A stretch of 64,000 nt of DNA from an uncultured Verrucomicrobiota bacterium (GTDB taxonomy: Bacteria; Verrucomicrobiota; Kiritimatiellia; CAJWTS01), in NCBI GenBank assembly GCA_913047795.1, contig CAJWTS010000002.1, positions 1-64,000 on the forward strand. Reading direction: 5' to 3'. Below the pieces are notes generated by a model. That model was not told the DNA's origin and searched no databases. It worked only from the letters and a program-made list of their open reading frames with translations. The position numbers were made by a program, and so were the translations under genes. Shown here one piece after another: positions 1 to 64,000 of this stretch; the stretch's first letter is position 1, and each line of letters opens with the position of its first letter.

Positions 1-1150
1 CATCGGTTCCACGGCGTCGAACGGGACGTTCATCAGTTACGACACGTCCTACATTTCTCTACGCGGGGAATGGAAGGTCTTCACGCCCGAGGTGCAGGGC
101 AATCCCGTCCGCATCAGTACCACCGCAGCCTTTTTGTCTGGATCAGAAGGTTGCCTGCTGGGAGTCAGCGACCCCGGCATCCGCTGGGATGCCGGACGCA
201 CGATCGCTCTATCGAGCACCCGGCCCCTCACGCAGACCGGGCTGCTGACTACCGTCGGCAGCGGAACTTGGACGTTTTCAGGCGCAAACTCAGTCATCAC
301 CAACACGGGCACGATCATTCACGGCGGCGGGGGAAACAATGGCATCAGTTTCACCAGTAGCGGGATGAAGTTGGTGAACATTGGATCGATCATCCTGACC
401 AATGACAGTGATTTCTACTCCAATTCGGATTTGGAACTCATCAACCAGGGCACGATCTTCAAGCGTGACGGTGCGCCCAGTGTATGGAACACGAGCGGCC
501 GCATGATCAACGACGGTGGCACGGTGATCTCGAGTAACTCATCTGTGCTGGAACTTGCCGGGGTATTCGCTGGAGCCCCGGGATCGGGCATCGGTTCCAC
601 GGCGTCGAACGGGACGTTCATCAGTTACGACACGTCCTACATTGCTCTGCGCGGGGAATGGAACGTCTTCACGCCCGAGGTGCAGGGCAATCCCATCCGC
701 ATCAGTACCACCGCAACCTTTTATCCTGGTTCGGAAGGATGCCTGCTGGGGGTCACTGACCCCGGGGTGCAGTGGACGGCCGGAACCGCCATTAATATCG
801 GGAACCGGACTCTTACGCAAACGGGACTGATGTTCACCGCGGGCAACGGGACCTTCTCCTTTTCCGGTGGCGGCACGATGACGAACTCGGGAACGTTTAT
901 TCATGGCGGCAACACTGCAGGCAACGGGATCAGCGCTTCGTCCGGCTTTACCCTCTACAACAGCGGTACACTTATGGTCACGAACAATGGTGACATTCAC
1001 GGCGGGGCCAGTGGCTGGACCCTGCACAACGCCGGCACCTTGCTCAAGCGTTCCAGCGGCACGGCCCAGTTCATCACTTCCGGATTCCTGCGCAACACCG
1101 GTACACTCACGACAGAAGGCGGCACGTGGACCATGAATGCCGTCAACTGG
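1..1150 (+). repeat. In-frame tandem repeat, 588-bp period
   Basis: Bases 1-130 match bases 589-718 almost perfectly (the unit begins catcggttccacggcg in both places). The match then decays to protein-level similarity over the rest of each unit. The period is 588 bp, exactly 196 codons, so the reading frame is kept. The window starts inside the array. Confidence 0.8.
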
Positions 1151-1696
1151 GACGTCCATGCGAGCACCTATTCCGGCGCGAGCCTGCTGGAGGGCGCTTG
1201 GGTCGCCTCGAACGCTACGTTCAACTTCCCGACCGATCACGCCGCCATCGATACAATCGGCGCAAGCGCATCGGTCATCCTGAAGGGCAGTTCCTCGTCG
1301 ATCAACAATATCGGCACCACCCTCGCGACGGTTAACGGCACGATTGGAACGCATCTGCAGCAGGTGTTCTCGACCACGGCGGGTCTCGCGATCCCGGGTA
1401 CTTTCGAAGTCGGTCTCGCCGATCCGGATACGAACGCCGTGGCCGTGGTGACCGGCATCGACATTACCGGCGGAGCTGCTCCAATTTTCACCGGTTGCAC
1501 TGTGGACGTGGTGGATACAGGCCTGACCAATGGCGGTACGTTCACGATCATGACCTGGGACGGCGTCGACTCCGGTACGCCGGCCATCGGCAGCGTGCCG
1601 GATAACGGCCTGATCTATACCCTGATCCTGAACGACACCGATCTGCAGTTGAATATCGCCCCCCCGCCGAGTGGCATGGCGATCTTCTTCGAATAG
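1..1696 (+). CDS. Repeat-built secreted/surface protein, 5' end outside window
   Basis: The reading frame is already open at base 2 and runs to a TAG at 1694-1696, so only the C-terminal 564 or so residues are visible. The protein is rich in Gly, Thr, Ser and Asn, with many short beta-strand-like phrases such as NSGT, NTGT and HNAGT, as in parallel beta-helix passengers of adhesins and autotransporter-like proteins. A unit of 196 residues starting IGSTASNG occurs at the very start and again from about base 590, so more copies may lie upstream. The last 120 residues change to a valine- and aspartate-rich domain ending PPPSGMAIFFE. No outer-membrane barrel and no PEP-CTERM-like anchor is visible at the C-terminus. 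Function is unknown; export to the surface is inferred from composition only. The gene converges on a minus-strand TPR gene whose putative extended end lies one base away. Confidence 0.7.
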   Translation, partial: IGSTASNGTFISYDTSYISLRGEWKVFTPEVQGNPVRISTTAAFLSGSEGCLLGVSDPGIRWDAGRTIALSSTRPLTQTGLLTTVGSGTWTFSGANSVITNTGTIIHGGGGNNGISFTSSGMKLVNIGSIILTNDSDFYSNSDLELINQGTIFKRDGAPSVWNTSGRMINDGGTVISSNSSVLELAGVFAGAPGSGIGSTASNGTFISYDTSYIALRGEWNVFTPEVQGNPIRISTTATFYPGSEGCLLGVTDPGVQWTAGTAINIGNRTLTQTGLMFTAGNGTFSFSGGGTMTNSGTFIHGGNTAGNGISASSGFTLYNSGTLMVTNNGDIHGGASGWTLHNAGTLLKRSSGTAQFITSGFLRNTGTLTTEGGTWTMNAVNWDVHASTYSGASLLEGAWVASNATFNFPTDHAAIDTIGASASVILKGSSSSINNIGTTLATVNGTIGTHLQQVFSTTAGLAIPGTFEVGLADPDTNAVAVVTGIDITGGAAPIFTGCTVDVVDTGLTNGGTFTIMTWDGVDSGTPAIGSVPDNGLIYTLILNDTDLQLNIAPPPSGMAIFFE

Positions 1697-1697
1697 G

Positions 1698-1893
1698 TCA
1701 GGGCTTGCTCGCCGCAAGCAAGTTCAGGAGCTTGGCGGGATTTCTGCCGTATCGCTCGAACCGGGCGGGTCGAACGTTCTCCAAGTAGCAGGTTGCCTGC
1801 TTCTTTCGAAACATTCGCAAGGCCTCTAGTGTCATGGGATCGCCGGGGCTCATTTGCAGCGCGCGCCGCAGATGGTTGGAAGCGCATTCACTG
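1698..1893 (-). pseudogene. Probable frameshifted C-terminus of the upstream TPR protein
   Basis: Past the stop codon of the minus-strand TPR gene at 1888, another frame continues open to a TGA at 1698-1700. It reads like another TPR unit: AxxxLxxAxxxxP spacing is kept in the stretch CASNHLRRALQMSPGDP, which matches TPR positions 20, 24, 27 and 32. One extra base in this sequence, somewhere around 1885-1912, would join the frames. The extended gene would then end one base from the convergent gene ending at 1696. The join gives a 35-residue rather than 34-residue spacing to the previous repeat, which weakens the case. It could be a true frameshift mutation, a sequencing error, or a chance pattern. 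Confidence 0.45.
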
Positions 1894-3672
1894 ATCGCGA
1901 CGTAATGCCGCGCGTACCTGCAGCAGGACATTCTTGGCCATGGCATCGTCTGGCGCGATCCGCAGCCCTCGCTGCAAGTGGCGTACGGACTCCGATAATT
2001 CATCGCGTTCAGCGTAGATGATGCCCAGATTGATCCATGCTTTCGCGAGGTTGGGGTTTAGTTCAAGCGCTCGTTTAAAGCCGTGAATGGCGGCGTCGGC
2101 GTTGCCGAGATTCTTGAGCGCCAGGGCGTGATTGTTGTGCGCCGAAGCCAGATCGGGGTTGAGCTTGATCGCATGCTCGAAGTGCGACTTTGCTTCATCG
2201 ATCTGCCCTAGCTTGGCGACCAGCATACCCAGATTGTTCCAGACCTCCGCGCTGCGAGGATTTCCTTGTCGAGCCCGGTTCAGATGATCACGAGCCGCCA
2301 GGTAATCACCGCGCCGGCCGGCCTCAACGCCGAAGAAGTTGTGTGCAACGGGACCTTCCGGGTTGATCTTGATGGCCCGCGCGTTGAGCGCCTTACTGTT
2401 ACGCCAACTTGCCGATTGATCAAAAGAGCGAAGCCCCAGCGTGGCGATCGTCAGCCCCAATACGATCAGGGCCGTCCTGTTGTGTTTCTTAAGCACGACG
2501 GCTGAGCCGCAGGCTACCGCCAGCGCAGGCCCCAGCATGGCCATGTAGGCATATCTGTCGGCCACGGTAGACCAATTCTGGTATCCGAATGGAACGAGAC
2601 CGAGTACGGGAAGCAAGGGCGCGAGGAAGAGCAGGGCCGGGGCCACTCCGATCGCGGAACGCAGCCGTGGCAGCAGGAGCGGGAGGAGCAGAACGACCAT
2701 GGGTAGAAGCCATGTTGCGTAGCCCCACCAAAGGTTGAGGACGACCACGGGCGTGCGGCCGTAGTTCGAGCTCAGGTCGAGTGGCCACACGAGCTTCCAG
2801 AGATAGAACGCCAGCGCATCGCCCGCGACAAAGACCCGAGCCCAGATAGGTACCCCGTAGTTCATGATCTGATCGGGTTGCAGGTGCTTGGTATAGAGGA
2901 TGCAGGCTGCACCCAATGCCAGCCAGGTCGCAAGCAGGACGCCTTGTCGTTTGACCGTGCGCCCGCACAGCCAGAGCAGCACAAGCGCGGTCAGCGGGAT
3001 CGTAGCAGCCGATGGCTTGGCCAAGAGGGCAAGACAGAAGAGCATCGAGGCCGCCACGTTGCGGGACCCGCGTTCCCAGAATGAACCGTTTATCTTTTTT
3101 CCGGAGCACCAGAGACTCTCCGCCTGCGGCGTAGACTCACGGTGCCTGGCTCTGCCTTTTCCTTCTTCCGTCGTCACTATCACCAACACCGCACCCAACC
3201 CGAACGCCGCAGCAAGCAGCCCCCTCTGTTCCGTTACCCAGCAGACCGTCTCGGCCTGCAGCGGATGCAGGGCGAACAACAGCGCGCCTATGCCGGCGGC
3301 CCAGGGACGTCGCACGATACGCAGAAGCAGGAGGTAGACCAGTAGGCTGCAGGCAGTGTGCAGTGCGACGTTGACTGCATGGAAGACGTTGGCCCGCGGG
3401 GCGTCGAGGGGACCGACTCCTGCGAGCGTCTGCGACAACAGCGTTTCAACCGCGTAGAAGGTGTAGGAGAGAGGGGCATAGATGTAGAGGTAGGGTGCTT
3501 GCCATATTCGCGCCAGGTTGTCGGCACTTACCGGTCGCAGGTGGGGGTTGTCCGGGATGTTCTGCTGGTCGTCCCATTCGACGAAATCGAAAGAGACGGT
3601 GCGCGCGTAGACGAGAATGATGGCCAGGACGATCAGCAGCGCGGGGAGGATCGTTTGACGGATCGGGTTCAT
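1888..3672 (-). CDS. Polytopic membrane protein with C-terminal TPR repeats (TMTC-like)
   Basis: This 594-residue protein starts with a membrane segment (residues 7-25) followed by the acidic motif WDDQQNIPDNPHL (about 33-45). That layout is typical of the bacterial multi-pass glycosyltransferase-like proteins that carry TPRs, related in design to eukaryotic TMTC mannosyltransferases. About ten hydrophobic segments fill residues 60-430. From about 440 to 590 there are four TPR units with clear 34-residue spacing (for example NNLGMLVAKLGQIDEAKSHFEHA is split across one helix pair). The family is common in Planctomycetes and Verrucomicrobia; a lipid-linked sugar transfer role is possible but not shown here. 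The gene runs divergently from two SGNH hydrolases. A frameshift may have cut off a last TPR (see 1698-1893). Confidence 0.75.
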   Translation of the reverse strand: MNPIRQTILPALLIVLAIILVYARTVSFDFVEWDDQQNIPDNPHLRPVSADNLARIWQAPYLYIYAPLSYTFYAVETLLSQTLAGVGPLDAPRANVFHAVNVALHTACSLLVYLLLLRIVRRPWAAGIGALLFALHPLQAETVCWVTEQRGLLAAAFGLGAVLVIVTTEEGKGRARHRESTPQAESLWCSGKKINGSFWERGSRNVAASMLFCLALLAKPSAATIPLTALVLLWLCGRTVKRQGVLLATWLALGAACILYTKHLQPDQIMNYGVPIWARVFVAGDALAFYLWKLVWPLDLSSNYGRTPVVVLNLWWGYATWLLPMVVLLLPLLLPRLRSAIGVAPALLFLAPLLPVLGLVPFGYQNWSTVADRYAYMAMLGPALAVACGSAVVLKKHNRTALIVLGLTIATLGLRSFDQSASWRNSKALNARAIKINPEGPVAHNFFGVEAGRRGDYLAARDHLNRARQGNPRSAEVWNNLGMLVAKLGQIDEAKSHFEHAIKLNPDLASAHNNHALALKNLGNADAAIHGFKRALELNPNLAKAWINLGIIYAERDELSESVRHLQRGLRIAPDDAMAKNVLLQVRAALRRDQ

Positions 3673-3887
3673 GGGCGAAGTCTAGTAAATCGGGGACGAG
3701 AGATCAAAGAGGATGAGGCTGTCAGAATCCATGTAGCTGCCGCTGACTTGTGCGCCGCAGGGGCATAAGCGGTGAAGCCCAGGGAGGCGCATGGGAGAAG
3801 CCAAGACCGGTCCGCAGGCCAAATCCCGTCAGGCCATGAAAAGCGTCCCACGCTTGAGCCGGCCCTTACCCTGTCGTATCCTACCGC

Positions 3888-5279
3888 ATGCCCCGGGAAA
3901 CCATTCGCAAGATCGCGCTTCGGCTGATGCCGCTGGTGCTCATCCTTCTCCTCCTGGAGGGGCTGGCCTGGCTGATAGACGCCCGTCTCAACTTCAGGCA
4001 CAAGCTGGTCAGCGCCTTGCGCATGATGGAGGTACACAACCAGCCCACGCGGCCGCCCGATGACGTGGACTGGCCGGGCAACTCGATCATGGTGCGATCT
4101 GCGGCCCCTCCGAAATCGAAGCTCTATTATGTCGGGGATCGGTTGATCGCAGACGCCGATGCCTCGGGGGGCTCAACGCTGATCTATCCGGGCGGCGTCA
4201 TCGCGAATCCACGTAAATCGATCTTCATTGTCGGAGGCTCGGCAGCCTACGGTTATCCCTATCCTTATGAAATGACGATGACGGCGATGTTGAACCGAAC
4301 ACTGGCTACGGCGGGGTACATGACTTACAACGTGGCGCAGGTGGGTTTCGATTCAGCGCCGCTGGTTCCCATTGCCCGTCGGGTCGTGAAGCATTACGAG
4401 CCGGATGTCCTGGTCATTTTCACTGGCAATAACGAGTGGGTGCGCTGGCGGCCGACCCCGCAGGCGGGAGTGAGCGCGGCACGTGTTAAGTTGATGCGCC
4501 GACTGGCGGGGAGTCGTGCCCTGGCTGGCCTGGAGTATCTCCTGATGCGCAAGTTTTTGCGCCCCGCGAACGCGGGTACGGGGAATCATGTGTCGCAACA
4601 AAATCTCTTCGGGACAACGACGGCGTTCCAGAACCCGCTGGACCCGGAAGTCTTCGATCCGAAGTTGTGGCCACGCATCAAGGCGCGTTACCTGGCGAAC
4701 TTCCGGCGGAACCTGGAGATGATGATTCGTGATGCGAAGGAGAAGGGTGTGCGCGTGCTCCTGTGCACCATGCCCATCCAGTACAAGTTGGCACCGGATT
4801 GGAAGCATGCCCAGCCATTCTACTATGACTCGAGGCGCGACGTTGATGTCCCGGTCCTTGTCGAACGGTTGAACCGATTGCCGGAGGGAGAGGGGTATCC
4901 GGTTGCGCTCGAAGAACTGGAGCGAGCGCTCGAGGCGGACGAGCGAATCCCGATTTTGCATTATTTGCGTGGTTTCGTGCTGGAGCAGATGGGGCGTCAC
5001 GACGATGCGGAGGTGTCCTTCGAGGATTGCCGGGAGCACATGATCGGGAACCTGGGCAGCATGCGCAGCGTGAATGAGACCATTCGCGAGACGGCGGAGG
5101 CGAATGACGTGGGGGTGATCGATCTAAAGATGGTATTTGACGAGTATGAGCACCAGCAAGGCGCGTATTTCAACATCGACCTGATTCATGATGATTGCCA
5201 TCCGACGCCGCTGGGGCATCAGATTATTGCCAATGAGATCATAAAGAGGCTGGGACGGGAACCCGGTAACACTGAATAA
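3888..5279 (+). CDS. Membrane-anchored SGNH/GDSL-type hydrolase with an internal TPR-like hairpin
   Basis: The 463-residue product has an N-terminal membrane segment (residues 12-31). It shows the SGNH blocks: GGSAAYG around Ser118 (block I), GNNEW at 180-184 (block III) and DDCHP with Asp435 and His438 (block V). The catalytic domain is thus expected outside the cytoplasm, acting as an esterase or as an O-acetyl transfer/removal enzyme on a cell-surface glycan; the substrate is not visible. Between blocks III and V, residues about 340-390 form a TPR-like helix pair (ALEELERALEAD and then FVLEQMGRHDDAEVSFE), an uncommon insertion. The stop codon overlaps the start of the next SGNH gene by one base (TAATG), so both are probably translated together. 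It is divergent from the TPR membrane protein. Confidence 0.75.
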   Translation: MPRETIRKIALRLMPLVLILLLLEGLAWLIDARLNFRHKLVSALRMMEVHNQPTRPPDDVDWPGNSIMVRSAAPPKSKLYYVGDRLIADADASGGSTLIYPGGVIANPRKSIFIVGGSAAYGYPYPYEMTMTAMLNRTLATAGYMTYNVAQVGFDSAPLVPIARRVVKHYEPDVLVIFTGNNEWVRWRPTPQAGVSAARVKLMRRLAGSRALAGLEYLLMRKFLRPANAGTGNHVSQQNLFGTTTAFQNPLDPEVFDPKLWPRIKARYLANFRRNLEMMIRDAKEKGVRVLLCTMPIQYKLAPDWKHAQPFYYDSRRDVDVPVLVERLNRLPEGEGYPVALEELERALEADERIPILHYLRGFVLEQMGRHDDAEVSFEDCREHMIGNLGSMRSVNETIRETAEANDVGVIDLKMVFDEYEHQQGAYFNIDLIHDDCHPTPLGHQIIANEIIKRLGREPGNTE

Positions 5280-6391
5280 TGTCCGCTTATAACAAAGCGC
5301 TTTTGCGAACGATAACGGTCTTCTCAGCCGTCATTCTCACCTGGCTCCTCGCGGAGCTTGTGTTGACGTTTTTCCCGCCCCAGCCGATCCGCACGACCCG
5401 AGTTTTGCGTCAACTGGCTCCCGTTGAACGCGCTTTCTTTTGCTACTCTTCCAATCCGCATGGCGATTTCGGGAAACGGCCCGACACGTCGCGCGGCTTT
5501 TGGCGTTATACCGACTTTTCGCTCAAGCCGGTGGAGTTGCCGCTGGACCGGTTGTACGAGACACCCTGGGTAGTCGAAACAAGTGTTTCTGAGCAGGGTC
5601 TGCGCGATCGGTTATATACGATTGTCCCGGCACCGGGCATTGTGCGGATTGGAGTGGTTGGCGATTCCTTTGTATACGGGCAGGGTGTTCCGGAGGAGAA
5701 GACGCTGAGCAGGGAAATGAGCCGGTTGCTTGGGGCCGTTTATGAAGTTCCCAACATCGGCCGGGTGGCGATCGGGCTAAGCGATGAGGTCCCGATCGTG
5801 CACGCGGCCGCGGAAGAACTGAATTGTTCGCGCGTACTGCTGGTCTTTATCCCGAATGATATTGAGCTGAGCGCGAAGCTGACGTTTGCCCAGGACTACA
5901 TCGACGATCTGATCAATATTCGGGACAGCTACAAGGCCGCGCACGAGGCCCGCGCCTGGTACGGCGGTTTCTCGCGTGTTTTGCGCCTGGTCGGCAGCTG
6001 GCTGGATGCGCGAGGCATCAAGCGAAAAACCGAGCAGTGGTATCTGGACATGTATGATCCCGATATCAATGGACCCAATCTGAATCTTTTTGCTAAAGAC
6101 TTGCGGCGGGTGGCCGCCGTGCCGAACAGCAGGGTGGCGTTCGTGATGTTTCCATTGTTGGTGGACCTGAAGAATTACCCGCTGCAGCCGATTCATGACC
6201 GGGTCGGCAAAATGGCCCGCGATGCAGGGATGCCGGTGCTTGACCTGGCGCCGGTTTTCGCAGGCATGGACGATGCGGACTTGCAGGTGCACCCCACGGA
6301 TCATCATCCGAATTCGAGGGCGCATGCCCTCGCGGCGAAGGCAATTGTCGACTGGTTGCGATCCGAACTTCCGGAGTTCCTTGCGCCATGA
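5279..6391 (+). CDS. Second membrane-anchored SGNH/GDSL-type hydrolase
   Basis: The 370-residue protein has one N-terminal membrane segment (residues 9-29). Its SGNH domain carries VVGDSFVYG with Ser130 as nucleophile, a block-III-like FIPNDIE, and a C-terminal HPTDHHPN segment (residues 338-345) that supplies the catalytic Asp and His. It is clearly different in sequence from the gene before it, so the pair is not a recent duplication. The start ATG at 5279 overlaps the upstream TAA, which points to coupled translation. A role in acyl-group modification of an extracytoplasmic polymer is inferred from fold and topology. No MBOAT partner gene is seen nearby. Confidence 0.75.
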   Translation: MSAYNKALLRTITVFSAVILTWLLAELVLTFFPPQPIRTTRVLRQLAPVERAFFCYSSNPHGDFGKRPDTSRGFWRYTDFSLKPVELPLDRLYETPWVVETSVSEQGLRDRLYTIVPAPGIVRIGVVGDSFVYGQGVPEEKTLSREMSRLLGAVYEVPNIGRVAIGLSDEVPIVHAAAEELNCSRVLLVFIPNDIELSAKLTFAQDYIDDLINIRDSYKAAHEARAWYGGFSRVLRLVGSWLDARGIKRKTEQWYLDMYDPDINGPNLNLFAKDLRRVAAVPNSRVAFVMFPLLVDLKNYPLQPIHDRVGKMARDAGMPVLDLAPVFAGMDDADLQVHPTDHHPNSRAHALAAKAIVDWLRSELPEFLAP

Positions 6392-6446
6392 TGGAGAACG
6401 TTGCGGTCAACATGATTCGTCCAAAGCTGGATAACATTCCGTCGGT

Positions 6447-6871
6447 TTAGTTGCCGGCCCCGGCGCTCACAGTGCTGCGACAGCCATGGTAACGGTGCTG
6501 ACCGAACACCGGCCGCGATTCAGGACGCGTAATCTCTCTACCGTCGGTCGGCTGCCGTGCGTCTTTGTCCGTAACGGGGATCGAGAGGAAGATATCGCCG
6601 TCCTGCGTATAGATCTTGAAGGTGGGCAGATCGTCCGCGCCACCGGCGAAGCAGGCTTCGTCGCGAGAGCAAATTCCCAGTGATGCTAGTGATAGATCAG
6701 CCGTCCATCTTCGATTGTGCCCTTTACAAGTGGATAGCCCATGTGTCGACAGCGATTGTCCACGGCATAGACCTGGTCTTCGTGATTGAAGACGGCGATA
6801 TGTTAACCGTTGGCACTGGTGAAACGGGCATGCTCTGGAAAACCAGTCCGCAATCTCATTGACGAGGTCAT
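6447..6871 (-). pseudogene. Decayed Rieske [2Fe-2S] domain protein
   Basis: Read on the minus strand, the region encodes a Rieske ferredoxin-like protein in pieces. First comes an N-terminus, MTSSMRLRTGFPEHA, then TSANG, then TAA (6803-6805). In the same frame follow HIAVFNHEDQVYAVDNRC, CRHMGYPLVKG and EDGRLIYH, then TAG (6686-6688), then HHWEFALAT. A frameshift near 6655-6661 moves to a frame reading ACFAGGADDLPTFKIYTQDG up to about 6540, with an open tail to 6447. The first cluster motif CxH is intact. In the second, expected as C-H-W-H, the Cys is Tyr (TAT, 6692-6694) and the Trp is TAG; both are single G-to-A changes. Two stops, one frameshift and a lost cluster ligand make a functional product very unlikely. 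It is divergent from the short-chain dehydrogenase gene. Confidence 0.8.
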
Positions 6872-6893
6872 TTCGATCAGCGAATCTACGCGC

Positions 6894-7682
6894 ATGAGCG
6901 CAATGGCATCCGATCGAGTTGTGGTTATCACCGGCGCGAGCGTAGGCATTGGCGGCGCGACGACGGCGCGAATGCTCGCCGACGGTTGGCGCGTGGTCGG
7001 TGTTGATATCGATACGGCAGGTTTTGAGTCGATGGCGACGGAATTTCCGGGCATGACGGCTGTCGTAGACGGTTCTGTCGCGGATCGCGAGACCCATGAA
7101 CATGCGGTTCAGAAGGCGCTTGAGCTCGGCACGCTGTATGGGTGGGTCAACAATGCGGGCACGGAGAAGGAGAGCCACGCCCACGATTTCGTTGATGAAG
7201 ATTGGGATTTGGTCATGAACGTGAACTGCCGAGGTGTCGCGTACGGTTGCACGACGGCGCTTGCGTCGTTCCTGGCACAGGGCGTCAAGGGTGTTATCGT
7301 CAATGTATCCTCGATCCGCGGTCGGGTCTCTTTTCCCGGCGGTTTCGCCTACGAGGCGTCCAAGGGAGCGATTGAAATGATGACCAAAAGTATCGCGGTG
7401 GAATACGGGCCGCGGGGAATTCGATGTAACGGTGTGCGTCCCGGTGCCATTCTGACCCCGTTGGCGGAGAAGACAGATTTGGCGGGTGCGACGGGGGAGG
7501 AGAGGGATGCGTTGATCCGTTCCTACGGGCGTATCCATCCGCTGGAGCACCGCATCGGCATGCCCGATGAGGTGGCGGATGTAATCGCTTTCCTTTTGTC
7601 AGACGATGCACGCCTGGTGAGCGGAGAGCTGATCAATGTCGATGGCGCGGCACGTGCGCGCTGTTATCCCGCCGACGACTAA
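6894..7682 (+). CDS. Short-chain dehydrogenase/reductase (SDR)
   Basis: A classical SDR of 262 residues from this start: NAD(P)-binding TGASVGIG at 13-20, NNAG, a catalytic Ser in NVSS, and YxxxK with Tyr153 and Lys157. Family alignment places the first strand (RVVVITG) right after the ATGs at 6894 or 6903. The frame is open to an ATG at 6810, but that extra stretch overlaps the Rieske remnant on the other strand and is not SDR-like. The substrate cannot be told from the sequence. It stands alone, divergent from the Rieske pseudogene, and converges with the secreted-protein gene ending at 7699. Reductase plus Rieske protein may once have formed a small catabolic locus; this is inference. Confidence 0.85.
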   Translation: MSAMASDRVVVITGASVGIGGATTARMLADGWRVVGVDIDTAGFESMATEFPGMTAVVDGSVADRETHEHAVQKALELGTLYGWVNNAGTEKESHAHDFVDEDWDLVMNVNCRGVAYGCTTALASFLAQGVKGVIVNVSSIRGRVSFPGGFAYEASKGAIEMMTKSIAVEYGPRGIRCNGVRPGAILTPLAEKTDLAGATGEERDALIRSYGRIHPLEHRIGMPDEVADVIAFLLSDDARLVSGELINVDGAARARCYPADD

Positions 7683-7698
7683 ACCCTGCGTAACGTGG

Positions 7699-9270
7699 CT
7701 ACGGGATCGGGGTAGGGGTCCAATTGAAATCGGATCCGCGGGTGAGATAGAAGTTCGCGGCTCCGTGCTGCAACGGGATGTTGGGTTCCACCGCGGTGCC
7801 TTTGATGCGGAACCGGCCATTGGTGTAGAGGAACATGTCGTAGGGAATGTTCTTGTGCGTCATGAACAGCCGGTCGGCGCCTGCAGATGTCAATGCTTTG
7901 GTGCCGCCCTGGTTCGCAAAGCCCCAGCCCTGGTTGTCGCCGGTGCCCTCGTGGCTGTATGCAGCCGTGATGAATGGCCACGCAAAAAGGATCCATTTGT
8001 CGGTCTTCATGCTGAGGGGCGTCGCATTGGTCGTAGCGATGCCGGTGAATATGCTGTTCGTCGTCGCGGGCCGGAGCAGGCCAGCGCGGGTCTTTACGAA
8101 CATGCCGGCCGTCGGTGGCAAATTGTTGGATGCGATGTAGCCTCCCTGCGTACGCCATTCTCCGGTGCCGTCAAGATGCGCGTTGGTCCAGTCGTTCTTG
8201 GTATAATCCCAGAACCAGAGCTGATCGCTCGCCGCGAAGGCGGCGGTGCCCGTGAGTGCATTGGCAAGCTGGTCGCCAAGTGTTTTGTGGAGACCGTTTT
8301 CGTTGGTGCCGCCTGAATAAGAAGACGCCGCAGCAATGGCGTGCCAGGTGTTCGAACCGCGTGGTTGTTTCTGGAAGACCCAGATTTCGCTGTTCGTCGT
8401 TTCACTGGAGCCTGATGTGTTAACCGCCTTGTAGTAGCGACTGGTTATCACTGGGGAATTCAAGGCCGTCGGGTCGAGAATCAGGAAGGGGTTGAGCAGG
8501 TTGGTGGCCGTTGTGAGCAGGGTGTACGGTTGCCCGCCATCGTTGTCGGCCGAAAGGATTTTGTAGACCCCGCCGATGCTGGCGTCTCCGATATAGAGTT
8601 CGATATTGGGATTGTTCGCTATTGCATTCGTGATCTGGAAGAACGGATTGCTTGCGTCAAAGCTAACATCGTCTAGATACGATACGTTTGTCCCCGAATC
8701 CGCACGTACCATGAACGCGTTGAAATCAGAATTTGCACCGGAGTAGAAAGCAAAATCATCGGCGATCTGGTTACCGTCGACGAAAAGATCGTACGAGCTG
8801 CTGTTGTAGTTGAGGCTGACGACAAAGGTAGCGAAGGCATTCGAAGCAATGAGTTCGTTATTGAGCGCGATCGCAACGGTGCTGCTGTAAGCGATGACTG
8901 TGCCGGTTGAATTCAGATAGAAGGCGGCGCTGGCATCCGCGGGCACGTCGGGGGCAGGACCGAAGTAAGGCTGCGCGAGGAACTGCACGAAGAGATTGGT
9001 CCTGTCGTCCGTGAAATTATTGATCAGATCGGTATTCGTGACGATGGCGGAAAGGCTGCCGCCGGCTGCGACGCCATTCTGGGCGACAGCACGACCGTCA
9101 TTATCGTCCGCTGTGCCGACGTCGACGGTGTCCCATCCATTGGAACCATCTATATCTGTCTGGTTGGCGAAGCTTTCGAAGTCTTCACTGAATGGAATCG
9201 TCGAGGCACCCGCAGTAAAAGCGAGGCCGAGACTAGCCGCGATGATCGTCAATTTCGTCCAGATGTGCAT
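7699..9270 (-). CDS. Secreted protein of unknown function with LamG-like N-terminal half
   Basis: The 523-residue product starts with a clear signal peptide ending near AFTAGASTIP (cleavage about residue 22-24). A strong ribosome-binding site GGAGG lies at 9276-9280, five bases before the ATG. The N-terminal 210 residues (FSEDFESF, then DGSNGWDTVDVG) look like the concanavalin/LamG-type jelly-roll sheets found in many PVC secreted proteins. The C-terminal 300 residues are rich in Trp, Asn and Thr, with LWFWDYTKNDW and WILFAWPF, and have no domain I can name. There is no sorting signal or lipobox. Probably exported; function unknown. The gene is single and converges on the SDR gene with a 16-bp gap. 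Confidence 0.65.
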   Translation of the reverse strand: MHIWTKLTIIAASLGLAFTAGASTIPFSEDFESFANQTDIDGSNGWDTVDVGTADDNDGRAVAQNGVAAGGSLSAIVTNTDLINNFTDDRTNLFVQFLAQPYFGPAPDVPADASAAFYLNSTGTVIAYSSTVAIALNNELIASNAFATFVVSLNYNSSSYDLFVDGNQIADDFAFYSGANSDFNAFMVRADSGTNVSYLDDVSFDASNPFFQITNAIANNPNIELYIGDASIGGVYKILSADNDGGQPYTLLTTATNLLNPFLILDPTALNSPVITSRYYKAVNTSGSSETTNSEIWVFQKQPRGSNTWHAIAAASSYSGGTNENGLHKTLGDQLANALTGTAAFAASDQLWFWDYTKNDWTNAHLDGTGEWRTQGGYIASNNLPPTAGMFVKTRAGLLRPATTNSIFTGIATTNATPLSMKTDKWILFAWPFITAAYSHEGTGDNQGWGFANQGGTKALTSAGADRLFMTHKNIPYDMFLYTNGRFRIKGTAVEPNIPLQHGAANFYLTRGSDFNWTPTPIP

Positions 9271-10020
9271 TCAGTCCTCCAGATGTGGTCAGGGATATAT
9301 TTGCTTTAAGTCGTCTATCCGGTTCAATAGTAGGGATCGGCCTGCCCCAAGTAAAGCGGTAATTCGCTAAAATCCGGAAATATATCATATTCGCACAGGG
9401 AATCCGGACATGCTAATGTCTGGCTTATGGTGAAAATGTTTTTTTCGGCTGTTTTTGACGATTTCCGGCAAAAACGATCGTATCGCCAGGCTCAAGATAA
9501 TGGGGTCGAATGGGGCATTTTACCTGCAGGAACGGGCGTCACTGATTGGGAGAATGGATGAAGCGACTCACTAGTGCTGATCCCGATCCGGATCGAAGCT
9601 GATCCGCCGATATGATTGGCCGCGTGGTGGAAGGGGCAGGGGGTGTTTTGCGGGAGAGTATGCCCTTGGTTAGAATTGGATCCGAGCCTCCGCCTCCTTC
9701 GGCTTGTGCAGTCGCAAGCTTCTTGCCGCGCTGGCGGGTGATAACCTGCGCCCCATGCGGTTCGGGAATCTCGAGGTGTCCCCTGGTATCGGCTATGGCC
9801 GTGCAGAAACGCTTCCGGGGCGAGTAAGGGCGCATTGAGTGGTTCAGGATCACGTTGCTTTCAGATGTGTATGTAAACAGTTCGGGATGCTCTATTAGTC
9901 GGGAGCGCAGTCCAGATCGAAGCCGATCATGTGGATGTCATTTTTCAAAGATTGTGTGGTGCCGCGGCGTCCGCTTCCTTATAGTGTCGCACCGCCAACC
10001 CAACCGACCGTGGGTATCTT
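9271..10020. other. 750-bp stretch with no convincing gene
   Basis: Only short open frames without family resemblance or good starts lie here (for example 9427-9561 on + and 9539-9853 on -). The segment contains the upstream region of the minus-strand secreted protein and of the plus-strand fab operon. Its left part (9360-9480) is AT-richer than the neighbours. An 18-bp imperfect direct repeat (16 of 18 matching) occurs at 9587-9604 and 9911-9928, core gatcgaagc. No tRNA or known riboswitch was recognised. Confidence 0.5.
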
Positions 10021-10758
10021 ATGACGGACTTCTCTGATCAATGTATTCTCGTAACGGGCTCCACGCGCGGAATCGGGTATGCGATCGCCGAACGGTTGCT
10101 TGACCGCGGGGCGACGGTCGGGATTCATGGTCGTTCAGCGGAGCACGTTGCGGATGCTGCCGGAAAGCTGCAACCGCATGGCGATCGTGTGATCGCGATA
10201 GATGCCGATTTCTCGGATCCCTGCGGCGGAGCGGACGCGGTTGCTCGATTCCTCGAAGAGGCGGGCCGTATCGACGGACTGGTGAATAACGCGGGCGCAG
10301 GGAAGGCGCGCGCTTTTCGGGCGATGACAATGGAAGCCTGGGAAGAAACCATGCGTGTCAACCTGGGCGCCGCAATGACAGCGTCGCGAGAGGCCTACGT
10401 AGCCATGCGCAAGCAGGGCACCGGAAGCATCGTCAACATTGCCTCGATTGCCGGGCACCGGGCAGCCGGGTGGATGGGTGCAGATTACGGGGCGAGCAAG
10501 GCCGGCCTTGTCAGCATGACCCGTAGCCTGGCGCTTGAAGCCGGGCGTTTCGGAATCCGGGTCAATGCCGTGTCGCCCGGGTTCGTCGAGACCGACATGT
10601 CCTCGATTATTCCCGACGATATGCGCGAAAAGCTCACGATACCGCTGGGGCGCTTCGGATCCCCAGACGATGTGGCAGGGCCGGTGGTTTTCCTGCTGTC
10701 CGCAGATGCGACCTATATCACCGGCGAGATTCTTCATGTTAACGGGGGGCTGCTGTGA
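10021..10758 (+). CDS. fabG: 3-oxoacyl-ACP reductase
   Basis: The 245-residue protein is a full-length FabG-type SDR that reduces 3-oxoacyl-ACP with NADPH. Visible are TGSTRGIG at 12-19, NNAG, Ser in NIAS, and YGASK with Tyr156 and Lys160, plus the typical end GEILHVNGG. The preceding 750 bp are gene-free, so it is probably first in an operon. Its stop overlaps the GTG start of fabF by four bases (GTGA). Together with the fabF, ACP and acyltransferase genes it should build or extend an acyl chain that is then moved to a lipid. Since a FabG-like SDR can have other substrates, the call rests mainly on this context. Confidence 0.85.
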   Translation: MTDFSDQCILVTGSTRGIGYAIAERLLDRGATVGIHGRSAEHVADAAGKLQPHGDRVIAIDADFSDPCGGADAVARFLEEAGRIDGLVNNAGAGKARAFRAMTMEAWEETMRVNLGAAMTASREAYVAMRKQGTGSIVNIASIAGHRAAGWMGADYGASKAGLVSMTRSLALEAGRFGIRVNAVSPGFVETDMSSIIPDDMREKLTIPLGRFGSPDDVAGPVVFLLSADATYITGEILHVNGGLL

Positions 10759-11999
10759 GTTCGCGTCGAGTGGTAGTGACCGGTCTGGGCGTTGTGACAG
10801 CGCTCGGTTGTAATGAAGAGGCGCTCTGGTCACGCATGATGGCGGGCGAGACCGGAATCGACCGGATTACGCAGATCGATGTTTCCGAGTACAAGTCGCA
10901 GAACGGGGCCGAGGTGGACGGCGATGAACTGGTCGACGAACTTGCGAGGCGCAAGATTAACGCCATGGACCGCACGGTCGATATGGGCATGCTGGCTTCC
11001 GCCAAAGCGTTGGAGCAGGCCGGCCTGATAGACGGTGAGCCGCCCTACGAGAAACAAGCAGTGGGCACCTTGTTTGCGACCGGCGCAGGCAACGGACACA
11101 GCGTGTTTGAGGCCTTCATGCGTTTTGAAGAGATGCGGGCAAAGGGGATTCGGCCGACGACGGTGCCACGCTGCATGGTCAATTCGACATCGGCCCAGAT
11201 CTCGATGCGCTTTGGGTTGACCGGGCCTAACTACATGATCATCTGTGCCTGTTCATCGGCGACGGTCGCGATTGGGACGGCCTTCCGGTCGATTCGTGAC
11301 GGCTACGCGGATACGGTGCTCTGTGGCGGCACCGAGGCCATCTTTGACCTTGGTACCTTTGGTGCCTGGAACAAGCTCGGCGTGCTTTCAAAAAACCCGG
11401 ACGGAATGACGGCATGCCGGCCTTTTGACCAGGATCGCGACGGCACCATTCTTGGCGAGGGGGCCGGAGCACTCGTTCTGGAGAGTGAGGAGCACGCCGC
11501 TGCGCGCAGCGCGTCCGTACGAGCCGAGGTCATCGGGTACGGGGATGGCTCTGATGCGGCCCACATTACGCGGCCTGATTCGGCGGGCCAGGTGGCCACG
11601 ATTCGGCGGGCTCTGGCCTGCGCGGAACTGGAGCCGACGGACGTCGGGTTCGTGAATGCCCACGGCACGGCAACCAAGAGCAATGATTCCTGTGAAAGCG
11701 AATCAATCCGTGCCGCATTGGGATCGGCGGCGGATGGGATCCCCGTGGGATCGAGCAAGCCCTTTATTGGTCACCTGCTCGGGGCAAGCGGTGCGGTGGA
11801 GTCGATCATTACGATCCTGGGGCTGGAGCAGCGGCGCGTACCGGCGAATCTGAATCTTGATAATCCCGACCCTTTGTTCGATCTTCCATTTGTCGGCCCG
11901 GAACCGATGATTGTCGAGTCGCCGGTTGCGATGAACAACAGTTTCGGTTTCGGGGGAAACAACGCCGTGCTGATATTCAGACGATGGGAACAGGCATGA
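10755..11999 (+). CDS. fabF: Beta-ketoacyl-ACP synthase II type condensing enzyme
   Basis: At 414 residues this is a complete KAS I/II enzyme. It has the nucleophile Cys166 in ICACSSA, His303 in NAHGTATKSND, Lys335 and His340 in SSKPFIGH, and the C-terminal glycine loop SFGFGGNN. The start is GTG at 10755, overlapping fabG's stop and beginning directly at the first strand (SSRRVVVTG). It condenses acyl-ACP with malonyl-ACP. The ACP start codon overlaps its own stop, so the genes are coupled. No dehydratase or enoyl reductase is in this operon, so either it borrows the housekeeping enzymes (a fabZ is at 50902) or it makes a special product. Confidence 0.88.
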   Translation: MSSRRVVVTGLGVVTALGCNEEALWSRMMAGETGIDRITQIDVSEYKSQNGAEVDGDELVDELARRKINAMDRTVDMGMLASAKALEQAGLIDGEPPYEKQAVGTLFATGAGNGHSVFEAFMRFEEMRAKGIRPTTVPRCMVNSTSAQISMRFGLTGPNYMIICACSSATVAIGTAFRSIRDGYADTVLCGGTEAIFDLGTFGAWNKLGVLSKNPDGMTACRPFDQDRDGTILGEGAGALVLESEEHAAARSASVRAEVIGYGDGSDAAHITRPDSAGQVATIRRALACAELEPTDVGFVNAHGTATKSNDSCESESIRAALGSAADGIPVGSSKPFIGHLLGASGAVESIITILGLEQRRVPANLNLDNPDPLFDLPFVGPEPMIVESPVAMNNSFGFGGNNAVLIFRRWEQA

Positions 12000-12241
12000 C
12001 CTACGAAGAGATATTGGAGAAGTTACGCGGTCTGATGAAGGCCGCCTCGCAGGAAGCGATTGATTGGGATACGATCGCCGATACGGCAGCCATTGAAACG
12101 CTCGGGTTTGATTCGCTCACGATCCTGGATCTGATCTACGACATTCAGCAAGCGTTCGATCTCGAGTTCGATGCGGAAGAGTTGATCGATGTGCGCACGG
12201 TTGGGGAACTGGCCACCTTTCTTCAGGAGCGACTTGCTTGA
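11996..12241 (+). CDS. Acyl carrier protein
   Basis: Starting at the ATG at 11996, which overlaps fabF's TGA (ATGA), the product is 81 residues. It has the four-helix ACP pattern and the phosphopantetheine site Ser40 in LGFDSLTILDL. The protein is acidic, as carrier proteins are. An upstream in-frame ATG at 11984 would add four residues but lies fully inside fabF; the coupled start is preferred. It differs from the usual AcpP signature (DSLDTVEL), so it is probably a dedicated carrier for this operon rather than the main cell ACP. Its stop overlaps the TTG start of the acyltransferase. Confidence 0.88.
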   Translation: MTYEEILEKLRGLMKAASQEAIDWDTIADTAAIETLGFDSLTILDLIYDIQQAFDLEFDAEELIDVRTVGELATFLQERLA

Positions 12242-13125
12242 ACGGATTGACCATCCGGCACGGCCTCGAATACGGCGCGCTGCGAGTGCTGCTTTGCCTG
12301 ATCGATAGTTTGCCGCCCGCGGCGTCCGGATGGCTGATCCGCCGTGCAGCCGATCTGTGGTATGGCCTGGACGGTTCGCGACGGCGGGTGGCGATCGAAA
12401 ATATTCAGCGTAGTGGCGTGGCTGCCGGGCCGCGCACTGCGAAGACCTTGGCGCGTGAATCGTTCCGTCATTTTGGGATGGTGGTTCTCGAGTCGCTGAC
12501 TTCGGCCCGCGTTTTCAATTGCGAAAACTGGCGCGAGAAAGTGCAGATCGATCTGCCGCCTGAGACCGAGGCGTTATTGAATGATCCGAACCGCGGGATG
12601 ATTGTGGTCTCGGGGCATCTCGGCAACTGGGAGATCGCGGCGCAGCTCGTCTCGCACTGGAAGCCCGTCGTCGGTGTAACGCGGCCCATGAATAATCCCT
12701 ATGTCGAGCGTCTCGTGCAACGGCGCAAGCCGCAGAACAACTTTCGTCTGACACCGAAACACGACGCGAATGCGTTGCGTTTTCTCGGAGACTTGAAAAG
12801 GGGGGATATACTGGCCTTGTTGATCGACCAGCATGCCGGCAGGCACGGTGTTCAGATCGATTTTTTCGGTAGCCCGGCGTCCACACATACAACACCGGCG
12901 ATGCTGCATCTTGTGACCAAGGCGCCCCTGGTCTTCGGTGTCTGCATTCGCACCGGCCCCATGTCCTACCGCTTTAAGGCGTCGGAGCCGATCGTTCATC
13001 CGCCGACGGGTGATCGTGAGTCTGACGTGCGCGCGATTATGGACCGGATAAACGATCTACTCGAAAGAGCGATTCGCGAGCATCCGGGGCAGTACCTGTG
13101 GGGCCATAGGCGATGGCGGGAGTGA
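12238..13125 (+). CDS. LpxL/HtrB-family lipid A-type acyltransferase
   Basis: The 295-residue protein belongs to the lysophospholipid/lipid A acyltransferase family: the HX4E catalytic motif is HLGNWE at residues 127-132, followed by GVTRPMNNPYVERL, LLIDQH and the C-terminal QYLWGHRRW. The family moves an acyl chain from acyl-ACP to a hydroxyacyl group on lipid A precursors at the inner membrane. The start is a TTG at 12238 within the ACP stop codon (TTGA), set by overlap; no better start is seen. Placement directly after its own ACP and condensing enzyme suggests a tailored acyl donor. A membrane lipid other than lipid A is an alternative acceptor. Confidence 0.82.
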   Translation: MNGLTIRHGLEYGALRVLLCLIDSLPPAASGWLIRRAADLWYGLDGSRRRVAIENIQRSGVAAGPRTAKTLARESFRHFGMVVLESLTSARVFNCENWREKVQIDLPPETEALLNDPNRGMIVVSGHLGNWEIAAQLVSHWKPVVGVTRPMNNPYVERLVQRRKPQNNFRLTPKHDANALRFLGDLKRGDILALLIDQHAGRHGVQIDFFGSPASTHTTPAMLHLVTKAPLVFGVCIRTGPMSYRFKASEPIVHPPTGDRESDVRAIMDRINDLLERAIREHPGQYLWGHRRWRE

Positions 13126-13359
13126 TGGACGTGGCCGTGTTTCCGTGTGTCGCGTACGGCTATAGGGAGTGGACGACGGTGTAAGTCTTCGGGGTTCAGG
13201 GGCGCGAGGCAGGACAGGGGGCACTCTGGCCTTGAGTTGTACACAATGAGCCAGGCGATACGTGCTCAAGCTGGTCGAATGGAATCTCCTGGTTGGCCTC
13301 TTGCTCCCTGCGTTATCCGGGGCCACCGTGCTGAAACCGTGTGGCGTGTCTGGCGCGAA

Positions 13360-14169
13360 CTACAACTCCGCCCCGCAAAACTTACAGTGTTTGGCATCAT
13401 AGTCGTGGCCTTGTGAACCGCATTCGGGGCAGGCTTCATCGTTGAGGCGCATGACGGCTGTCATCTCGGCGGTCACGATTCCGGTCGGGACCGCGATGAT
13501 GGAGTAGCCCATGACCATGATGAAGGCCGCAAGCAATTGGCCCAACGGTGTTTGAGGCGAGACATCGCCGTAGCCCACTGTCGTGAGCGTGACGATCGCC
13601 CAGTAGATGCTGATCGGGATACTGGTGAACCCATGTTTTTCACCCTCGATGACGTACATCAGGGATCCAAACACAACGACAAGGGTCAGGACAGAGAAGA
13701 GGAAGACCATGATCTTGCGGCGGCTGGCATGCAGGGCCTGCTGCAGGTAGCGTGCCTCGGCGACGTACTGAACCAGTTTCAAAACTCTGAAAATTCGCAG
13801 GAGTCGAAGGGCGCGAATGGTGAGCAGATAGCGGCTGCCGGGAAAGAGCAGCCCGAGGTAGGTCGGAAGCACCGCCAGTAGATCGATGACTCCGAAGAAA
13901 CTGAAGGCGTATGAACTCGGGCGTGTCACCGTGATCAGGCGAACCACGTACTCTATGGTAAAGACGATCGTAAACATCCACTCCAGGGTCATGAGCAGCG
14001 TGCTGTACTTCTCGTGAATCTGGGACACGCTGTCCAGCATCACCACGACAACACTCGCGATGATGGCGAAGATGAGCACGACGTCGAATAGTTTGCCGCC
14101 GCGAGACTCGGTCTCGAAGATGATTTCGTGCAATCTCTGGCGCAGGGTTGGAGGTGTTTCGCTATTCAC
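13360..14169 (-). CDS. Voltage-gated potassium channel with C-terminal zinc ribbon
   Basis: Six membrane segments are visible, with an arginine-rich S4 (IRALRLLRIFRVLKL, near residue 118), a pore helix and the potassium filter TVGYGD (197-202, numbering from the GTG start). The last 30 residues hold CPEC and CKFC pairs (Cys247, 250, 262, 265), a small cytoplasmic zinc ribbon not present in the standard bacterial Kv design. I chose the GTG at 14169 because the frame upstream to 14268 has no channel character and would overlap the divergent gene. The intergenic region with the PTS EIIA gene is about 130 bp, so the two could share control. It conducts potassium across the inner membrane. Confidence 0.82.
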   Translation of the reverse strand: MNSETPPTLRQRLHEIIFETESRGGKLFDVVLIFAIIASVVVVMLDSVSQIHEKYSTLLMTLEWMFTIVFTIEYVVRLITVTRPSSYAFSFFGVIDLLAVLPTYLGLLFPGSRYLLTIRALRLLRIFRVLKLVQYVAEARYLQQALHASRRKIMVFLFSVLTLVVVFGSLMYVIEGEKHGFTSIPISIYWAIVTLTTVGYGDVSPQTPLGQLLAAFIMVMGYSIIAVPTGIVTAEMTAVMRLNDEACPECGSQGHDYDAKHCKFCGAEL

Positions 14170-14296
14170 GGTGATAATATGCCGTATTGGGCCGTGGATC
14201 GGAAGCGGAAACGGGGTCCGGCGCGGGGCCGGATTGAGCATGGACATCGATCGATCGCGGGTGTACAAGGTCCACCCCTGTGAGATTCAAGGCTTC

Positions 14297-14746
14297 ATGA
14301 ATATACTCGAACAACTGGGCGTCGATTGTGTGTCGATCGATCTCGTGTCCTCCGAGAAGGAGGCCATTATAGAAGAGATGGTCGACATGCTTGATGCGGC
14401 GGGCAAGATTCCTGACCGTGCTGCTGCGCTCACGGCAATTCTTGAGCGGGAGAAGAAGATGTCCACCGGCATGCAGAATGGGATCGCGATCCCGCACGGC
14501 AAGTCGGATACAATCGAGGACCTCGTTGCCGGACTTGCGATTCACAAGGCGGGTGTCGACTTTGCCTCGCTGGACGGCCATGACGCGCGGATCTTTGTCA
14601 TGACGCTTTCACCGGCCAATCGTACGGGGCCCCACATCCAGTTTCTCTCGGAGACGAGTCGGTTGCTGGGTGATGAGCAGACGCGCGCGAAACTTCTGGC
14701 GGCCGGGAGTCGCGAAGAGGTTTTGGACATTCTGTCTTCGGCCTGA
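14297..14746 (+). CDS. ptsN: PTS EIIA-type (PtsN/fructose family) protein
   Basis: From the ATG at 14297 the protein is 149 residues, the usual EIIA(Ntr)/EIIA(Fru) length. His67 in AIPHGKSD is the phosphorylation site. A longer start at 14240 would add 19 residues not matching the family. No EIIB or EIIC gene is nearby, so a regulatory rather than transport role is likely. Phosphate would come from HPr and enzyme I, both encoded at 42524-44603. It is divergent from a potassium channel gene; in E. coli EIIA(Ntr) controls potassium uptake through TrkA and KdpD, which makes this neighbour notable. The symbol is used for the family, not for proven orthology. Confidence 0.8.
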   Translation: MNILEQLGVDCVSIDLVSSEKEAIIEEMVDMLDAAGKIPDRAAALTAILEREKKMSTGMQNGIAIPHGKSDTIEDLVAGLAIHKAGVDFASLDGHDARIFVMTLSPANRTGPHIQFLSETSRLLGDEQTRAKLLAAGSREEVLDILSSA

Positions 14747-15070
14747 CGGCGTGGTGATATGCCTCCCGCGACCTGCTGTCTTGCGGGCTTTGATCGAGCC
14801 CGTCATGGCGATTGTGCAGTCCATTCATTCGTTCCGGCTGATGATCGTCAAGCCGCCGCTGGATCGGGACTGAGCGCCGTACGGGCCGATCGGCCCTGCA
14901 TTGTCCTCTGCGCCTCTTCGGGTATCTCTTTGGCAGACCGCTTGCGGAGTGGTGACGTCCCGCGCCCGCCGGCGTCGTATCCTTGGGACATGACAGGAAT
15001 TAAGACCCGGATACGAGAAATTGGAAACAAAACAGGCCGCGCAAGCGTCTAAGTAATCAAACACAAGGAG
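14747..15070. other. 324-bp intergenic stretch with a short palindrome
   Basis: No gene is visible between the EIIA gene and the VWA gene. A perfect 14-base palindrome, gggccgatcggccc, lies at 14883-14896. It could fold as a five-pair stem and end EIIA transcription, but no T-run follows. The right end carries the ribosome-binding site of the VWA gene. Confidence 0.4.
15065..15070 (+). promoter_or_regulatory. Ribosome-binding site deciding the VWA gene start
   Basis: AAGGAG abuts the ATG at 15071 but lies six bases before the ATG at 15077, which is the normal distance. The second ATG is therefore taken as the start. Confidence 0.7.
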
Positions 15071-15076
15071 ATGAAC

Positions 15077-16198
15077 ATGAAAACACTACTCAGTTACACG
15101 ATGATAGGATGTCTCACGCTCGGAACGGTGCAGGCGAAGACGGTGCGTCCCGAACCGCGCGTGCAAATGGCGATCCTTCTGGATACGAGCGGGAGCATGA
15201 ATGGCCTGATCGAGCAGGCCAAGGGTCAGGTCTGGAAATTCGTCAACGAATTCGCCCGGGCCGAGAAGAATGGTCTGAAGCCGCGCTTCGAACTCGCCCT
15301 CTACGAATATGGGAATGATGGCCTGTCGCGCAAGAAAGGATTCATTCGCCAAGTCCTTGGGCTCACGACGGACCTCGATCAGGCCTCGGAGGAGCTCTTC
15401 GGGCTGCGCACGAATGGTGGATCGGAGTACTGCGGTCAGGTGATCCAGACTGCTGTCGAGGAGCTCGATTGGAGCGATAGCAACGCAGATTACAAGGTGA
15501 TCTTCATCGCCGGTAACGAACCTTTCACGCAGGGACCCGTGGCTTTCCAGAAGGCTTGCCGTGCTGCGATCGCGAAGGGAATTATGGTCAACACGATATT
15601 CTGTGGAGCACTGGCCGTCGGGGAGCAGACGAAGTGGGCGGCCGGCGCGGTGCTCGCGGACGGTCGCTACATGAACATCGATCACAACGCAAAGGTCGCG
15701 CACGTCGCTGCGCCGCAGGATCGCGAAATAGCCGAACTGGGCGTGAAGCTGAATGCGACATACATCGCCTACGGCAAGAAGGGCCGTGGAGGCCGCCTGC
15801 GACAGGAAGAACAGGATACGAACGCTTCACATCTGTCCGGTATCGGCTCTGCCGTGGCGCGGGCCGTCAGCAAGTCGTCGGTGCATTATAGGAATGCGAC
15901 CTGGGATCTCGTCGACGCCTGCCAGGGCGGGCAAATGGACCTGGATGCCGTGGAGGCTGAGCAGCTGCCTGCCGAGATGCGAGAAATGACATCAAAAGAG
16001 AGAAGGGTCCATGTTGCACAGATGCAGGGCAACCGCGTGCAGATTCAGAAGCGGATCGCAGAGTTGAATGCTTCCCGCCGGGTGTATGTCGCCGCGGAAA
16101 AGAAGAAGCTGACCGAAGTCGGCGCCAATACCCTCGCTGAAGCCGTCGTGGAGACGGTTCGGACGCAGGCGGAAGCGAAAGCATTCAGCTTTCGCTAG
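15077..16198 (+). CDS. Secreted von Willebrand factor A domain protein
   Basis: The 373-residue product begins with a signal peptide (MKTLLSYTMIGCLTLGTVQA) and then a VWA domain with the MIDAS start DTSGSM at residues 36-41. The domain runs to about residue 235 and ends before a charged, helix-rich C-terminal part (RRVHVAQMQGNRVQIQKRI) that may be a coiled coil. VWA domains bind protein partners through a metal ion; a periplasmic or outer-surface scaffold role is inferred. The next gene on the strand, 370 bp on, encodes an alpha-2-macroglobulin; a strong hairpin at 16386 probably separates the transcripts. Nothing shows an enzymatic activity. Confidence 0.78.
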   Translation: MKTLLSYTMIGCLTLGTVQAKTVRPEPRVQMAILLDTSGSMNGLIEQAKGQVWKFVNEFARAEKNGLKPRFELALYEYGNDGLSRKKGFIRQVLGLTTDLDQASEELFGLRTNGGSEYCGQVIQTAVEELDWSDSNADYKVIFIAGNEPFTQGPVAFQKACRAAIAKGIMVNTIFCGALAVGEQTKWAAGAVLADGRYMNIDHNAKVAHVAAPQDREIAELGVKLNATYIAYGKKGRGGRLRQEEQDTNASHLSGIGSAVARAVSKSSVHYRNATWDLVDACQGGQMDLDAVEAEQLPAEMREMTSKERRVHVAQMQGNRVQIQKRIAELNASRRVYVAAEKKKLTEVGANTLAEAVVETVRTQAEAKAFSFR

Positions 16199-16385
16199 TC
16201 GCAAACAATTGGGGCCGTCACGGAGTCTGGCCGTGCGGCCGGCGGTGCTATCCTCCTTTCGGCACTTGCTGGCTGCACGGTGTCTTCTAGCGTTCCCCCG
16301 GGGCAGGGCCTTCACCCCGTCTGCCCGTCACGTTCGGATCCGTTTTCGAAAGCGCAGAATATTTCGGACACGATTGGCTCGGGAT

Positions 16386-16412
16386 CGTGTGGCCGCCTTG
16401 GGCGGCCACACG
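16386..16412 (+). terminator. Perfect 12-bp hairpin after the VWA gene
   Basis: The arms cgtgtggccgcc (16386-16397) and ggcggccacacg (16401-16412) are exact reverse complements around a three-base loop. No T-run follows, so it would be a non-canonical terminator, or an RNA-stabilising 3' structure 188 bp beyond the stop codon. The rest of 16199-16548 holds no convincing gene. Confidence 0.5.
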
Positions 16413-16548
16413 CGACGCGCACGCCGCAACTCAGGCTGCCTTGATGCTGACTTCACGCCATTCGGGAACAATATGGACGGGACCGGCGTCTAACTATCCA
16501 CACGCCGACTCTTTCCTGAAGAAATCTGGAAGCCTGGACGTTTAATTG

Positions 16549-16581
16549 ATATGAAAGCGAACACAATATGAAAGCGAACAC
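16549..16581 (+). repeat. 17-bp tandem duplication creating a six-codon leader ORF
   Basis: The 16-mer atatgaaagcgaacac occurs at 16549-16564 and again at 16566-16581. The first copy opens a six-codon frame (MKANTI) from 16551 whose TGA (16569-16571) overlaps the ATG of the alpha-2-macroglobulin gene at 16568. The period of 17 puts the two copies in different frames. Confidence 0.75.
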
Positions 16582-19500
16582 GATGAAACACTTTTTGCGC
16601 ATTCTCCCGCTCGTACTGGTACTGGTCGCCTTCGGTCAGGATGTCCCGCCGGATGCCAAGGCGCTGCGCGCGCAAGCGCAGAAGTTGTTGAATGACGGCA
16701 ACCCCAAGGAGGCCTACCCGCTTTTCGAGCAGCTCGTGCTGGACCCGCGGACGGATACCAGGCTTGCCGGCAACGATCTCAACCAGGCCGTCAACTGCCT
16801 GCAGCGCCTCAATCGCGTCAAGGAAACCGATGCCCTGCGCGAGAAGGCGATCGCCGTGCACAAGACGAGCTGGCGATTTCTGTACGCGGCGGCGCAGTCC
16901 TACCAGAGCGCGAACAAGTACGGCTATATCATCGCGGGCGAATTCGAACGGGGGCGACACCGAGGCGGTGGGAAATATTTCAACTCGATGGCGCGCGATC
17001 GCGTGCGTTCAATGCAGCTTCTGGTCGAGGCCCTGCATGTCGCGGATCACGCGAAGAACAAGGGCGAGTTGGCACAGGTCTACAACTATTTTTCACAGGC
17101 ATTGCTCTATCATCGCGGTTACAACGAAGCCTGGCGTCTACAGTATCTGACCAACCTCGATGAGTTGCCCGACTATGATGAGGGGTACAACTATTATTCG
17201 GGACGCTCGAGCGGCGCCCCCGTCGACCCCGACGGCAACCCGGTCTATCATGCCATTCCGAAATCGTTTGAGGACGCAGCCACGGATGGGGAACGCTGGC
17301 GGTGGTGCCTCGTGCAGGCCATGGAGCTGAACCCGCAACTGGTCAACAGGGTGCACTACCAGTTTGCACAGTTCCTCAAGCAGCAGTTCGGCGTCCAGAC
17401 GATGGCGTACTATCGTTATCTCTTTAATAAGACGCCGGCAGAAGGCGACAAGAGCGGGCCGTATGCGCTGCATACGCTTGCCGAAAACGAAACGGTCGCT
17501 CGCCTGGCCACCGGCGTGCAACGGTTCACGTTTCCGGATGAATTCAATTACATCCGGATCCTGCAGGAACTGGTTAAGGCCGGGGGCGGCTACGCGCAGA
17601 ACGCCTGTAACGACTTGGCTGCACTCTTTACGAATCGACGCCAGTACCCACGTGCCGTCGAATATTGGAAGCTAAGCATCAAAAAGTTCGGACCCGGCCG
17701 TAACAATTATAAGCAGAAGCAGATCGACCAGATCCAAAAGAACTGGGGGCGTTTCGAGGCGGTCATGACGCAGCCGGCCGGCCGGGGTGCCACGGTTGAG
17801 TTTCGTTTCCGAAACGGGGACGCTGTCAATTTCACGGCGCACGCGCTGAAGATCGACAAGCTGCTCGCTGATGTTAAGGCCCATCTAAAGTCAAATCCGA
17901 AACGGCTGGACGGGAACAAGATCAACCTGAACCGGATCGGCTACTCTCTCGTGCAACAGAACCAGAAGCAGTACATCGACAAAAAAGTCGCGGACTGGGA
18001 TCTGAAGCTTGATCCGCGGAAAGGACACTTCGATAAACGATTCACCGTCGAGACCCCATTGCAGAACGCGGGTGCCTATCTTTTGACGGCGAAGATGGCC
18101 GGCGGTAATACGAGCCACATCATCATCTGGCTGAACGACACGGTCATCCTGCGCAAGGATCTGAACAAGAAGATCCTCTACTTCGTGGGAGATGCGCGCA
18201 CGGGCAAGCCGGTCGAGAAGGCCAATCTCGCTTTCTTCGGCTATCGGCAGGAACGCGTAAAGATGAAGCTGCCGACCGGCCGGTACTATAACGTGCTGAC
18301 ATCGGAGTTTGCCGAGTTCACGAATGCGGATGGCCAGAGTGTTCCGGCGCAGGACGATCTGCAGCGCCATTTCAAGTGGCTTGTGACGGCTACCACGGAT
18401 ACCGGGCGCCTCGCCTATCTTGGCTTTTCGGGTGTCTGGTACCGGCAGCGTCACGACGCGCAATATAATCAGAACAAGACCTTCATGATTACCGACCGGC
18501 CGGTCTATCGGCCGAACCAATCCGTGAAGTTCAAGTTCTGGATCCGCAAGGCGCAGTATGACCAGGAGGACCTCTCGCAGTTCGCCAATCGCTCGTACAC
18601 GGTCCGAATCCAGAATCCGAAGCAGGAGAAGGTCTTTGAGAAGGTATTCACGACGGATGCCTACGGTGGGCTAAATGGTGAATTCGCGCTGCCGGAAGAC
18701 GCGACGCTGGGTGTCTACAATCTCACGGTGGTCGGCATGGGCGGCGGCACCTTCCGCGTGGAGGAGTACAAGAAGCCCGAGTTTGAAGTGAAGATCAAGG
18801 CGCCGACCGAGCCGGTGATGTTGGGCGAGAAAATTACGGCGACAATCGAGGCGCGCTATTTTTTCGGTGCACCGGTGACGAAGGCCAAGGTGACGTACAA
18901 GGTCTTGCGCAATAGCCATGCGCAGAACTGGTATCCGGACGCGCCCTGGGATTGGTACTACGGACCGGGCTACTGGTGGTTTGCCTACGATTACGAGTGG
19001 TACCCCGGCTGGTACCGCTGGGGTTGTGGACGTCCGTCGCCCTCGTGGTGGCCGCAACGCCAGTCCCCGCCGGAGGTTGTTGCCGAGAACGAGGTTGAAA
19101 TTGGCGAGGACGGGACGATTGAGATTGAGATTGATACGTCGTTCGCAAAGGACGCCCATCCCGACCTTGACCATCGCTATGAGATTACGGCCGAGGTCGT
19201 GGATCAGTCACGGCGCACGATCGTCGGCAAGGGTCAGGTGCTTGTCGCGCGGCGACCGTTCAAGGTCTATGCCTGGGTTGATCGCGGACACTACCGCGTC
19301 GGTGATACTGTGCACGCGAACTTCTCGGCCCAGACGTTGGACAGCAAGCCGGTGCAGGGGAAGGGCGACCTGGTTCTCTATCGCGTCAGGCACAAGAAGG
19401 GAGAACTCGTCGAGAAAGCAGTCGAGGAATGGAAACTGGACACGGATGACGAGGGGCGCTCCAGGATTCAGATCAAGGCGGGGCGCAGCGGACAGTATCG

Positions 19501-22500
19501 GTTGGCGTATACGCTTACCGATGCGGCCGGTCATGAAATCGAGGGGGGCTACGTCTTTACGGTCATGGGCCGGCGCGAAAATGCCGCCGGGTTTCGCTTT
19601 AACGAGGTTGAGCTGGTTACGGACAAGCGGGAGTACGCGCCGGGGGAGAAGGTGCAGCTGCGCGTCAACACGGCTCAGCAGGACGCCACGGTACTGCTCT
19701 TTGTTCGCCCGGCGAACAGCGTCTATCTCGATCCGGTGATGCTGCGTTTGGACGGCAAAACCGCGTTGCACGAGATCGGCATCAGCAAGAAGGACATGCC
19801 GAATTTCTTTGTTGAAGCGGTCACGATCCACGACGGCAAGGTGCATACCGAGGTTCGCGAGATCATCGTGCCGCCCGAGAAGCGTGTGCTGAATGTCGAG
19901 GTGCTGCCGTCCGCCGAAAAATACAAGCCGGGTGAGGAGGCGAAAGTTCGTGTCAAGCTGACGGACTTCTTTGGCGAGCCGTTTGTCGGGACGATGGCGA
20001 TGAGTATCTACGACAAGTCCGTCGAGTACATCTCGGGCGGCTCCAATGTGCAGGCGATTCGGGAGTTTTTCTGGAAATGGCGCCGGCACCACAATCCGAG
20101 GAGCGAGCACAACCTGATGCGGCACTTCAATAATGTCTACCTGAAGAATGCCGTCGGAATGGGCAACCTCGGTATTTTTGGCGATTTGATCGTGGAAGAG
20201 CGTGGTGACGCTAGTGATCGCACCCGTTCTTTGAGCCAGGCATTGCCTTCCGCACCGGCCGCGGGACGGAAGTCGAAGGGGGACGTAGCTAGCTTCGCCA
20301 TGAACGCCGTGGCGCCGGAGATGGAGGCTATGGCGATGGATGCCGCAGCACCCATGTCGCGCCATGCGGCCGGTGCGGGAGGTGGCGCCGGCAGCGGGAC
20401 CCCGCTGGTCGAGGCCACGGTCCGCACGAAATTTGCCGACACTGCATTCTGGGCGGCCACGGTGGAGACCGATGCGGAAGGCATGGCCGAAATCGATCTG
20501 ACGATGCCGGAGAACCTGACGACCTGGAAGGTGCGGACCTGGGCCATGGGGCATGGCACCAGGGTGGGCGAGGGCATTGCCGAGGTGCTGACCACCAAGA
20601 ACCTCGTGCTGCGCCTGCAGGCGCCGCGTTTTTTCGTGGAGAAGGACGAGGTCGTTCTTTCAGCCAACGTGCATAACTACCTGGAGACAAGGAAGCGGGT
20701 GAAGGTGTCGCTTGTGGTGAATGACATGATCGCGCCGATTATGGATCTCAAGAATAACGCGCTCGAGCGTTGGATCGACCTCGATCCGCACGAGGAGCAG
20801 CGTGTCGATTGGCGCATCAAGGTGGTCAAGGAGGGCGAGGCCCTGGTGCGCATGCTGGCGTTGACCGACGAAGAATCGGACGCCATGGAGATGAGATTCC
20901 CGGCCTTTGTACACGGGATGCTGAAGACGGATTCTTTCAGCGGTGGCATTCGTCCCGACGGTGATAAAGCGATCATAACGTTCAGCGTGCCCGAAGCACG
21001 GCGGATCGCCGATTCGCGGTTGGAGATTCGCTATTCGCCTTCCCTGGCGGTGGCCATGGTCGACGCCCTGCCGTACATGGTCGAGTATCCCTACGGCTGC
21101 ACGGAACAGACATTGAATCGATTCCTGCCGACCGTGCTGACCCAGAAGATCCTGATGGACATGGGGCTCGATCTCGCGGCGATCAAGGCCAAGCGCACGA
21201 ATTTGAATGCGCAGGAGATCGGCGAGGACACCGAACGCGCGAAGCAGTGGGAGCGTTGGAAGCGCAATCCGGTCTTCGACGCCGCCACGGTCAACGACAT
21301 GGTCAAAAAGGGCGTCAAGGCCATGACCTCGATGCAGCTTTCGGATGGGGGTTGGGGCTGGTTCTCCGGATGGGGCGAACGATCCTACCCGCATACGACG
21401 GCGTACGTGGTGCATGGTTTGCACGTTGCACGCGAAAACGATGTCGCGATCGTGCCCGGTGTCTTCGAACGAGGGATTGCCTGGCTGGAGCGCTACCAGA
21501 AGAAAGAGGTGAAGGAACTCAAGAACGGACGGCACAAAAAACCCCGCCAACCCTGGAAGCGTCATGCCGACAATCTGGACGCCTTTGTCTTTATGGTCCT
21601 GGTTGAGGCCGGTAAGTCGAACGATGCGATGCTGGAGTTCCTTTACGAGGATCGCAACCATCTCTCGCTCTACGCTAAGTCGATGTACGGCATCGCCCTG
21701 CACAGGCTTGAGTCGAATGAGAAACTGGCGATGATCATGCGCAACATCGAGCAGCATCTGGTTGAGGACGATGAGAACCAGACGGCGTATCTCGACATGC
21801 CGGGGCATCAGGGCTACTGGTGGTACTGGTACGGCAGCGAGTACGAGGCCCATGCGTACTATCTCAAGCTGCTCTCCCGTGTCGAGCCCGGTAGCAAGCG
21901 CGCATCGCGCCTGGTGAAGTACCTGCTCAACAACCGCAAGCACGCGACCTACTGGAACTCGACGCGTGACACCGCGCTCTGCATCGAGGCCTTCGCTGAG
22001 TACATCCGCAGCAGTGGTGAGGATAAACCGGATATGACGGTCGAGATCCTGCTGGACGGACGCAAGGTGAAGGAGGTCGAGATCAATGCCGACAATCTCT
22101 TTAGCTACGACAACAAGTTGGTTCTGACCGGTAAGGCGATCACCAGCGGGGAGCATCGGGTCGAGGTGCGGCGTAAGGGCACGGGGCCTCTGTACTTCAA
22201 TGCCTATCTGAGCAACTTCACTCTTGAAGATCACATCACAAAGGCCGGCCTGGAAATCAAGGTCGAGCGCGCCTATTACAAGCTGGTCGCTGTGGACAAG
22301 AAGATCAAGGTCGCGGGTTCACGCGGTCAGGCGCTCGACCAGAAGGTGGAGAAGTACAAGCGCGTTCCGTTGGCCAATCTCGATACGGTCAAGAGTGGGG
22401 ACTTGATCGAGATTGAATTGGTGGTCGAGAGCAAGAACGACTACGAGTACATCCTGTTTGAAGACATGAAGGCGGCCGGATTCGAGCCTTACCAGGTGCG

Positions 22501-22723
22501 CAGCGGTTACATCAGCGCCGGCATGCACGCCTACATGGAGTTGCGCGACGAACGGGTGGCCCTTTTCGTGCGAAGCCTGGCGCGCGGGAGACACAGTATC
22601 TCCTATCGCATGCGTGCGGAGATTCCGGGCCGTTTCAGTGCCTTGCCCACCAGGGTCTACGCCATGTACGCGCCGGAACTGAAGGGCAACTCGGACGAGA
22701 TCAAGATCAACATTGTGGATTGA
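16568..22723 (+). CDS. Bacterial alpha-2-macroglobulin with thioester domain
   Basis: A 2051-residue secreted protein, longer than E. coli YfhM (1653). An N-terminal hydrophobic segment (about residues 7-22) acts as signal or anchor; there is no lipobox Cys. Residues 25-600 hold an extra helical region. MG-type domains follow, with VYRPNQSVKFKFW near 645. A Trp/Tyr-rich insert sits at about 785-833. An Ala/Met/Gly-rich probable bait region at about 1235-1290 precedes the module ending MPENLTTWKVRTW. The thioester motif is YGCTEQ with Cys1511 and Gln1514, so covalent trapping of attacking proteases is expected. The start is uncertain: ATGs at 16568 and 16583 are both possible and neither has a good ribosome-binding site. 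No penicillin-binding protein 1C gene, its frequent partner in Proteobacteria, is adjacent; a VWA protein gene lies upstream. Confidence 0.9.
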   Translation: MKANTMKHFLRILPLVLVLVAFGQDVPPDAKALRAQAQKLLNDGNPKEAYPLFEQLVLDPRTDTRLAGNDLNQAVNCLQRLNRVKETDALREKAIAVHKTSWRFLYAAAQSYQSANKYGYIIAGEFERGRHRGGGKYFNSMARDRVRSMQLLVEALHVADHAKNKGELAQVYNYFSQALLYHRGYNEAWRLQYLTNLDELPDYDEGYNYYSGRSSGAPVDPDGNPVYHAIPKSFEDAATDGERWRWCLVQAMELNPQLVNRVHYQFAQFLKQQFGVQTMAYYRYLFNKTPAEGDKSGPYALHTLAENETVARLATGVQRFTFPDEFNYIRILQELVKAGGGYAQNACNDLAALFTNRRQYPRAVEYWKLSIKKFGPGRNNYKQKQIDQIQKNWGRFEAVMTQPAGRGATVEFRFRNGDAVNFTAHALKIDKLLADVKAHLKSNPKRLDGNKINLNRIGYSLVQQNQKQYIDKKVADWDLKLDPRKGHFDKRFTVETPLQNAGAYLLTAKMAGGNTSHIIIWLNDTVILRKDLNKKILYFVGDARTGKPVEKANLAFFGYRQERVKMKLPTGRYYNVLTSEFAEFTNADGQSVPAQDDLQRHFKWLVTATTDTGRLAYLGFSGVWYRQRHDAQYNQNKTFMITDRPVYRPNQSVKFKFWIRKAQYDQEDLSQFANRSYTVRIQNPKQEKVFEKVFTTDAYGGLNGEFALPEDATLGVYNLTVVGMGGGTFRVEEYKKPEFEVKIKAPTEPVMLGEKITATIEARYFFGAPVTKAKVTYKVLRNSHAQNWYPDAPWDWYYGPGYWWFAYDYEWYPGWYRWGCGRPSPSWWPQRQSPPEVVAENEVEIGEDGTIEIEIDTSFAKDAHPDLDHRYEITAEVVDQSRRTIVGKGQVLVARRPFKVYAWVDRGHYRVGDTVHANFSAQTLDSKPVQGKGDLVLYRVRHKKGELVEKAVEEWKLDTDDEGRSRIQIKAGRSGQYRLAYTLTDAAGHEIEGGYVFTVMGRRENAAGFRFNEVELVTDKREYAPGEKVQLRVNTAQQDATVLLFVRPANSVYLDPVMLRLDGKTALHEIGISKKDMPNFFVEAVTIHDGKVHTEVREIIVPPEKRVLNVEVLPSAEKYKPGEEAKVRVKLTDFFGEPFVGTMAMSIYDKSVEYISGGSNVQAIREFFWKWRRHHNPRSEHNLMRHFNNVYLKNAVGMGNLGIFGDLIVEERGDASDRTRSLSQALPSAPAAGRKSKGDVASFAMNAVAPEMEAMAMDAAAPMSRHAAGAGGGAGSGTPLVEATVRTKFADTAFWAATVETDAEGMAEIDLTMPENLTTWKVRTWAMGHGTRVGEGIAEVLTTKNLVLRLQAPRFFVEKDEVVLSANVHNYLETRKRVKVSLVVNDMIAPIMDLKNNALERWIDLDPHEEQRVDWRIKVVKEGEALVRMLALTDEESDAMEMRFPAFVHGMLKTDSFSGGIRPDGDKAIITFSVPEARRIADSRLEIRYSPSLAVAMVDALPYMVEYPYGCTEQTLNRFLPTVLTQKILMDMGLDLAAIKAKRTNLNAQEIGEDTERAKQWERWKRNPVFDAATVNDMVKKGVKAMTSMQLSDGGWGWFSGWGERSYPHTTAYVVHGLHVARENDVAIVPGVFERGIAWLERYQKKEVKELKNGRHKKPRQPWKRHADNLDAFVFMVLVEAGKSNDAMLEFLYEDRNHLSLYAKSMYGIALHRLESNEKLAMIMRNIEQHLVEDDENQTAYLDMPGHQGYWWYWYGSEYEAHAYYLKLLSRVEPGSKRASRLVKYLLNNRKHATYWNSTRDTALCIEAFAEYIRSSGEDKPDMTVEILLDGRKVKEVEINADNLFSYDNKLVLTGKAITSGEHRVEVRRKGTGPLYFNAYLSNFTLEDHITKAGLEIKVERAYYKLVAVDKKIKVAGSRGQALDQKVEKYKRVPLANLDTVKSGDLIEIELVVESKNDYEYILFEDMKAAGFEPYQVRSGYISAGMHAYMELRDERVALFVRSLARGRHSISYRMRAEIPGRFSALPTRVYAMYAPELKGNSDEIKINIVD

Positions 22724-22808
22724 GATTCGGAACCGACCTACTATGATTCCGATAAGGATACTGGGGCGGATTTGAAAAACACGTTCGCAGCATGTTAGAG
22801 GTGGATCT

Positions 22809-22814
22809 AAGGAG
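22809..22814 (+). promoter_or_regulatory. Ribosome-binding site deciding the beta-helix gene start
   Basis: AAGGAG is nine bases before the ATG at 22824 and only three before an in-frame TTG at 22818, so the ATG is preferred. Confidence 0.7.
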
Positions 22815-22823
22815 ACGTTGATC

Positions 22824-25040
22824 ATGAGCAGTGGCGAAGCGGATATTTTCGTGGCAACCAACGGCAACGATGACTGGTCGGGCACCTGCCCTGACCCGAA
22901 TGAAGCCGGGACGGACGGTCCTTTCACCACTTTGCAGCGGGCCAGAGATGCGGTGCGAGTGTTGAAGCAGGGAGGGGCAGAGAAAGACATTGTCGTTTTG
23001 ATTCGGGGCGGAACCTATTACCTGCAGGAGACCGTCGTCTTTGGCTTGGAAGATTCTGCGCCGGCGGGATGTTCCATTATTTACGGCGCATATCCCGGCG
23101 AGGAACCGGTTCTAAGCTCCGGGGTCCGGATTGGCGGCTGGCAGGAACTGGACGGAGACAAGCCCTGGGACGTGCGATCGCGGCCGGCGAAGGCGAAAAT
23201 ATGGGTCGCTGACGTGCCGCCGAATCTGGACCGCTTTTATACGTTGTACGACGGCGATCGACGTCTGCCCCGAGCGCGCTCCGCCGGGTTTGAGTCTACG
23301 GCGCCAGCGGGTGAGTGGGATTGTTGCTGGTATGGCGGGAGTGACGCGCCGCTCTGGTCATTTCCATTTCCCAAGGGCGCACTCAGGGCATGGGAGAATC
23401 TCGAGGACGTCGAGATCGTGGTTCGCCCCAGCGTTGGCTTTACGATGAATATGCTCGGCCTGGAGTCGGTTGACGTAGCCTCTGGCATTGCCCGGACTTC
23501 GGTGGAGGCGGCCTATGCCATCAGGCCGTTAGGAGGGGAGGACTCCATCTGGGTCGAAAACGTGCTGGAGGCCCTGGATACGCCTGGCGAATGGGTCTTG
23601 AATACGCGTGAGGGAAAGATCTACCTCTGGCCCACAGGCGATGAGCCGAGCGATCGCATTATGGCGCCCTGCCTGAGGGAGCTGATCCGCGTAGAAGGGA
23701 GCCTGGATCGCGAAGGCCCCACGGATACCCCGGTTCGAGGGTTGGTGTTCAAGGATCTGAATTTCACGCAGGGCGATCGTGGTGTTATCGCGAAAGACGA
23801 TGCATCCATCCAGCATGACTGGGAGATGATTGATAAGGATGACGCCCTCGTTCGCCTGCGTGGCGCCGAGCAATGCGTTGTGCAGCATTGCAAATTCTTC
23901 AATAGCGGTGGGTCGGCTATTCGGCTGGATCTGCACTGTCAGGCAAACCGGGTGGTTGGCAACGAGATCAATCACCTGGGTGGCGCCGGGGTTCTCCTGA
24001 TCGGGTACGGCCCGGGCACCAAGGATGTGAACAAATGCAACGAAGTCGTCAACAACCACATCCATCACTGTGGGGAGATTTACTGGCATGCACACGGGAT
24101 CGTCCTCTGGCAGAGCGCAGAGAACCGGGTGGCGAACAACTGTATTCACCACATGCCGCGCAAGGGGATCTGCATGGGGGGTGTCAGGCCCTGGTTTTTT
24201 GACCCGGCGCGAGGGCTCAATGTAAGGGAATGCTCGCGAAGCATTCGCTGGCATGAGATTGAGAATGCAACAGAGGTTCAGGAGTGTGGGGCCACGTTCG
24301 GCTGGGACAGGGAGAAAGCCGTCCGGTGGGATCCGATAACACCATACTTGCACACCCGCGACAATCTTGTGGAAGACAACGAGGTGTATCGGGTCGGACA
24401 GCTCCTTTCCGACGGCGCGGCCATTAATATTACCGGTGCCGGGGAAGGAAACATCATTCGCCGCAACTATGTCCATGACCTATACAATGAACTCTTCAAT
24501 TCATCGATTCGGATAGACGATTTTCAGCGGGGCACGCTCATCGAGCAGAATGTCATTTTCAGAACCAACTGCGGCGGCCTCTGCTTCCAGCATGCCAATA
24601 CTGCGGTCAACAACGTGGTCGTAAATGTCCGCCCAAGCGGTTACCTGTACGGCTCGCGCCCCCATGACGGCGCCACGTTCGCGCGGAACATCTTCTTCCA
24701 TACGGAGGGTGAAGAGTCGTTCTGGTTGTACGGGGACAGGAAGACAAGGGGGGACATGTCGCACCCGCCACGTCGCTTGTATGAAAACATGGCCGAATTC
24801 GATTACAACCTCTACTTCTCATCCTCGCTCATCCAGGCTGCGGATGACCCTTTCGCCAAAATGCGCAAGGACGGATACGAGCAGAACGGTGCCGTCGCGG
24901 ACCCCCTCTTCGTTGACTGGGAGGCCGGCGACTTCCGCCTACAGCCCGATTCGCCGGCGCTCAAGATGGGGATCCAGTCGATCGATCTTAGTGAAGTCGG
25001 GTTGACGGACGACTTTCCAGAGCGCTTCAATAAATGCTGA
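22824..25040 (+). CDS. Right-handed parallel beta-helix protein, probable polysaccharide-active enzyme
   Basis: The 738-residue protein opens with DIFVATNGNDDWSG and DGPFTTLQRARDAVR, the standard entry into right-handed beta-helix glycan-active proteins (the fold of pectate lyases and of some glycoside hydrolase families such as GH141). The repeated coil phrases VVNNHIHHCGE, NRVANNCIHHM and NIIRRNYVHDLYNEL show the helix from about residue 290 to 620. It ends in DFPERFNKC. There is no visible signal peptide from the chosen start, which is unusual for the group and may mean cytosolic action or a missed start. The exact substrate and clan are not determinable by eye. It stands 100 bp after the alpha-2-macroglobulin gene. 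Confidence 0.7.
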   Translation: MSSGEADIFVATNGNDDWSGTCPDPNEAGTDGPFTTLQRARDAVRVLKQGGAEKDIVVLIRGGTYYLQETVVFGLEDSAPAGCSIIYGAYPGEEPVLSSGVRIGGWQELDGDKPWDVRSRPAKAKIWVADVPPNLDRFYTLYDGDRRLPRARSAGFESTAPAGEWDCCWYGGSDAPLWSFPFPKGALRAWENLEDVEIVVRPSVGFTMNMLGLESVDVASGIARTSVEAAYAIRPLGGEDSIWVENVLEALDTPGEWVLNTREGKIYLWPTGDEPSDRIMAPCLRELIRVEGSLDREGPTDTPVRGLVFKDLNFTQGDRGVIAKDDASIQHDWEMIDKDDALVRLRGAEQCVVQHCKFFNSGGSAIRLDLHCQANRVVGNEINHLGGAGVLLIGYGPGTKDVNKCNEVVNNHIHHCGEIYWHAHGIVLWQSAENRVANNCIHHMPRKGICMGGVRPWFFDPARGLNVRECSRSIRWHEIENATEVQECGATFGWDREKAVRWDPITPYLHTRDNLVEDNEVYRVGQLLSDGAAINITGAGEGNIIRRNYVHDLYNELFNSSIRIDDFQRGTLIEQNVIFRTNCGGLCFQHANTAVNNVVVNVRPSGYLYGSRPHDGATFARNIFFHTEGEESFWLYGDRKTRGDMSHPPRRLYENMAEFDYNLYFSSSLIQAADDPFAKMRKDGYEQNGAVADPLFVDWEAGDFRLQPDSPALKMGIQSIDLSEVGLTDDFPERFNKC

Positions 25041-25126
25041 CGCCACTTGTATTCAACCTGTGCCCGGAGCAGAAGGAACGGCGCGCGAGTTATTCCCTCT
25101 ACGGCTACAGGTTCATTTAACCCGTT

Positions 25127-26053
25127 CTAGTCGGCGGATCGGTCCAGCATCGCTTTCGCGGCACGGATGCCCGCTTCGGGCGGTGGCAGGTCGCCGTTGC
25201 CGTTACCAATCGTGCGGCCGCGTTCACCATAGGGGCCGGTCCGGAGGGGATTGGTCGTGATGTAGATGCCGAGGGCGGGCGTACCGGCCGCAGTCGCCAG
25301 GTGCAGGATCCCGGAGTCGTTCGCGATCAGCAGGTCCATGGCTGCGAGGGTTCCGCCCAGTTCAACCAGGCTTGTCTGGCCGGCCAGGTTTTGAACCGGT
25401 CCGCTCAACTCATTCGCGATTTGATCGCAGGCTGCGCGGTCCGAAGCAGCGCCCAGGAGGTAGATCGTGGTTTGCTCCTGGTGTTGCAGGGCCTGGGCAA
25501 GTTGGATGAATGACGATAGGGGCCAGTTTTTCTCGCGTCTTCGCGAGATGGGCGCGATCGCGACGGATCGACCAGTGCCGCCGAGGGCAATCCTCGGAAA
25601 GTCGACGTTGAACGTTACGGCCGTGCGGTCCAGGTTCAGAAAACGAATGACGTCGAGGCATTCATCCACGGCGTGCCGGTTCCGATTTCGCGGACCAACG
25701 ACATCAGAATAGAATAGATTGGTAAACTCGCGATAGAAGGAAGGGCCCAGGCGTCGTTCGCCGTTTGCCATGCGCGCGACGATCGCACTCTTGAACAACC
25801 CCTGAAGGTCGATAATGGTGTCGTATTCCTCGGCACAAATGTCGGCGCGTAACCTGCCGATGTTCTTGAGGAATGCACGGCGGTCGACGGAGATAACATG
25901 ACTGATGTCCGTGAACGTTGTGACGAGTGGTGCGTACTCGCGATTGACAGCCCAGTCAATGGATGCGTCGAGGGCCTGTTTTAGGTTATGTGCGGTTGGC
26001 AATGCATGCAGCAGGTCGCCAAGCGAGCTCAATTTTATGATGAGTACACGCAT
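25127..26053 (-). CDS. ADP-heptose:LPS heptosyltransferase family (GT9)
   Basis: The 308-residue protein starts MRVLIIKLSSLGDLLHALP, the hallmark of heptosyltransferase I and related GT9 enzymes. It also has DLQGLFKSA, RREKNWPLSSF and NDSGILHLATAAGTP, the usual acceptor and ADP-heptose binding segments. It adds a heptose to Kdo in the LPS core at the inner face of the membrane. It is most like WaaC in its opening motif, but WaaC and WaaF are hard to tell apart by eye. Its ATG overlaps the uvrC stop by one base (TGATG), so it is translated after uvrC from one mRNA. Confidence 0.85.
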   Translation of the reverse strand: MRVLIIKLSSLGDLLHALPTAHNLKQALDASIDWAVNREYAPLVTTFTDISHVISVDRRAFLKNIGRLRADICAEEYDTIIDLQGLFKSAIVARMANGERRLGPSFYREFTNLFYSDVVGPRNRNRHAVDECLDVIRFLNLDRTAVTFNVDFPRIALGGTGRSVAIAPISRRREKNWPLSSFIQLAQALQHQEQTTIYLLGAASDRAACDQIANELSGPVQNLAGQTSLVELGGTLAAMDLLIANDSGILHLATAAGTPALGIYITTNPLRTGPYGERGRTIGNGNGDLPPPEAGIRAAKAMLDRSAD

Positions 26054-27561
26054 CAGGATCGACCACCCTTTAATCGCCGCATTTCTTCGTGAACCAGCAT
26101 GGCGGTCTCCGACCCGACTCCGGGGACGTGCTCGATATCCTCCAGTTCGGCTTTCATGAGCCGCTGTATCGATCCGAAGTGTTGCAGGATCTGGATCTTG
26201 CGCTTCTTGCCGACTCCGGGGATTTCGTCCAGCGCGGATTCCTTAATCTTCTTGTTACGTAGATGGCGGTGATAGGTCAGGGCAAAGCGGTGGGCTTCGT
26301 CGCGAAGGGCCTGCAGAACTTTGAGTGCCGGGGAATCTCGATCGAATCGTATCGTGGGGGCACCGTCCTTCCAATAGACCTCCTCGTAGCGCTTGGCCAG
26401 ACCGATCGAGGGGATGGCCTCGAGTCCAAGCGATTTCAATGCCGCGCGTCCCGCCCGCAGCTGGGTGATCCCTCCGTCGATAAGGACGAGGTCAGGCAGC
26501 TCTTTTTTCTCCGATTTGAGCCGCGCGAAACGGCGCATGATCACCTCTCCGATCATTCGGGGGTCATCGATCCCCGAGACAGTCTTGATTCGAAAGCGTC
26601 GATACCGGTTACGTTGCGGCAGCCCTTTTACGGCGCAGACCATTGAGGCAACGGCGAAGGTTCCCGAGATGTTGGAGATGTCGAAGCCTTCAATAACATG
26701 CGGCGGTTCTGAAAGCCCGAGAGCTGTTGCGATCGATTCGATTCCGCTTCTGGCGTCGCGGGCTTTCATGGCGGGGGTGCTGACCATGCGTGCGCTCTGC
26801 TTGATCGATTGCTGCAGGCTGAAGAGCGTGTCGCGCAGAACCGCGGCCCGCTCGAAATTTCGTTTCTCGGCAGCCGTGTCCATCTCCGCGCGCAGTTCTT
26901 TCAGGTACTCCGGCTTTTCTCCCCGCAGAAAGGCACAGGCTTCTTCCACCCTTTCGCGATATTCCTCCGGGCTGACTTTTCCTGTGCAGGGGGCCGAACA
27001 GAACCGCACGACATCATTGATGCAATGGCGGTAATCCTCTTCGGTCGGTACGCGGGGGCGGCATTTGCGTAGTCCGAATCGTTTTTCAACAAAGTCCAGC
27101 GTGCCGCGAGCGGCCCCGGATGACGCGTAGGGGCCGAAATGCGTGGCGGCATCGGACCGCTTGAACCGACAGACTTGGAAACGGGGCACGGGTTGGGTTG
27201 TGTCGACACGCAATAGCAGAAATCGCTTATCGTCTCGAAAGCTTACGTTGTAGCGGGGTTTGAAATCCTTGATCAGTTGGCCTTCGGTCAGGACCGCCTC
27301 GGCGTCGTTGCGCACAACGATGTAGTCGAGGTCCTCCACGCTCTTGAGCATTCCCCGCAATTTCGGATCTGCGTTGCGCAAGGTGCTCTTGCGGAAGTAG
27401 CCCTGGACGCGCTTCCGTAGCGAGATAGCCTTGCCGACATAGATGATGCGGCCCCGCCTATCGCGCATCATATAGCATCCCGGCTTGTCCGGGATGTCGC
27501 GTAGTTTGCGGGTAACTTTTTCGGGCAGTTGCATCACAGGATGATAGGTCCTCTGTGTCAT
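26053..27561 (-). CDS. uvrC: Excinuclease ABC subunit C
   Basis: This 502-residue protein is UvrC, the dual-incision nuclease of nucleotide excision repair. The GIY-YIG domain is at about 27-105 (PGCYMM, then IIYVGKAISLRKR). The Cys-containing segment CRPRVPTEEDYRHC, the UVR motif (EKRNFERAAVLRD, about 235) and the RNase H-like half (GFDISNISGTFAVASMV, then LVLIDGG) follow. Paired helix-hairpin-helix motifs close it (EIPGVGKKRKIQIL and HVPGVGSETA). It is about 100 residues shorter than the E. coli protein but has all domains. The start may be this ATG or the one at 27534 (MQLPEKV), which fits the family better. It is divergent from the gene at 27640. Confidence 0.92.
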   Translation of the reverse strand: MTQRTYHPVMQLPEKVTRKLRDIPDKPGCYMMRDRRGRIIYVGKAISLRKRVQGYFRKSTLRNADPKLRGMLKSVEDLDYIVVRNDAEAVLTEGQLIKDFKPRYNVSFRDDKRFLLLRVDTTQPVPRFQVCRFKRSDAATHFGPYASSGAARGTLDFVEKRFGLRKCRPRVPTEEDYRHCINDVVRFCSAPCTGKVSPEEYRERVEEACAFLRGEKPEYLKELRAEMDTAAEKRNFERAAVLRDTLFSLQQSIKQSARMVSTPAMKARDARSGIESIATALGLSEPPHVIEGFDISNISGTFAVASMVCAVKGLPQRNRYRRFRIKTVSGIDDPRMIGEVIMRRFARLKSEKKELPDLVLIDGGITQLRAGRAALKSLGLEAIPSIGLAKRYEEVYWKDGAPTIRFDRDSPALKVLQALRDEAHRFALTYHRHLRNKKIKESALDEIPGVGKKRKIQILQHFGSIQRLMKAELEDIEHVPGVGSETAMLVHEEMRRLKGGRS

Positions 27562-27639
27562 ATTGACAACCGATCACACCTCTGGGATAGTTCATGCAAC
27601 ATGCGTCGTCGCATAAGGACGGCGAACGAGGACATCCAC

Positions 27640-28095
27640 ATGGATTTGACAGACGAACAGAAACAAGCCGTTACGGGCTGGATTAAGGAGGGCCTGGGCC
27701 TCTCCGACGTGCAGCGCCGCCTCAAGGATGAATTCAAGCTGTCGATGACGTACATGGAGGTGCGCTTCGTGGTGCTCGACCTCGGTCTCGATCTTGTAGA
27801 CAAGGAACCGGTCCAGACGAACGTCGATGTCTCGGCCCCGCCGGTAGGCACCGAGGAAGAGGTGCCGGCGGACGGCGGCAGTGCCGTCAGTGTCGAGGTC
27901 GACCGGATAACGACACCGGGATTGATTGTCAGCGGCACCGTAACGTTTAGTGATGGCGTGAGCGCCAAGTGGGGATTGGACCAGGCGGGTCGGCTCGCGC
28001 TCGATGCGAGCACTCCGGACTATCGTCCCGCGGAGACAGACATGCAGGCGTTCCAGCAGGAACTGCGCACCGTGCTTCAAAAACGCGGTTTCTAA
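27640..28095 (+). CDS. Conserved-looking protein of unknown function
   Basis: The 151-residue product is acidic. The N-terminal 55 residues are helical (DEQKQAVTGWIKEGLGLSDVQRRLKDEF), perhaps a small DNA- or protein-binding helical bundle. A flexible Pro/Glu-rich link (about 60-80) and a beta-rich C-terminal part (SGTVTFSDGVSAKWGLDQ) follow. There is no signal peptide or membrane segment. The start is the ATG at 27640, eight bases after GAGG; the frame is open further upstream but overlaps the uvrC start. I do not recognise a named family. It is followed after 14 bp by a membrane protein gene, so the two may be an operon. Confidence 0.6.
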   Translation: MDLTDEQKQAVTGWIKEGLGLSDVQRRLKDEFKLSMTYMEVRFVVLDLGLDLVDKEPVQTNVDVSAPPVGTEEEVPADGGSAVSVEVDRITTPGLIVSGTVTFSDGVSAKWGLDQAGRLALDASTPDYRPAETDMQAFQQELRTVLQKRGF

Positions 28096-28109
28096 GAATC
28101 ACGACCGCC

Positions 28110-28646
28110 ATGGGGGGCGTCATCATAGTCCTGATCATCGCCGGGATGCTCCTGATCGTCATTGGGAACATTATGGAGATTGCGGCAGCATTCCGAATCA
28201 GTCCGAGCTGGGGTTGGGCCTATATTTTTCTCCCCGGCGCACAATTGTTCTTTACGATCAAGTACTGGAGCGAGATCAAGAAGGCGTTTGTCGTTCAACT
28301 TCTTGGAGTTGCCTTGATTGCTGTATCTTTCGTTTATGGTGGCAAATATCTAGAAGGTGTGGACTCGTCGCTGGAAGCCGCGACGGACGGCGGTGGCGCA
28401 AGCTTTCTTCAAGGACTCTTCGCTGGCGAGGAAGAGGAGCCGGACCCGTTTTACGCGCTGCCCAGCACGGTCGGAATGACGATCGACGAGGCCAAGGAAT
28501 TGTTGGGGCCGCCGAAGGCATTCGTGGTGACGGATGCGGGGACGACGCTTTACTATGATGGACGCGAACTGGAGGTGGTCGACGGTGCTGTGACCCGTGA
28601 TGATGCCGTCCGGCGCATGAAGCTGACCGCCGAAACGGAGGAATAG
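28110..28646 (+). CDS. Small membrane protein with SmpA/BamE-like C-terminal motif
   Basis: The 178-residue product has two or three hydrophobic segments in its first 80 residues (GGVIIVLIIAGMLLIVIGNI; FLPGAQLFFTIKYW; VVQLLGVALIAVSFVYGG). A soluble C-terminal part follows. The stretch STVGMTIDEAKELLGPPKAF, with TLYYDGRELEVVDGAV after it, resembles the small fold of SmpA/OmlA (BamE) proteins, in which a helix-turn GMT.DE....LG.P precedes two strands. The match is short and only suggestive. The ATG at 28110 is used because the frame upstream overlaps the preceding gene. Function unknown. Confidence 0.55.
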   Translation: MGGVIIVLIIAGMLLIVIGNIMEIAAAFRISPSWGWAYIFLPGAQLFFTIKYWSEIKKAFVVQLLGVALIAVSFVYGGKYLEGVDSSLEAATDGGGASFLQGLFAGEEEEPDPFYALPSTVGMTIDEAKELLGPPKAFVVTDAGTTLYYDGRELEVVDGAVTRDDAVRRMKLTAETEE

Positions 28647-28678
28647 CGCGAGCCGCCCGCCAGGTCTCAAGCCGCGAG

Positions 28679-30040
28679 ATGGATAAAGAAACACTCGAAG
28701 CCGCGTTCGAGGCGGGGCAGGATCGCATGATCGAGAAGTGGAAGGAATTCCTCTCGTTCCCCAGTATCAGTGCCGACGCCGCCCATGCATCGGACTGCGT
28801 AAACTGTGCGACGTGGTTGTGCGATCACCTCGCGACAATCGGCGTGCAGAGCCGCCTGCTTGAGACCGCAACCAAGCCGGTGGTCTTTGGCGAGTTGCCC
28901 GGCGCCGCCGACGCACCAACGGTACTCTTCTATGGTCACTATGACGTTCAGCCGGTCGATCCGCCGGAAGCGTGGGTCTCGCCGCCATTCGAGCCGGAAT
29001 GGCGGGACAACCGGATGTACGCGCGGGGTGCGCAGGACAACAAGGGGCAGGTGTTTTATGTAATCAAGGCGCTTGAGGCGCTCATTGCGTCGGGCGTGGA
29101 GCTGCCCAATATCAAGATCTTCATCGAGGGCGAAGAGGAGTGTGGAAGTGATAGCCTCGCGGCGCAATTGGAGGAATGGAAGGACCTGATTGCCGCGGAC
29201 GTCCTGATGGTATGTGATACCGGTACGCAGATTCCGGGTACGGGCTGCATCACGATGGGTTTGCGCGGGATCGTGCATTTCACCGCGACCTTGACCGGCT
29301 CGAAGTACGATCTCCACTCGGGCGTACATGGCGGCAAGGCGCCGAATCCGGCGGTGGCTATGGCGCGTCTGATCGCAACGCTTCACGATGATGAGGGCCA
29401 TGTACTGGTGGACGGGTTTTATGACGGGGTCGTCGAGCCGACGGCCGAAGAGCGACGCCTGGCCAACGAGGTCCCCTTTGATGCGGCGGCATATGAATCC
29501 GAGACCGGGGTGGAACCCGCCGGGGGCGAGCTGGCGTTCACGCCGGCCGAACGCATCGGTTTCCGGCCCTGCCTCGACCTGAACGGGATCCACTCGGGTT
29601 ACGGTGGGGCGGGTGGCAAGACGATTATTCCGTCAGTCGCGACGGCCAAGATCAGCGCGCGCCTTGTTGCCGGGCAGGATCTCGGCGCGGTCCTGGAATC
29701 CATCGTGAAACATCTGCAGCGGCATGCGCCGCCGGCGTTACATCTGGATATTTCCGATCAGGCGGTCGGTGGGCCGGGGCTCAGGCTGGACATTGACTCG
29801 CCGATCCTCCAGAAAGCGAAGACAATTCTGCGGGAACTGACGGGTAAGGATGCCTTGCTCTACTGGGAGGGGGCTTCCATTCCGATTGTCGCCAGCCTGC
29901 AGCGTGTGTCCGGCGGTGAACCGTTGCTTGTGGGCTTTGGGCACGAAGAAGACAATATTCACGCACCCAATGAATCTTTCTCGATCGAACAGTTTCGCTC
30001 CGGCTTCATCTATGTCGGGATGCTGCTGTCTTCGTTCTGA
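28679..30040 (+). CDS. M20-family metallopeptidase (dipeptidase)
   Basis: The 453-residue protein has all M20 metal and catalytic residues: HYD in FYGHYDVQP (His87, Asp89), Asp120 in RGAQDNKG, Glu150-Glu154 in EGEEECGS, Asp in CDTG, and a late His in GHEEDNIHAPNE. The lid domain carries LHSGVHGG and IPSVATAKI. Members hydrolyse dipeptides or acylated amino acids with two zinc ions. It has no signal peptide, so it is cytoplasmic. It converges on the sirtuin gene with a 45-bp gap. Substrate preference cannot be read from the sequence. Confidence 0.87.
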   Translation: MDKETLEAAFEAGQDRMIEKWKEFLSFPSISADAAHASDCVNCATWLCDHLATIGVQSRLLETATKPVVFGELPGAADAPTVLFYGHYDVQPVDPPEAWVSPPFEPEWRDNRMYARGAQDNKGQVFYVIKALEALIASGVELPNIKIFIEGEEECGSDSLAAQLEEWKDLIAADVLMVCDTGTQIPGTGCITMGLRGIVHFTATLTGSKYDLHSGVHGGKAPNPAVAMARLIATLHDDEGHVLVDGFYDGVVEPTAEERRLANEVPFDAAAYESETGVEPAGGELAFTPAERIGFRPCLDLNGIHSGYGGAGGKTIIPSVATAKISARLVAGQDLGAVLESIVKHLQRHAPPALHLDISDQAVGGPGLRLDIDSPILQKAKTILRELTGKDALLYWEGASIPIVASLQRVSGGEPLLVGFGHEEDNIHAPNESFSIEQFRSGFIYVGMLLSSF

Positions 30041-30084
30041 CGCCGCGCAGCCGAGACGATAGCATATAGGGTCGCGATCGAGCC

Positions 30085-30843
30085 TCATGACGCATCGCTG
30101 ACCACTTGCTGCATGAACAGGCCGATTTCCTCGCGGGCCACGATGTCGGCCAGGCCGTCCAGGGGCGTTTCGGTGCGGTTGACGATGATCAGCCCGGCGC
30201 CGTTCTGGCGGGCCAGCGCCGGAAGAGAGGCCGCGGGTTGCACGAGTAGTGACGAGCCGACCGCGATGAACACATCGCATGTCGCGCTTAGCCGGGAGGC
30301 GCGCTGAAGAACCTGCGGGTCGAGATTCTGGCCGAACGAAATCGTGTCCGGCTTAAGTAACCCACCGCAGGAGTGGCAGCGTGGTGCTCTGTCCCCGGCG
30401 GCCACGCGTTCACAGGCCTGGTCCATGCTGGAGCGCTCTTTGCAGTCAAGGCACGCGACCTCGACCGTGGTGCCGTGAAGCTCGAGCACGTCGTCGAGTC
30501 CCGCTTTCTGGTGTAGACCGTCGATGTTTTGGGTGATCATGCCGGCGAGGCGTCCGGCGTCGGCCAGTTGTTTGAAGGCGCGGTGTCCTGCATTGGGCGC
30601 GGCATCCCGCATCTCCGGCCACATCGATGCTTTCTGGCGCCAGTACTCGACTCGCTCGTCCTCGTCCGCGACGAAGTCCGGGAACATGACGGTTCGATTC
30701 CTGGCCCAGATTCCGCCCGGGCTGCGGAAGTCGGGGATGCCTGACTCGGTCGAAATGCCCGCGCCACTGAATCCGACGATGCGTTGCGCATCCGCGAGAC
30801 GTTCGCGTGCATGGTCAATGGTGCTGTCCGTATTGTGCGTCAT
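30085..30843 (-). CDS. cobB: Sir2-family NAD-dependent protein deacylase
   Basis: The 252-residue sirtuin shows GAGISTESGIPDFRS (NAD binding), TQNIDGLHQKAG with ELHG giving the catalytic His, two Cys pairs for zinc (CLDC and CHSC), and VGSSLLVQPAA. It removes acetyl or other acyl groups from lysines in proteins, consuming NAD. Length and motifs match bacterial CobB. It is followed on the same strand, upstream, by the subtilase gene, whose stop lies 24 bp before its start. Nothing unusual. Confidence 0.9.
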   Translation of the reverse strand: MTHNTDSTIDHARERLADAQRIVGFSGAGISTESGIPDFRSPGGIWARNRTVMFPDFVADEDERVEYWRQKASMWPEMRDAAPNAGHRAFKQLADAGRLAGMITQNIDGLHQKAGLDDVLELHGTTVEVACLDCKERSSMDQACERVAAGDRAPRCHSCGGLLKPDTISFGQNLDPQVLQRASRLSATCDVFIAVGSSLLVQPAASLPALARQNGAGLIIVNRTETPLDGLADIVAREEIGLFMQQVVSDAS

Positions 30844-30866
30844 GGGGACAAGGGATCCCGGGTCGG

Positions 30867-32438
30867 TTATTTCACGAGATCCTTGATGCGGATCCGGTAG
30901 GATTGCTGGTTGGGATCACGCGGGGGGAAAACTCCGATCGTATTCGACCCGTCGTCGGTCCAGATGGTGTGGCCGGGCGAGTAGGTAAGGCTGTTGCTCG
31001 GGATGAGTGTCCGTGGAAAGGCGCCGGGCTGGTCCATGTATTCGATCCAAAAGGGTTCGCGGTTGGATGCATTGGGCGGACTGTTCCATTGCAGGACTGG
31101 ATTGCCCGCGTTAAACGTGAGGCTCGTGACCGTTATGTGCGCCAGGCACAGTGTGTTATATGCATTAAGCCTGCCCCATCCATATTCCTGGTCGAACCCG
31201 GTCACATCATTTGATGTGCCCACCATGTCATCCGCGCCGGCATTGAGAAGCGTCCGAACCTGTTCGTTATTAATCCCGGGTTGAACCGCGGCAAGCAGTG
31301 CTGCGACCCCGGCCACTTGTGGCGCGGCGAACGACGTTCCGTTGACGAATAAGATTGTACCGTTCGTTGAGAGAACGGGTATGTCCTTTCCGGGAGCGAC
31401 GAGATCGATCTCGGGGCCATAGTTGCTCAGTAACGCGCGTTGATCCCATCTGTCGCTGGCGCCAACGGTGATCGTTTCGGTCATGCGACCGGGGAAGCGG
31501 ATCGTGTTTGTGCCGTCGTTATGGGTGACCGTGACACAGACGACACCCGTGGTGACGGCGTTCGCAATTGTATCGGCCAGCGTGAAGCCAAACGGATGGC
31601 CGCCGAGCGACATGTTGATCACCTTCGCGCCATTGGAGACCGCAAACTCGACGCCCTGTGTGATGTCGCCGTACGTGCCTGTATTCGTGAAGTTCAGCAC
31701 CTTGACCGGCATGATGCGGCAATGCCAGTCGACGCCGGCCATGCCGATCCCATTGCTTGTGTTCGCGGCAAGAATGGATGTCACCCATGTTCCGTGCCCG
31801 TGATCATCGAGCGGGGATGCATTCGTATTGACGAAGTCATACCCCGGTACGAGACGCCCGGCAAATTCGGGGAGTAATGGCGAGATCCCCGAGTCGAGTA
31901 CGGCGACGATCACGTTGGAAGAACCGGTCGTGTAGTGCCAGGCCGCAGGAATGTGACTGTCCGCCCGCACAGATGTTCCCGTATGCAGGCTGTTCGTCAG
32001 GTACCACTGCGCGCCGTTGGTGAACGCGGGGTCGTTGGGAACGACGGTCGCGCCGGTGGCGATCGCATCGATTTCGGCGTATTCAAGCAGCGGGTGACCG
32101 GTCAGTTGCGCGACACAATCGGCGGGGGTAAGGCCGGGCCCCAGTCGGAGGTACATAAAGCGCCCATAATTAATGCGCGGATTGGCCTCGTGATCGACGC
32201 CGGCGCGGGTCCGGCACAGGCGGTTGAAGGTGGGCTCCTCGATGCGGCATCCGGGCGGCAGGTCGAGCGCGTGAACCATGCGCGGCAGATCTGCAATACG
32301 CTCTACGCTCCGCACGGCATCCGGGCGGAACTTTATGAGGATATGGTCTGCCGCGTGGGGGGGCAGTGCTCGGCACGCGACACCCGTCAAAGATGTGGAG
32401 AGCACGAGGGCGGTAAAGATTCTATTGCGCGTGATCAC
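30867..32438 (-). CDS. Secreted subtilisin-like serine protease (S8)
   Basis: A 523-residue exported protease. The signal segment (residues 5-22) ends at Cys22 in TGVACRA, a weak lipobox-like site. An inhibitor-type propeptide with the phrase ILIKFRPDA spans about 30-130. The catalytic domain has Asp182 in AVLDSGI, His215 in DDHGHGTWV, the oxyanion Asn307 and Ser369 in NGTSFAAPQVAG. The last 80 residues form a beta-rich module (WNSPPNASNREPFWIEYMD) that recalls the secreted protein at 7699. It should degrade proteins outside the cell. The alpha-2-macroglobulin 8 kb away could in principle guard against such proteases, but that is conjecture. Confidence 0.87.
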   Translation of the reverse strand: MITRNRIFTALVLSTSLTGVACRALPPHAADHILIKFRPDAVRSVERIADLPRMVHALDLPPGCRIEEPTFNRLCRTRAGVDHEANPRINYGRFMYLRLGPGLTPADCVAQLTGHPLLEYAEIDAIATGATVVPNDPAFTNGAQWYLTNSLHTGTSVRADSHIPAAWHYTTGSSNVIVAVLDSGISPLLPEFAGRLVPGYDFVNTNASPLDDHGHGTWVTSILAANTSNGIGMAGVDWHCRIMPVKVLNFTNTGTYGDITQGVEFAVSNGAKVINMSLGGHPFGFTLADTIANAVTTGVVCVTVTHNDGTNTIRFPGRMTETITVGASDRWDQRALLSNYGPEIDLVAPGKDIPVLSTNGTILFVNGTSFAAPQVAGVAALLAAVQPGINNEQVRTLLNAGADDMVGTSNDVTGFDQEYGWGRLNAYNTLCLAHITVTSLTFNAGNPVLQWNSPPNASNREPFWIEYMDQPGAFPRTLIPSNSLTYSPGHTIWTDDGSNTIGVFPPRDPNQQSYRIRIKDLVK

Positions 32439-32542
32439 AGGTGTAGAATATCAGAAATGATCTCCGGCTGCGAATGCGGCGAGGCGGAAACAGCCAACCG
32501 GAACACAAAAGAAACGGAGTGCCGTGTCATCCTTTTATCGGA

Positions 32543-32650
32543 ATGAAGGTCACGGTCATCGGCGATGCCATGCTGGATATCTACGATTTCTGTTCCACGG
32601 CTGAGAGTAAAGAGATCCCCTCGGAGGTGCCCGGTAGGCGCCTGATTATT
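32543..32650 (+). pseudogene. Fragment resembling the N-terminus of a PfkB/RfaE-type sugar kinase
   Basis: From an ATG at 32543 the frame reads MKVTVIGDAMLDIYDFC and then ESKEIPSEVPGRR. This is like the first strand and GD.MLD.Y motif of PfkB-family kinases such as heptose-7-phosphate kinase. After about 34 residues the resemblance stops where the tadA 3' end begins on the other strand; the frame meets a stop at 32711-32713. The remaining kinase (sugar and ATP sites) is absent, so this is either a truncated relic or chance similarity over a short stretch. Confidence 0.4.
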
Positions 32651-33119
32651 CGCACGGCGTGCGCTTGCGCCGAAAAAACACCTGCAACAGCTCGCGGCAT
32701 TCCGCTTCCATGATTCCGCTGATGACTTCCGGATGGTGGTTGAGGTTGGGATGGTCCAGGATGTTAAATGCCGAGACCGCCCCGCCCCGTTTCGGATCGA
32801 CCGCTCCGAAAATCACGTAGGGAATACGCGCCAGAACGATGGCTCCGGCACACATCGCACAGGGCTCCTTGGTCACATACAGGACGGTATCGGTCAGTCG
32901 CCAGTCTCCGAGCGCGGCGGCGGCCTGCGTGATCGCCAGGATTTCGGCGTGGGCCGTGGGGTCTTTCAATGTTTCCACCTGGTTGAAGGACCGGCCGATC
33001 ATGCCGTCGGCGTGCATGATCACGGCACCGACGGGAACCTCGTCTTGTTCATTCGCCAGTCGCGCCTGCTGTAGCGCCTGGTCCATGTAAAACTCGTGGG
33101 GTAGGGGGAGATCGATCAT
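32646..33119 (-). CDS. tadA: tRNA-specific adenosine deaminase
   Basis: From the ATG at 33119 the protein is 157 residues, the normal TadA length. The zinc-binding deaminase motif is HAE (His57, catalytic Glu59) and PCAMC (Cys87, Cys90); VPVGAVI and FGAVDPKRGG are further family signatures. It converts A34 to inosine in tRNA-Arg. The frame is open to 33266, but that stretch is not TadA-like and would run to near the 4.5S RNA gene. It is divergent from the 4.5S RNA-dnaX-ybaB-recR row; in Bacillus the same genes lie together in one direction. Confidence 0.88.
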   Translation of the reverse strand: MIDLPLPHEFYMDQALQQARLANEQDEVPVGAVIMHADGMIGRSFNQVETLKDPTAHAEILAITQAAAALGDWRLTDTVLYVTKEPCAMCAGAIVLARIPYVIFGAVDPKRGGAVSAFNILDHPNLNHHPEVISGIMEAECRELLQVFFRRKRTPCE

Positions 33120-33316
33120 CGGGGCTAGATTGAGTGTCGAAAGTGGACGAAAATCGGTTCTCGGGCAGGATATTGGCTGGTGTGCAGGATGTCTACTCGC
33201 AACCGTGCAGGAAAGGCGATCCGGACGGAAGATTAACTTGATCCGGGCCGTGTAGATGAGGTTCAATCAAAAGCAGTGCGCTGGAAACGCGCGGCCTATG
33301 CCCGTGAGCACGTCAT

Positions 33317-33416
33317 CGGGCCGGGTCCTATGCATCGAGCGGTGGCAGAACCCCGTCAGGACCGGAAGGTAGCAGCGGCATGTTATACGAGCGAGTGCCG
33401 TAGGTCGCCTGGTCCG
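33317..33416 (+). ncRNA. ffs: Signal recognition particle 4.5S RNA (small bacterial type)
   Basis: The apical loop signature is clear: gtcaggaccggaaggtagca at 33355-33374 matches the conserved GTCAGGYCCGGAAGGNAGCAGC block. Flanking arms pair as in 4.5S RNA: gggccgggtccta (from 33318) with taggtcgcctggtcc (to 33415). Ends are set from these arms and may be off by several bases. The RNA binds Ffh to target membrane proteins to the translocon. It sits just upstream of dnaX, as in Bacillus subtilis. Confidence 0.9.
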
Positions 33417-33472
33417 TGCGTGTGATCGGGCATCCCGCTGCGTGGCGGTGCCGTGCTAAGCGAATATACAAA

Positions 33473-35188
33473 ATGGCATACGAAGTCATAGCCCGGAAGT
33501 GGCGACCACAGCAGTTCGAAGACGTGGTGGGTCAGGACCACGTGACGACCACGCTGAAGAATGCGATTACGACTAGTCGATTGGCTCACGCCTACCTGTT
33601 CGTCGGGCCGCGGGGCATCGGCAAGACCACACTGGCGCGAATTTTTGCGCGTGCCCTGAATTGCGACAAGGGTCCGACGGTGACGCCCTGCGGAGATTGC
33701 GACATCTGCAAGGAGATTGCGACTGGATCCAGCCTGGATGTCTTGGAAATCGACGGCGCATCGAACAACGGGGTCGACCAGGTGCGCGATCTGCGCGAAA
33801 CGATCGCCTACACTCCCGTGCGGGGCAGCTACAAGATTTACATTATCGATGAAGTTCACATGCTCAGCACGCAGGCATTCAACGCCTTGCTCAAGACGCT
33901 GGAAGAACCGCCGCCCCACGTTAAGTTCATCTTTGCCACGACCGAGCCGCAACGGATCCTGCCCACGATTCTTTCGCGGGTGCAGCGTTTTGACCTGCGC
34001 CGGATTCCCGCGGCCCTGATCATCGAGCGTCTGGCGATGATCGCCAGGGCTGAGGGGGTAAAGGTGGCGGACGATGCGTTGCTGGCCATCGCGCGGGGCT
34101 CGGACGGTGGATTGCGCGATGCCGAGTCCGCCCTCGACCAGTTGATCTCGTTCAAGGGCGACGCGATTACGGAGCCCGACGTTCTCGCTGTGTTTGGCCT
34201 GGTCGCGCGCGAAACCCTGGAGCGCCTTGCGGCAGCGATTCTGGGTGGTGATGTTGTCAGCATACTTGAGATTGTGGCTGAACTCGACGCCGCCGGGAAA
34301 GACCTTCAGCGCCTGGTGATCGAGTTGCTTGAGCATTATCGGAACGTGTTGGTCTGCATCGAGCTTGGCGGGGATCTTTCTGACGGCGAATGGACCGAAG
34401 CTCAGGTTGCGGTGCTGAAGGAACAGGCCGCGACGACGCAGGTGGGTCGCGTGTTGCGGCTGACGGATGTATTGATCTCAACTGACAACCGCTTGCGCCA
34501 CGCGCTCTCGAAGCGAACAATTCTTGAAACGGCCTTGATTCGCTGTGCACGGGCGGCGACCGTCGCCTCGCTGGATGAAGTCATGGAAGCGGTGAACGCC
34601 CTGCGTGGCGCCGTGGCGTGCGAGCAGAATGACGTGGCGGCGGTGCCAACGCCGGCGACCACGTCCAAGCCGCGCTCGAAGGCAACTCCGCCGGTGGCGG
34701 AACCGGCCGCCCCTCAGCCCGCTCCGACGATGACGAATTCGGCTCAAAAAAAAAGACCGGTAATCGCCGATGAAGGCGCTTTCCTGGAGGGCAACTGGGA
34801 CGATATCCTGCGTCGTGTTTCGGTTTACGCTGTAACGGCGCGGGAGTGCCTGGCGGACGCCCGTCCGCTGACGATCGAGGACGCACACGTCGTGATCGGC
34901 TTCGAGCCTGAATTTGAGGAAAACATGAAAAAAGCACAATCGCCGCGCGTTTCACGCGGCATACAGCACGTGCTCTCCGAGATCCTGCAACGGCCGGTTA
35001 GCGTGGGGTTCAAGGTAATCGAAGAAACGGATACGCGGCCGATACCATCGGATCAAGGGGCGGTTGAGCATGAAGCCGCGCAGTCGGAAGAGCATTCCGG
35101 CGCATGGGCGGATAACCCCGCCGTTCGTAACGCAATCGAAGTTTTTAAGGGGTCGATCATTGATATTCGTGAAGCGGGTGCGAAGTAG
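33473..35188 (+). CDS. dnaX: DNA polymerase III subunits gamma and tau
   Basis: The 571-residue product is the clamp-loader ATPase. It has Walker A GPRGIGKTT (Lys51), four zinc cysteines (Cys64, 73, 76, 79), IIDEVHML, the sensor segment FIFATTEPQRILPTI and LSRVQRFDLRRI. The ATG at 33473 begins the family's usual MAYEVIARKWRPQ; the frame upstream lies beyond the 4.5S RNA and is not coding. A run of nine A (34746-34754) in the Pro/Ala-rich hinge could allow slippage: both other frames stop within nine codons, giving a 429- or 433-residue short form close in size to E. coli gamma (431). It heads the dnaX-ybaB-recR group. Confidence 0.93.
   Translation: MAYEVIARKWRPQQFEDVVGQDHVTTTLKNAITTSRLAHAYLFVGPRGIGKTTLARIFARALNCDKGPTVTPCGDCDICKEIATGSSLDVLEIDGASNNGVDQVRDLRETIAYTPVRGSYKIYIIDEVHMLSTQAFNALLKTLEEPPPHVKFIFATTEPQRILPTILSRVQRFDLRRIPAALIIERLAMIARAEGVKVADDALLAIARGSDGGLRDAESALDQLISFKGDAITEPDVLAVFGLVARETLERLAAAILGGDVVSILEIVAELDAAGKDLQRLVIELLEHYRNVLVCIELGGDLSDGEWTEAQVAVLKEQAATTQVGRVLRLTDVLISTDNRLRHALSKRTILETALIRCARAATVASLDEVMEAVNALRGAVACEQNDVAAVPTPATTSKPRSKATPPVAEPAAPQPAPTMTNSAQKKRPVIADEGAFLEGNWDDILRRVSVYAVTARECLADARPLTIEDAHVVIGFEPEFEENMKKAQSPRVSRGIQHVLSEILQRPVSVGFKVIEETDTRPIPSDQGAVEHEAAQSEEHSGAWADNPAVRNAIEVFKGSIIDIREAGAK
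34745..34756 (+). promoter_or_regulatory. Candidate A9 slippage site producing a gamma form of DnaX
   Basis: The sequence reads c-aaa-aaa-aaa-g in the hinge after domain III (codons 425-428: Q K K R). Adding one A leads to a TGA after residue 433; losing one leads to a TAA after residue 429. Thermus thermophilus dnaX uses an A9 run by transcript slippage and E. coli uses A AAA AAG by ribosomal frameshifting to make gamma. Function here is inferred from position and outcome. Confidence 0.55.
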
Positions 35189-35222
35189 TACCGGCAGAGG
35201 GCCTCCTAAGCGAAAGGAAAAG

Positions 35223-35549
35223 ATGATGTCGAATATGAAGAAATTGATGCAGCAGGCTTCCACCATGCAGCAAGACATGAAGCGGGTACAGGAAGAGCTC
35301 GCATCCAGGACCGTTGAGTTTAGTAGCGGGGGCGGGATGGTCACGGCGACGGCGCGCGGCGACGGGAGCCTGGCCGAACTGAAGATCGATCCACGCGTTT
35401 TGGAAGCGTCGGACGTTGAGATGATGCAGGACATGGTTCTGGCGGCGGTAAACGGCGCGCTCGAGGCCTCGCGCCAGTTGCAGTCGGACGAGATGTCAAA
35501 GATCACGGCGGGAATGGGGTTGCCGGGATTGCCGGGTTTGATGGGGTAG
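35223..35549 (+). CDS. ybaB: YbaB/EbfC-family nucleoid-associated protein
   Basis: From the ATG at 35223 (or 35226, three bases on) the protein is about 108 residues, the family length; AAGG at 35214-35217 serves as ribosome-binding site. The pattern is typical: a helical start NMKKLMQQASTMQQDMKRVQ, then a small sheet with GGGMVTATARGDG and LKIDPRVL, then a helix and the Gly/Leu/Met-rich tail GMGLPGLPG. The protein forms a tweezer-like dimer that binds DNA. The open frame upstream overlaps dnaX and is not used. It sits between dnaX and recR as in most bacteria. Confidence 0.92.
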   Translation: MMSNMKKLMQQASTMQQDMKRVQEELASRTVEFSSGGGMVTATARGDGSLAELKIDPRVLEASDVEMMQDMVLAAVNGALEASRQLQSDEMSKITAGMGLPGLPGLMG

Positions 35550-35574
35550 TTCACGGAGGGGTGCAAACGTCGTT

Positions 35575-36177
35575 ATGAGTACGGACGAACCGCTTGCGCG
35601 CCTGACGGCGTCGCTCAGTCGCTTGCCGGGCATCGGTCGCAAGTCGGCGGAGCGTATGGCGGTGCAGATTGCGCGCGATACGGACGGTCTGCTGATGGAG
35701 ATTGCACACGCATTGAAGGATGTGCACGAGAACGTTCGCTGCTGCGGTCAATGCGGCAATATCACGACGACCGAGAGTGATCCCTGTCGGCTATGCGTGG
35801 ATCCCTCGCGGGACGACGCCCTGCTCTGTGTTGTCGAGGAACCGGCGGACATTGTTGCCATCGAGCGCTCGGGTGGCTATCGCGGACGCTATCACGCCTT
35901 GATGGGAAAACTGTCGCCGATCAGGGGCCAGGGACCGGACGAACTTACCATCGGTAAACTGCTCGAACGTGTCGCATCGGCCGGCGTGACGGAGATCGTG
36001 CTGGCGCTCAGCACGGATGTCGAAGGCGACGCGACCGCGAGTTATCTCGCCGAGCATTTGGATGCGAAGGGCGTCCGGGTTTCGCGACTGGCATTTGGCT
36101 TGCCCGCGGGTAGCGGTATCGGGTACTCGGACGCCGTGACCCTTGCGCGTGCCATGAATGGGCGCCAGTCCATCTAG
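35575..36177 (+). CDS. recR: Recombination mediator protein RecR
   Basis: At 200 residues this is a standard RecR. It has a helix-hairpin-helix (SRLPGIGRKSAERMA), a zinc finger with Cys57, Cys60, Cys71 and Cys74, and the Toprim domain (LLCVVEEPADIVAIER, then YHALMGKLSPI and LALSTDVEGDATA). The C-terminal Walker-B-like FGLPAGSGIGYSDAVTL follows. It forms a ring clamp that, with RecF/RecO, loads RecA at gaps. It follows ybaB after 25 bp and precedes yggS after 17 bp, so it is likely part of one transcript. Confidence 0.95.
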   Translation: MSTDEPLARLTASLSRLPGIGRKSAERMAVQIARDTDGLLMEIAHALKDVHENVRCCGQCGNITTTESDPCRLCVDPSRDDALLCVVEEPADIVAIERSGGYRGRYHALMGKLSPIRGQGPDELTIGKLLERVASAGVTEIVLALSTDVEGDATASYLAEHLDAKGVRVSRLAFGLPAGSGIGYSDAVTLARAMNGRQSI

Positions 36178-36194
36178 CCGGGAGTAGCCAATTC

Positions 36195-36875
36195 ATGCAA
36201 TTTGCGGAACATTATGAAGAGGTGTGCTGCCGTGTTGCCGCGGCCTGTGCACGATCCACCCGCACGCCGGGGGACGTCAGGATTCTTCCGGTGAGCAAGA
36301 AGCAGGTGCCCGAGGCGATTGCGGCGGCGGCGGACTGCGGGGTCGAGGTTTTCGGCGAAAGCCGGGTGCAGGAGGCGCTGCAGAAGATTCCTCTCTGTTC
36401 GAGTCGCCTGGAATGGCATATGATTGGGCATCTGCAGAGCAATAAGGTGCGGCCCGCAGTCGAGATATTCCGGATGATTCACAGCGTAGATTCGCTCAAG
36501 TTGTTGCAGGCGATTAATCAGGCCTGTGACGACAGCGGCCGCAGTATGCCGGTTTTACTGCAGGTGAATGTGTCCGGGGAACGCTCGAAATCAGGGCTTG
36601 CACCGGAAGAGGTAGCGCAGGTGCTCGAGGCCGCATCGGAGTTGCAGCGAACGGAGATCATGGGGTTGATGACGCTTCCGCCATTCGATGAAGACCCGGA
36701 GACGACGCGACCGTACTTCGCGGCCCTGCGGGAGATGCGGGACGCATTGCGCGTGTCCAGCGGCTATCCCCTCGAGCAATTATCGATGGGAATGTCACAT
36801 GACTTCGAAGTTGCGATAGAAGAGGGCGCGACCTGGATTCGGCTCGGTACCATTCTGTTCGGGAAACGGAAGTAG
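36195..36875 (+). CDS. yggS: PLP homeostasis protein, YggS/YBL036C family
   Basis: The 226-residue alanine-racemase-like barrel has the PLP lysine Lys35 in LPVSKKQ, then FGESRVQEA, EWHMIGHLQSNKVR, LLQVNVSGERSKSG, GLMTLPP and the phosphate-binding end LSMGMSHDFEVAIEEGATWIR (split motif SMGMS and IRLGT). It keeps vitamin B6 and amino-acid pools balanced by binding PLP and has no known catalytic activity. All conserved sites are present. It follows recR closely. Confidence 0.92.
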   Translation: MQFAEHYEEVCCRVAAACARSTRTPGDVRILPVSKKQVPEAIAAAADCGVEVFGESRVQEALQKIPLCSSRLEWHMIGHLQSNKVRPAVEIFRMIHSVDSLKLLQAINQACDDSGRSMPVLLQVNVSGERSKSGLAPEEVAQVLEAASELQRTEIMGLMTLPPFDEDPETTRPYFAALREMRDALRVSSGYPLEQLSMGMSHDFEVAIEEGATWIRLGTILFGKRK

Positions 36876-36899
36876 ACGGTTTCGGGACCACTCGTCGTC

Positions 36900-37706
36900 A
36901 TGGCCAAGAATAAAGAGAACTTCACCGTAAGCGAGCCGGGCTCAAGGAAGGGTGGGCGGTTCCGGCGTGCCCTGATGACGTTCTTGATCATGCTCGCGAT
37001 CGTCATGGTGTGTGGGCTCTTTGCCGCACGATCCGATTTCGCTCACAGAAAGGTCGAGCAGGAGCTTGAGCGCATCACGGGACTGGACATTCTAATCGAA
37101 AAGACAGCCATCGGTTGGCCGTACGATATCGTCGTGAAAGGTATCAGCAGTCCAGAGCATCCCGGTGAGGGACGCGTCCAGGTGGACGAGATGCGCATCG
37201 GCATTGACTGGAGGCTGCGCAAGCGCCTGAGTTTACGGGGAGTCTCGCTAGAGTTAATCCAGATCGGGGAGGGCATCTGGTCGCCGGAATTCTTTACGCA
37301 AATCGGTTCGCTTGAGCGCGTGGAGGAATTGACGGATCGAACGCTTTCGTTTCGGGAGAGCACGCGTCTGTCGATCAGTGACGCGGCGATTCGATGGATG
37401 GACCGGCATGGTCTTGTGGTCGCGGCTGCAAGCGGCATCCGGTTTCGCGTGACGCCGGTTCGGCTCTCGAACCGATCCATGTATCATTACTACTTGCAGG
37501 CGCGTCACGCGGTTGGCGGCGGCGGCGTGCGCATCGCATCGTTGCAGCAGGAGTGGATTGCAACGGATGCGAAGCCGTATATTGAGATTGAGCGCAAGGA
37601 CGGAGCCGGCGACGGGTCGCTGACGATGTTTGTCGATTCGGGAGAAGGCCGTGTTTCGAAGGCCGAGAAGAGCGATGCCCCGGCGGCCGACGCCGCGCGG
37701 CCCTGA
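36900..37706 (+). CDS. Membrane-anchored, AsmA-like protein of unknown function
   Basis: The 268-residue product has one N-terminal membrane segment (about residues 25-43, ALMTFLIMLAIVMVCGLFAA) after a basic start. A beta-rich periplasmic part follows. The patterns ITGLDILIEKTAIGW, DEMRIGIDWRLRKRLSLRGVSLE and LSISDAAIRWMD recall the repeated strands of AsmA/DUF748 proteins that bridge or shape the envelope. Its place just before kdsB-kdsA-lpt genes also suggests an envelope role. The likeness is by pattern only and no named domain is certain. An Ala-rich tail ends it seven bases before kdsB. Confidence 0.6.
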   Translation: MAKNKENFTVSEPGSRKGGRFRRALMTFLIMLAIVMVCGLFAARSDFAHRKVEQELERITGLDILIEKTAIGWPYDIVVKGISSPEHPGEGRVQVDEMRIGIDWRLRKRLSLRGVSLELIQIGEGIWSPEFFTQIGSLERVEELTDRTLSFRESTRLSISDAAIRWMDRHGLVVAAASGIRFRVTPVRLSNRSMYHYYLQARHAVGGGGVRIASLQQEWIATDAKPYIEIERKDGAGDGSLTMFVDSGEGRVSKAEKSDAPAADAARP

Positions 37707-37712
37707 AGGAAT

Positions 37713-38453
37713 ATGCGAACCATTGTTGTCATACCGGCGCGTTACGCATCGACCCGATTGCCGGGCAAGCCGTTGGTGCCGTTATGCGGTCGCCCGCTCG
37801 TGTTGTGGGTGCTGGAACGCGCGCGTCTTGTACCCGGCGTCGATGCGGTCCTGGTGGCGACGGACGACGAGCGGATTCGTGATGTGATCGTGGAGGCGGG
37901 CGGCGAGGCGGTTATGACCCGGCCCGACCACGCGACCGGTACCGACCGCATCGCCGAGGCCGTTGCCCACCTGGAGGCCGACGTGGTGGTCAATATACAG
38001 GGTGACGAACCCCTGTTCGATCCCGGATTGATTGGCGCTCTCGTCGATTGTCTGAGGGGGGAAGACGGGATCGACATGGCGACCGCCGCGGTGCGCATGG
38101 AGAGCGACGCAGTCGACGACCCGTCACAGGTGAAAGTTGTCTGGAATTCGCGCGGAGAGGCGCTATATTTCTCCCGGTCTGCGATTCCACACCTGCGTGA
38201 CGCGGGGGAGAATCCAGGCATCGCGTATTGGCGTCATGTGGGGATCTACGCGTATCGACGTGAGTTTCTGACACGCATGGTCCAGGCCCCTCCTTCTGAA
38301 TTGGAGATCGCTGAGAAACTGGAACAACTGAGAGCGTTGCATCTCGGGGCGCGCATAAGAGTCATACCGGCAGAACAAGTGGGTCCCGGCGTGGACACGC
38401 CGGAAGATGTTGAGCGTGCGGAGGCAGCGCTGCGTGCTGCCGGGCTTGCGTAG
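37713..38453 (+). CDS. kdsB: 3-deoxy-manno-octulosonate cytidylyltransferase
   Basis: The 246-residue enzyme activates Kdo with CTP to CMP-Kdo in the cytoplasm for lipid A-core synthesis. Motifs: IPARYASTRLPGKPL (nucleotide loop), VLVATDDERI, TRPDHATGTDRIAEA (Kdo binding), VVNIQGDEPL (metal Asp), YFSRSAIP, HVGIYAYRREFL and the end GVDTPEDVERAE. Its length is normal. It is followed by kdsA after 18 bp, making a Kdo supply pair at the head of the lpt genes. Confidence 0.95.
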   Translation: MRTIVVIPARYASTRLPGKPLVPLCGRPLVLWVLERARLVPGVDAVLVATDDERIRDVIVEAGGEAVMTRPDHATGTDRIAEAVAHLEADVVVNIQGDEPLFDPGLIGALVDCLRGEDGIDMATAAVRMESDAVDDPSQVKVVWNSRGEALYFSRSAIPHLRDAGENPGIAYWRHVGIYAYRREFLTRMVQAPPSELEIAEKLEQLRALHLGARIRVIPAEQVGPGVDTPEDVERAEAALRAAGLA

Positions 38454-38471
38454 ACGGGAATCGAGTCAAAG

Positions 38472-39290
38472 ATGTCAAAATCAGTCAAAGTGGGAAACGT
38501 AACGGTTGGTGGCCGATCGCCGCTGGTGATGATTGCCGGTCCCTGCGTGATCGAGACCCGCGAACATTGTCTCGCCATGGCGCGCCGCTTGAAGGCAACT
38601 GCGGCGCGTTGCGAGGTGCCGCTGATTTTTAAAGCCTCGTTCGACAAGGCGAATCGAACCTCGCATCGATCGTATCGTGGGCCGGGCATCGCGCGCGGGC
38701 TGGAGATTCTGGCCGAAGTGAAAGAACGTTACGATCTGCCGGTGATGACGGATGTGCACGAACCGTGGCAAGTCAACGCCGCGGCCGGCGCGGTGGATGT
38801 CTTGCAGCTCCCGGCGTTCCTGTGCCGGCAGACGGACCTCGTGACGGCGATGGGTGAGTCGGGCATGCCGCTCAATATCAAGAAGGGGCAGTTCCTGGCG
38901 CCCGCGGATGTCATGCACGTGGTGGCCAAGATCGAGGAGACCGGTAACCGCAAGATATTGATCACCGAGCGTGGTACAAGTTTCGGATACAATAACCTGG
39001 TGGCCGATATGCGAAGCCTTCTGATTCTGCGCGAGACGGGCTATCCGGTCGTGTTTGACGCGACGCATAGTGTTCAATCCCCGGGCGGGGCGGGTGACCG
39101 ATCCGGCGGAGACGGACATTTTGCGCCCTATCTGGCACGGGCGGCAGCGGCAGTAGGTTGCGATGCGATTTTTACGGAGACGCATGAGGATCCGGAACAC
39201 GCGCTTTCCGATGGGGCAAACGCTATTACGCTGAATGCGGCCGGAAAACTATGGCGAATACTTAAGAAAATCGATACACTAGACCGCTGA
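38472..39290 (+). CDS. kdsA: 3-deoxy-8-phosphooctulonate synthase
   Basis: The 272-residue aldolase condenses arabinose-5-phosphate with phosphoenolpyruvate to Kdo-8-phosphate. Motifs: IAGPCVIETREH, FKASFDKANRTS, VMTDVHEPWQV, DVLQLPAFLCRQTDL, KKGQFLAP, ERGTSFGYNNLVADM and FDATHSVQ, followed by SGGDGHF. The tripeptide after the KANRTS loop and the Cys-free entry (IAGPCVIE does contain a Cys) do not let me decide safely between the metal-dependent and metal-free type. Its stop is one base from the next start. Confidence 0.95.
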   Translation: MSKSVKVGNVTVGGRSPLVMIAGPCVIETREHCLAMARRLKATAARCEVPLIFKASFDKANRTSHRSYRGPGIARGLEILAEVKERYDLPVMTDVHEPWQVNAAAGAVDVLQLPAFLCRQTDLVTAMGESGMPLNIKKGQFLAPADVMHVVAKIEETGNRKILITERGTSFGYNNLVADMRSLLILRETGYPVVFDATHSVQSPGGAGDRSGGDGHFAPYLARAAAAVGCDAIFTETHEDPEHALSDGANAITLNAAGKLWRILKKIDTLDR

Positions 39291-39291
39291 T

Positions 39292-39705
39292 ATGAAGATT
39301 ATCTTCGTCATATTCTCACTGCTGGTCATGACCGCGTGGGGTCAGGGCGGGGGACAGGTGGCCAATAATTTTACGTACCCGTTGCGTAACGCGGACGGAT
39401 CACTGATCGGTGTGATCAAGGGGCGCAAGATGCAGATGCGCAAGGATGGCATCATGGACGTCAAGGATCTGACATGGGAAACACAGGACGCCGACGGAAA
39501 TCCCATTCTCGTCGAGTCTTCTTTCTGCCGGATCAATAACAAGCAGAAGGTGATCTCGTCGGAGACGGATGTTGTCGTGAAGCGCGGGAAGATGACGATT
39601 TCGGGGCGGGGCTACATTTGCGAATTGGATAGCCGGCGGTTGATTATCTTGAACGATGTACGTGTGGTCATGGACGACCTGACCTTCCTGAAAGGACTTA
39701 AGTGA
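39292..39705 (+). CDS. lptC: LptC-like periplasmic LPS-export protein (short)
   Basis: The 137-residue product starts with a signal or anchor segment (IIFVIFSLLVMTAWG) and has an OstA-like sheet: IKGRKMQMRKDGIMDVKDLTW, then GKMTISGRGYICELDSRRL (split patterns) and LNDVRVVMDDL. It is shorter than E. coli LptC (191) and weakly conserved, as LptC usually is. The call rests on its position directly between kdsA and lptA-lptB and on the sheet pattern. It would pass LPS from the LptBFG transporter to LptA. Its stop overlaps the GTG start of lptA. Confidence 0.7.
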   Translation: MKIIFVIFSLLVMTAWGQGGGQVANNFTYPLRNADGSLIGVIKGRKMQMRKDGIMDVKDLTWETQDADGNPILVESSFCRINNKQKVISSETDVVVKRGKMTISGRGYICELDSRRLIILNDVRVVMDDLTFLKGLK

Positions 39706-40457
39706 GACGCTCAACACAAGGGATTATTGTAATCGTGGGGTTGCTGGTTGCCGGAGCACTGCCGGGTTTGATCCGGGCCGAAGACAAGACCAATGCCACG
39801 GTCATCACGTCGGAACGCTTCTTCTTTGAAGCGGAGACACGCGAAGCGGTTTTTGAGGAAAACGTCGTCGTGACGGATGCGCGCATGGTCTTTAAGACAG
39901 CGAAGCTCTGGTTGACGTTTGGTGAAGATCAGCGCGTACGTTCCATTCGTGGCGAGGGGGTCGTGGATTTCACGAGCAAATCTCTGCAAGGCGAGGGCGC
40001 GTCGGAAGAGAGCAAGTCAATGTCGACCAATGTGACGCGCATTCGTTCGGATAAATTTCTATATAAGGCCGATAGTCAGTGGGCGCAGTTCGAGGGTCGC
40101 GTTGTTGTTCAGGACCCGCGGTTGGATCTCAAGGCGGAACTCGCACGTGTGCACTTCGCCGACGATGAGACCGTGCGCGTGATCGAGGCCAAGGGTGACG
40201 TTGTGACGATACGGCAGGAGATGCCGGGGCAGCCTTTGCGGCACGCGAGATGTCGCCGCCTGGCGTACGATACGGGGACGGGCAAGATTATTCTTTTTGA
40301 TGATGCCCTGGTCACCCAGGGCGATAACGTGCTGCGTGGTGAACGGATCACGATCTGGCGCAATGAGCAGCGCATCCAGTCGGAGGAGAAGGTGCGCTTT
40401 AAATTCTATGTCGATCGCGAAAACGAAGGGCTTTCAGCGTTTCCGGGTAATATATGA
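39702..40457 (+). CDS. lptA: LptA-like LPS transport protein (OstA domain)
   Basis: The 251-residue product has a signal peptide (residues 7-26, ending near LIRAEDK) and two OstA-type units. The first runs TSERFFFEAETREAVFEENVVVTDARM (strands about 33-60). The second runs RSDKFLYKADSQWAQFEGRVVVQDPRL (about 110-140). A late CRRLAYDTGTGKIILFDDALV makes a third weaker repeat. It is longer than E. coli LptA (185) because of that. It should form the periplasmic bridge for LPS. The GTG at 39702 overlaps the preceding TGA; the stop overlaps the lptB ATG. Confidence 0.8.
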   Translation: MRRSTQGIIVIVGLLVAGALPGLIRAEDKTNATVITSERFFFEAETREAVFEENVVVTDARMVFKTAKLWLTFGEDQRVRSIRGEGVVDFTSKSLQGEGASEESKSMSTNVTRIRSDKFLYKADSQWAQFEGRVVVQDPRLDLKAELARVHFADDETVRVIEAKGDVVTIRQEMPGQPLRHARCRRLAYDTGTGKIILFDDALVTQGDNVLRGERITIWRNEQRIQSEEKVRFKFYVDRENEGLSAFPGNI

Positions 40458-41197
40458 GTGGCAAGAAAGACGCCGACGTGCTGATGAGCACGGAGGACAT
40501 CGTCAAGACATATAGTGGCCGCGACGTTGTAAACAAGGTCAACATTCGCGTCAATAAGGGGGAGATCGTGGGCTTGCTGGGCCCCAACGGCGCGGGCAAG
40601 ACGACGTCCTTCTATATCATTACCGGATTGATTCGTCCGCGGCAGGGTCGCGTGGTCTTTAACGATCGCGACATCACGGATATGCCGATGTATCGGCGCG
40701 CAAGAATGGGGATGGGCTACCTCGCCCAGGAGCCTTCTGTCTTTCGAAAGATGACCGTCGCAGAGAACGTCAGCGCCATTCTTGAGACGCTCGATCTCTC
40801 GGCGAACGACAGGCGTAACCGGCTCAAGTCCCTCCTGAACGAGCTTGAGTTGGCGCCCCTGGCAAACCAGAAGGCATTTACCCTGAGCGGTGGGGAGCGG
40901 CGAAGGCTTGAGATTACGCGTGCGCTGGTGACCGAACCCTCTCTGCTGCTGATGGATGAACCGTTCAGCGGCGTCGATCCGATTGCCGTGGTCGATGTGC
41001 AGAATATTGTGCGCGACCTGAAGGAGCGTGGCTTGGGCATATTGATCACGGATCATAATGTGAGAGAAACGCTATCCGTTGTTGATCGCGCCTACCTGCT
41101 TTATGATGGGAAAGTGCTCCGAGAAGGAACCAGTGAATTTCTGAGTAAGGATGAGGTGAGTCGGAACCTTTATCTCGGTGATGACTTTAAAATGTAG
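40454..41197 (+). CDS. lptB: LPS export ABC transporter ATP-binding protein
   Basis: The 247-residue ATPase shows Walker A GPNGAGKTT, the Q-loop GYLAQEPSVFRKMTV typical of LptB, the signature LSGGERRRLEITRAL, Walker B LLLMDEPFSGVDP and the switch His in ITDHNVRETL. It drives LPS extraction from the inner membrane with LptF/LptG; a permease of that family is encoded at 49681. Its ATG overlaps the lptA stop (ATGA). The next gene, hpf, follows after 19 bp; rpoN, which separates these two genes in Proteobacteria, is absent. Confidence 0.96.
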   Translation: MSGKKDADVLMSTEDIVKTYSGRDVVNKVNIRVNKGEIVGLLGPNGAGKTTSFYIITGLIRPRQGRVVFNDRDITDMPMYRRARMGMGYLAQEPSVFRKMTVAENVSAILETLDLSANDRRNRLKSLLNELELAPLANQKAFTLSGGERRRLEITRALVTEPSLLLMDEPFSGVDPIAVVDVQNIVRDLKERGLGILITDHNVRETLSVVDRAYLLYDGKVLREGTSEFLSKDEVSRNLYLGDDFKM

Positions 41198-41204
41198 AAT
41201 AGGA

Positions 41205-41210
41205 AAGGAG
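41205..41210 (+). promoter_or_regulatory. Ribosome-binding site deciding the hpf start
   Basis: AAGGAG lies six bases before the ATG at 41217, selecting it over the in-frame ATG at 41178 inside lptB. Confidence 0.75.
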
Positions 41211-41216
41211 AGCTGC

Positions 41217-41552
41217 ATGAGTATTGAAATCACGGCACGACACATCGAGATCGAGGATGAGCTCAAGAATCATGTCCAGGCACGATGCGAGGGCCTGACC
41301 TCGGAATTTCCCCGGATAGAATATATTCATGTGATTCTGGACGCGCAGAAATTTCACCAGCTTGCGGAAGTTGTCGTACAGGCGAAGAACCATATTCGGA
41401 TCGAGGCGGCGGAGGATGATGAGAATTTGCGCGCGGCGATCGATGCGGCGCTGGACAAGGCCGAGCGGCAGTTGCGCCGGCAGCGGGACAAGGCGCAGGA
41501 CCATAAGCACCGGCGCGTTTCGGAGGTTGAGGAGATAATCTCCGGACAGTAA
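41217..41552 (+). CDS. hpf: Ribosome hibernation promoting factor (short form)
   Basis: The 111-residue protein has the beta-alpha-beta fold of HPF/YfiA: MSIEITARHIEIEDELKNHV, FPRIEYIHVILDAQK, EVVVQAKNHIRIEA and DNLRAAIDAALDKAERQLRR-like helix (DENLRAAIDAALDKAE), with a basic tail. It lacks the long C-terminal dimerisation domain, so it is of the short type that aids 70S dimerisation with another factor in E. coli. It lies between lptB and hprK, matching the lptB-(rpoN)-hpf-PTS order of Proteobacteria. Confidence 0.9.
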   Translation: MSIEITARHIEIEDELKNHVQARCEGLTSEFPRIEYIHVILDAQKFHQLAEVVVQAKNHIRIEAAEDDENLRAAIDAALDKAERQLRRQRDKAQDHKHRRVSEVEEIISGQ

Positions 41553-41553
41553 G

Positions 41554-42531
41554 ATGGATGAGATTACCCAATCGGCGGGGCGCGGCAGCGAGGTTAGCGT
41601 TGCGGACTTCCTGGAGGCCGGCAAGCGCCGTGTTGAAATGGAGTTGTGCAGCGGAGAAGCTGGCTTGAGTCGCAAGATTGCGGAGGCGGCAATCAACCGT
41701 CCTGGATTGGCGCTGACGGGGTTCTACCAGTACTTCCCGCAGAAACGGATGCAGGTCATCGGGCTGTCGGAGAATGCTTATCTTTCATCTCTGGATGTCG
41801 AGGGGCGGACCCGTCACCTGACGGCGTTCTTCGAGTCGCGCATTCCGTGCGTGGTTTTCACGCGCAATCGTAGGTTGCCGCCGGAGGTGATCGAATTGTC
41901 CGAAAAGAACAAGGTGCCCGTGCTGCGGAGCAGGATGGTGACGAAGTACTTCGTCAACGCCGCAACCCTGTTGATGGAGAACCTGATGGCCCAGCATGTC
42001 AAGTTTCAGGGCACGATGATCGAGATCAACGGTGTCGGTGTCTTGATCGAGGGGAAGCCGGGCGTCGGCAAGAGTGAAACCGCCCTGGCCTTGATCGAGA
42101 AGGGGCACTCGCTGATTTCCGATGACGTCACGCTGCTGCGTGTGGATAGTTCGGGGAGCGTGATCGGTGCGTCCGTGGATGTCACGCGCTATCATATGGA
42201 GATTCGCGGATTGGGCATCATTCATGTGCCCAGTCTGTTCGGCGTAACCAGTGTTCGCGACGAGAAGCGCCTTGATATTGTCGTGAGTCTCTATCGTGTC
42301 GATGAACGCGAAAGCGATGACCGTCGATCCGGTTCGCGTGCGACGGTCAATGTGCTGGGCGTGGAGGTCCCGCACGTTGAAATTCCGGTGGCGCCGGGTC
42401 GGGCATTGTCGAATCTCGTGGAAGCTGCCGCACTCGATCAGAAGTTGCGCACGCTGGGTCATGATGCGGCCAAGGAGTTGGACGAGAAGTTGATTACCAC
42501 GTTGACCGAGGCGAGTGCATCCAGTGAATGA
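41554..42531 (+). CDS. hprK: HPr kinase/phosphorylase
   Basis: The 325-residue bifunctional enzyme phosphorylates HPr on a serine with ATP or pyrophosphate and removes it with phosphate. The N-terminal domain (about 14-145) contains LALTGFYQYFPQKRMQVIG and CVVFTRNRRLP. The kinase domain has Walker A GKPGVGKSETALALI (167 on), SDDVTLLRVD, the HPrK signature EIRGLGIIHVPSLFG, and VPVAPGRALSNLVE-like end (IPVAPGRALSNLVEAAA). The preceding His149 in AQHVKFQGTMIEI holds the usual place. It is one base from hpf and overlaps ptsH. Its target Ser is present in the HPr next door. Confidence 0.95.
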   Translation: MDEITQSAGRGSEVSVADFLEAGKRRVEMELCSGEAGLSRKIAEAAINRPGLALTGFYQYFPQKRMQVIGLSENAYLSSLDVEGRTRHLTAFFESRIPCVVFTRNRRLPPEVIELSEKNKVPVLRSRMVTKYFVNAATLLMENLMAQHVKFQGTMIEINGVGVLIEGKPGVGKSETALALIEKGHSLISDDVTLLRVDSSGSVIGASVDVTRYHMEIRGLGIIHVPSLFGVTSVRDEKRLDIVVSLYRVDERESDDRRSGSRATVNVLGVEVPHVEIPVAPGRALSNLVEAAALDQKLRTLGHDAAKELDEKLITTLTEASASSE

Positions 42532-42826
42532 TACGGCAAGCAACGCAGCGCGTGACGGAGAGATATCGCGCGAATTGAAAATCTCGAACAAGTTTGGAAT
42601 CCACGCGCGTCCGGCCGCGATGTTCGTCAAGGCCGCCTCGCGATACGATTCGGAGGTAACCGTCGAGAAGGACGGTAATGCCGTCTCCGGCAAGAGTATC
42701 ATGGGGTTGATGACTCTGGAGGCGAGTTGCGGGGTCCGAATCAAGGTGACGGCCAAGGGGCCGGACGCCGAAAAAGTTGTCGAGGCCCTGCGGGAATTGA
42801 TCGACAGCAAGTTCTACGAAGATTGA
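42524..42826 (+). CDS. ptsH: Phosphocarrier protein HPr
   Basis: About 100 residues, with an N-terminal extension of some 14 residues before the core. His27 in GIHARPAAMF is phosphorylated by enzyme I. Ser58 in GKSIMGLMTLEA is the HprK site, so both regulation modes are possible. The gene starts at a GTG overlapping the hprK end; GTG at 42524 and at 42515 both fit and neither is certain. It shuttles phosphate from enzyme I to EIIA proteins such as the one at 14297. Fourteen bases separate it from ptsI. Confidence 0.93.
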   Translation: MNDTASNAARDGEISRELKISNKFGIHARPAAMFVKAASRYDSEVTVEKDGNAVSGKSIMGLMTLEASCGVRIKVTAKGPDAEKVVEALRELIDSKFYED

Positions 42827-42839
42827 TCCAGTTCTGGAC

Positions 42840-44603
42840 ATGAGCAAAGAAGAACTCATCCTGCACGGTATCGGGGTATCCCCCGGAGTAGCCAGTGCGC
42901 CGGTGTTTCGGGTTGTATCCGATGAGCCACGTTTCACGACGCGCATGATCGGCGAGGACGAGGTGACCACGGAGGTCACGCGCTTCCTCAATAGTCTTAC
43001 GGTCACCCGCCAGGAGATCAAGGAGATCCAGCAACGCGTGGCTGAGGGTATTGGCCAGGGTGACGCCAGTATCTTCGACGCGCATTTGATGCTGCTTGAT
43101 GACCGCATGTTCATTGAGGAAGTCATCAAGGGTCTTGGAGAACGGCGTCAGAACGCCGAGGCAATTGTACAGGAGGTTGCCGCGAAGCATGCGGACGTGT
43201 TTTCGAAAATCAGCGACAGCTACCTACGCGAGCGGGTTGCGGATCTGAGAGATGTGGCGCGGCGAATCCTGCACAACTTGATCGGCAGCGATGGTGCCGA
43301 GCTCGATGAAGTGGACTCGCAGTGCGTCGTTGTGGCCGCCGATCTGGCGCCGTCTCAAACCGCCGCCCTGCAGACGGACCTTGTGGTCGGGTTTGCAACG
43401 AATCTCGGCAGTCCCACGTCGCACACGGCGGTCATGGCCCGCGCCATCGGGATTCCGGCGGTGGTCGGGTTGCATGACGTCACTGCGAAAGTCCAACCCG
43501 GGGACCTGCTTCTGATGGACGGCAATAAGGGCATGCTGGTCATCAATCCGTCCCAGGAGAGATTGGACGAATACGGGCATCGCCTCGAAGTGCGGCAGGA
43601 GATCGCAACGGTCCTGAGGGAACTCAAGGATCAGCCCGCCGAGACCAAGGACGGTCGCCGGATCGATCTTCGCGCGAATATTGAATCGACCACTGAAATT
43701 GAGGAGATCCATGCGCAGGGCGCACATGGCGTTGGATTGTTTCGGTCGGAATTTCTCTTTCTCTCCAAGCGCCATTTGCCCACCGAAGAGGAGCAGGCGG
43801 TGGTCTACGCCGAATTAGCGGAGCGCCTTGCGCCGGAGCGCGTCACAATTCGTACGCTTGATCTCGGTGGGGATAAATTCCTGTCGCACGTGACGCTGCC
43901 AAGCGAGATGAATCCTTTCTTGGGTTGGCGCGCCATTCGGCTCTGCCTGGCGCAGCCGGAGATGTTCCTGACGCAATTGCGCGCCATTCTCCGTGCAAGC
44001 CGACACGGCAATATCGAAATCATGTATCCGATGATTACGACGGTCGATGAAGTGCGCGAGGCGAACGGACTGCTGGACCAGGCCAAGGGCGAATTGCGTG
44101 AGGCCGGTGAACCGTTCGACGAACAGATCCGGGTCGGCGTTATGATTGAGACACCCGCGGCGGCGATGATTGCCGACGTGCTGGCTGAGCACGTTGATTT
44201 TTTTAGTATTGGGACGAACGACCTGGTGCAGTATACGCTTGCCGTAGATCGCGTGAATGAACGCGTTGCCTATCTTTACGAGCCGACGCACCCGGCTATT
44301 CTACGACTGATCCGGCATACGGTGGAAGCGGGCAAGAAGAAGAACTTGAAGGTAAGCCTCTGCGGGGAGATGGCGGGCGACCCGCTCATGACGCCGCTCC
44401 TGGTTGGACTTGGGATATCGGATCTGAGCCTCAGCCCGTCCGCCGTGCCGCTCGTCAAGGATGCGGTACGAAGCATCCGTTTCAAAGACGCCGAAAAACT
44501 GGCGAAGCAATCGGCAAAGGCCTCGACAGCCAGTGAAGTCGTCGAAAAATGCCGCGAAATGATTCGCAAAACGGCACCGGAAATTCTTGAACTTGTTGAT
44601 TAG
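42840..44603 (+). CDS. ptsI: PTS enzyme I (PEP-protein phosphotransferase)
   Basis: The 587-residue enzyme transfers phosphate from PEP to HPr. It begins LHGIGVSPGVASAPVF, with a helical HPr-binding part at about 35-145 and the active His195 in GSPTSHTAVMARA. PEP-site motifs follow: GVGLFRSEFLFL, MNPFLGWRAIR, MYPMI, GVMIETPAAAMIAD, FFSIGTNDLVQYTLAVDR and LCGEMAGDP with the catalytic Cys. It is full length. With hprK and ptsH it makes a complete phosphorelay, while no EIIB or EIIC gene is visible in 64 kb. Confidence 0.96.
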   Translation: MSKEELILHGIGVSPGVASAPVFRVVSDEPRFTTRMIGEDEVTTEVTRFLNSLTVTRQEIKEIQQRVAEGIGQGDASIFDAHLMLLDDRMFIEEVIKGLGERRQNAEAIVQEVAAKHADVFSKISDSYLRERVADLRDVARRILHNLIGSDGAELDEVDSQCVVVAADLAPSQTAALQTDLVVGFATNLGSPTSHTAVMARAIGIPAVVGLHDVTAKVQPGDLLLMDGNKGMLVINPSQERLDEYGHRLEVRQEIATVLRELKDQPAETKDGRRIDLRANIESTTEIEEIHAQGAHGVGLFRSEFLFLSKRHLPTEEEQAVVYAELAERLAPERVTIRTLDLGGDKFLSHVTLPSEMNPFLGWRAIRLCLAQPEMFLTQLRAILRASRHGNIEIMYPMITTVDEVREANGLLDQAKGELREAGEPFDEQIRVGVMIETPAAAMIADVLAEHVDFFSIGTNDLVQYTLAVDRVNERVAYLYEPTHPAILRLIRHTVEAGKKKNLKVSLCGEMAGDPLMTPLLVGLGISDLSLSPSAVPLVKDAVRSIRFKDAEKLAKQSAKASTASEVVEKCREMIRKTAPEILELVD

Positions 44604-44667
44604 ACGAGGCACAATCCGGCTTTTGTCTGAAACCGTCGCGACGTCCACGCACTAAATGGAGAAATTC

Positions 44668-45834
44668 ATGGCTTCCAGAAAGACGATTCTCACCTCTGAA
44701 TCGGTTACCGAAGGGCATCCGGATAAGATGGCCGACGGTATTTCGGATTCAATTCTCGATGCGCTTCTCGAGCAGGATAAGCACTCGCGGGTGGCCTGCG
44801 AAACGATGGTCACAACCGGAATGGCTGTCATTGGCGGTGAAATCACGACCAATGCCATCGTCAACTATGCTGACATCGTGCGTGATAAAATCAAACGCAT
44901 TGGTTACACCGACGCCGAGATGGGTTTCTCCCACGATAGCTGCGCGGTTCTCGTGTCGCTTGACCGGCAGTCGCCGGACATCTCGCAGGGAGTGACGCCG
45001 GGGCAGGGCATGTTCAAGGAACAGGGGGCTGGTGACCAGGGCATGATGTTCGGATATGCCTGCCGAGAAACCCGTGAATTGATGCCGGCGCCCATCATGC
45101 TCTCGCATAAGTTGACACAGGCACTTGCGGCCAAGCGTAAGAGTGGTCGGTTGCCCTTTCTGCGTCCCGACGGCAAGTCGCAGGTCTCCATTGTCTACGA
45201 GGACGGCAAGCCACAGTATGTGGACACGGTCGTCGTCTCGACGCAGCACGATCCGTCGGTTTCCTACAAGAAACTGAAGGAAGGGGTCATCGAGGAGATT
45301 ATCAAGCGGCAGATCCCCAAGAAGTGGATGAAGCGCAAGACGCGTCTGCTGATCAATCCCACCGGCCGTTTTGTGGTCGGTGGTCCCCAGGGTGACTGCG
45401 GTTTGACCGGGCGCAAGATTATCGTGGATACCTATGGCGGCCTGGGTCATCACGGCGGCGGGGCGTTCTCCGGCAAAGATCCTTCGAAGGTCGATCGCAG
45501 CGCGGCGTACATGGCCCGTTATGTGGCCAAGAATGTCGTCGCGGCAGGTCTGGCTGACCGCTGCGAAGTGCAACTGGCGTATGCTATCGGTTTTCCGGAT
45601 CCGGTCTCGGTCCATGTGAACACGTTCGGTACGGCCTCGAACGAGGTTGCGATCGAGCGTGCGATTATCGAAGTCTTCGGGCTGAAGCCGGCAGAGATCG
45701 TGAAAAGTCTCAAGTTACTGCGTCCCGTTTACGAGCCAACATCGGCCTACGGGCATTTCGGTCGGACGCGTGACCTGAAGAAGTTCACATGGGAGAACGT
45801 GGATCGCGTCCGTGCCCTCGTTGCGGCGATCTGA
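44668..45834 (+). CDS. metK: S-adenosylmethionine synthetase
   Basis: The 388-residue enzyme makes SAM from methionine and ATP. Motifs: [102 protein letters not shown]. The ATG at 44668 is chosen since GGAG (44658-44661) sits six bases before it; an ATG at 44656 in the same frame is possible. No SAM riboswitch fits in the 64 bp after ptsI. It is paired with ahcY, which removes the by-product of SAM use. Confidence 0.96.
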
Positions 45835-45868
45835 GTAGCGTTTACGACGGGCTGCGGCCCGGGAAAGA

Positions 45869-47308
45869 ATGATCGACCAGAATATGAGCAAAAAGAAGAC
45901 AGCACGTTCGACGAAGAAAGACTATATCGTCAGCGATCTCGCATTGGCGGTCTGGGGCCGTAAAGAGATCGAATTGGCCGAGATAGAAATGCCGGGCCTG
46001 ATGCAGTTGCGCGAAGAATTCCGCGGCGAGAAACCGCTGCGCGGGGCACGGATCACCGGGTCCCTGCATATGACGATTCAGACCGCGGTACTGATCGAGA
46101 CGTTGCAGGCGCTGGGCGCACGTGTTCGATGGGCAAGTTGTAATATATTTTCGACCCAGGATCACGCCGCGGCGGCCATTGCGAAGCAAGGCACGCCGAT
46201 CTTCGCCACGAAGGGTGAGACGCTCGAAGAATACTGGGAATATACGGATCGGATTCTGGATTGGGGTAACGGCCGCGGACCCAACCTTATCCTTGATGAC
46301 GGTGGGGATGCGACCTTGTTCGTTCACCTCGGCTACCAGGCGGAGGAGGACCCATCGATTCTCAAGCGTAAGCCGGATAGCCCTGAAGAAGCCGTATTGC
46401 TGGCGCAATTGCGCAAGTCATTGCGCAAGGATTCGAAGCGCTTCCACCGTATCGCTCCGGGTATACGGGGTGTATCCGAGGAGACGACCACGGGCGTGCA
46501 TCGCCTCTACCATATGTTTCGCGACGGTGAACTTCTCTTCCCCGCGTTTAACGTCAACGATTCGGTGACGAAATCGAAATTCGACAATCTTTACGGCTGT
46601 CGCCATTCGCTTGTGGACGCCATCATGCGCGCGACGGATGTAATGCTCTCCGGCAAGATCGCGGTGGTGGCGGGTTACGGTGACGTCGGGAAGGGATCCG
46701 CGCAGTCGTTGCGTGGGCAAGGCGCACGCATCATTGTTACCGAGGTGGATCCGATCTGTGCGCTGCAGGCGGCCATGGAGGGTTACGAGGTGATGCGCAT
46801 GGACGAGGCCAGTGCGATCGGGGATATCTTCGTTACAACGACGGGTTGCTGTGACGTTTTGACCGAACGGCATCTGCGCCGTATGAAGAACATGGCGATT
46901 GTGTGTAACATCGGTCATTTCGACAGCGAAATCCAGATTGAGAAGCTTCGTAAGTTCAAGTGGCAGGAGATCAAGGCACAGGTTCACCAGGTGACATTTC
47001 CCAACGGCCGCAGCCTGATTGTGCTGGCCGAGGGGCGGCTCGTAAACCTCGGCTGTGCCACCGGGCACCCGAGTTTTGTGATGTCGAATAGTTTCTGCAA
47101 CCAGGTGCTGGCCCAGATTGAACTCTTCGTGAATGCGGAGCAGTACCCGGTTGGTGTGTACATGTTGCCCAAGGATTTGGACGAGAAGGTCGCCCGACTG
47201 CACCTGGATAAGCTCGGCGTCGAGTTGGATGAGCTGAGTGCTGCGCAGGCGCGTTACCTTGGGATTAAGCGCAAGGGACCTTTCAAGGCGGATCATTACC
47301 GCTACTAA
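45869..47308 (+). CDS. ahcY: S-adenosylhomocysteine hydrolase
   Basis: The 479-residue NAD-dependent enzyme splits S-adenosylhomocysteine to adenosine and homocysteine and so relieves inhibition of methyltransferases. Motifs: [86 protein letters not shown] (NAD site), [11 protein letters not shown], and the C-terminal KADHYRY that completes the partner's NAD site. A 20-residue lysine-rich start precedes the core. The start at 45869 has GGGAAAG very close; an ATG at 45884 is an alternative. It ends the long run of packed genes. Confidence 0.96.
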
Positions 47309-47315
47309 GTGATCT

Positions 47316-47337
47316 GGCCTCGGTTGATCGGGAGGCC
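47316..47337 (+). terminator. Weak hairpin after ahcY
   Basis: ggcctc (47316-47321) can pair with gaggcc (47332-47337) around a ten-base loop, eight bases after the ahcY stop. A pyrimidine-rich stretch, not a clean T-run, follows. Plausible but weak terminator before the OmpA-type gene. Confidence 0.3.
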
Positions 47338-47478
47338 GTCCCGACTTCCTGATTCCGATCCCGGTCTTCTTGTTCCACTCTTCAATCCCAAATATCCAAT
47401 TGCCATTCGATCATGGTCTGTTAGATTTTGTTGCTGGGAGATTCCAGTTCTTACGAAAACTTATAGGAGGTTGATTCG

Positions 47479-48804
47479 ATGATCCGGACATTCATGGTTC
47501 TTGTCGCTGCCGCGGGTATATTCATTACCGCATCAGATCCCACCGTTGCTGCACCGATGGCGAACGAGACGGGGAGCGAGCACCCCTGGAGCGCCACATT
47601 CGCGGTTGGGTTCTTGGATTTCGAAGGCGATGAGGAAGTCGATGACTCTTACGGCATGACTTTCGGCGCGTCGTACGATTACTCGGATCCATGGACATTT
47701 CAGGCAATCCTCTCGATCTACCCGTCTATTGACGGAAATACGCGAAATTCATTCGGGATGAAGATTAATCGGCTCGAAGAGTCGGCCGGCGTGCGCAGCA
47801 CCGCCGGGTATGGATTGGCCTTGGACGCGCTCTATCATGTTACCCGTTGGGAGCGATTGGATCCGTACATCGCCCTTGGGGTGGGTCTCATGATCTATGA
47901 GGACGACTTCGGGAATAAAGCGGATCCTTCCGTTCGTATCGGTGGCGGTGTGATTTATCATATCAATGATGAATGGGCTGTGCGTGGTGACCTGCGGTTC
48001 ATGTTTGCCGGATCGGATACGGAAGCAAACGGGGAAATTCGGGGCGGCATCATTTGGACCCCGGGCGCACGCATTTCAGCTCGTATCAGGGTCACGGGCG
48101 GTCGTCTCGATAGTGATGGCGATGGTCTCTACGACACGGAGGAAGACCAGTACCGAACGGATCCCTATGATCCGGATACGGACGATGACGGCCTTTCTGA
48201 TGGCGAAGAAGTTAAGCGCTATGAAACGGATCCCACGAATCCCGATACAGACTTTGACGGCTTGAAGGACGGTGCGGAGGTCAATACGCATAAGACCGAT
48301 CCCCGAGACCGCGATACCGACGACGGCGGGGTTGCGGACGGACACGAGATCGTGGAGGACAAGACCAATCCCCTGTACGGTCCCGACGACCTCTTGATGT
48401 TCGAGTTGAATATCAATTTTGACACCGACAAGTCCGTTATCAAGGAGGAATACTTTGATGACCTCGCCGTGATTATCAAGGTCCTGGCACGCGATGCCGG
48501 TTCCACGGCCCGCATTGAAGGCCATGCGGATCGACGTAAGAAATCGTCTCCGTCCTACAACAAGCGGCTTTCCAGGCAGCGGGCCCAGGCCGTGTTGAAC
48601 CACATCGCCAATGAGGGTGAAATTGCCCAGGCTCGTCTGAAATCGGTTGGTTACGGCTTCAGTCGTCCCAAGGCGGGGAACGATCCCGTCGCCGGTAATA
48701 TCGAGAATCGTCGCACCGAAATATATATCCGGACAACGGAACAGGGAGATGTCCCGGAGTCGACGGTCGCGCCGGTGGTTAGCCCGGTTTCTTCTGACAA
48801 ATAG
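47479..48804 (+). CDS. OmpA-family outer membrane protein with calcium-type (TSP3) repeats
   Basis: A 441-residue envelope protein with a strong ribosome-binding site AGGAGG at 47465-47470. The signal peptide ends near TVAAPMAN. Residues 30-205 show alternating strands ([45 protein letters not shown]) as in an eight-strand barrel. Four Asp-rich thrombospondin-type-3 repeats follow ([50 protein letters not shown]). The C-terminal OmpA domain has [16 protein letters not shown] and [12 protein letters not shown], then [12 protein letters not shown]. It should anchor the outer membrane to peptidoglycan, with a calcium-stiffened link. Confidence 0.88.
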
Positions 48805-48884
48805 CCCGTGGACGACGCGGTCACCGTGTCATGCGTGGTCGTCGCCGGCGGCGCACCGGGTCAGATCCCCAGGGGTGTCTGGGG

Positions 48885-49661
48885 ATGATACGTGCAATCG
48901 TCAGTGCATCGCTTCTCTGTCTCGCCGTCACTTCGAGCGCGGCGGAAGATGAGGCGCGGGAGCCTGATTGGTTTCCGGTTGGCGAAAAATTTACCTACCG
49001 CCTGTATTGGGGCCCCTTGCGCGTTGGCCTGGCAACGATCTGGAGCGAGCGTGCCGTATTCGAGGGGCGCCCCTGCATCGCGCTCAAGTATCACGCAAGA
49101 ACGACGTCTGTTCTCGCGAAAATATTCCCCGTGAATGATTACATCGAGAGCCTGGTCGACCCCGCCGGTTTTCGTGCGCTACGCTATCGGCAGCTCCTGC
49201 ATGAAGGCCGGCATTACCAGGATGAAGTCACACTGTTCGATCATGAGGACAGCCTGGCCTATCACACGGATCGCAAGAAGCACCGTAGCCGATCCGTAAT
49301 GATGGCGCCTGGCGCACAAGACGCCCTGACGTTTATGTATTATATGCGATCGCGTGGATTCGGCGTCGGACAGAACCAGCGCTATCAGGTGTTCGTGGAC
49401 GATAAGACCTACGAGTTGACCATGGTGGGGATCAAGGATGAAACGGTTAATCTGAAGGGTCTCGGTAAGATTCCTTGTGTAAAGCTTGAGCCGCGATCTA
49501 CGTTCGGTAAAATCTATAAGAGCAAGGGCAGGGTGTTCTTGTGGGTTTCGCGTGATGACCGAAGAATCATTACACGAATGTCCGGTCGCGTCCCGATGGC
49601 AAGCATGCGTGCGGTTCTGATTGGCGTGGCGGGGCCGGGTGGTAAATGGCCGAAATCTTAG
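48885..49661 (+). CDS. DUF3108-type exported protein
   Basis: From the ATG at 48885 the product is 258 residues with a signal peptide (MIRAIVSASLLCLAVTSSAA). The body begins FPVGEKFTYRLYWGPLRVGLATI, then YHARTTSVLAKIFPVNDYIESLVDP and DALTFMYYMRS, which match the DUF3108 pattern found beside envelope genes in many diderms. The open frame extends upstream to 48831, but that part is Arg-rich and not secretory. No enzymatic function is known for the family. It lies just before the LptF/G-type permease, suggesting an LPS or outer membrane role by context. Confidence 0.78.
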   Translation: MIRAIVSASLLCLAVTSSAAEDEAREPDWFPVGEKFTYRLYWGPLRVGLATIWSERAVFEGRPCIALKYHARTTSVLAKIFPVNDYIESLVDPAGFRALRYRQLLHEGRHYQDEVTLFDHEDSLAYHTDRKKHRSRSVMMAPGAQDALTFMYYMRSRGFGVGQNQRYQVFVDDKTYELTMVGIKDETVNLKGLGKIPCVKLEPRSTFGKIYKSKGRVFLWVSRDDRRIITRMSGRVPMASMRAVLIGVAGPGGKWPKS

Positions 49662-49680
49662 CGATCATGGTTTCATTAGC

Positions 49681-50805
49681 ATGAGAACGCTGCAGATCTA
49701 CATCCTCAAGGCATTCACGACGGTCTTCATGATGACGTTGGTCGTGTTCACGTTTGTGCTCTGTCTGGCGGTGGTCTTCAAGATCACGGACCTGCTCGCT
49801 CGTGGCGGTTCCACAGAGCTGATCTGGGCCATTGTGTCTTCACGTATTCCCGAGGCGCTTGTGTTTTCTATTCCCATGGGTGTGCTCACGGGATGCGTCC
49901 TCGTCTTCAATCGACTCTCATCCGACGGAGAGATTGTCGCCATGCAGGCTTGCGGAATCAGCATGTGGCGCATTGCAACCATCCCTATCTATGTCGCGGT
50001 CCTGATGACGGTGATCTGCCTGCATATCAATAGTAACGTATTGCCGGAGAGTCACTACCGACGTAGTGAACTGGTTCACCGTTTCGCGGCATCGCCTTTT
50101 TTGCTCTTCGAGGCGGGATCGTTTGTGCGGGATATCGAGGGGTTGACGTTTTATATCGGCAAGATATCGGAGACGGAGGAGGAGGACCAGGCACGCGTGC
50201 AGGACGTGATTATCTACGACGCGAGGGTTTCTGGTTTTGTTCGCGAGTATCGTGCCGATCATGGGTTTATTCGAATCGGGAGATCTCGCAGATGGATTCG
50301 AATGACGCTGCAGGATGTGTGGGTTAACCCGCTAATGCCAGATCGTCCGGGGCCGGCCGATCTGGAGAGTTGTAGTCTTCCGCCGATTTATATTGGCGAG
50401 CACCGGCGACCCTATCGACGGAAGCATAAGGATATGAGTGTTGCGGAGCTGTATCACAGCCTGCCTCATATAGCGGAACTCTTTCCTGGCCTGACCGGCG
50501 AGCACATAAGGATCCAGCGCATGAAGCACTCGGTCGAGCTCAATCGGCGGCTTGTCCTCTCGGCTTTTTGCCTGGCGTTCGCATTGCTTGGCGTACCGCT
50601 CGGCATCAAGGGGCATCGCAAGGAGTCCTCGGTCGGCATTGCGGTCAGCCTGGGCATCGTGTTTGTGTGCTACCTCTTTATTGCACTGGCCGAGGCGCTC
50701 ACGCGACGGCCGGACGTGCCGGCCGACATCATCGTCTGGATACCGTTCGTTGGGGCGGCAGCGCTTGGTGGGTACCTGATACAGCGTGCGAATGCCTGCC
50801 GTTGA
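49681..50805 (+). CDS. LptF/LptG-family permease (YjgP/YjgQ)
   Basis: The 374-residue membrane protein begins MRTLQIYILKAFTTVFMMTLVVF-like first helix (about 8-32) and has three N-terminal membrane segments. ARGGSTELIWAIVSSRIPEAL and SSDGEIVAMQACGISMWRI follow, the LptF/G signature. Then come a periplasmic beta domain (about 130-270) and three C-terminal membrane segments (CLAFALLGVPLGI, VSLGIVFVCYLFIALAEAL, IIVWIPFVGAAALGG). With LptB it would extract LPS from the inner membrane. Only one permease is here; the partner must be elsewhere. The ATG at 49681 is preferred over upstream 49621. Confidence 0.88.
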   Translation: MRTLQIYILKAFTTVFMMTLVVFTFVLCLAVVFKITDLLARGGSTELIWAIVSSRIPEALVFSIPMGVLTGCVLVFNRLSSDGEIVAMQACGISMWRIATIPIYVAVLMTVICLHINSNVLPESHYRRSELVHRFAASPFLLFEAGSFVRDIEGLTFYIGKISETEEEDQARVQDVIIYDARVSGFVREYRADHGFIRIGRSRRWIRMTLQDVWVNPLMPDRPGPADLESCSLPPIYIGEHRRPYRRKHKDMSVAELYHSLPHIAELFPGLTGEHIRIQRMKHSVELNRRLVLSAFCLAFALLGVPLGIKGHRKESSVGIAVSLGIVFVCYLFIALAEALTRRPDVPADIIVWIPFVGAAALGGYLIQRANACR

Positions 50806-50901
50806 TGCCGGCAGGGAGAGCCCGTCGGCCAGTCTGACGTTTGCATCGGGCAGGGCCTGTGTTACATTTTTCGATCAACACCGCGAACGAGGAGCTGAAT
50901 C

Positions 50902-51348
50902 ATGCCGGAAATCAGGATAGAGGAAATACTGGAGCGCATCCCGCATCGATACCCGATGATCATGGTCGATCGTGTGATTGACTATGACGAAACCCATATC
51001 GTGGCGATTAAGAACCTGACTATCAACGAGCCCTTTTTCCAGGGACATTTTCCCGATCAGCCCGTGATGCCGGGTGTCCTGCAGTTGGAGGCCATGGCTC
51101 AAGCCGGCGGCATCCTGATCATCAAGAACTGTGACATCAAGGAGCCTGCGACCTATTTCATGTCCATTGATAAAGCGAAGTTTCGCAAGATGGTGGGTCC
51201 GGGAGACCAACTCCGCATCGAGGCTCATCTCGTGCGCATGAAATCGAAGACGGCGCGGTTTAAAGCGACAATTCATGTGGGCGATGAGCTGATCTCCGAG
51301 GCGGAGCTCATGTGTATGATCGTTAGTCGAGACGAGGTCGAGCGTTGA
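50902..51348 (+). CDS. fabZ: 3-hydroxyacyl-ACP dehydratase
   Basis: The 148-residue hot-dog enzyme has the catalytic His49 in FFQGHFPDQPVMPGV and Glu63 in LQLEAMAQAGG. It begins with IEEILERIPHRYPMIMVDRV. It dehydrates 3-hydroxyacyl-ACP in fatty acid elongation and also competes for the hydroxyacyl-ACP used by LpxA, its neighbour. The stop overlaps the TTG start of lpxA by four bases, so the two proteins are translated together, which may balance phospholipid and lipid A. It lacks the LpxC fusion seen in some Bacteroidota and Chlamydiae relatives. Confidence 0.95.
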   Translation: MPEIRIEEILERIPHRYPMIMVDRVIDYDETHIVAIKNLTINEPFFQGHFPDQPVMPGVLQLEAMAQAGGILIIKNCDIKEPATYFMSIDKAKFRKMVGPGDQLRIEAHLVRMKSKTARFKATIHVGDELISEAELMCMIVSRDEVER

Positions 51349-52112
51349 TACATCCCACGGCGATAATCGACAGCCAGGCTGAACTCGGCGATGGTGTTGA
51401 GGTTGGGCCGTACACCGTCATCGGGCCGCATGTGAAAATCGGATCCGATACCCGCGTTCTGGGACACGTCTATCTTGACGGCCACACAACGATCGGACCG
51501 GCGTGTGAAATCTATCCGTTTTCGTCGATCGGCACGCGCACGCAGGATCTCAAATTCAACGGAAATCTTACCTATGTCAAAATCGGAACACGCACTACGA
51601 TTCGTGAATATGTTACGATAAACTCCGCAACGGACGAGGGGGAGACAACCCTCGTAGGTGATGACGTGCTGCTCATGGCCCATTCGCACGTCGCACACAG
51701 TTGCGTGGTGGGTGACCGCGTCGTCATCGCCAACTGCGGGACCTTGGCCGGTCACGTTACGATGGAGGATGATTCGATTCTTGGAGGACTAAGCGGCATT
51801 CATCAATTCGTCAGGGTCGGACGGATGGCCATGCTGGGCGGAGCCTCGAAGATTACCCGGGATTGTCCTCCCTATATGATCATTGATGGTCATCCCGCTG
51901 CCGTTAGGGCCATCAACAAGATCGGGCTCGAGCGTAAGTCGGTGAAACCGGCGATCATTGCGGCGATTAAGAACGCTTACAGGACGCTCTACCGGAAGGA
52001 ATTGGCGGTCAGTCCGGCCCTTGAAATAATTGAAACCACTCCGGACCTCTGCGAAGAGGTACGCTATCTGATTGAATTTATTCGCGGCTCAAAACGTGGC
52101 ATCATTCGATAA
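51345..52112 (+). CDS. lpxA: UDP-N-acetylglucosamine acyltransferase
   Basis: The 255-residue left-handed beta-helix enzyme carries out the first lipid A step, moving a hydroxyacyl chain from ACP to UDP-GlcNAc. Hexapeptide repeats run from IHPTAIIDSQAELGDGVEVGPYTVI-like coils to about 190. The segment MAHSHVAHSCVVGD holds the catalytic His118 (equivalent to E. coli His125), and ISGIHQFVRVGRMAMLGG-type coil (LSGIHQFVRVGRMAM) follows. The last 60 residues are helical. The start is TTG at 51345, fixed by overlap with fabZ and by the family's immediate IHPTA start. Confidence 0.94.
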   Translation: MIHPTAIIDSQAELGDGVEVGPYTVIGPHVKIGSDTRVLGHVYLDGHTTIGPACEIYPFSSIGTRTQDLKFNGNLTYVKIGTRTTIREYVTINSATDEGETTLVGDDVLLMAHSHVAHSCVVGDRVVIANCGTLAGHVTMEDDSILGGLSGIHQFVRVGRMAMLGGASKITRDCPPYMIIDGHPAAVRAINKIGLERKSVKPAIIAAIKNAYRTLYRKELAVSPALEIIETTPDLCEEVRYLIEFIRGSKRGIIR

Positions 52113-52143
52113 TCGAGAAGGCCCGTTGGTTGGGCGTAGAATC

Positions 52144-54084
52144 ATGCGTTACGCATTCTATTTTGTCATTGCCACAGCCCTCGTTGTCGCTCCGGCGACT
52201 GCCGTTGATCGATCGGTACGGGAGCCGCTGGTCGATTTTAGTTTCGACCAGGTCGATCTGCAGAACTTTGTGAAACTGGTCAGCGAACGCACGGGAAAGC
52301 GATTCATTATCGACCATGGCGTCGACGGCAAGGTCACGGTTATTACGCCACGCATTCCCGCGAGCCAGGTTTACCCGCTGTTTCTCTCAATTCTCGAATC
52401 GATCGGCTGCACGGTCGTTGAAGACCGCGGAACGCTGCGTGTCATAAGACTGCCGGAGCGGGGATTACCCGTGGCGCCCCTTTTGACGACAAATGCCGTT
52501 GTGGCGCAGCAAGGCCTTGTCACTCGCGTGCTGGCACTCAAATTTGTCGGTGCTGCCGAGATGCAAAAAGCCCTCGTGTCCACTGTTGGCGCAACGTCCA
52601 AGGGGGGGCTCGCGGCCGTGGAGGCGACGGATCATCTGATCATCACGGATACGGCTGCGAACATTCGTCGCATCGAAGCGATTGTTCGGGAAATCGATCA
52701 GCCGGGTGCGAGTAGCGGTACGGAAATTGTCCGTCTGAAATTTGCCGATGCGCAATCGCTGGCTGACGAACTGTCGCGGGCCATCGCCGGGACGCGATCG
52801 CAAACATCCGCGCAGCGCGCACGCACCCTGCGTACGCGTCTGGGCAGTGGAGGTGCGCTGGCCGGCGGTAAGCGGGACCCGGTCGTTGTCGCGTCACCAC
52901 GCGCAAATTCGCTGATCCTTGCAGGCACACCGGTACAGATCGACGCACTAAAGGGCATTATCGGAGATATGGATGTGGACTCGCCGTCGGGATTGCGCGC
53001 CATACCGCTCAAGTACCTGGACCCTGAAGAAACCGCCGCATTGCTTAACAAGGTGCTGTCCAAGGGTGCCAGCGCGGATCCCAAGGCAGCTCGACCGCAG
53101 CGGATGTCGATCGAGGCGAGCGTGTCTACCCATTCGTTGATCATCGACGCTGCGCCGCGAGATTTCGAACGAATTGTGGCACTTGTGAACGACATGGATT
53201 CGATGCCGCACCAGGTGCTGATCGAACTTGTGATCGCGGAGGTGAGTCTTTCGGATGATCTGAACCTTGGGTTTCAAATGGCCGCCCTCAATGCGCCGGA
53301 GTCCGTGAACGATGTTGTGGGGCAGGGCAGCCTGCTGCTGGATGAGAGTCAGACCAGCTTGTTGAATTCGCTGCAGGATGGTCTGTTCCCTGATGGCATT
53401 ACCTTCGGTCTGGCACGCGGCGCGCGCATGGGTGCGGACGGTAACCTCGTAATTGGATTTCCCGCGGCGATTAATGTCGACGCGTTGCGTCGCAACCGGG
53501 ATGTGCATATTCTTGCGAATACGACGCTCGAGGCGCAGAACAATACCGAGGCCAGCGTCTATATCGTGGAAAACATTCCGATCTTAACCTCGACCATCCA
53601 GGGCACCGGGGCCACGCGCGACGTCATACAGAATATCGAACGACTCGATGTTGGCATAAAGTTGACGCTCACGCCGCACGTCACGCCGGATCTGCAGGTG
53701 ACGATGGAATTGAATCCGAGTATCGAAGCGATTATCGATACGGGGCCCGCCGGCGCGAATTTTGCCCCGACCATTGCGAAGCGGGAGGTTTCGACAACGG
53801 TGACCGTCGCGAACGGCAAGACCGTGATCATTAGCGGGCTCATTCGTGAGGATTCGCAGGAGATCGTGCAGCGTGTGCCGATTCTCGGTTCGATACCTAT
53901 CCTGGGCCTGCTCTTTCGTCACACGGTGAATATCAAGAAGAAGACGAACCTGTTGATCTTCGTCACCCCACACGTGGTGACCAGTGCTGCGGTCGCGGAG
54001 GACATGGCGGATGCGTGGCGGACGCGAACCGGAATCAACACCACGAATGTTGAGGTCAGGTCCGTCGCTCCACGCACACAATAG
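52144..54084 (+). CDS. gspD: Type II secretion system secretin GspD
   Basis: From the ATG at 52144 the product is 646 residues with a signal peptide (YAFYFVIATALVVAPATA). N-domains follow: FSFDQVDLQNFVKLVSERTGKRF (N0), then three N1-N3 repeats with RVLALKFVGAAEMQKAL, VRLKFADAQSLADEL and AIPLKYLDPEETAALL. The secretin domain starts near LIELVIAEVSLSDDLNLGF and ends with VPILGSIPILGLLFRH and NLLIFVTPHVV. It forms the outer membrane channel of a type II secretion or type IV pilus-like machine. A Ser/Gly/Ala-rich loop lies in the N3 region. gspE and gspF follow directly. Confidence 0.93.
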   Translation: MRYAFYFVIATALVVAPATAVDRSVREPLVDFSFDQVDLQNFVKLVSERTGKRFIIDHGVDGKVTVITPRIPASQVYPLFLSILESIGCTVVEDRGTLRVIRLPERGLPVAPLLTTNAVVAQQGLVTRVLALKFVGAAEMQKALVSTVGATSKGGLAAVEATDHLIITDTAANIRRIEAIVREIDQPGASSGTEIVRLKFADAQSLADELSRAIAGTRSQTSAQRARTLRTRLGSGGALAGGKRDPVVVASPRANSLILAGTPVQIDALKGIIGDMDVDSPSGLRAIPLKYLDPEETAALLNKVLSKGASADPKAARPQRMSIEASVSTHSLIIDAAPRDFERIVALVNDMDSMPHQVLIELVIAEVSLSDDLNLGFQMAALNAPESVNDVVGQGSLLLDESQTSLLNSLQDGLFPDGITFGLARGARMGADGNLVIGFPAAINVDALRRNRDVHILANTTLEAQNNTEASVYIVENIPILTSTIQGTGATRDVIQNIERLDVGIKLTLTPHVTPDLQVTMELNPSIEAIIDTGPAGANFAPTIAKREVSTTVTVANGKTVIISGLIREDSQEIVQRVPILGSIPILGLLFRHTVNIKKKTNLLIFVTPHVVTSAAVAEDMADAWRTRTGINTTNVEVRSVAPRTQ

Positions 54085-54093
54085 AAGGCACGC

Positions 54094-55659
54094 ATGGATG
54101 ATGCAGCACGATCCGACCTGCACGCCCTGGCGGTACAGTACGGGCTTCCATTCGTAGCGCAGGTCACATCGGAGATGCTCGATCCGTGTCTCGTCGAGAA
54201 GCTTCCGGTTGAGTGGGCGCGCGCGCATGCGCTCTTGCCCGTTCGGTACGAGGGGCGGCTGGCCGTCCTGACCGCAGACCCGGGCCGGATCTCCGACTAC
54301 GAGTATCTATCCCTGTTGCTGGAAGAAGATCTGCAGCCGGTACTGGCGTCGCCGCAGTGTATCGCGGAGTCGATCGAGACCTGCTACTATAATCGCGAAG
54401 ACACAACCGACGATTTCCTGCGGGATATTGAGACCGGGGACGTCGATGAAAACGCCGTTACGGCGGATGACCTCTTGCAAGTCGCGGAAGCGGCGCCGAT
54501 CACGCAACTCGTCAACCTGATTCTGCTCGAAGCCGTGAAGGCGGGCGCATCGGATATCCATATCGAACCCTTTCAGTCCGGGCTGCGCGTGCGCTATCGG
54601 ATTGATGGCATTTTGTATGATCACACAACACCGCCCAAGCATCTCCAGATTGCGTTGGTTTCACGGCTCAAGGTGATGGGACGTATGGATATCGCGGAGA
54701 AGCGTTTGCCGCAGGATGGTGTCGCGCGGGTGCGTGTCGGTGAGCGCGAAATCGACGTGCGCATATCGACGGTCCCCGTTGCGGAAGGTGAACGCGTGGT
54801 GCTCCGGCTGCTGGATCGCGAGGCAGCTATGCTGCCGATGGCGGACTTGGGGATGGCCGGGCATGCGCTTGAGACCTTCCGCCGTCTTTTAACCGAGCCG
54901 TCGGGAATTCTGCTGATAACCGGGCCAACGGGCAGTGGCAAGACGACGACGCTTTACGCGGCGCTCAATGAACTTGATGCCACCCGTCGCAATATCATTA
55001 CGATCGAGGATCCGATCGAGTATCAGGTCCCGCGCATTGGCCAGATGCAGGTGAATCCGAAAATCGGGCTGACGTTCGCGACGGGCCTGCGCCATATTCT
55101 GCGCCAGGACCCCGATGTCGTGCTCGTTGGCGAAACGCGCGATTTCGAGACTGCGGAAATCGCGGTTAAAGCATCGCTGACCGGTCACCTGGTCTTCTCG
55201 ACCTTGCATACCAACGATGCGCCCAGTGCCGTGTTGCGGCTTGCGGATATGGGAATCGAGGCGTACCTGTTGGCCGCTTCGCTACGGGGTGTGCTTGCGC
55301 AACGCCTGGCGCGACGTTTATGTGTGTCATGTTCGGAGATGCGTCGCTCGCAGGAGGCGGAGATCGGGGCATTGGGCGCCTTTGGTCGCGAGCTCGATGG
55401 TTTGGAAATTCCCGTTGCAAAGGGCTGTCCCGATTGTCGTGAGGGTTATCGCGGTCGCCTGGGCCTGTTCGAATTGATGGAAATCGGTCCCGCCGTGCGC
55501 GGCGAGATGCGTGAAGCCGTGAACAATGTTGATCAATTACGACGATTGGCGATCGAGGCGGGCATGGTGTCGCTGTTGCAGGACGGCGTCTCTAAGATTC
55601 GTGACGGGCAGACCACCGTGGAGGAAATTGTCGACGTGGTTGGCTACCAGGCCGTATGA
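54094..55659 (+). CDS. gspE: Type II secretion system ATPase GspE
   Basis: The 521-residue ATPase has the N-terminal GspE-N/MshEN-type domain (about 1-110, ending ESIETCYYNRED), then EAVKAGASDIHIEPF and Walker A GPTGSGKTTTLYAAL with Lys283. The Asp box TIEDPIEYQVPRIGQMQVNP, Walker B PDVVLVGETRDFETAEIA, the His box LTGHLVFSTLHTNDA, and a four-Cys zinc finger (CVSC and CPDC) in RLCVSCSE and KGCPDCREGYRGR follow. It powers pseudopilus assembly from the cytoplasm. Its stop overlaps the gspF start (ATGA). Confidence 0.95.
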   Translation: MDDAARSDLHALAVQYGLPFVAQVTSEMLDPCLVEKLPVEWARAHALLPVRYEGRLAVLTADPGRISDYEYLSLLLEEDLQPVLASPQCIAESIETCYYNREDTTDDFLRDIETGDVDENAVTADDLLQVAEAAPITQLVNLILLEAVKAGASDIHIEPFQSGLRVRYRIDGILYDHTTPPKHLQIALVSRLKVMGRMDIAEKRLPQDGVARVRVGEREIDVRISTVPVAEGERVVLRLLDREAAMLPMADLGMAGHALETFRRLLTEPSGILLITGPTGSGKTTTLYAALNELDATRRNIITIEDPIEYQVPRIGQMQVNPKIGLTFATGLRHILRQDPDVVLVGETRDFETAEIAVKASLTGHLVFSTLHTNDAPSAVLRLADMGIEAYLLAASLRGVLAQRLARRLCVSCSEMRRSQEAEIGALGAFGRELDGLEIPVAKGCPDCREGYRGRLGLFELMEIGPAVRGEMREAVNNVDQLRRLAIEAGMVSLLQDGVSKIRDGQTTVEEIVDVVGYQAV

Positions 55660-56864
55660 CCACCTACGCTTACAGGGGATTCAGCGAAGCGGGTCGGCAA
55701 CAGAAGGGCCTGATCGAGGCCCGCAGCGTGAAAGACGCGCGCGCGATACTGGCACGCCGGGGCACGCTCGCGGACGCTGTGGCCCCGGCGGACGACCGGA
55801 CATCGCGATTCCGATACGGGGGACGCGGCGGGTTTTCGGGCGAAGATCGTGCGGGCCTATATCACGAATTGGGGGCACTGCAGGAAGCAGGGATCTCGAT
55901 CGAGAAATGCTTTGATCTGCTGATCGACTCGCCGGAAATGGAAGCGCACCGCCATGTTCTGGCCGGAATCCGTGATCGAATTCGTGATGGCGGGTCGTTG
56001 GCGGCTGCGATGGGAGTCGAGCGGGCCATGATTACGCCGCTCGAAGGCGCGATACTGGAGGTGGGCGAGCGGACCGGGACGCTCGCCGATGTCCTGCAGC
56101 AATTGGCGGCAACGCTTGATTCAGAGAAAACACTGCGGGATCGGGTCCGTAATGCGATGATCTATCCGGCGGTGGTCGTAGTGGTCGGCGTGGTGCTATC
56201 TGTCGGCCTGCTTGGCTTCGGCCTGCCGTTTGTTGCGGGCCTGCTGGAGGACACCCGTATTGAATTGCCACTCCTGACGCGCTTCATGTTGGCCGCAGGC
56301 GGTATTTTGCGCGTGGCGGGTGTACCGCTGCTGCTTGCGGCGTTTCTCGGGTGGATCTGGGCGCGCCGCCTATCGCGTGAGACATCGGCCGGCGCGATGA
56401 CGTTGGATCGGTTGGGCTATCGCATCCCCATATTCGGCCGGGGCCGGACGATTACCGCGAATATTCGTTTTGCAACGACGCTGGCGGCCCTGTTGCGTGG
56501 CGGTGTTCCGCTGGTCGAGGGTATGCCGATGGCGGGGCGGGCGACAGGCAGCGCCTGGGTGACGGGCCTTGTGGATCGTGAGACGGATGCAGTGATGCAT
56601 GGAGAGTCCCTGTCGGATGCGGTGCGTCGCATTCCTCCTCTCGCGACATCGCTGCCCGGCTGGATCCAGGCGGGTGAAGCCAGTGGCGACCTCGCGCGGC
56701 TTCTGGAGAAGGCCGCCATGCGCTGTAACCGGCAGTGGGAGAACTATATAAGCCGCGTGCTCGGCGTTCTGGAGCCCATGCTGATCCTGCTGGTCGGTGC
56801 GTTCGTTCTGACCGTAACCCTTGCGGTCCTTTTGCCACTACTGGCGATCAGCCAGTCGCTATAG
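55656..56864 (+). CDS. gspF: Type II secretion system inner membrane protein GspF
   Basis: The 402-residue platform protein begins MTTYAYRGFSEAGRQQKGLIEARS, the usual GspF opening. It has two GspF domains (about 65-185 and 268-390) with YHELGALQEAGISIEKC and TLAALLRGGVPLVEGM. There are three membrane segments (VVVVVGVVLSVGLLGFGLPF, VPLLLAAFLGWIW and MLILLVGAFVLTVTLAVLLP). It links the ATPase to the pseudopilus. No gspG/pilin, gspC or prepilin peptidase gene follows; a convergent SPFH gene ends the cluster, so the rest of the system must be elsewhere. Confidence 0.94.
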   Translation: MTTYAYRGFSEAGRQQKGLIEARSVKDARAILARRGTLADAVAPADDRTSRFRYGGRGGFSGEDRAGLYHELGALQEAGISIEKCFDLLIDSPEMEAHRHVLAGIRDRIRDGGSLAAAMGVERAMITPLEGAILEVGERTGTLADVLQQLAATLDSEKTLRDRVRNAMIYPAVVVVVGVVLSVGLLGFGLPFVAGLLEDTRIELPLLTRFMLAAGGILRVAGVPLLLAAFLGWIWARRLSRETSAGAMTLDRLGYRIPIFGRGRTITANIRFATTLAALLRGGVPLVEGMPMAGRATGSAWVTGLVDRETDAVMHGESLSDAVRRIPPLATSLPGWIQAGEASGDLARLLEKAAMRCNRQWENYISRVLGVLEPMLILLVGAFVLTVTLAVLLPLLAISQSL

Positions 56865-56883
56865 CTCCCGGGGTTCAGAGGTT

Positions 56884-56939
56884 GGGAGGCGCCCAGTTCA
56901 CGGTTCGAAACCCGTCAACTGTGAACCTTCAGGCCTCCC
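56884..56939. terminator. Nested hairpin between convergent gspF and SPFH genes
   Basis: An outer stem gggaggc (56884-56890)/gcctccc (56933-56939) encloses an inner stem gttcacggtt (56896-56905)/aactgtgaac (56917-56926) with one mismatch. It fills the 78-bp gap between two convergent genes and is symmetric, so it could end transcription from both sides. No T-run on either side. Confidence 0.55.
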
Positions 56940-56942
56940 TGC

Positions 56943-57836
56943 CTATTTCCCGATAGTCTCGCCCATATGCATCAGGGGCAGCGGCTGCGGGCTGTCGCCA
57001 TTGATGAAGTAGATCTTGGCGGCGGGATCCTTCGCCATCTTCGTGAGGGCTTCCAGGGCCTTGAGATGGATGTAGGTCGGGTTGTTGCCGATCGCGGCAT
57101 TGATCTTCTCGATTTCGTAAGCCTGCGCGTCGGCCAGTACCTTGACCTTCTCGGCCTCAGCCGCGGCCGCATCGCGCTCAGCTTCCGCCAGCGCAACTTT
57201 CTGTGCCTGCTCGGTCTTGTAGCGACCCAGTTCGGCTATCTGTTTCTGGGCCTCCTGCTCGCGCACCTTCTTTTCTTCAATCGCTTTGATAATGAAGCCG
57301 GGCAACTCGATGTCCCGAATCAGCACGTCCTGTACTTCGACGCCACGTTCCGCCATGAACTCACCCAGTCCCAGTTTCAAGGACTCCTGCAGAATCTGTT
57401 GGGTTTCTTCCAGGAAGAAATCTTCAGCACGTTTGATGGACTTGCCTTGCTCGCGCAACAGGGAGCGCAGTTTGGGTTCGAGGTGGACTCTGATGACGGT
57501 GTCCGCGCTACCGGTATTCTTGAGGATTTGGGCTGCCTGGTCGCCTTCAATTCGAAATTGCACACTGACCTCAAGACGCGTCGTCAACTGGTCCTGGGAC
57601 GGCACACCGGCGACCTCCTTATGCGTCTTCTGGCGCGTGTCAAACAGAGTCCAATGGTAGAGCGGGTTGACCGGCAGATGCAGGCCTTGCGTATAGGGCT
57701 TGTCGACGACCTTGCCGAACAGGGCAGCGACGCCCACGTGACCGGTCGGTACAACCTTGAAGAATCGCCCGCCCACAGCGATGACGACCATGGCGATGAC
57801 AACGGCGAATACCAGCGAACCTCTCAACTTATCCAT
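56943..57836 (-). CDS. SPFH/prohibitin-family membrane protein
   Basis: The 297-residue protein has one N-terminal membrane segment (about residues 7-26, LVFAVVIAMVVIAVGGRFF). A band-7 domain follows (VVPTGHVGVAALFGKV, TRLEVSVQFRIEGDQAAQIL), then a long Ala/Glu/Lys coiled coil (EEKKVREQEAQKQIAELGRYKTEQ region, about 190-250) and the tail LKALEALTKMAKDP. Prohibitin-like proteins form rings or scaffolds in the membrane and often modulate FtsH-type proteases. No NfeD or HflK partner is adjacent. It is a single gene, convergent with gspF. Confidence 0.87.
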   Translation of the reverse strand: MDKLRGSLVFAVVIAMVVIAVGGRFFKVVPTGHVGVAALFGKVVDKPYTQGLHLPVNPLYHWTLFDTRQKTHKEVAGVPSQDQLTTRLEVSVQFRIEGDQAAQILKNTGSADTVIRVHLEPKLRSLLREQGKSIKRAEDFFLEETQQILQESLKLGLGEFMAERGVEVQDVLIRDIELPGFIIKAIEEKKVREQEAQKQIAELGRYKTEQAQKVALAEAERDAAAAEAEKVKVLADAQAYEIEKINAAIGNNPTYIHLKALEALTKMAKDPAAKIYFINGDSPQPLPLMHMGETIGK

Positions 57837-57963
57837 GCGGAATCTCCTTTAAGAATGAAAGGGGACTATAGGGGGGTCGGTCTCGCTGGTCAAGCGGCAT
57901 GAGGGATTTATCGTCTCCGTGACAAACGCTCCTTGCTTGCTCCGATCGCCGCCCGGGTTTAAC

Positions 57964-57982
57964 CTCTCACCGCCTTTGAGAG
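57964..57982 (+). promoter_or_regulatory. Small hairpin covering the ribosome-binding region of the fused acyltransferase gene
   Basis: ctctca (57964-57969) pairs with tgagag (57977-57982) around a seven-base loop, three bases before the ATG at 57986. The only Shine-Dalgarno-like bases (gagag) lie in the right arm, so folding would hide them. Confidence 0.3.
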
Positions 57983-57985
57983 ATC

Positions 57986-60900
57986 ATGAGTGTATCCGAG
58001 ACCAGTCGACTATCGCGATCTTTTGCCTGGCTCAACGTCACGCAGTTCTTCGGGGCTCTGAATGACGGTATCTTCAAGCTGCTGGTCATCTTCTACATCC
58101 TCTACCTGAAGGGCTATGGTTCCGGCAGTTCCGAGAGCATGGCCGCGGCCGCAGGGATAACGGCGGATGCGACAGCCGTCTTCGTGCTCCCGTTCCTCCT
58201 GTTCTCACACGCCGGGGGTGTCCTGGCCGATCGTCTCAGCAAGAGCCTGATTACTGTCTGGGTAAAGATTGCTGAAATCGTCGTGATGGTCTTTGGCTGT
58301 ATCGCAATCAGCCTCGGCAGCCAGGCCATGTGTTACGGGGCCATTTTCCTGATGGCGACCCAGAGTGCCATCTTCAGTCCATCCAAGTTCGGAATCATTC
58401 CCGAATTGGCTGGGCGAACGAATCTCTCGCGTGCCAACAGCGTGCTCGTCGGCTTGACGTATCTGGCGATCATCCTCGGGACCTTCGTGCCGTCGCTATT
58501 TCTGCATAAACTGTTTCCGGATAGTTATGTCGGACTCGGGGCGCTTTGTGTTGCGATTGCTGTCATCGGGCTTCTGAGCAGTCTGCGTATCGAGCGCACG
58601 CCGCCGGCGCAGGGCACGCAGCGTATGTCGCTATTGTTTGTCGTCAAGATCTACCAGACGCTGCGGCGCACGCGGCAGGACGCCTACCTGTTTATGGCCT
58701 TGATGGCGGCGGCATATTTTCTCTTTCTCGCGTCGTTTATCCAGCAGAACATGATCCTCTATTCCCGGCAGGTGTTGGGTTGGGATTGGATCTATGGTGG
58801 CTACCTTTTCACCACCGCCGCGGTTGGTATTGGTATCGGCGCGCTGCTCGCCGGGCGACTCTCGGGACGCAATGTGGAGTACGGCATTGTGCCGCTTGGT
58901 GCGATCGGGCTGACGCTTTCCTGTCTTTTCTTCTCGGTCGTTGACAGTTTCGCAGGTGCCGCGTTTTCCGGCGTCTTGCTGGGCATCAGTTGCGGTCTGT
59001 TCATTGTGCCGATCAATGCGTTCATTCAGCTTCAGAGCCCGCGAAACGAGATCGGCGAGATTCTAGCTGCAATGAATTTCTGTAACTTCATTGGCATCCT
59101 CCTGTCAGCGGTTGTGATCAAGTCGATTTACCTGATCCCGGGGGTCACGGCCTCCCACGGATTTTTCGCGGCCGGGTTGCTGACGATTATCCTGACGGTT
59201 TTGACCCTGCGTGTGCTGCCGGACTTCTTCATCCGTTTTTTGTGCGTGCTATTGACACGGTTTTGCTACCGCGTCCGAGCACTGGGAAGCGAGAATGTGC
59301 CCGCGATCGGCCCCGCATTGCTGCTGCCGAACCATGTGACATGGGTGGACGCGTTGTTGATTGCGGCTACCCAGCAGCGCCGCATCAGGTTCGTGATGTG
59401 GCGTGAGATGTACGAACGAGGCGGGTTCGGATGGCTGTATCGCCTGATGGGCGTGATTCCTATCGCGCATAATGATCCTCCCAAGGAGATCCTGCGGTCG
59501 TTGCGTGCCGCGCGTGAAGCCCTTGGGGCGGGCTACCTGGTCTGCCTGTTTCCCGAGGGCGCGCTGACCCGTAACGGGCACATGCGGGCCTTTCGACCCG
59601 GATTCGAGCGGATATTGCGGGGAACCGATTACCCCATCATTCCCGTGCATATTCATGGGGCATGGGGGAGCATCTTCAGTCATGCCTACGGTCCGCCGCT
59701 CAGTTCCCTGCGGCCACGCCGGTTTCCATACCCCGTGGTTGTACATTTCGGCCGGCCTCTCCCGGCGACCGCTACTGTGCAGGAGGTGCGCCTGCGGATT
59801 ACCGAAACCGGAGGAGAGACGGTGCAGGAGCTCCGGCATGAGGGGGAGACATTGGGGCCGTTATTCGTACGATCGGCGCGCAGACGCTGGGGCCGCGCCG
59901 CGATGTCGGACACAACGGGTAAGCGATTGACCTACGGCAAGGCGTTGATTTCGGCCATTGTGCTGGCAAAGACGCTGGATCCCATGACGAAGGGTCAGAA
60001 GATGGTGGGCGTGATGTTGCCGGCCACGGTGGGCGGGGCGTTGATCAACTTTGCCCTGACCATACTGGGGCGCACCCCGGTTAATCTCAATTTCACCGCG
60101 TCCCGGGATGCCTTTCAATCTGCGCTCAGCCAGACGGAGATCACGACCATTATCTCGTCACGTTCCTTTCTTGAAAAACTGGAAGATTTCGAGGCGCCGG
60201 AGGGCACGGTATTCATGGAGGACGTCTCCGCCGGGATCTCGCCGGCGGTCAAACTTTCTGCATTGCTCGAAGCCCTGTTTGCTCCACGCAACTATATCAA
60301 TCGGAACAGTGTTCGGAATCCTGATGAACTGGCAACCGTGATCTTCTCATCGGGCAGCACCGCGGAACCGAAAGGGGTCATGCTCAGTCATCACAACATA
60401 ACGTCGAATATAGAGGGGTTCAGCCGCGTAACGCATTTCAATCGAGAAGACGGAATGTGCGCCGCCTTGCCCTTCTTTCATTCGTTTGGATACACCGCCA
60501 CGCTCTGGTGTCCCGTAATCTGGGGTTTTCGCGTGGCCTACCATCCCAACCCGCTTGATGGTGCGAAAATTGCCGAGATTGTACGCGAGGAGCGATCCAC
60601 GATCCTGCTCGCAACGCCCACGTTTCTGTTGGCCTATATCCGCAAGGCATCGGCGGAGGACTTCAGCACGCTACGGATCGTCGTGACCGGTGCGGAGAAG
60701 CTCAAGGAGCGCGTCGCCGCTTCGTTTGAGAAGAAATTCGGCACCCGGCCGCTGGAAGGATATGGCGCAACCGAGCTGTCGCCGGTAGTTTCGCTGAATA
60801 TCCCGGATGTTGTCGACGGCGATTTGGATCAGGTTGGAACAAAGTCCGGGTCGATCGGGCATCCCATTCCGGGCGTTGCGTTGAAAATTGCCGATATCGA

Positions 60901-61474
60901 TTCTGGCGCCGATCTGGCCTGGGGTGAAAAGGGTGTGGTTCTGGTCAAGGGCCCCAACGTGATGATGGGATATCTGAATCAACCGCAGAAGACTGCCGAG
61001 GTCCTGAAGGAGGGGTGGTACAACACGGGCGATGTTGGGAAAATGGATGAAGACGGGTTTGTCGTTCTGGTCGATCGAATCTCGCGCTTCAGCAAGATAG
61101 GTGGGGAAATGGTGCCGCATCTCGCGATCGAAGAAAAACTGCACGAGTGCGCCGGCGCGACTGAACAGGTTCTGGTTGTGACCTCCATCCCCGATGAGAA
61201 GAAGGGCGAGAAGATTATGGTGCTCTATGTCGAAGCCGCCGGAAATCCGAAGCAATTGTATCAGCAGCTCGCCGATACGGATTTGCCCAATCTCTGGAAA
61301 CCGCGCGCGGAGAACTACATTGAAATCGAATCAATGCCGATGTTGGGGTCCGGCAAGCTCGACCTCAAGACGATCAAACAGCTGGCGCTTGATGCGGCCG
61401 ACGGCGCGCGAGGACCGATCAGTAAGGCGGTCTCGAAAGTTCGCGGTGCGTTGCGGCGTGATGATGCCAGTTAA
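57986..61474 (+). CDS. Fused MFS lysophospholipid transporter, 1-acyl-glycerophosphate-type acyltransferase and acyl-ACP/AMP ligase (LplT-Aas type)
   Basis: The 1162-residue protein joins three parts. Residues 1-415 are an MFS domain with twelve membrane segments that begins NVTQFFGALNDGIFKLLVIF, as LplT does. Residues 420-630 are a PlsC acyltransferase with HX4D at His450-Asp455 (NHVTWVD) and FPEGALTRNG. Residues 640-1160 are an AMP-forming acyl ligase with IFSSGSTAEPKGVMLSH (about 785), GYGATELSPV, and YNTGDVGKMDEDGF. E. coli makes these as two proteins, LplT and Aas; together they bring lysophospholipids inward and reacylate them using acyl-ACP made from free fatty acid. Similar fusions are known in PVC bacteria. 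It precedes an alpha/beta hydrolase gene by 62 bp. Confidence 0.9.
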   Translation: MSVSETSRLSRSFAWLNVTQFFGALNDGIFKLLVIFYILYLKGYGSGSSESMAAAAGITADATAVFVLPFLLFSHAGGVLADRLSKSLITVWVKIAEIVVMVFGCIAISLGSQAMCYGAIFLMATQSAIFSPSKFGIIPELAGRTNLSRANSVLVGLTYLAIILGTFVPSLFLHKLFPDSYVGLGALCVAIAVIGLLSSLRIERTPPAQGTQRMSLLFVVKIYQTLRRTRQDAYLFMALMAAAYFLFLASFIQQNMILYSRQVLGWDWIYGGYLFTTAAVGIGIGALLAGRLSGRNVEYGIVPLGAIGLTLSCLFFSVVDSFAGAAFSGVLLGISCGLFIVPINAFIQLQSPRNEIGEILAAMNFCNFIGILLSAVVIKSIYLIPGVTASHGFFAAGLLTIILTVLTLRVLPDFFIRFLCVLLTRFCYRVRALGSENVPAIGPALLLPNHVTWVDALLIAATQQRRIRFVMWREMYERGGFGWLYRLMGVIPIAHNDPPKEILRSLRAAREALGAGYLVCLFPEGALTRNGHMRAFRPGFERILRGTDYPIIPVHIHGAWGSIFSHAYGPPLSSLRPRRFPYPVVVHFGRPLPATATVQEVRLRITETGGETVQELRHEGETLGPLFVRSARRRWGRAAMSDTTGKRLTYGKALISAIVLAKTLDPMTKGQKMVGVMLPATVGGALINFALTILGRTPVNLNFTASRDAFQSALSQTEITTIISSRSFLEKLEDFEAPEGTVFMEDVSAGISPAVKLSALLEALFAPRNYINRNSVRNPDELATVIFSSGSTAEPKGVMLSHHNITSNIEGFSRVTHFNREDGMCAALPFFHSFGYTATLWCPVIWGFRVAYHPNPLDGAKIAEIVREERSTILLATPTFLLAYIRKASAEDFSTLRIVVTGAEKLKERVAASFEKKFGTRPLEGYGATELSPVVSLNIPDVVDGDLDQVGTKSGSIGHPIPGVALKIADIDSGADLAWGEKGVVLVKGPNVMMGYLNQPQKTAEVLKEGWYNTGDVGKMDEDGFVVLVDRISRFSKIGGEMVPHLAIEEKLHECAGATEQVLVVTSIPDEKKGEKIMVLYVEAAGNPKQLYQQLADTDLPNLWKPRAENYIEIESMPMLGSGKLDLKTIKQLALDAADGARGPISKAVSKVRGALRRDDAS

Positions 61475-61536
61475 GCGGATGGATATCGGTGTCGCATGCC
61501 CCAGCCATTTCGCGTGCTGACCCGAAGGGAACCCAA

Positions 61537-62352
61537 ATGCTCGAACATCTGTTTTCGATACTACGAATTCTCGCGGGGGTGTACGTGGGGCTGTGCGTGT
61601 TGATGTTGATCGCTCAAAACAGGTTCGTCTACTACCCGGTTCGGCAGGTGGAACTGAATCCGGGGAAGCTCGGTCTGGCGTTCGATGATCTGCGCATCAA
61701 GACGTCCGATGGCGAGACGATCGCGGGTTGGTATGTCCCGGCGGAGGGCGCGCAGCGCTGCATTCTGTTCTGCCATGGGAATGCGGGCAATATTGGTGGG
61801 CGCGTAGAAAGGGTGGGGGAACTGTATCGGCTCGGATTCTGTGTGCTGATGTTTGACTACCGCGGGTATGGGGACAGTACGGGCAAGCCTTCGGAGGCGG
61901 GGACCTATCAGGACGCACAGGCAATGTGGAATTTCCTGGTAAACGAGAAGGGCTACCAGCCGAAGGATATCATCGTCTTAGGCCGTTCACTGGGCGGGGG
62001 CATTGCCACCTGGCTGGCCGTCGAGAATAGCCCGGGCGCGATGGTGCTGGAATCCGCATTCACGTCTGTGCCGGATATGGGTCGACGAACCTATCCCTTC
62101 CTTCCGATTCGGCTGCTGTGCCGAACGCAGTACAATAACCTCGAGCGGGTGCGCCGGATTGAGGTGCCGAAGTTGATCTGTCACAGCCCCGATGACGAGG
62201 TGGTCCCCTACGAAATGGGGCAAAGGCTTCTGGTGGCTGCCGCCGAACCGAAATTCTTTGTCGAGCTGTCCGGTGGACACAACATAACCACTTTTGACTC
62301 ACGCGGCCGCCTCGACGACGGCCTGCGCCGGCTCGTTGCGCAGATGCGTTAG
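61537..62352 (+). CDS. Alpha/beta hydrolase, membrane-anchored (BEM46/YfhR-like)
   Basis: The 271-residue protein starts with one membrane segment (LRILAGVYVGLCVLMLIA). It has the alpha/beta hydrolase fold: LFCHGNAGNIGGR (oxyanion), FDYRGYGDSTGKPSE, nucleophile Ser151 in LGRSLGGGIA, Asp in HSPDDEVVP and His in SGGHN. BEM46-type hydrolases act as esterases or lipases at membranes; the adjacent lysophospholipid acyltransferase gene fits lipid turnover, which is inference. The ATG at 61537 is chosen over 61489, which adds a non-family stretch. It converges on the metallophosphoesterase gene with a four-base gap. Confidence 0.83.
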   Translation: MLEHLFSILRILAGVYVGLCVLMLIAQNRFVYYPVRQVELNPGKLGLAFDDLRIKTSDGETIAGWYVPAEGAQRCILFCHGNAGNIGGRVERVGELYRLGFCVLMFDYRGYGDSTGKPSEAGTYQDAQAMWNFLVNEKGYQPKDIIVLGRSLGGGIATWLAVENSPGAMVLESAFTSVPDMGRRTYPFLPIRLLCRTQYNNLERVRRIEVPKLICHSPDDEVVPYEMGQRLLVAAAEPKFFVELSGGHNITTFDSRGRLDDGLRRLVAQMR

Positions 62353-62356
62353 CGCC

Positions 62357-63187
62357 TCACATGCGGATAACGCCGTCCAGCAGCCATCCGCGATGGATCT
62401 CGGCGGCACCATGCTCCGTCGCGAACATTTCATCGATGATCAATTGGCGGTCGTAATCGAAGCGGCGGATCTCGGGCTCCAGGCATCCGTTCTTTTCGCG
62501 GATGATCACGAAGGAACTGCGCAGGTTGTCGCCCGCTTCGATCTCGGTTTCGCCGCTCTGGATATGTATGCCGTTGGCGCCTTCTACGCCAAGAATGGGT
62601 GAGGCAATCGAACCCGGGTTGACCATGATTCGGCCGTCCGAGTCCTTCCGGTAGGCGAAGTGCGTGTGGCTCGCCGCGCAGAGATCGGCATCCTCCTCCA
62701 GGAAGTCGGCGGCCTGCGTGGTGGGATCAGACAGCCATGAGCAGCTGCGGTCGTCCCGTGAGCGATGGCCATGCATGCAGACGATTCGCCGGTTGCGCCA
62801 CGAGATCACGAGTCGATGTGGTAAACTCCGCAGGAAATTGCGCTGTGTATCGGAGAGTCGTTGCAGGGCGCCAACTTCTGTGTGTGGCGGCTGTGGCTCG
62901 CAATCGTACCCAAATTGAAATCCGATCTCATCGTGGTTGCCGCTGGTTGTCCAATTGCCGACATGCTGCATGACCCATTCGATGGCTTCGACCGGGTGAA
63001 TGCCGCCGTAGATCAGGTCGCCGTTGCAGATGAGATGGGTCGCGCCTTCGAGTCCGCTGATCTCACGCTCGAATGCCTCGAGGGGTGGCAGGTGACCGTG
63101 CACATCGCCGAAGATAACGATCTGATCGATTTCGTCCGGGACGTCGCCAGTGCTCGTGCGCAAATTGTCTGTCGGGTCAGTCGCCAT
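62357..63187 (-). CDS. Calcineurin-like metallophosphoesterase
   Basis: The 276-residue protein shows the dimetal motifs in order: FGDVHGH, CNGDLIYGG, GNHDEI, MHGHR and SHTHF, then VNPGSIASP, as in YfcE-type phosphodiesterases. There is no signal peptide, so it is cytoplasmic; the substrate is unknown. The frame is open to 63424. I use the ATG at 63187 (MATDPTDN), with 63217 as alternative, since residues upstream are Arg/Ser-rich and would run into the divergent gene's promoter. Divergent from the dioxygenase gene at 63400. Confidence 0.82.
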   Translation of the reverse strand: MATDPTDNLRTSTGDVPDEIDQIVIFGDVHGHLPPLEAFEREISGLEGATHLICNGDLIYGGIHPVEAIEWVMQHVGNWTTSGNHDEIGFQFGYDCEPQPPHTEVGALQRLSDTQRNFLRSLPHRLVISWRNRRIVCMHGHRSRDDRSCSWLSDPTTQAADFLEEDADLCAASHTHFAYRKDSDGRIMVNPGSIASPILGVEGANGIHIQSGETEIEAGDNLRSSFVIIREKNGCLEPEIRRFDYDRQLIIDEMFATEHGAAEIHRGWLLDGVIRM

Positions 63188-63399
63188 CACATTCCGGCTG
63201 GGCAGGGATTTCTGCATGGCCGAATTGAATTTAGCCCGTGTGCAGCTGGATCGGAAGCGGAATCTTGAGGTCGAACCGGCGGCTGCTGCACGGTGTCCTG
63301 CCGCGCAGGATAATCGCTGGCCAAATGTATCCGGTCCCTCTAAGCTGCGCTTTCTCTTAGAGGGGTTTTGACCGATCGTTGGGAGTGCCGGGTGGAACG

Positions 63400-64000
63400 A
63401 TGATGCCGCAAGTCGAGACCACATTCAGTGACAGTGAACGCGCGAACTTTGATCGCGATGGATACGTCGTCGCCCGGAATCTGCTCGATACGGAGTACGT
63501 CGCCTACATAACGGCGGAATGCGAGGCCGCGCTGGAAAAGGAAGCGCAAGTGGGAAAGTTGGCGCATCTCAATCAGCGCCGCTTGCTGAAGTATGAACCG
63601 TTTCTCGAACTGATCGAGCACCCGGCATTGATTGGCCGGCATAAGGCCTTTTTTGGGAACCAGGTGCAGTTGCTTCAAGCTGATCTGGTCTGCCAGCGAG
63701 CCGGTCACAAGGCCCCGGAGCGGGCGTGGCACCGTGACTTCAGTTTTCCGGGCGACAACGTGCTTTCCGTCAATACGATCATCTACCTCGATCCGATGAC
63801 GGATGACCGTGGACCCACCTATGTCGTTCCTGGTAGCCACCGTGGCCGGGCATTGCCGCCGGATGATGAGTCGAAGCACCTGCCGCGTAGCGATGAGGTG
63901 CCGATTCATGCCGAGCCCGGGGATGCCTTGTTCTTCAATAGTGCCATTTGGCATTCCGGCGGTATCATCGATACGGAGGGTAGTCGCCGCGGTCTCTATC
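63400..64000 (+). CDS. Phytanoyl-CoA dioxygenase (PhyH)-family protein, 3' end outside window
   Basis: Two adjacent ATGs (63400 and 63403) open a frame that runs off the window with 200 residues read. It begins FSDSERANFDRDGYVVARNLLD, the standard PhyH entry. The iron ligands are His111 and Asp113 in WHRDFS and the distal His185 in IWHSGG. Other family phrases are NTIIYLDPMTDDRGPTYVVPGSHRG and EPGDALFFNS. These are iron/2-oxoglutarate oxygenases that hydroxylate small molecules or lipids; the 2-oxoglutarate Arg should follow just past RRGLY. The substrate is unknown. It is divergent from the metallophosphoesterase gene. Confidence 0.85.
   Translation, partial: MMPQVETTFSDSERANFDRDGYVVARNLLDTEYVAYITAECEAALEKEAQVGKLAHLNQRRLLKYEPFLELIEHPALIGRHKAFFGNQVQLLQADLVCQRAGHKAPERAWHRDFSFPGDNVLSVNTIIYLDPMTDDRGPTYVVPGSHRGRALPPDDESKHLPRSDEVPIHAEPGDALFFNSAIWHSGGIIDTEGSRRGLY

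What the first reader, a model, noticed from the sequence alone, without database searches (positions are those of the whole stretch)
34745..34756. A9 slippery run in dnaX that would yield a gamma-sized product
Seen: nine consecutive A in the hinge of dnaX, in the frame c-aaa-aaa-aaa-g. A gain of one A gives a stop after residue 433, a loss of one after residue 429; both alternative frames close at once. Known: E. coli gamma is 431 residues, made by frameshifting; Thermus makes gamma by transcript slippage on A9. Inference: this lineage also makes a short DnaX, by slippage or -1 frameshifting.
Basis: partly seen in the sequence, partly recalled or inferred. Interest (0 to 1): 0.72.

Follow-up and report, generated by a model that had tools for sequence, protein, structure and literature searches.

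The report
Poly-A slippage site in dnaX
A run of nine A's in a DNA-replication gene very probably makes the cell's copying machinery slip so that one gene yields a long and a short clamp-loader protein, a trick known from Thermus that I find kept at exactly 9 or 10 A's across many related bacteria.

Summary
The A9 run is real (34746-34754) and lies in the linker of dnaX between domain III and the tau C-terminal domain. Comparison with relatives strongly supports the inference. Of 155 same-class genomes, 57 (9 of 45 families) carry linker A-runs of exactly 9 or 10; none is longer and only five are 7-8. Both alternative frames close within 11 codons after 97% of runs, against 15% at control positions. 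The nearest relative keeps A9 in a different codon phase. Family f18, one f17 genome and, outside the class, f56 and one f70 genome carry the reversed arrangement. There the gamma stop is in frame right after A9/A10, and the conserved tau C-domain lies in the -1 frame, so tau itself seems to need a shift. I conclude that dnaX makes gamma plus tau by slippage. Transcriptional slippage of the Thermus type is more likely than ribosomal -1 frameshifting, but sequence cannot settle it. Both arrangements are already described (Thermus; Antonov 2013), so this is a new member of a known kind.

The parts
33473..35188 (+). dnaX, 571-aa full-length (tau) DNA polymerase III clamp-loader subunit
   Evidence: Pfam DNA_pol3_delta2 21-177, DNA_pol3_gamma3 232-372, weak DnaX_C 438-520; PDB match to E. 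coli gamma/tau, E 2.5e-80
34746..34754 (+). A9 slippage run, codons CAA AAA AAA AGA (Q425-R428)
   Evidence: conserved as A9/A10 in relatives
34761..34763 (+). TAA that ends translation if one A is lost (429-aa product)
34771..34773 (+). TGA that ends translation if one A is gained or the ribosome slips -1 (433-aa product)
34589..34783 (+). Pro/Ala-rich linker (aa 373-437) between domain III and the tau C-terminal domain, holding the run
   Evidence: Pfam boundaries; sequence
34784..35170 (+). tau C-terminal domain, lost from the short products
   Evidence: weak DnaX_C match; profile built from the relatives, E 6.9e-41
33319..33417 (+). small SRP RNA gene just upstream of dnaX (context only)
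   Evidence: Rfam RF00169, 69.6 bits
35223..35549 (+). YbaB/EbfC-like gene after dnaX (context only; name from position and sequence)
   Evidence: ORF
35575..36177 (+). recR (context only)
   Evidence: Pfam RecR_HhH, Toprim, RecR_C

Best explanation
dnaX of this bacterium is a dual-product gene. RNA polymerase slips on the A9 run and makes mRNAs with 8, 9, 10, 11 ... A. Those with 9 (or 9 plus or minus 3) A give 571-aa tau. All others run into a stop within about six codons and give a 429-433-aa gamma that keeps the ATPase and oligomerisation domains but lacks the tau C-terminal domain. Shown: the run, its position, the product sizes, the conservation of run length and of early stops in both alternative frames, and relatives in which tau lies across a frame shift at such a run. 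Inferred: that the step is transcriptional rather than ribosomal, the gamma:tau ratio, and that gamma is built into the clamp loader.
For: (1) Linker A-run lengths in 155 genomes are sharply two-peaked: 5:36, 6:4, 7:2, 8:3, 9:40, 10:40, none of 11 or more. Elsewhere in the gene they fall off steadily (5:172, 6:43, 7:20, 8:5, 9:2, 10:1). (2) Of 69 runs in single-ORF genes, the frame entered by gaining one A closes within 6 codons in 100% (control 27%); both frames close within 11 codons in 97% (control 15%; run-less relatives 4%). With one gene per family, 7 of 8 families close both frames; 0 of 4000 null draws reach 7. (3) Closing of the +1 frame as well (7 of 8 families; 3 of 4000 null draws reach that) is expected from two-way indels and is not needed for -1 frameshifting. 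(4) The run occurs in all three codon phases and after P, Q, V, E, S, L, A, D, I or T, so A length and not the peptide is kept. (5) Presence changes at least 9 times on a DnaX tree: repeated gain or loss with the same length. (6) Two-ORF relatives: all ten f18 genomes with a readable run, G041 (f17), 15 f56 genomes and G427 (f70). The -1-frame extension matches the tau C-domain profile (f17 and most f18 E 1e-24 to 1e-44, weaker in G312, G318 and G427) and is conserved as protein within f18 and within f56. (7) No Shine-Dalgarno-like stimulator upstream in f1, f8, f13 or f30.
Against: No transcript or protein data. A9/A10 always contains the ribosomal slippery heptamer A_AAA_AAA, and in f16, f18, many f32 and most f56 runs also the E. 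coli site A_AAA_AAG. RNA folding cannot exclude a stimulator: the proven E. coli hairpin itself scores only z = -0.41 in the same test, and the segment here gives -14.4 kcal/mol, z = -0.57. Nearest run-less families (f4, f19, f2) live without such a run, so two forms are not universally needed. Other A9/T9 runs occur in coding sequence of this genome.
Confidence: 0.72

Rival explanations
1. Programmed -1 ribosomal frameshifting: tandem tRNA-Lys slippage on A_AAA_AAA within the run puts ribosomes in the -1 frame, giving only the 433-aa gamma, as in E. coli.
For: The heptamer is present in frame; the -1 frame closes within 6 codons in every single-ORF run; f16/f18, many f32 and most f56 runs contain the E. 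coli site A_AAA_AAG. E. coli gamma is 431 aa by annotation.
Against: Seven A suffice for that mechanism, yet runs are kept at 9-10; the +1 frame is closed too; codon phase is not fixed; no upstream Shine-Dalgarno-like element in this family; A_AAA_AAA is a weaker site than A_AAA_AAG in E. coli (review PMC5009743).
Confidence: 0.18
2. Accident plus damage control: the run arose by drift and the nearby out-of-frame stops only limit waste from unwanted slippage; gamma has no role.
For: Other A9/T9 runs sit in coding sequence of this genome; many relatives lack the run.
Against: Selection would simply break the run with AAG, yet 57 genomes keep 9-10 A and almost none 7-8; recurrent presence on the tree; two-ORF relatives depend on the shift for tau.
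Confidence: 0.07
3. Gamma, if any, is made by proteolysis of tau as reported for Caulobacter, and the run is irrelevant.
For: Known for Caulobacter crescentus (review PMC5009743); the Pro/Ala-rich linker is a plausible cleavage region.
Against: Does not explain the run length, the stops, or the two-ORF relatives.
Confidence: 0.03

Closest known systems
Thermus thermophilus dnaX transcriptional slippage (Larsen et al. 2000, as summarised in PMC1088944 and PMC5009743)
   Same: Single tau ORF, A9 on the sense strand near the end of the shared part, stops in both other frames soon after, short product lacking the tau C-terminal domain
   Different: No RNA evidence here; other phylum (Verrucomicrobiota); relatives use A10 as well, and one family carries two runs in series
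Two-ORF dnaX with poly-A (Antonov et al. 2013, PMC3711429)
   Same: As in f18, G041, f56 and G427: gamma in frame 0, tau across a -1 shift at A9/A10
   Different: The window's own gene is the single-ORF form; here both forms occur within one class and within one family (f17)
E. coli dnaX programmed -1 ribosomal frameshifting
   Same: Gamma of nearly the same size (431 aa) ending just after an A-rich site
   Different: E. coli has A6G with a Shine-Dalgarno-like element and a hairpin; here A9 with no Shine-Dalgarno-like element, and the +1 frame is closed as well

Membership tests
Thermus-type dnaX transcriptional slippage | A-run of at least 9 on the sense strand in the linker after domain III | tested here: met
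   34746-34754, between Pfam domain III (to aa 372) and DnaX_C (from aa 438)
Thermus-type dnaX transcriptional slippage | stops close by in both other frames | tested here: met
   429- and 433-aa products; class-wide test
Thermus-type dnaX transcriptional slippage | run maintained in relatives | tested here: met
   A9 in the same-family genome; A9/A10 in 57 of 155 genomes
Thermus-type dnaX transcriptional slippage | heterogeneous mRNA length at the run | not testable with these tools
   no transcript data
Thermus-type dnaX transcriptional slippage | two DnaX proteins in the cell | not testable with these tools
   no protein data
E. coli-type -1 programmed frameshifting | slippery heptamer X_XXY_YYZ in frame | tested here: met
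   A_AAA_AAA within CAA AAA AAA; A_AAA_AAG is absent in this gene's linker
E. coli-type -1 programmed frameshifting | upstream Shine-Dalgarno-like stimulator | tested here: not met
   no match of 4 nt or more to AAGGAGGT within 20 nt upstream in f1
E. coli-type -1 programmed frameshifting | downstream stimulatory hairpin | tested here: inconclusive
   not better than shuffles, but the E. coli hairpin is not either
Two-ORF dnaX (Antonov 2013) | gamma in frame 0 and tau C-domain in the -1 frame | tested here: not met
   window gene is one 571-codon ORF; met in f18, G041, f56 and G427

The most novel reading that the evidence does not exclude
In this bacterial class the A9/A10 run is a lineage-wide evolutionary toggle. 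It is repeatedly gained and lost, flips between tau-in-frame and gamma-in-frame by small changes at the run (both states in f17; f18 next to single-ORF f30), and in f32 is doubled into two slippage sites in series, which could set the gamma:tau ratio.
Probability: 0.4. Interest if true: 0.62.

Novelty: new member of a known kind. Interest (0 to 1): 0.5.

Why it matters
Whether gamma matters outside E. coli and Thermus, and how often bacteria use transcriptional slippage on purpose, are still thinly tested. A class with single-ORF, two-ORF, doubled-run and run-less dnaX genes is a natural experiment for both. A gene finder that trusts the frame will truncate or miss tau in the two-ORF species.

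Tried and rejected
RNA folding as a test against ribosomal frameshifting: dropped, because the proven E. coli hairpin scores no better. Shine-Dalgarno enrichment upstream of runs (33% against 18% control): traced mainly to the f32 motif CAGGTG (21 of the 26 matches), so not taken as a stimulator. Scarcity of A9 in the genome: 7 runs, no clear excess or lack beyond the fall from A7 to A8, so not used. Counting lysine codons in the linker: circular, since the runs make the bias. A chance Rfam microRNA match over the run (24.3 bits, cut-off 88) was rejected. The Larsen 2000 paper is not held, so its content is taken from PMC1088944 and PMC5009743. Supplementary Figure S3 of Antonov 2013, which lists the A10 species, could not be read.

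Full report
What is there. The window holds a 571-codon dnaX (33473-35188, +) downstream of a small SRP RNA and upstream of a ybaB-like gene and recR. Nine A stand at 34746-34754. Domain III ends at residue 372 and the tau C-terminal domain begins near 438, so the run (residues 425-428) is in the linker. One extra A gives 433 residues and one fewer gives 429; two more or two fewer give 430 or 432. It is the only A/T run of eight or more in the window. Writing QKKR this way has a probability of about 5e-4 under the window's codon usage.

Relatives. A first search read 57 genomes of the class and a wider survey 346. The class is probably Kiritimatiellia, which is my inference and was not tested. 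I read dnaX of 155 of these genomes, in 45 families. In 57 genomes of nine families the linker carries A9 or A10. Run lengths there are 5:36, 6:4, 7:2, 8:3, 9:40, 10:40, none longer; in the rest of the gene they fall off smoothly. The one other genome of the same family, another genus at 59% identity, has CCT AAA AAA AAA GTT at the same place: same run, different codon phase and residues.

Stops. After 69 runs in uninterrupted dnaX genes, the frame entered by gaining an A closes within six codons every time (control positions in the same genes: 27%), and both frames close within eleven codons in 97% (control 15%; run-less relatives 4%). Relatedness inflates such counts, so I drew one gene per family: 7 of 8 families close both frames in every draw, and none of 4000 null draws reached that. 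Early stops in the +1 frame are not needed for -1 ribosomal frameshifting but are expected if mRNA both gains and loses A.

Reversed arrangement. In family f18 (all ten genomes with a readable run), G041 of f17, fifteen genomes of f56 (same phylum; their site matches that of named Opitutaceae loci, and several are single-contig genomes) and G427 of f70, the A9/A10 is followed in frame 0 by a stop within a few codons, giving a 376-400-aa gamma, while the -1 frame stays open for 100-220 codons. In f17 and most of f18 that frame matches the tau C-domain profile at E 1e-24 to 1e-44; the match is weaker in G312, G318 (f18) and G427 (1e-6 to 1e-11). Within f18 the extensions are 40-73% identical as protein. 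In f56 my profile does not reach it, but the frame is conserved among its members. So in these relatives tau seems to require a shift at the run. f17 has both arrangements, and two-ORF f18 groups with single-ORF f30 on the tree; the presence of a run changes at least nine times (short quick tree, many weak forks).

Mechanism. Sequence does not separate RNA polymerase slippage from ribosomal slippage with certainty. For slippage of the polymerase: length kept at 9-10 although seven A would serve the ribosome; both frames closed; all codon phases used; no Shine-Dalgarno-like element in this family. RNA folding was no help, because the known E. coli hairpin scores no better than shuffles in the same test. 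I put 0.72 on transcriptional slippage, 0.18 on ribosomal -1 frameshifting and the rest on accident or proteolysis.

Known or new. A9 slippage in a single-ORF dnaX is the Thermus thermophilus case (summarised in PMC1088944 and PMC5009743). Two-ORF dnaX with ten A was reported as a new type by Antonov et al. 2013 (PMC3711429); its list of A10 species is in a supplement I could not read, so some of the two-ORF lineages here may be in it. A search of the held papers for dnaX, Verrucomicrobi and frameshift found nothing further. The window's gene is therefore a new member of a known kind. What I have not seen described is the class-wide pattern: exact 9-10 A, repeated gain and loss, both arrangements side by side, and in f32 two runs in series (A9 at residue 377 and A10 at 402-403 in most members, while the two members with one run have A10 at the first place).

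Noticed in passing
L176, L183, L190, L196, L198 and other f32 loci; dnaX residues 377 and 402-403: Family f32 keeps two A-runs in series in dnaX (mostly A9 then A10); the two members with a single run have A10 at the first site.
   Followed up: partly
L280-L295 (f56), L066, L072, L073, L089 (named Opitutaceae/Opitutae): Two-ORF dnaX with A9/A10, the gamma stop within five codons of the run in frame 0 and a conserved -1-frame extension, including several single-contig genomes.
   Followed up: partly
L173-L175, L188, L191, L193, L206, L209, L210, L213, L215, L232 (f33, f35, f36); L043, L045, L046, L048 (f10): DnaX of only about 420-500 aa with no A-run and only a weak or no tau C-domain match: lineages that may have only a gamma-like or much shortened DnaX.
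   Followed up: no
L079, L092, L097, L100, L102: A9 in the dnaX linker also in named Desulfobacteraceae, Gemmata, Ignavibacteria and Bacteroidetes records, so the device may be far more widespread.
   Followed up: no
L170 (own genome, contig C62): One 459-codon stop-to-stop frame carries two T9 runs, each coding FFF; possible unplanned slippage sites.
   Followed up: no
window 33319-33417: Small SRP RNA gene directly upstream of dnaX (Rfam RF00169).
   Followed up: yes
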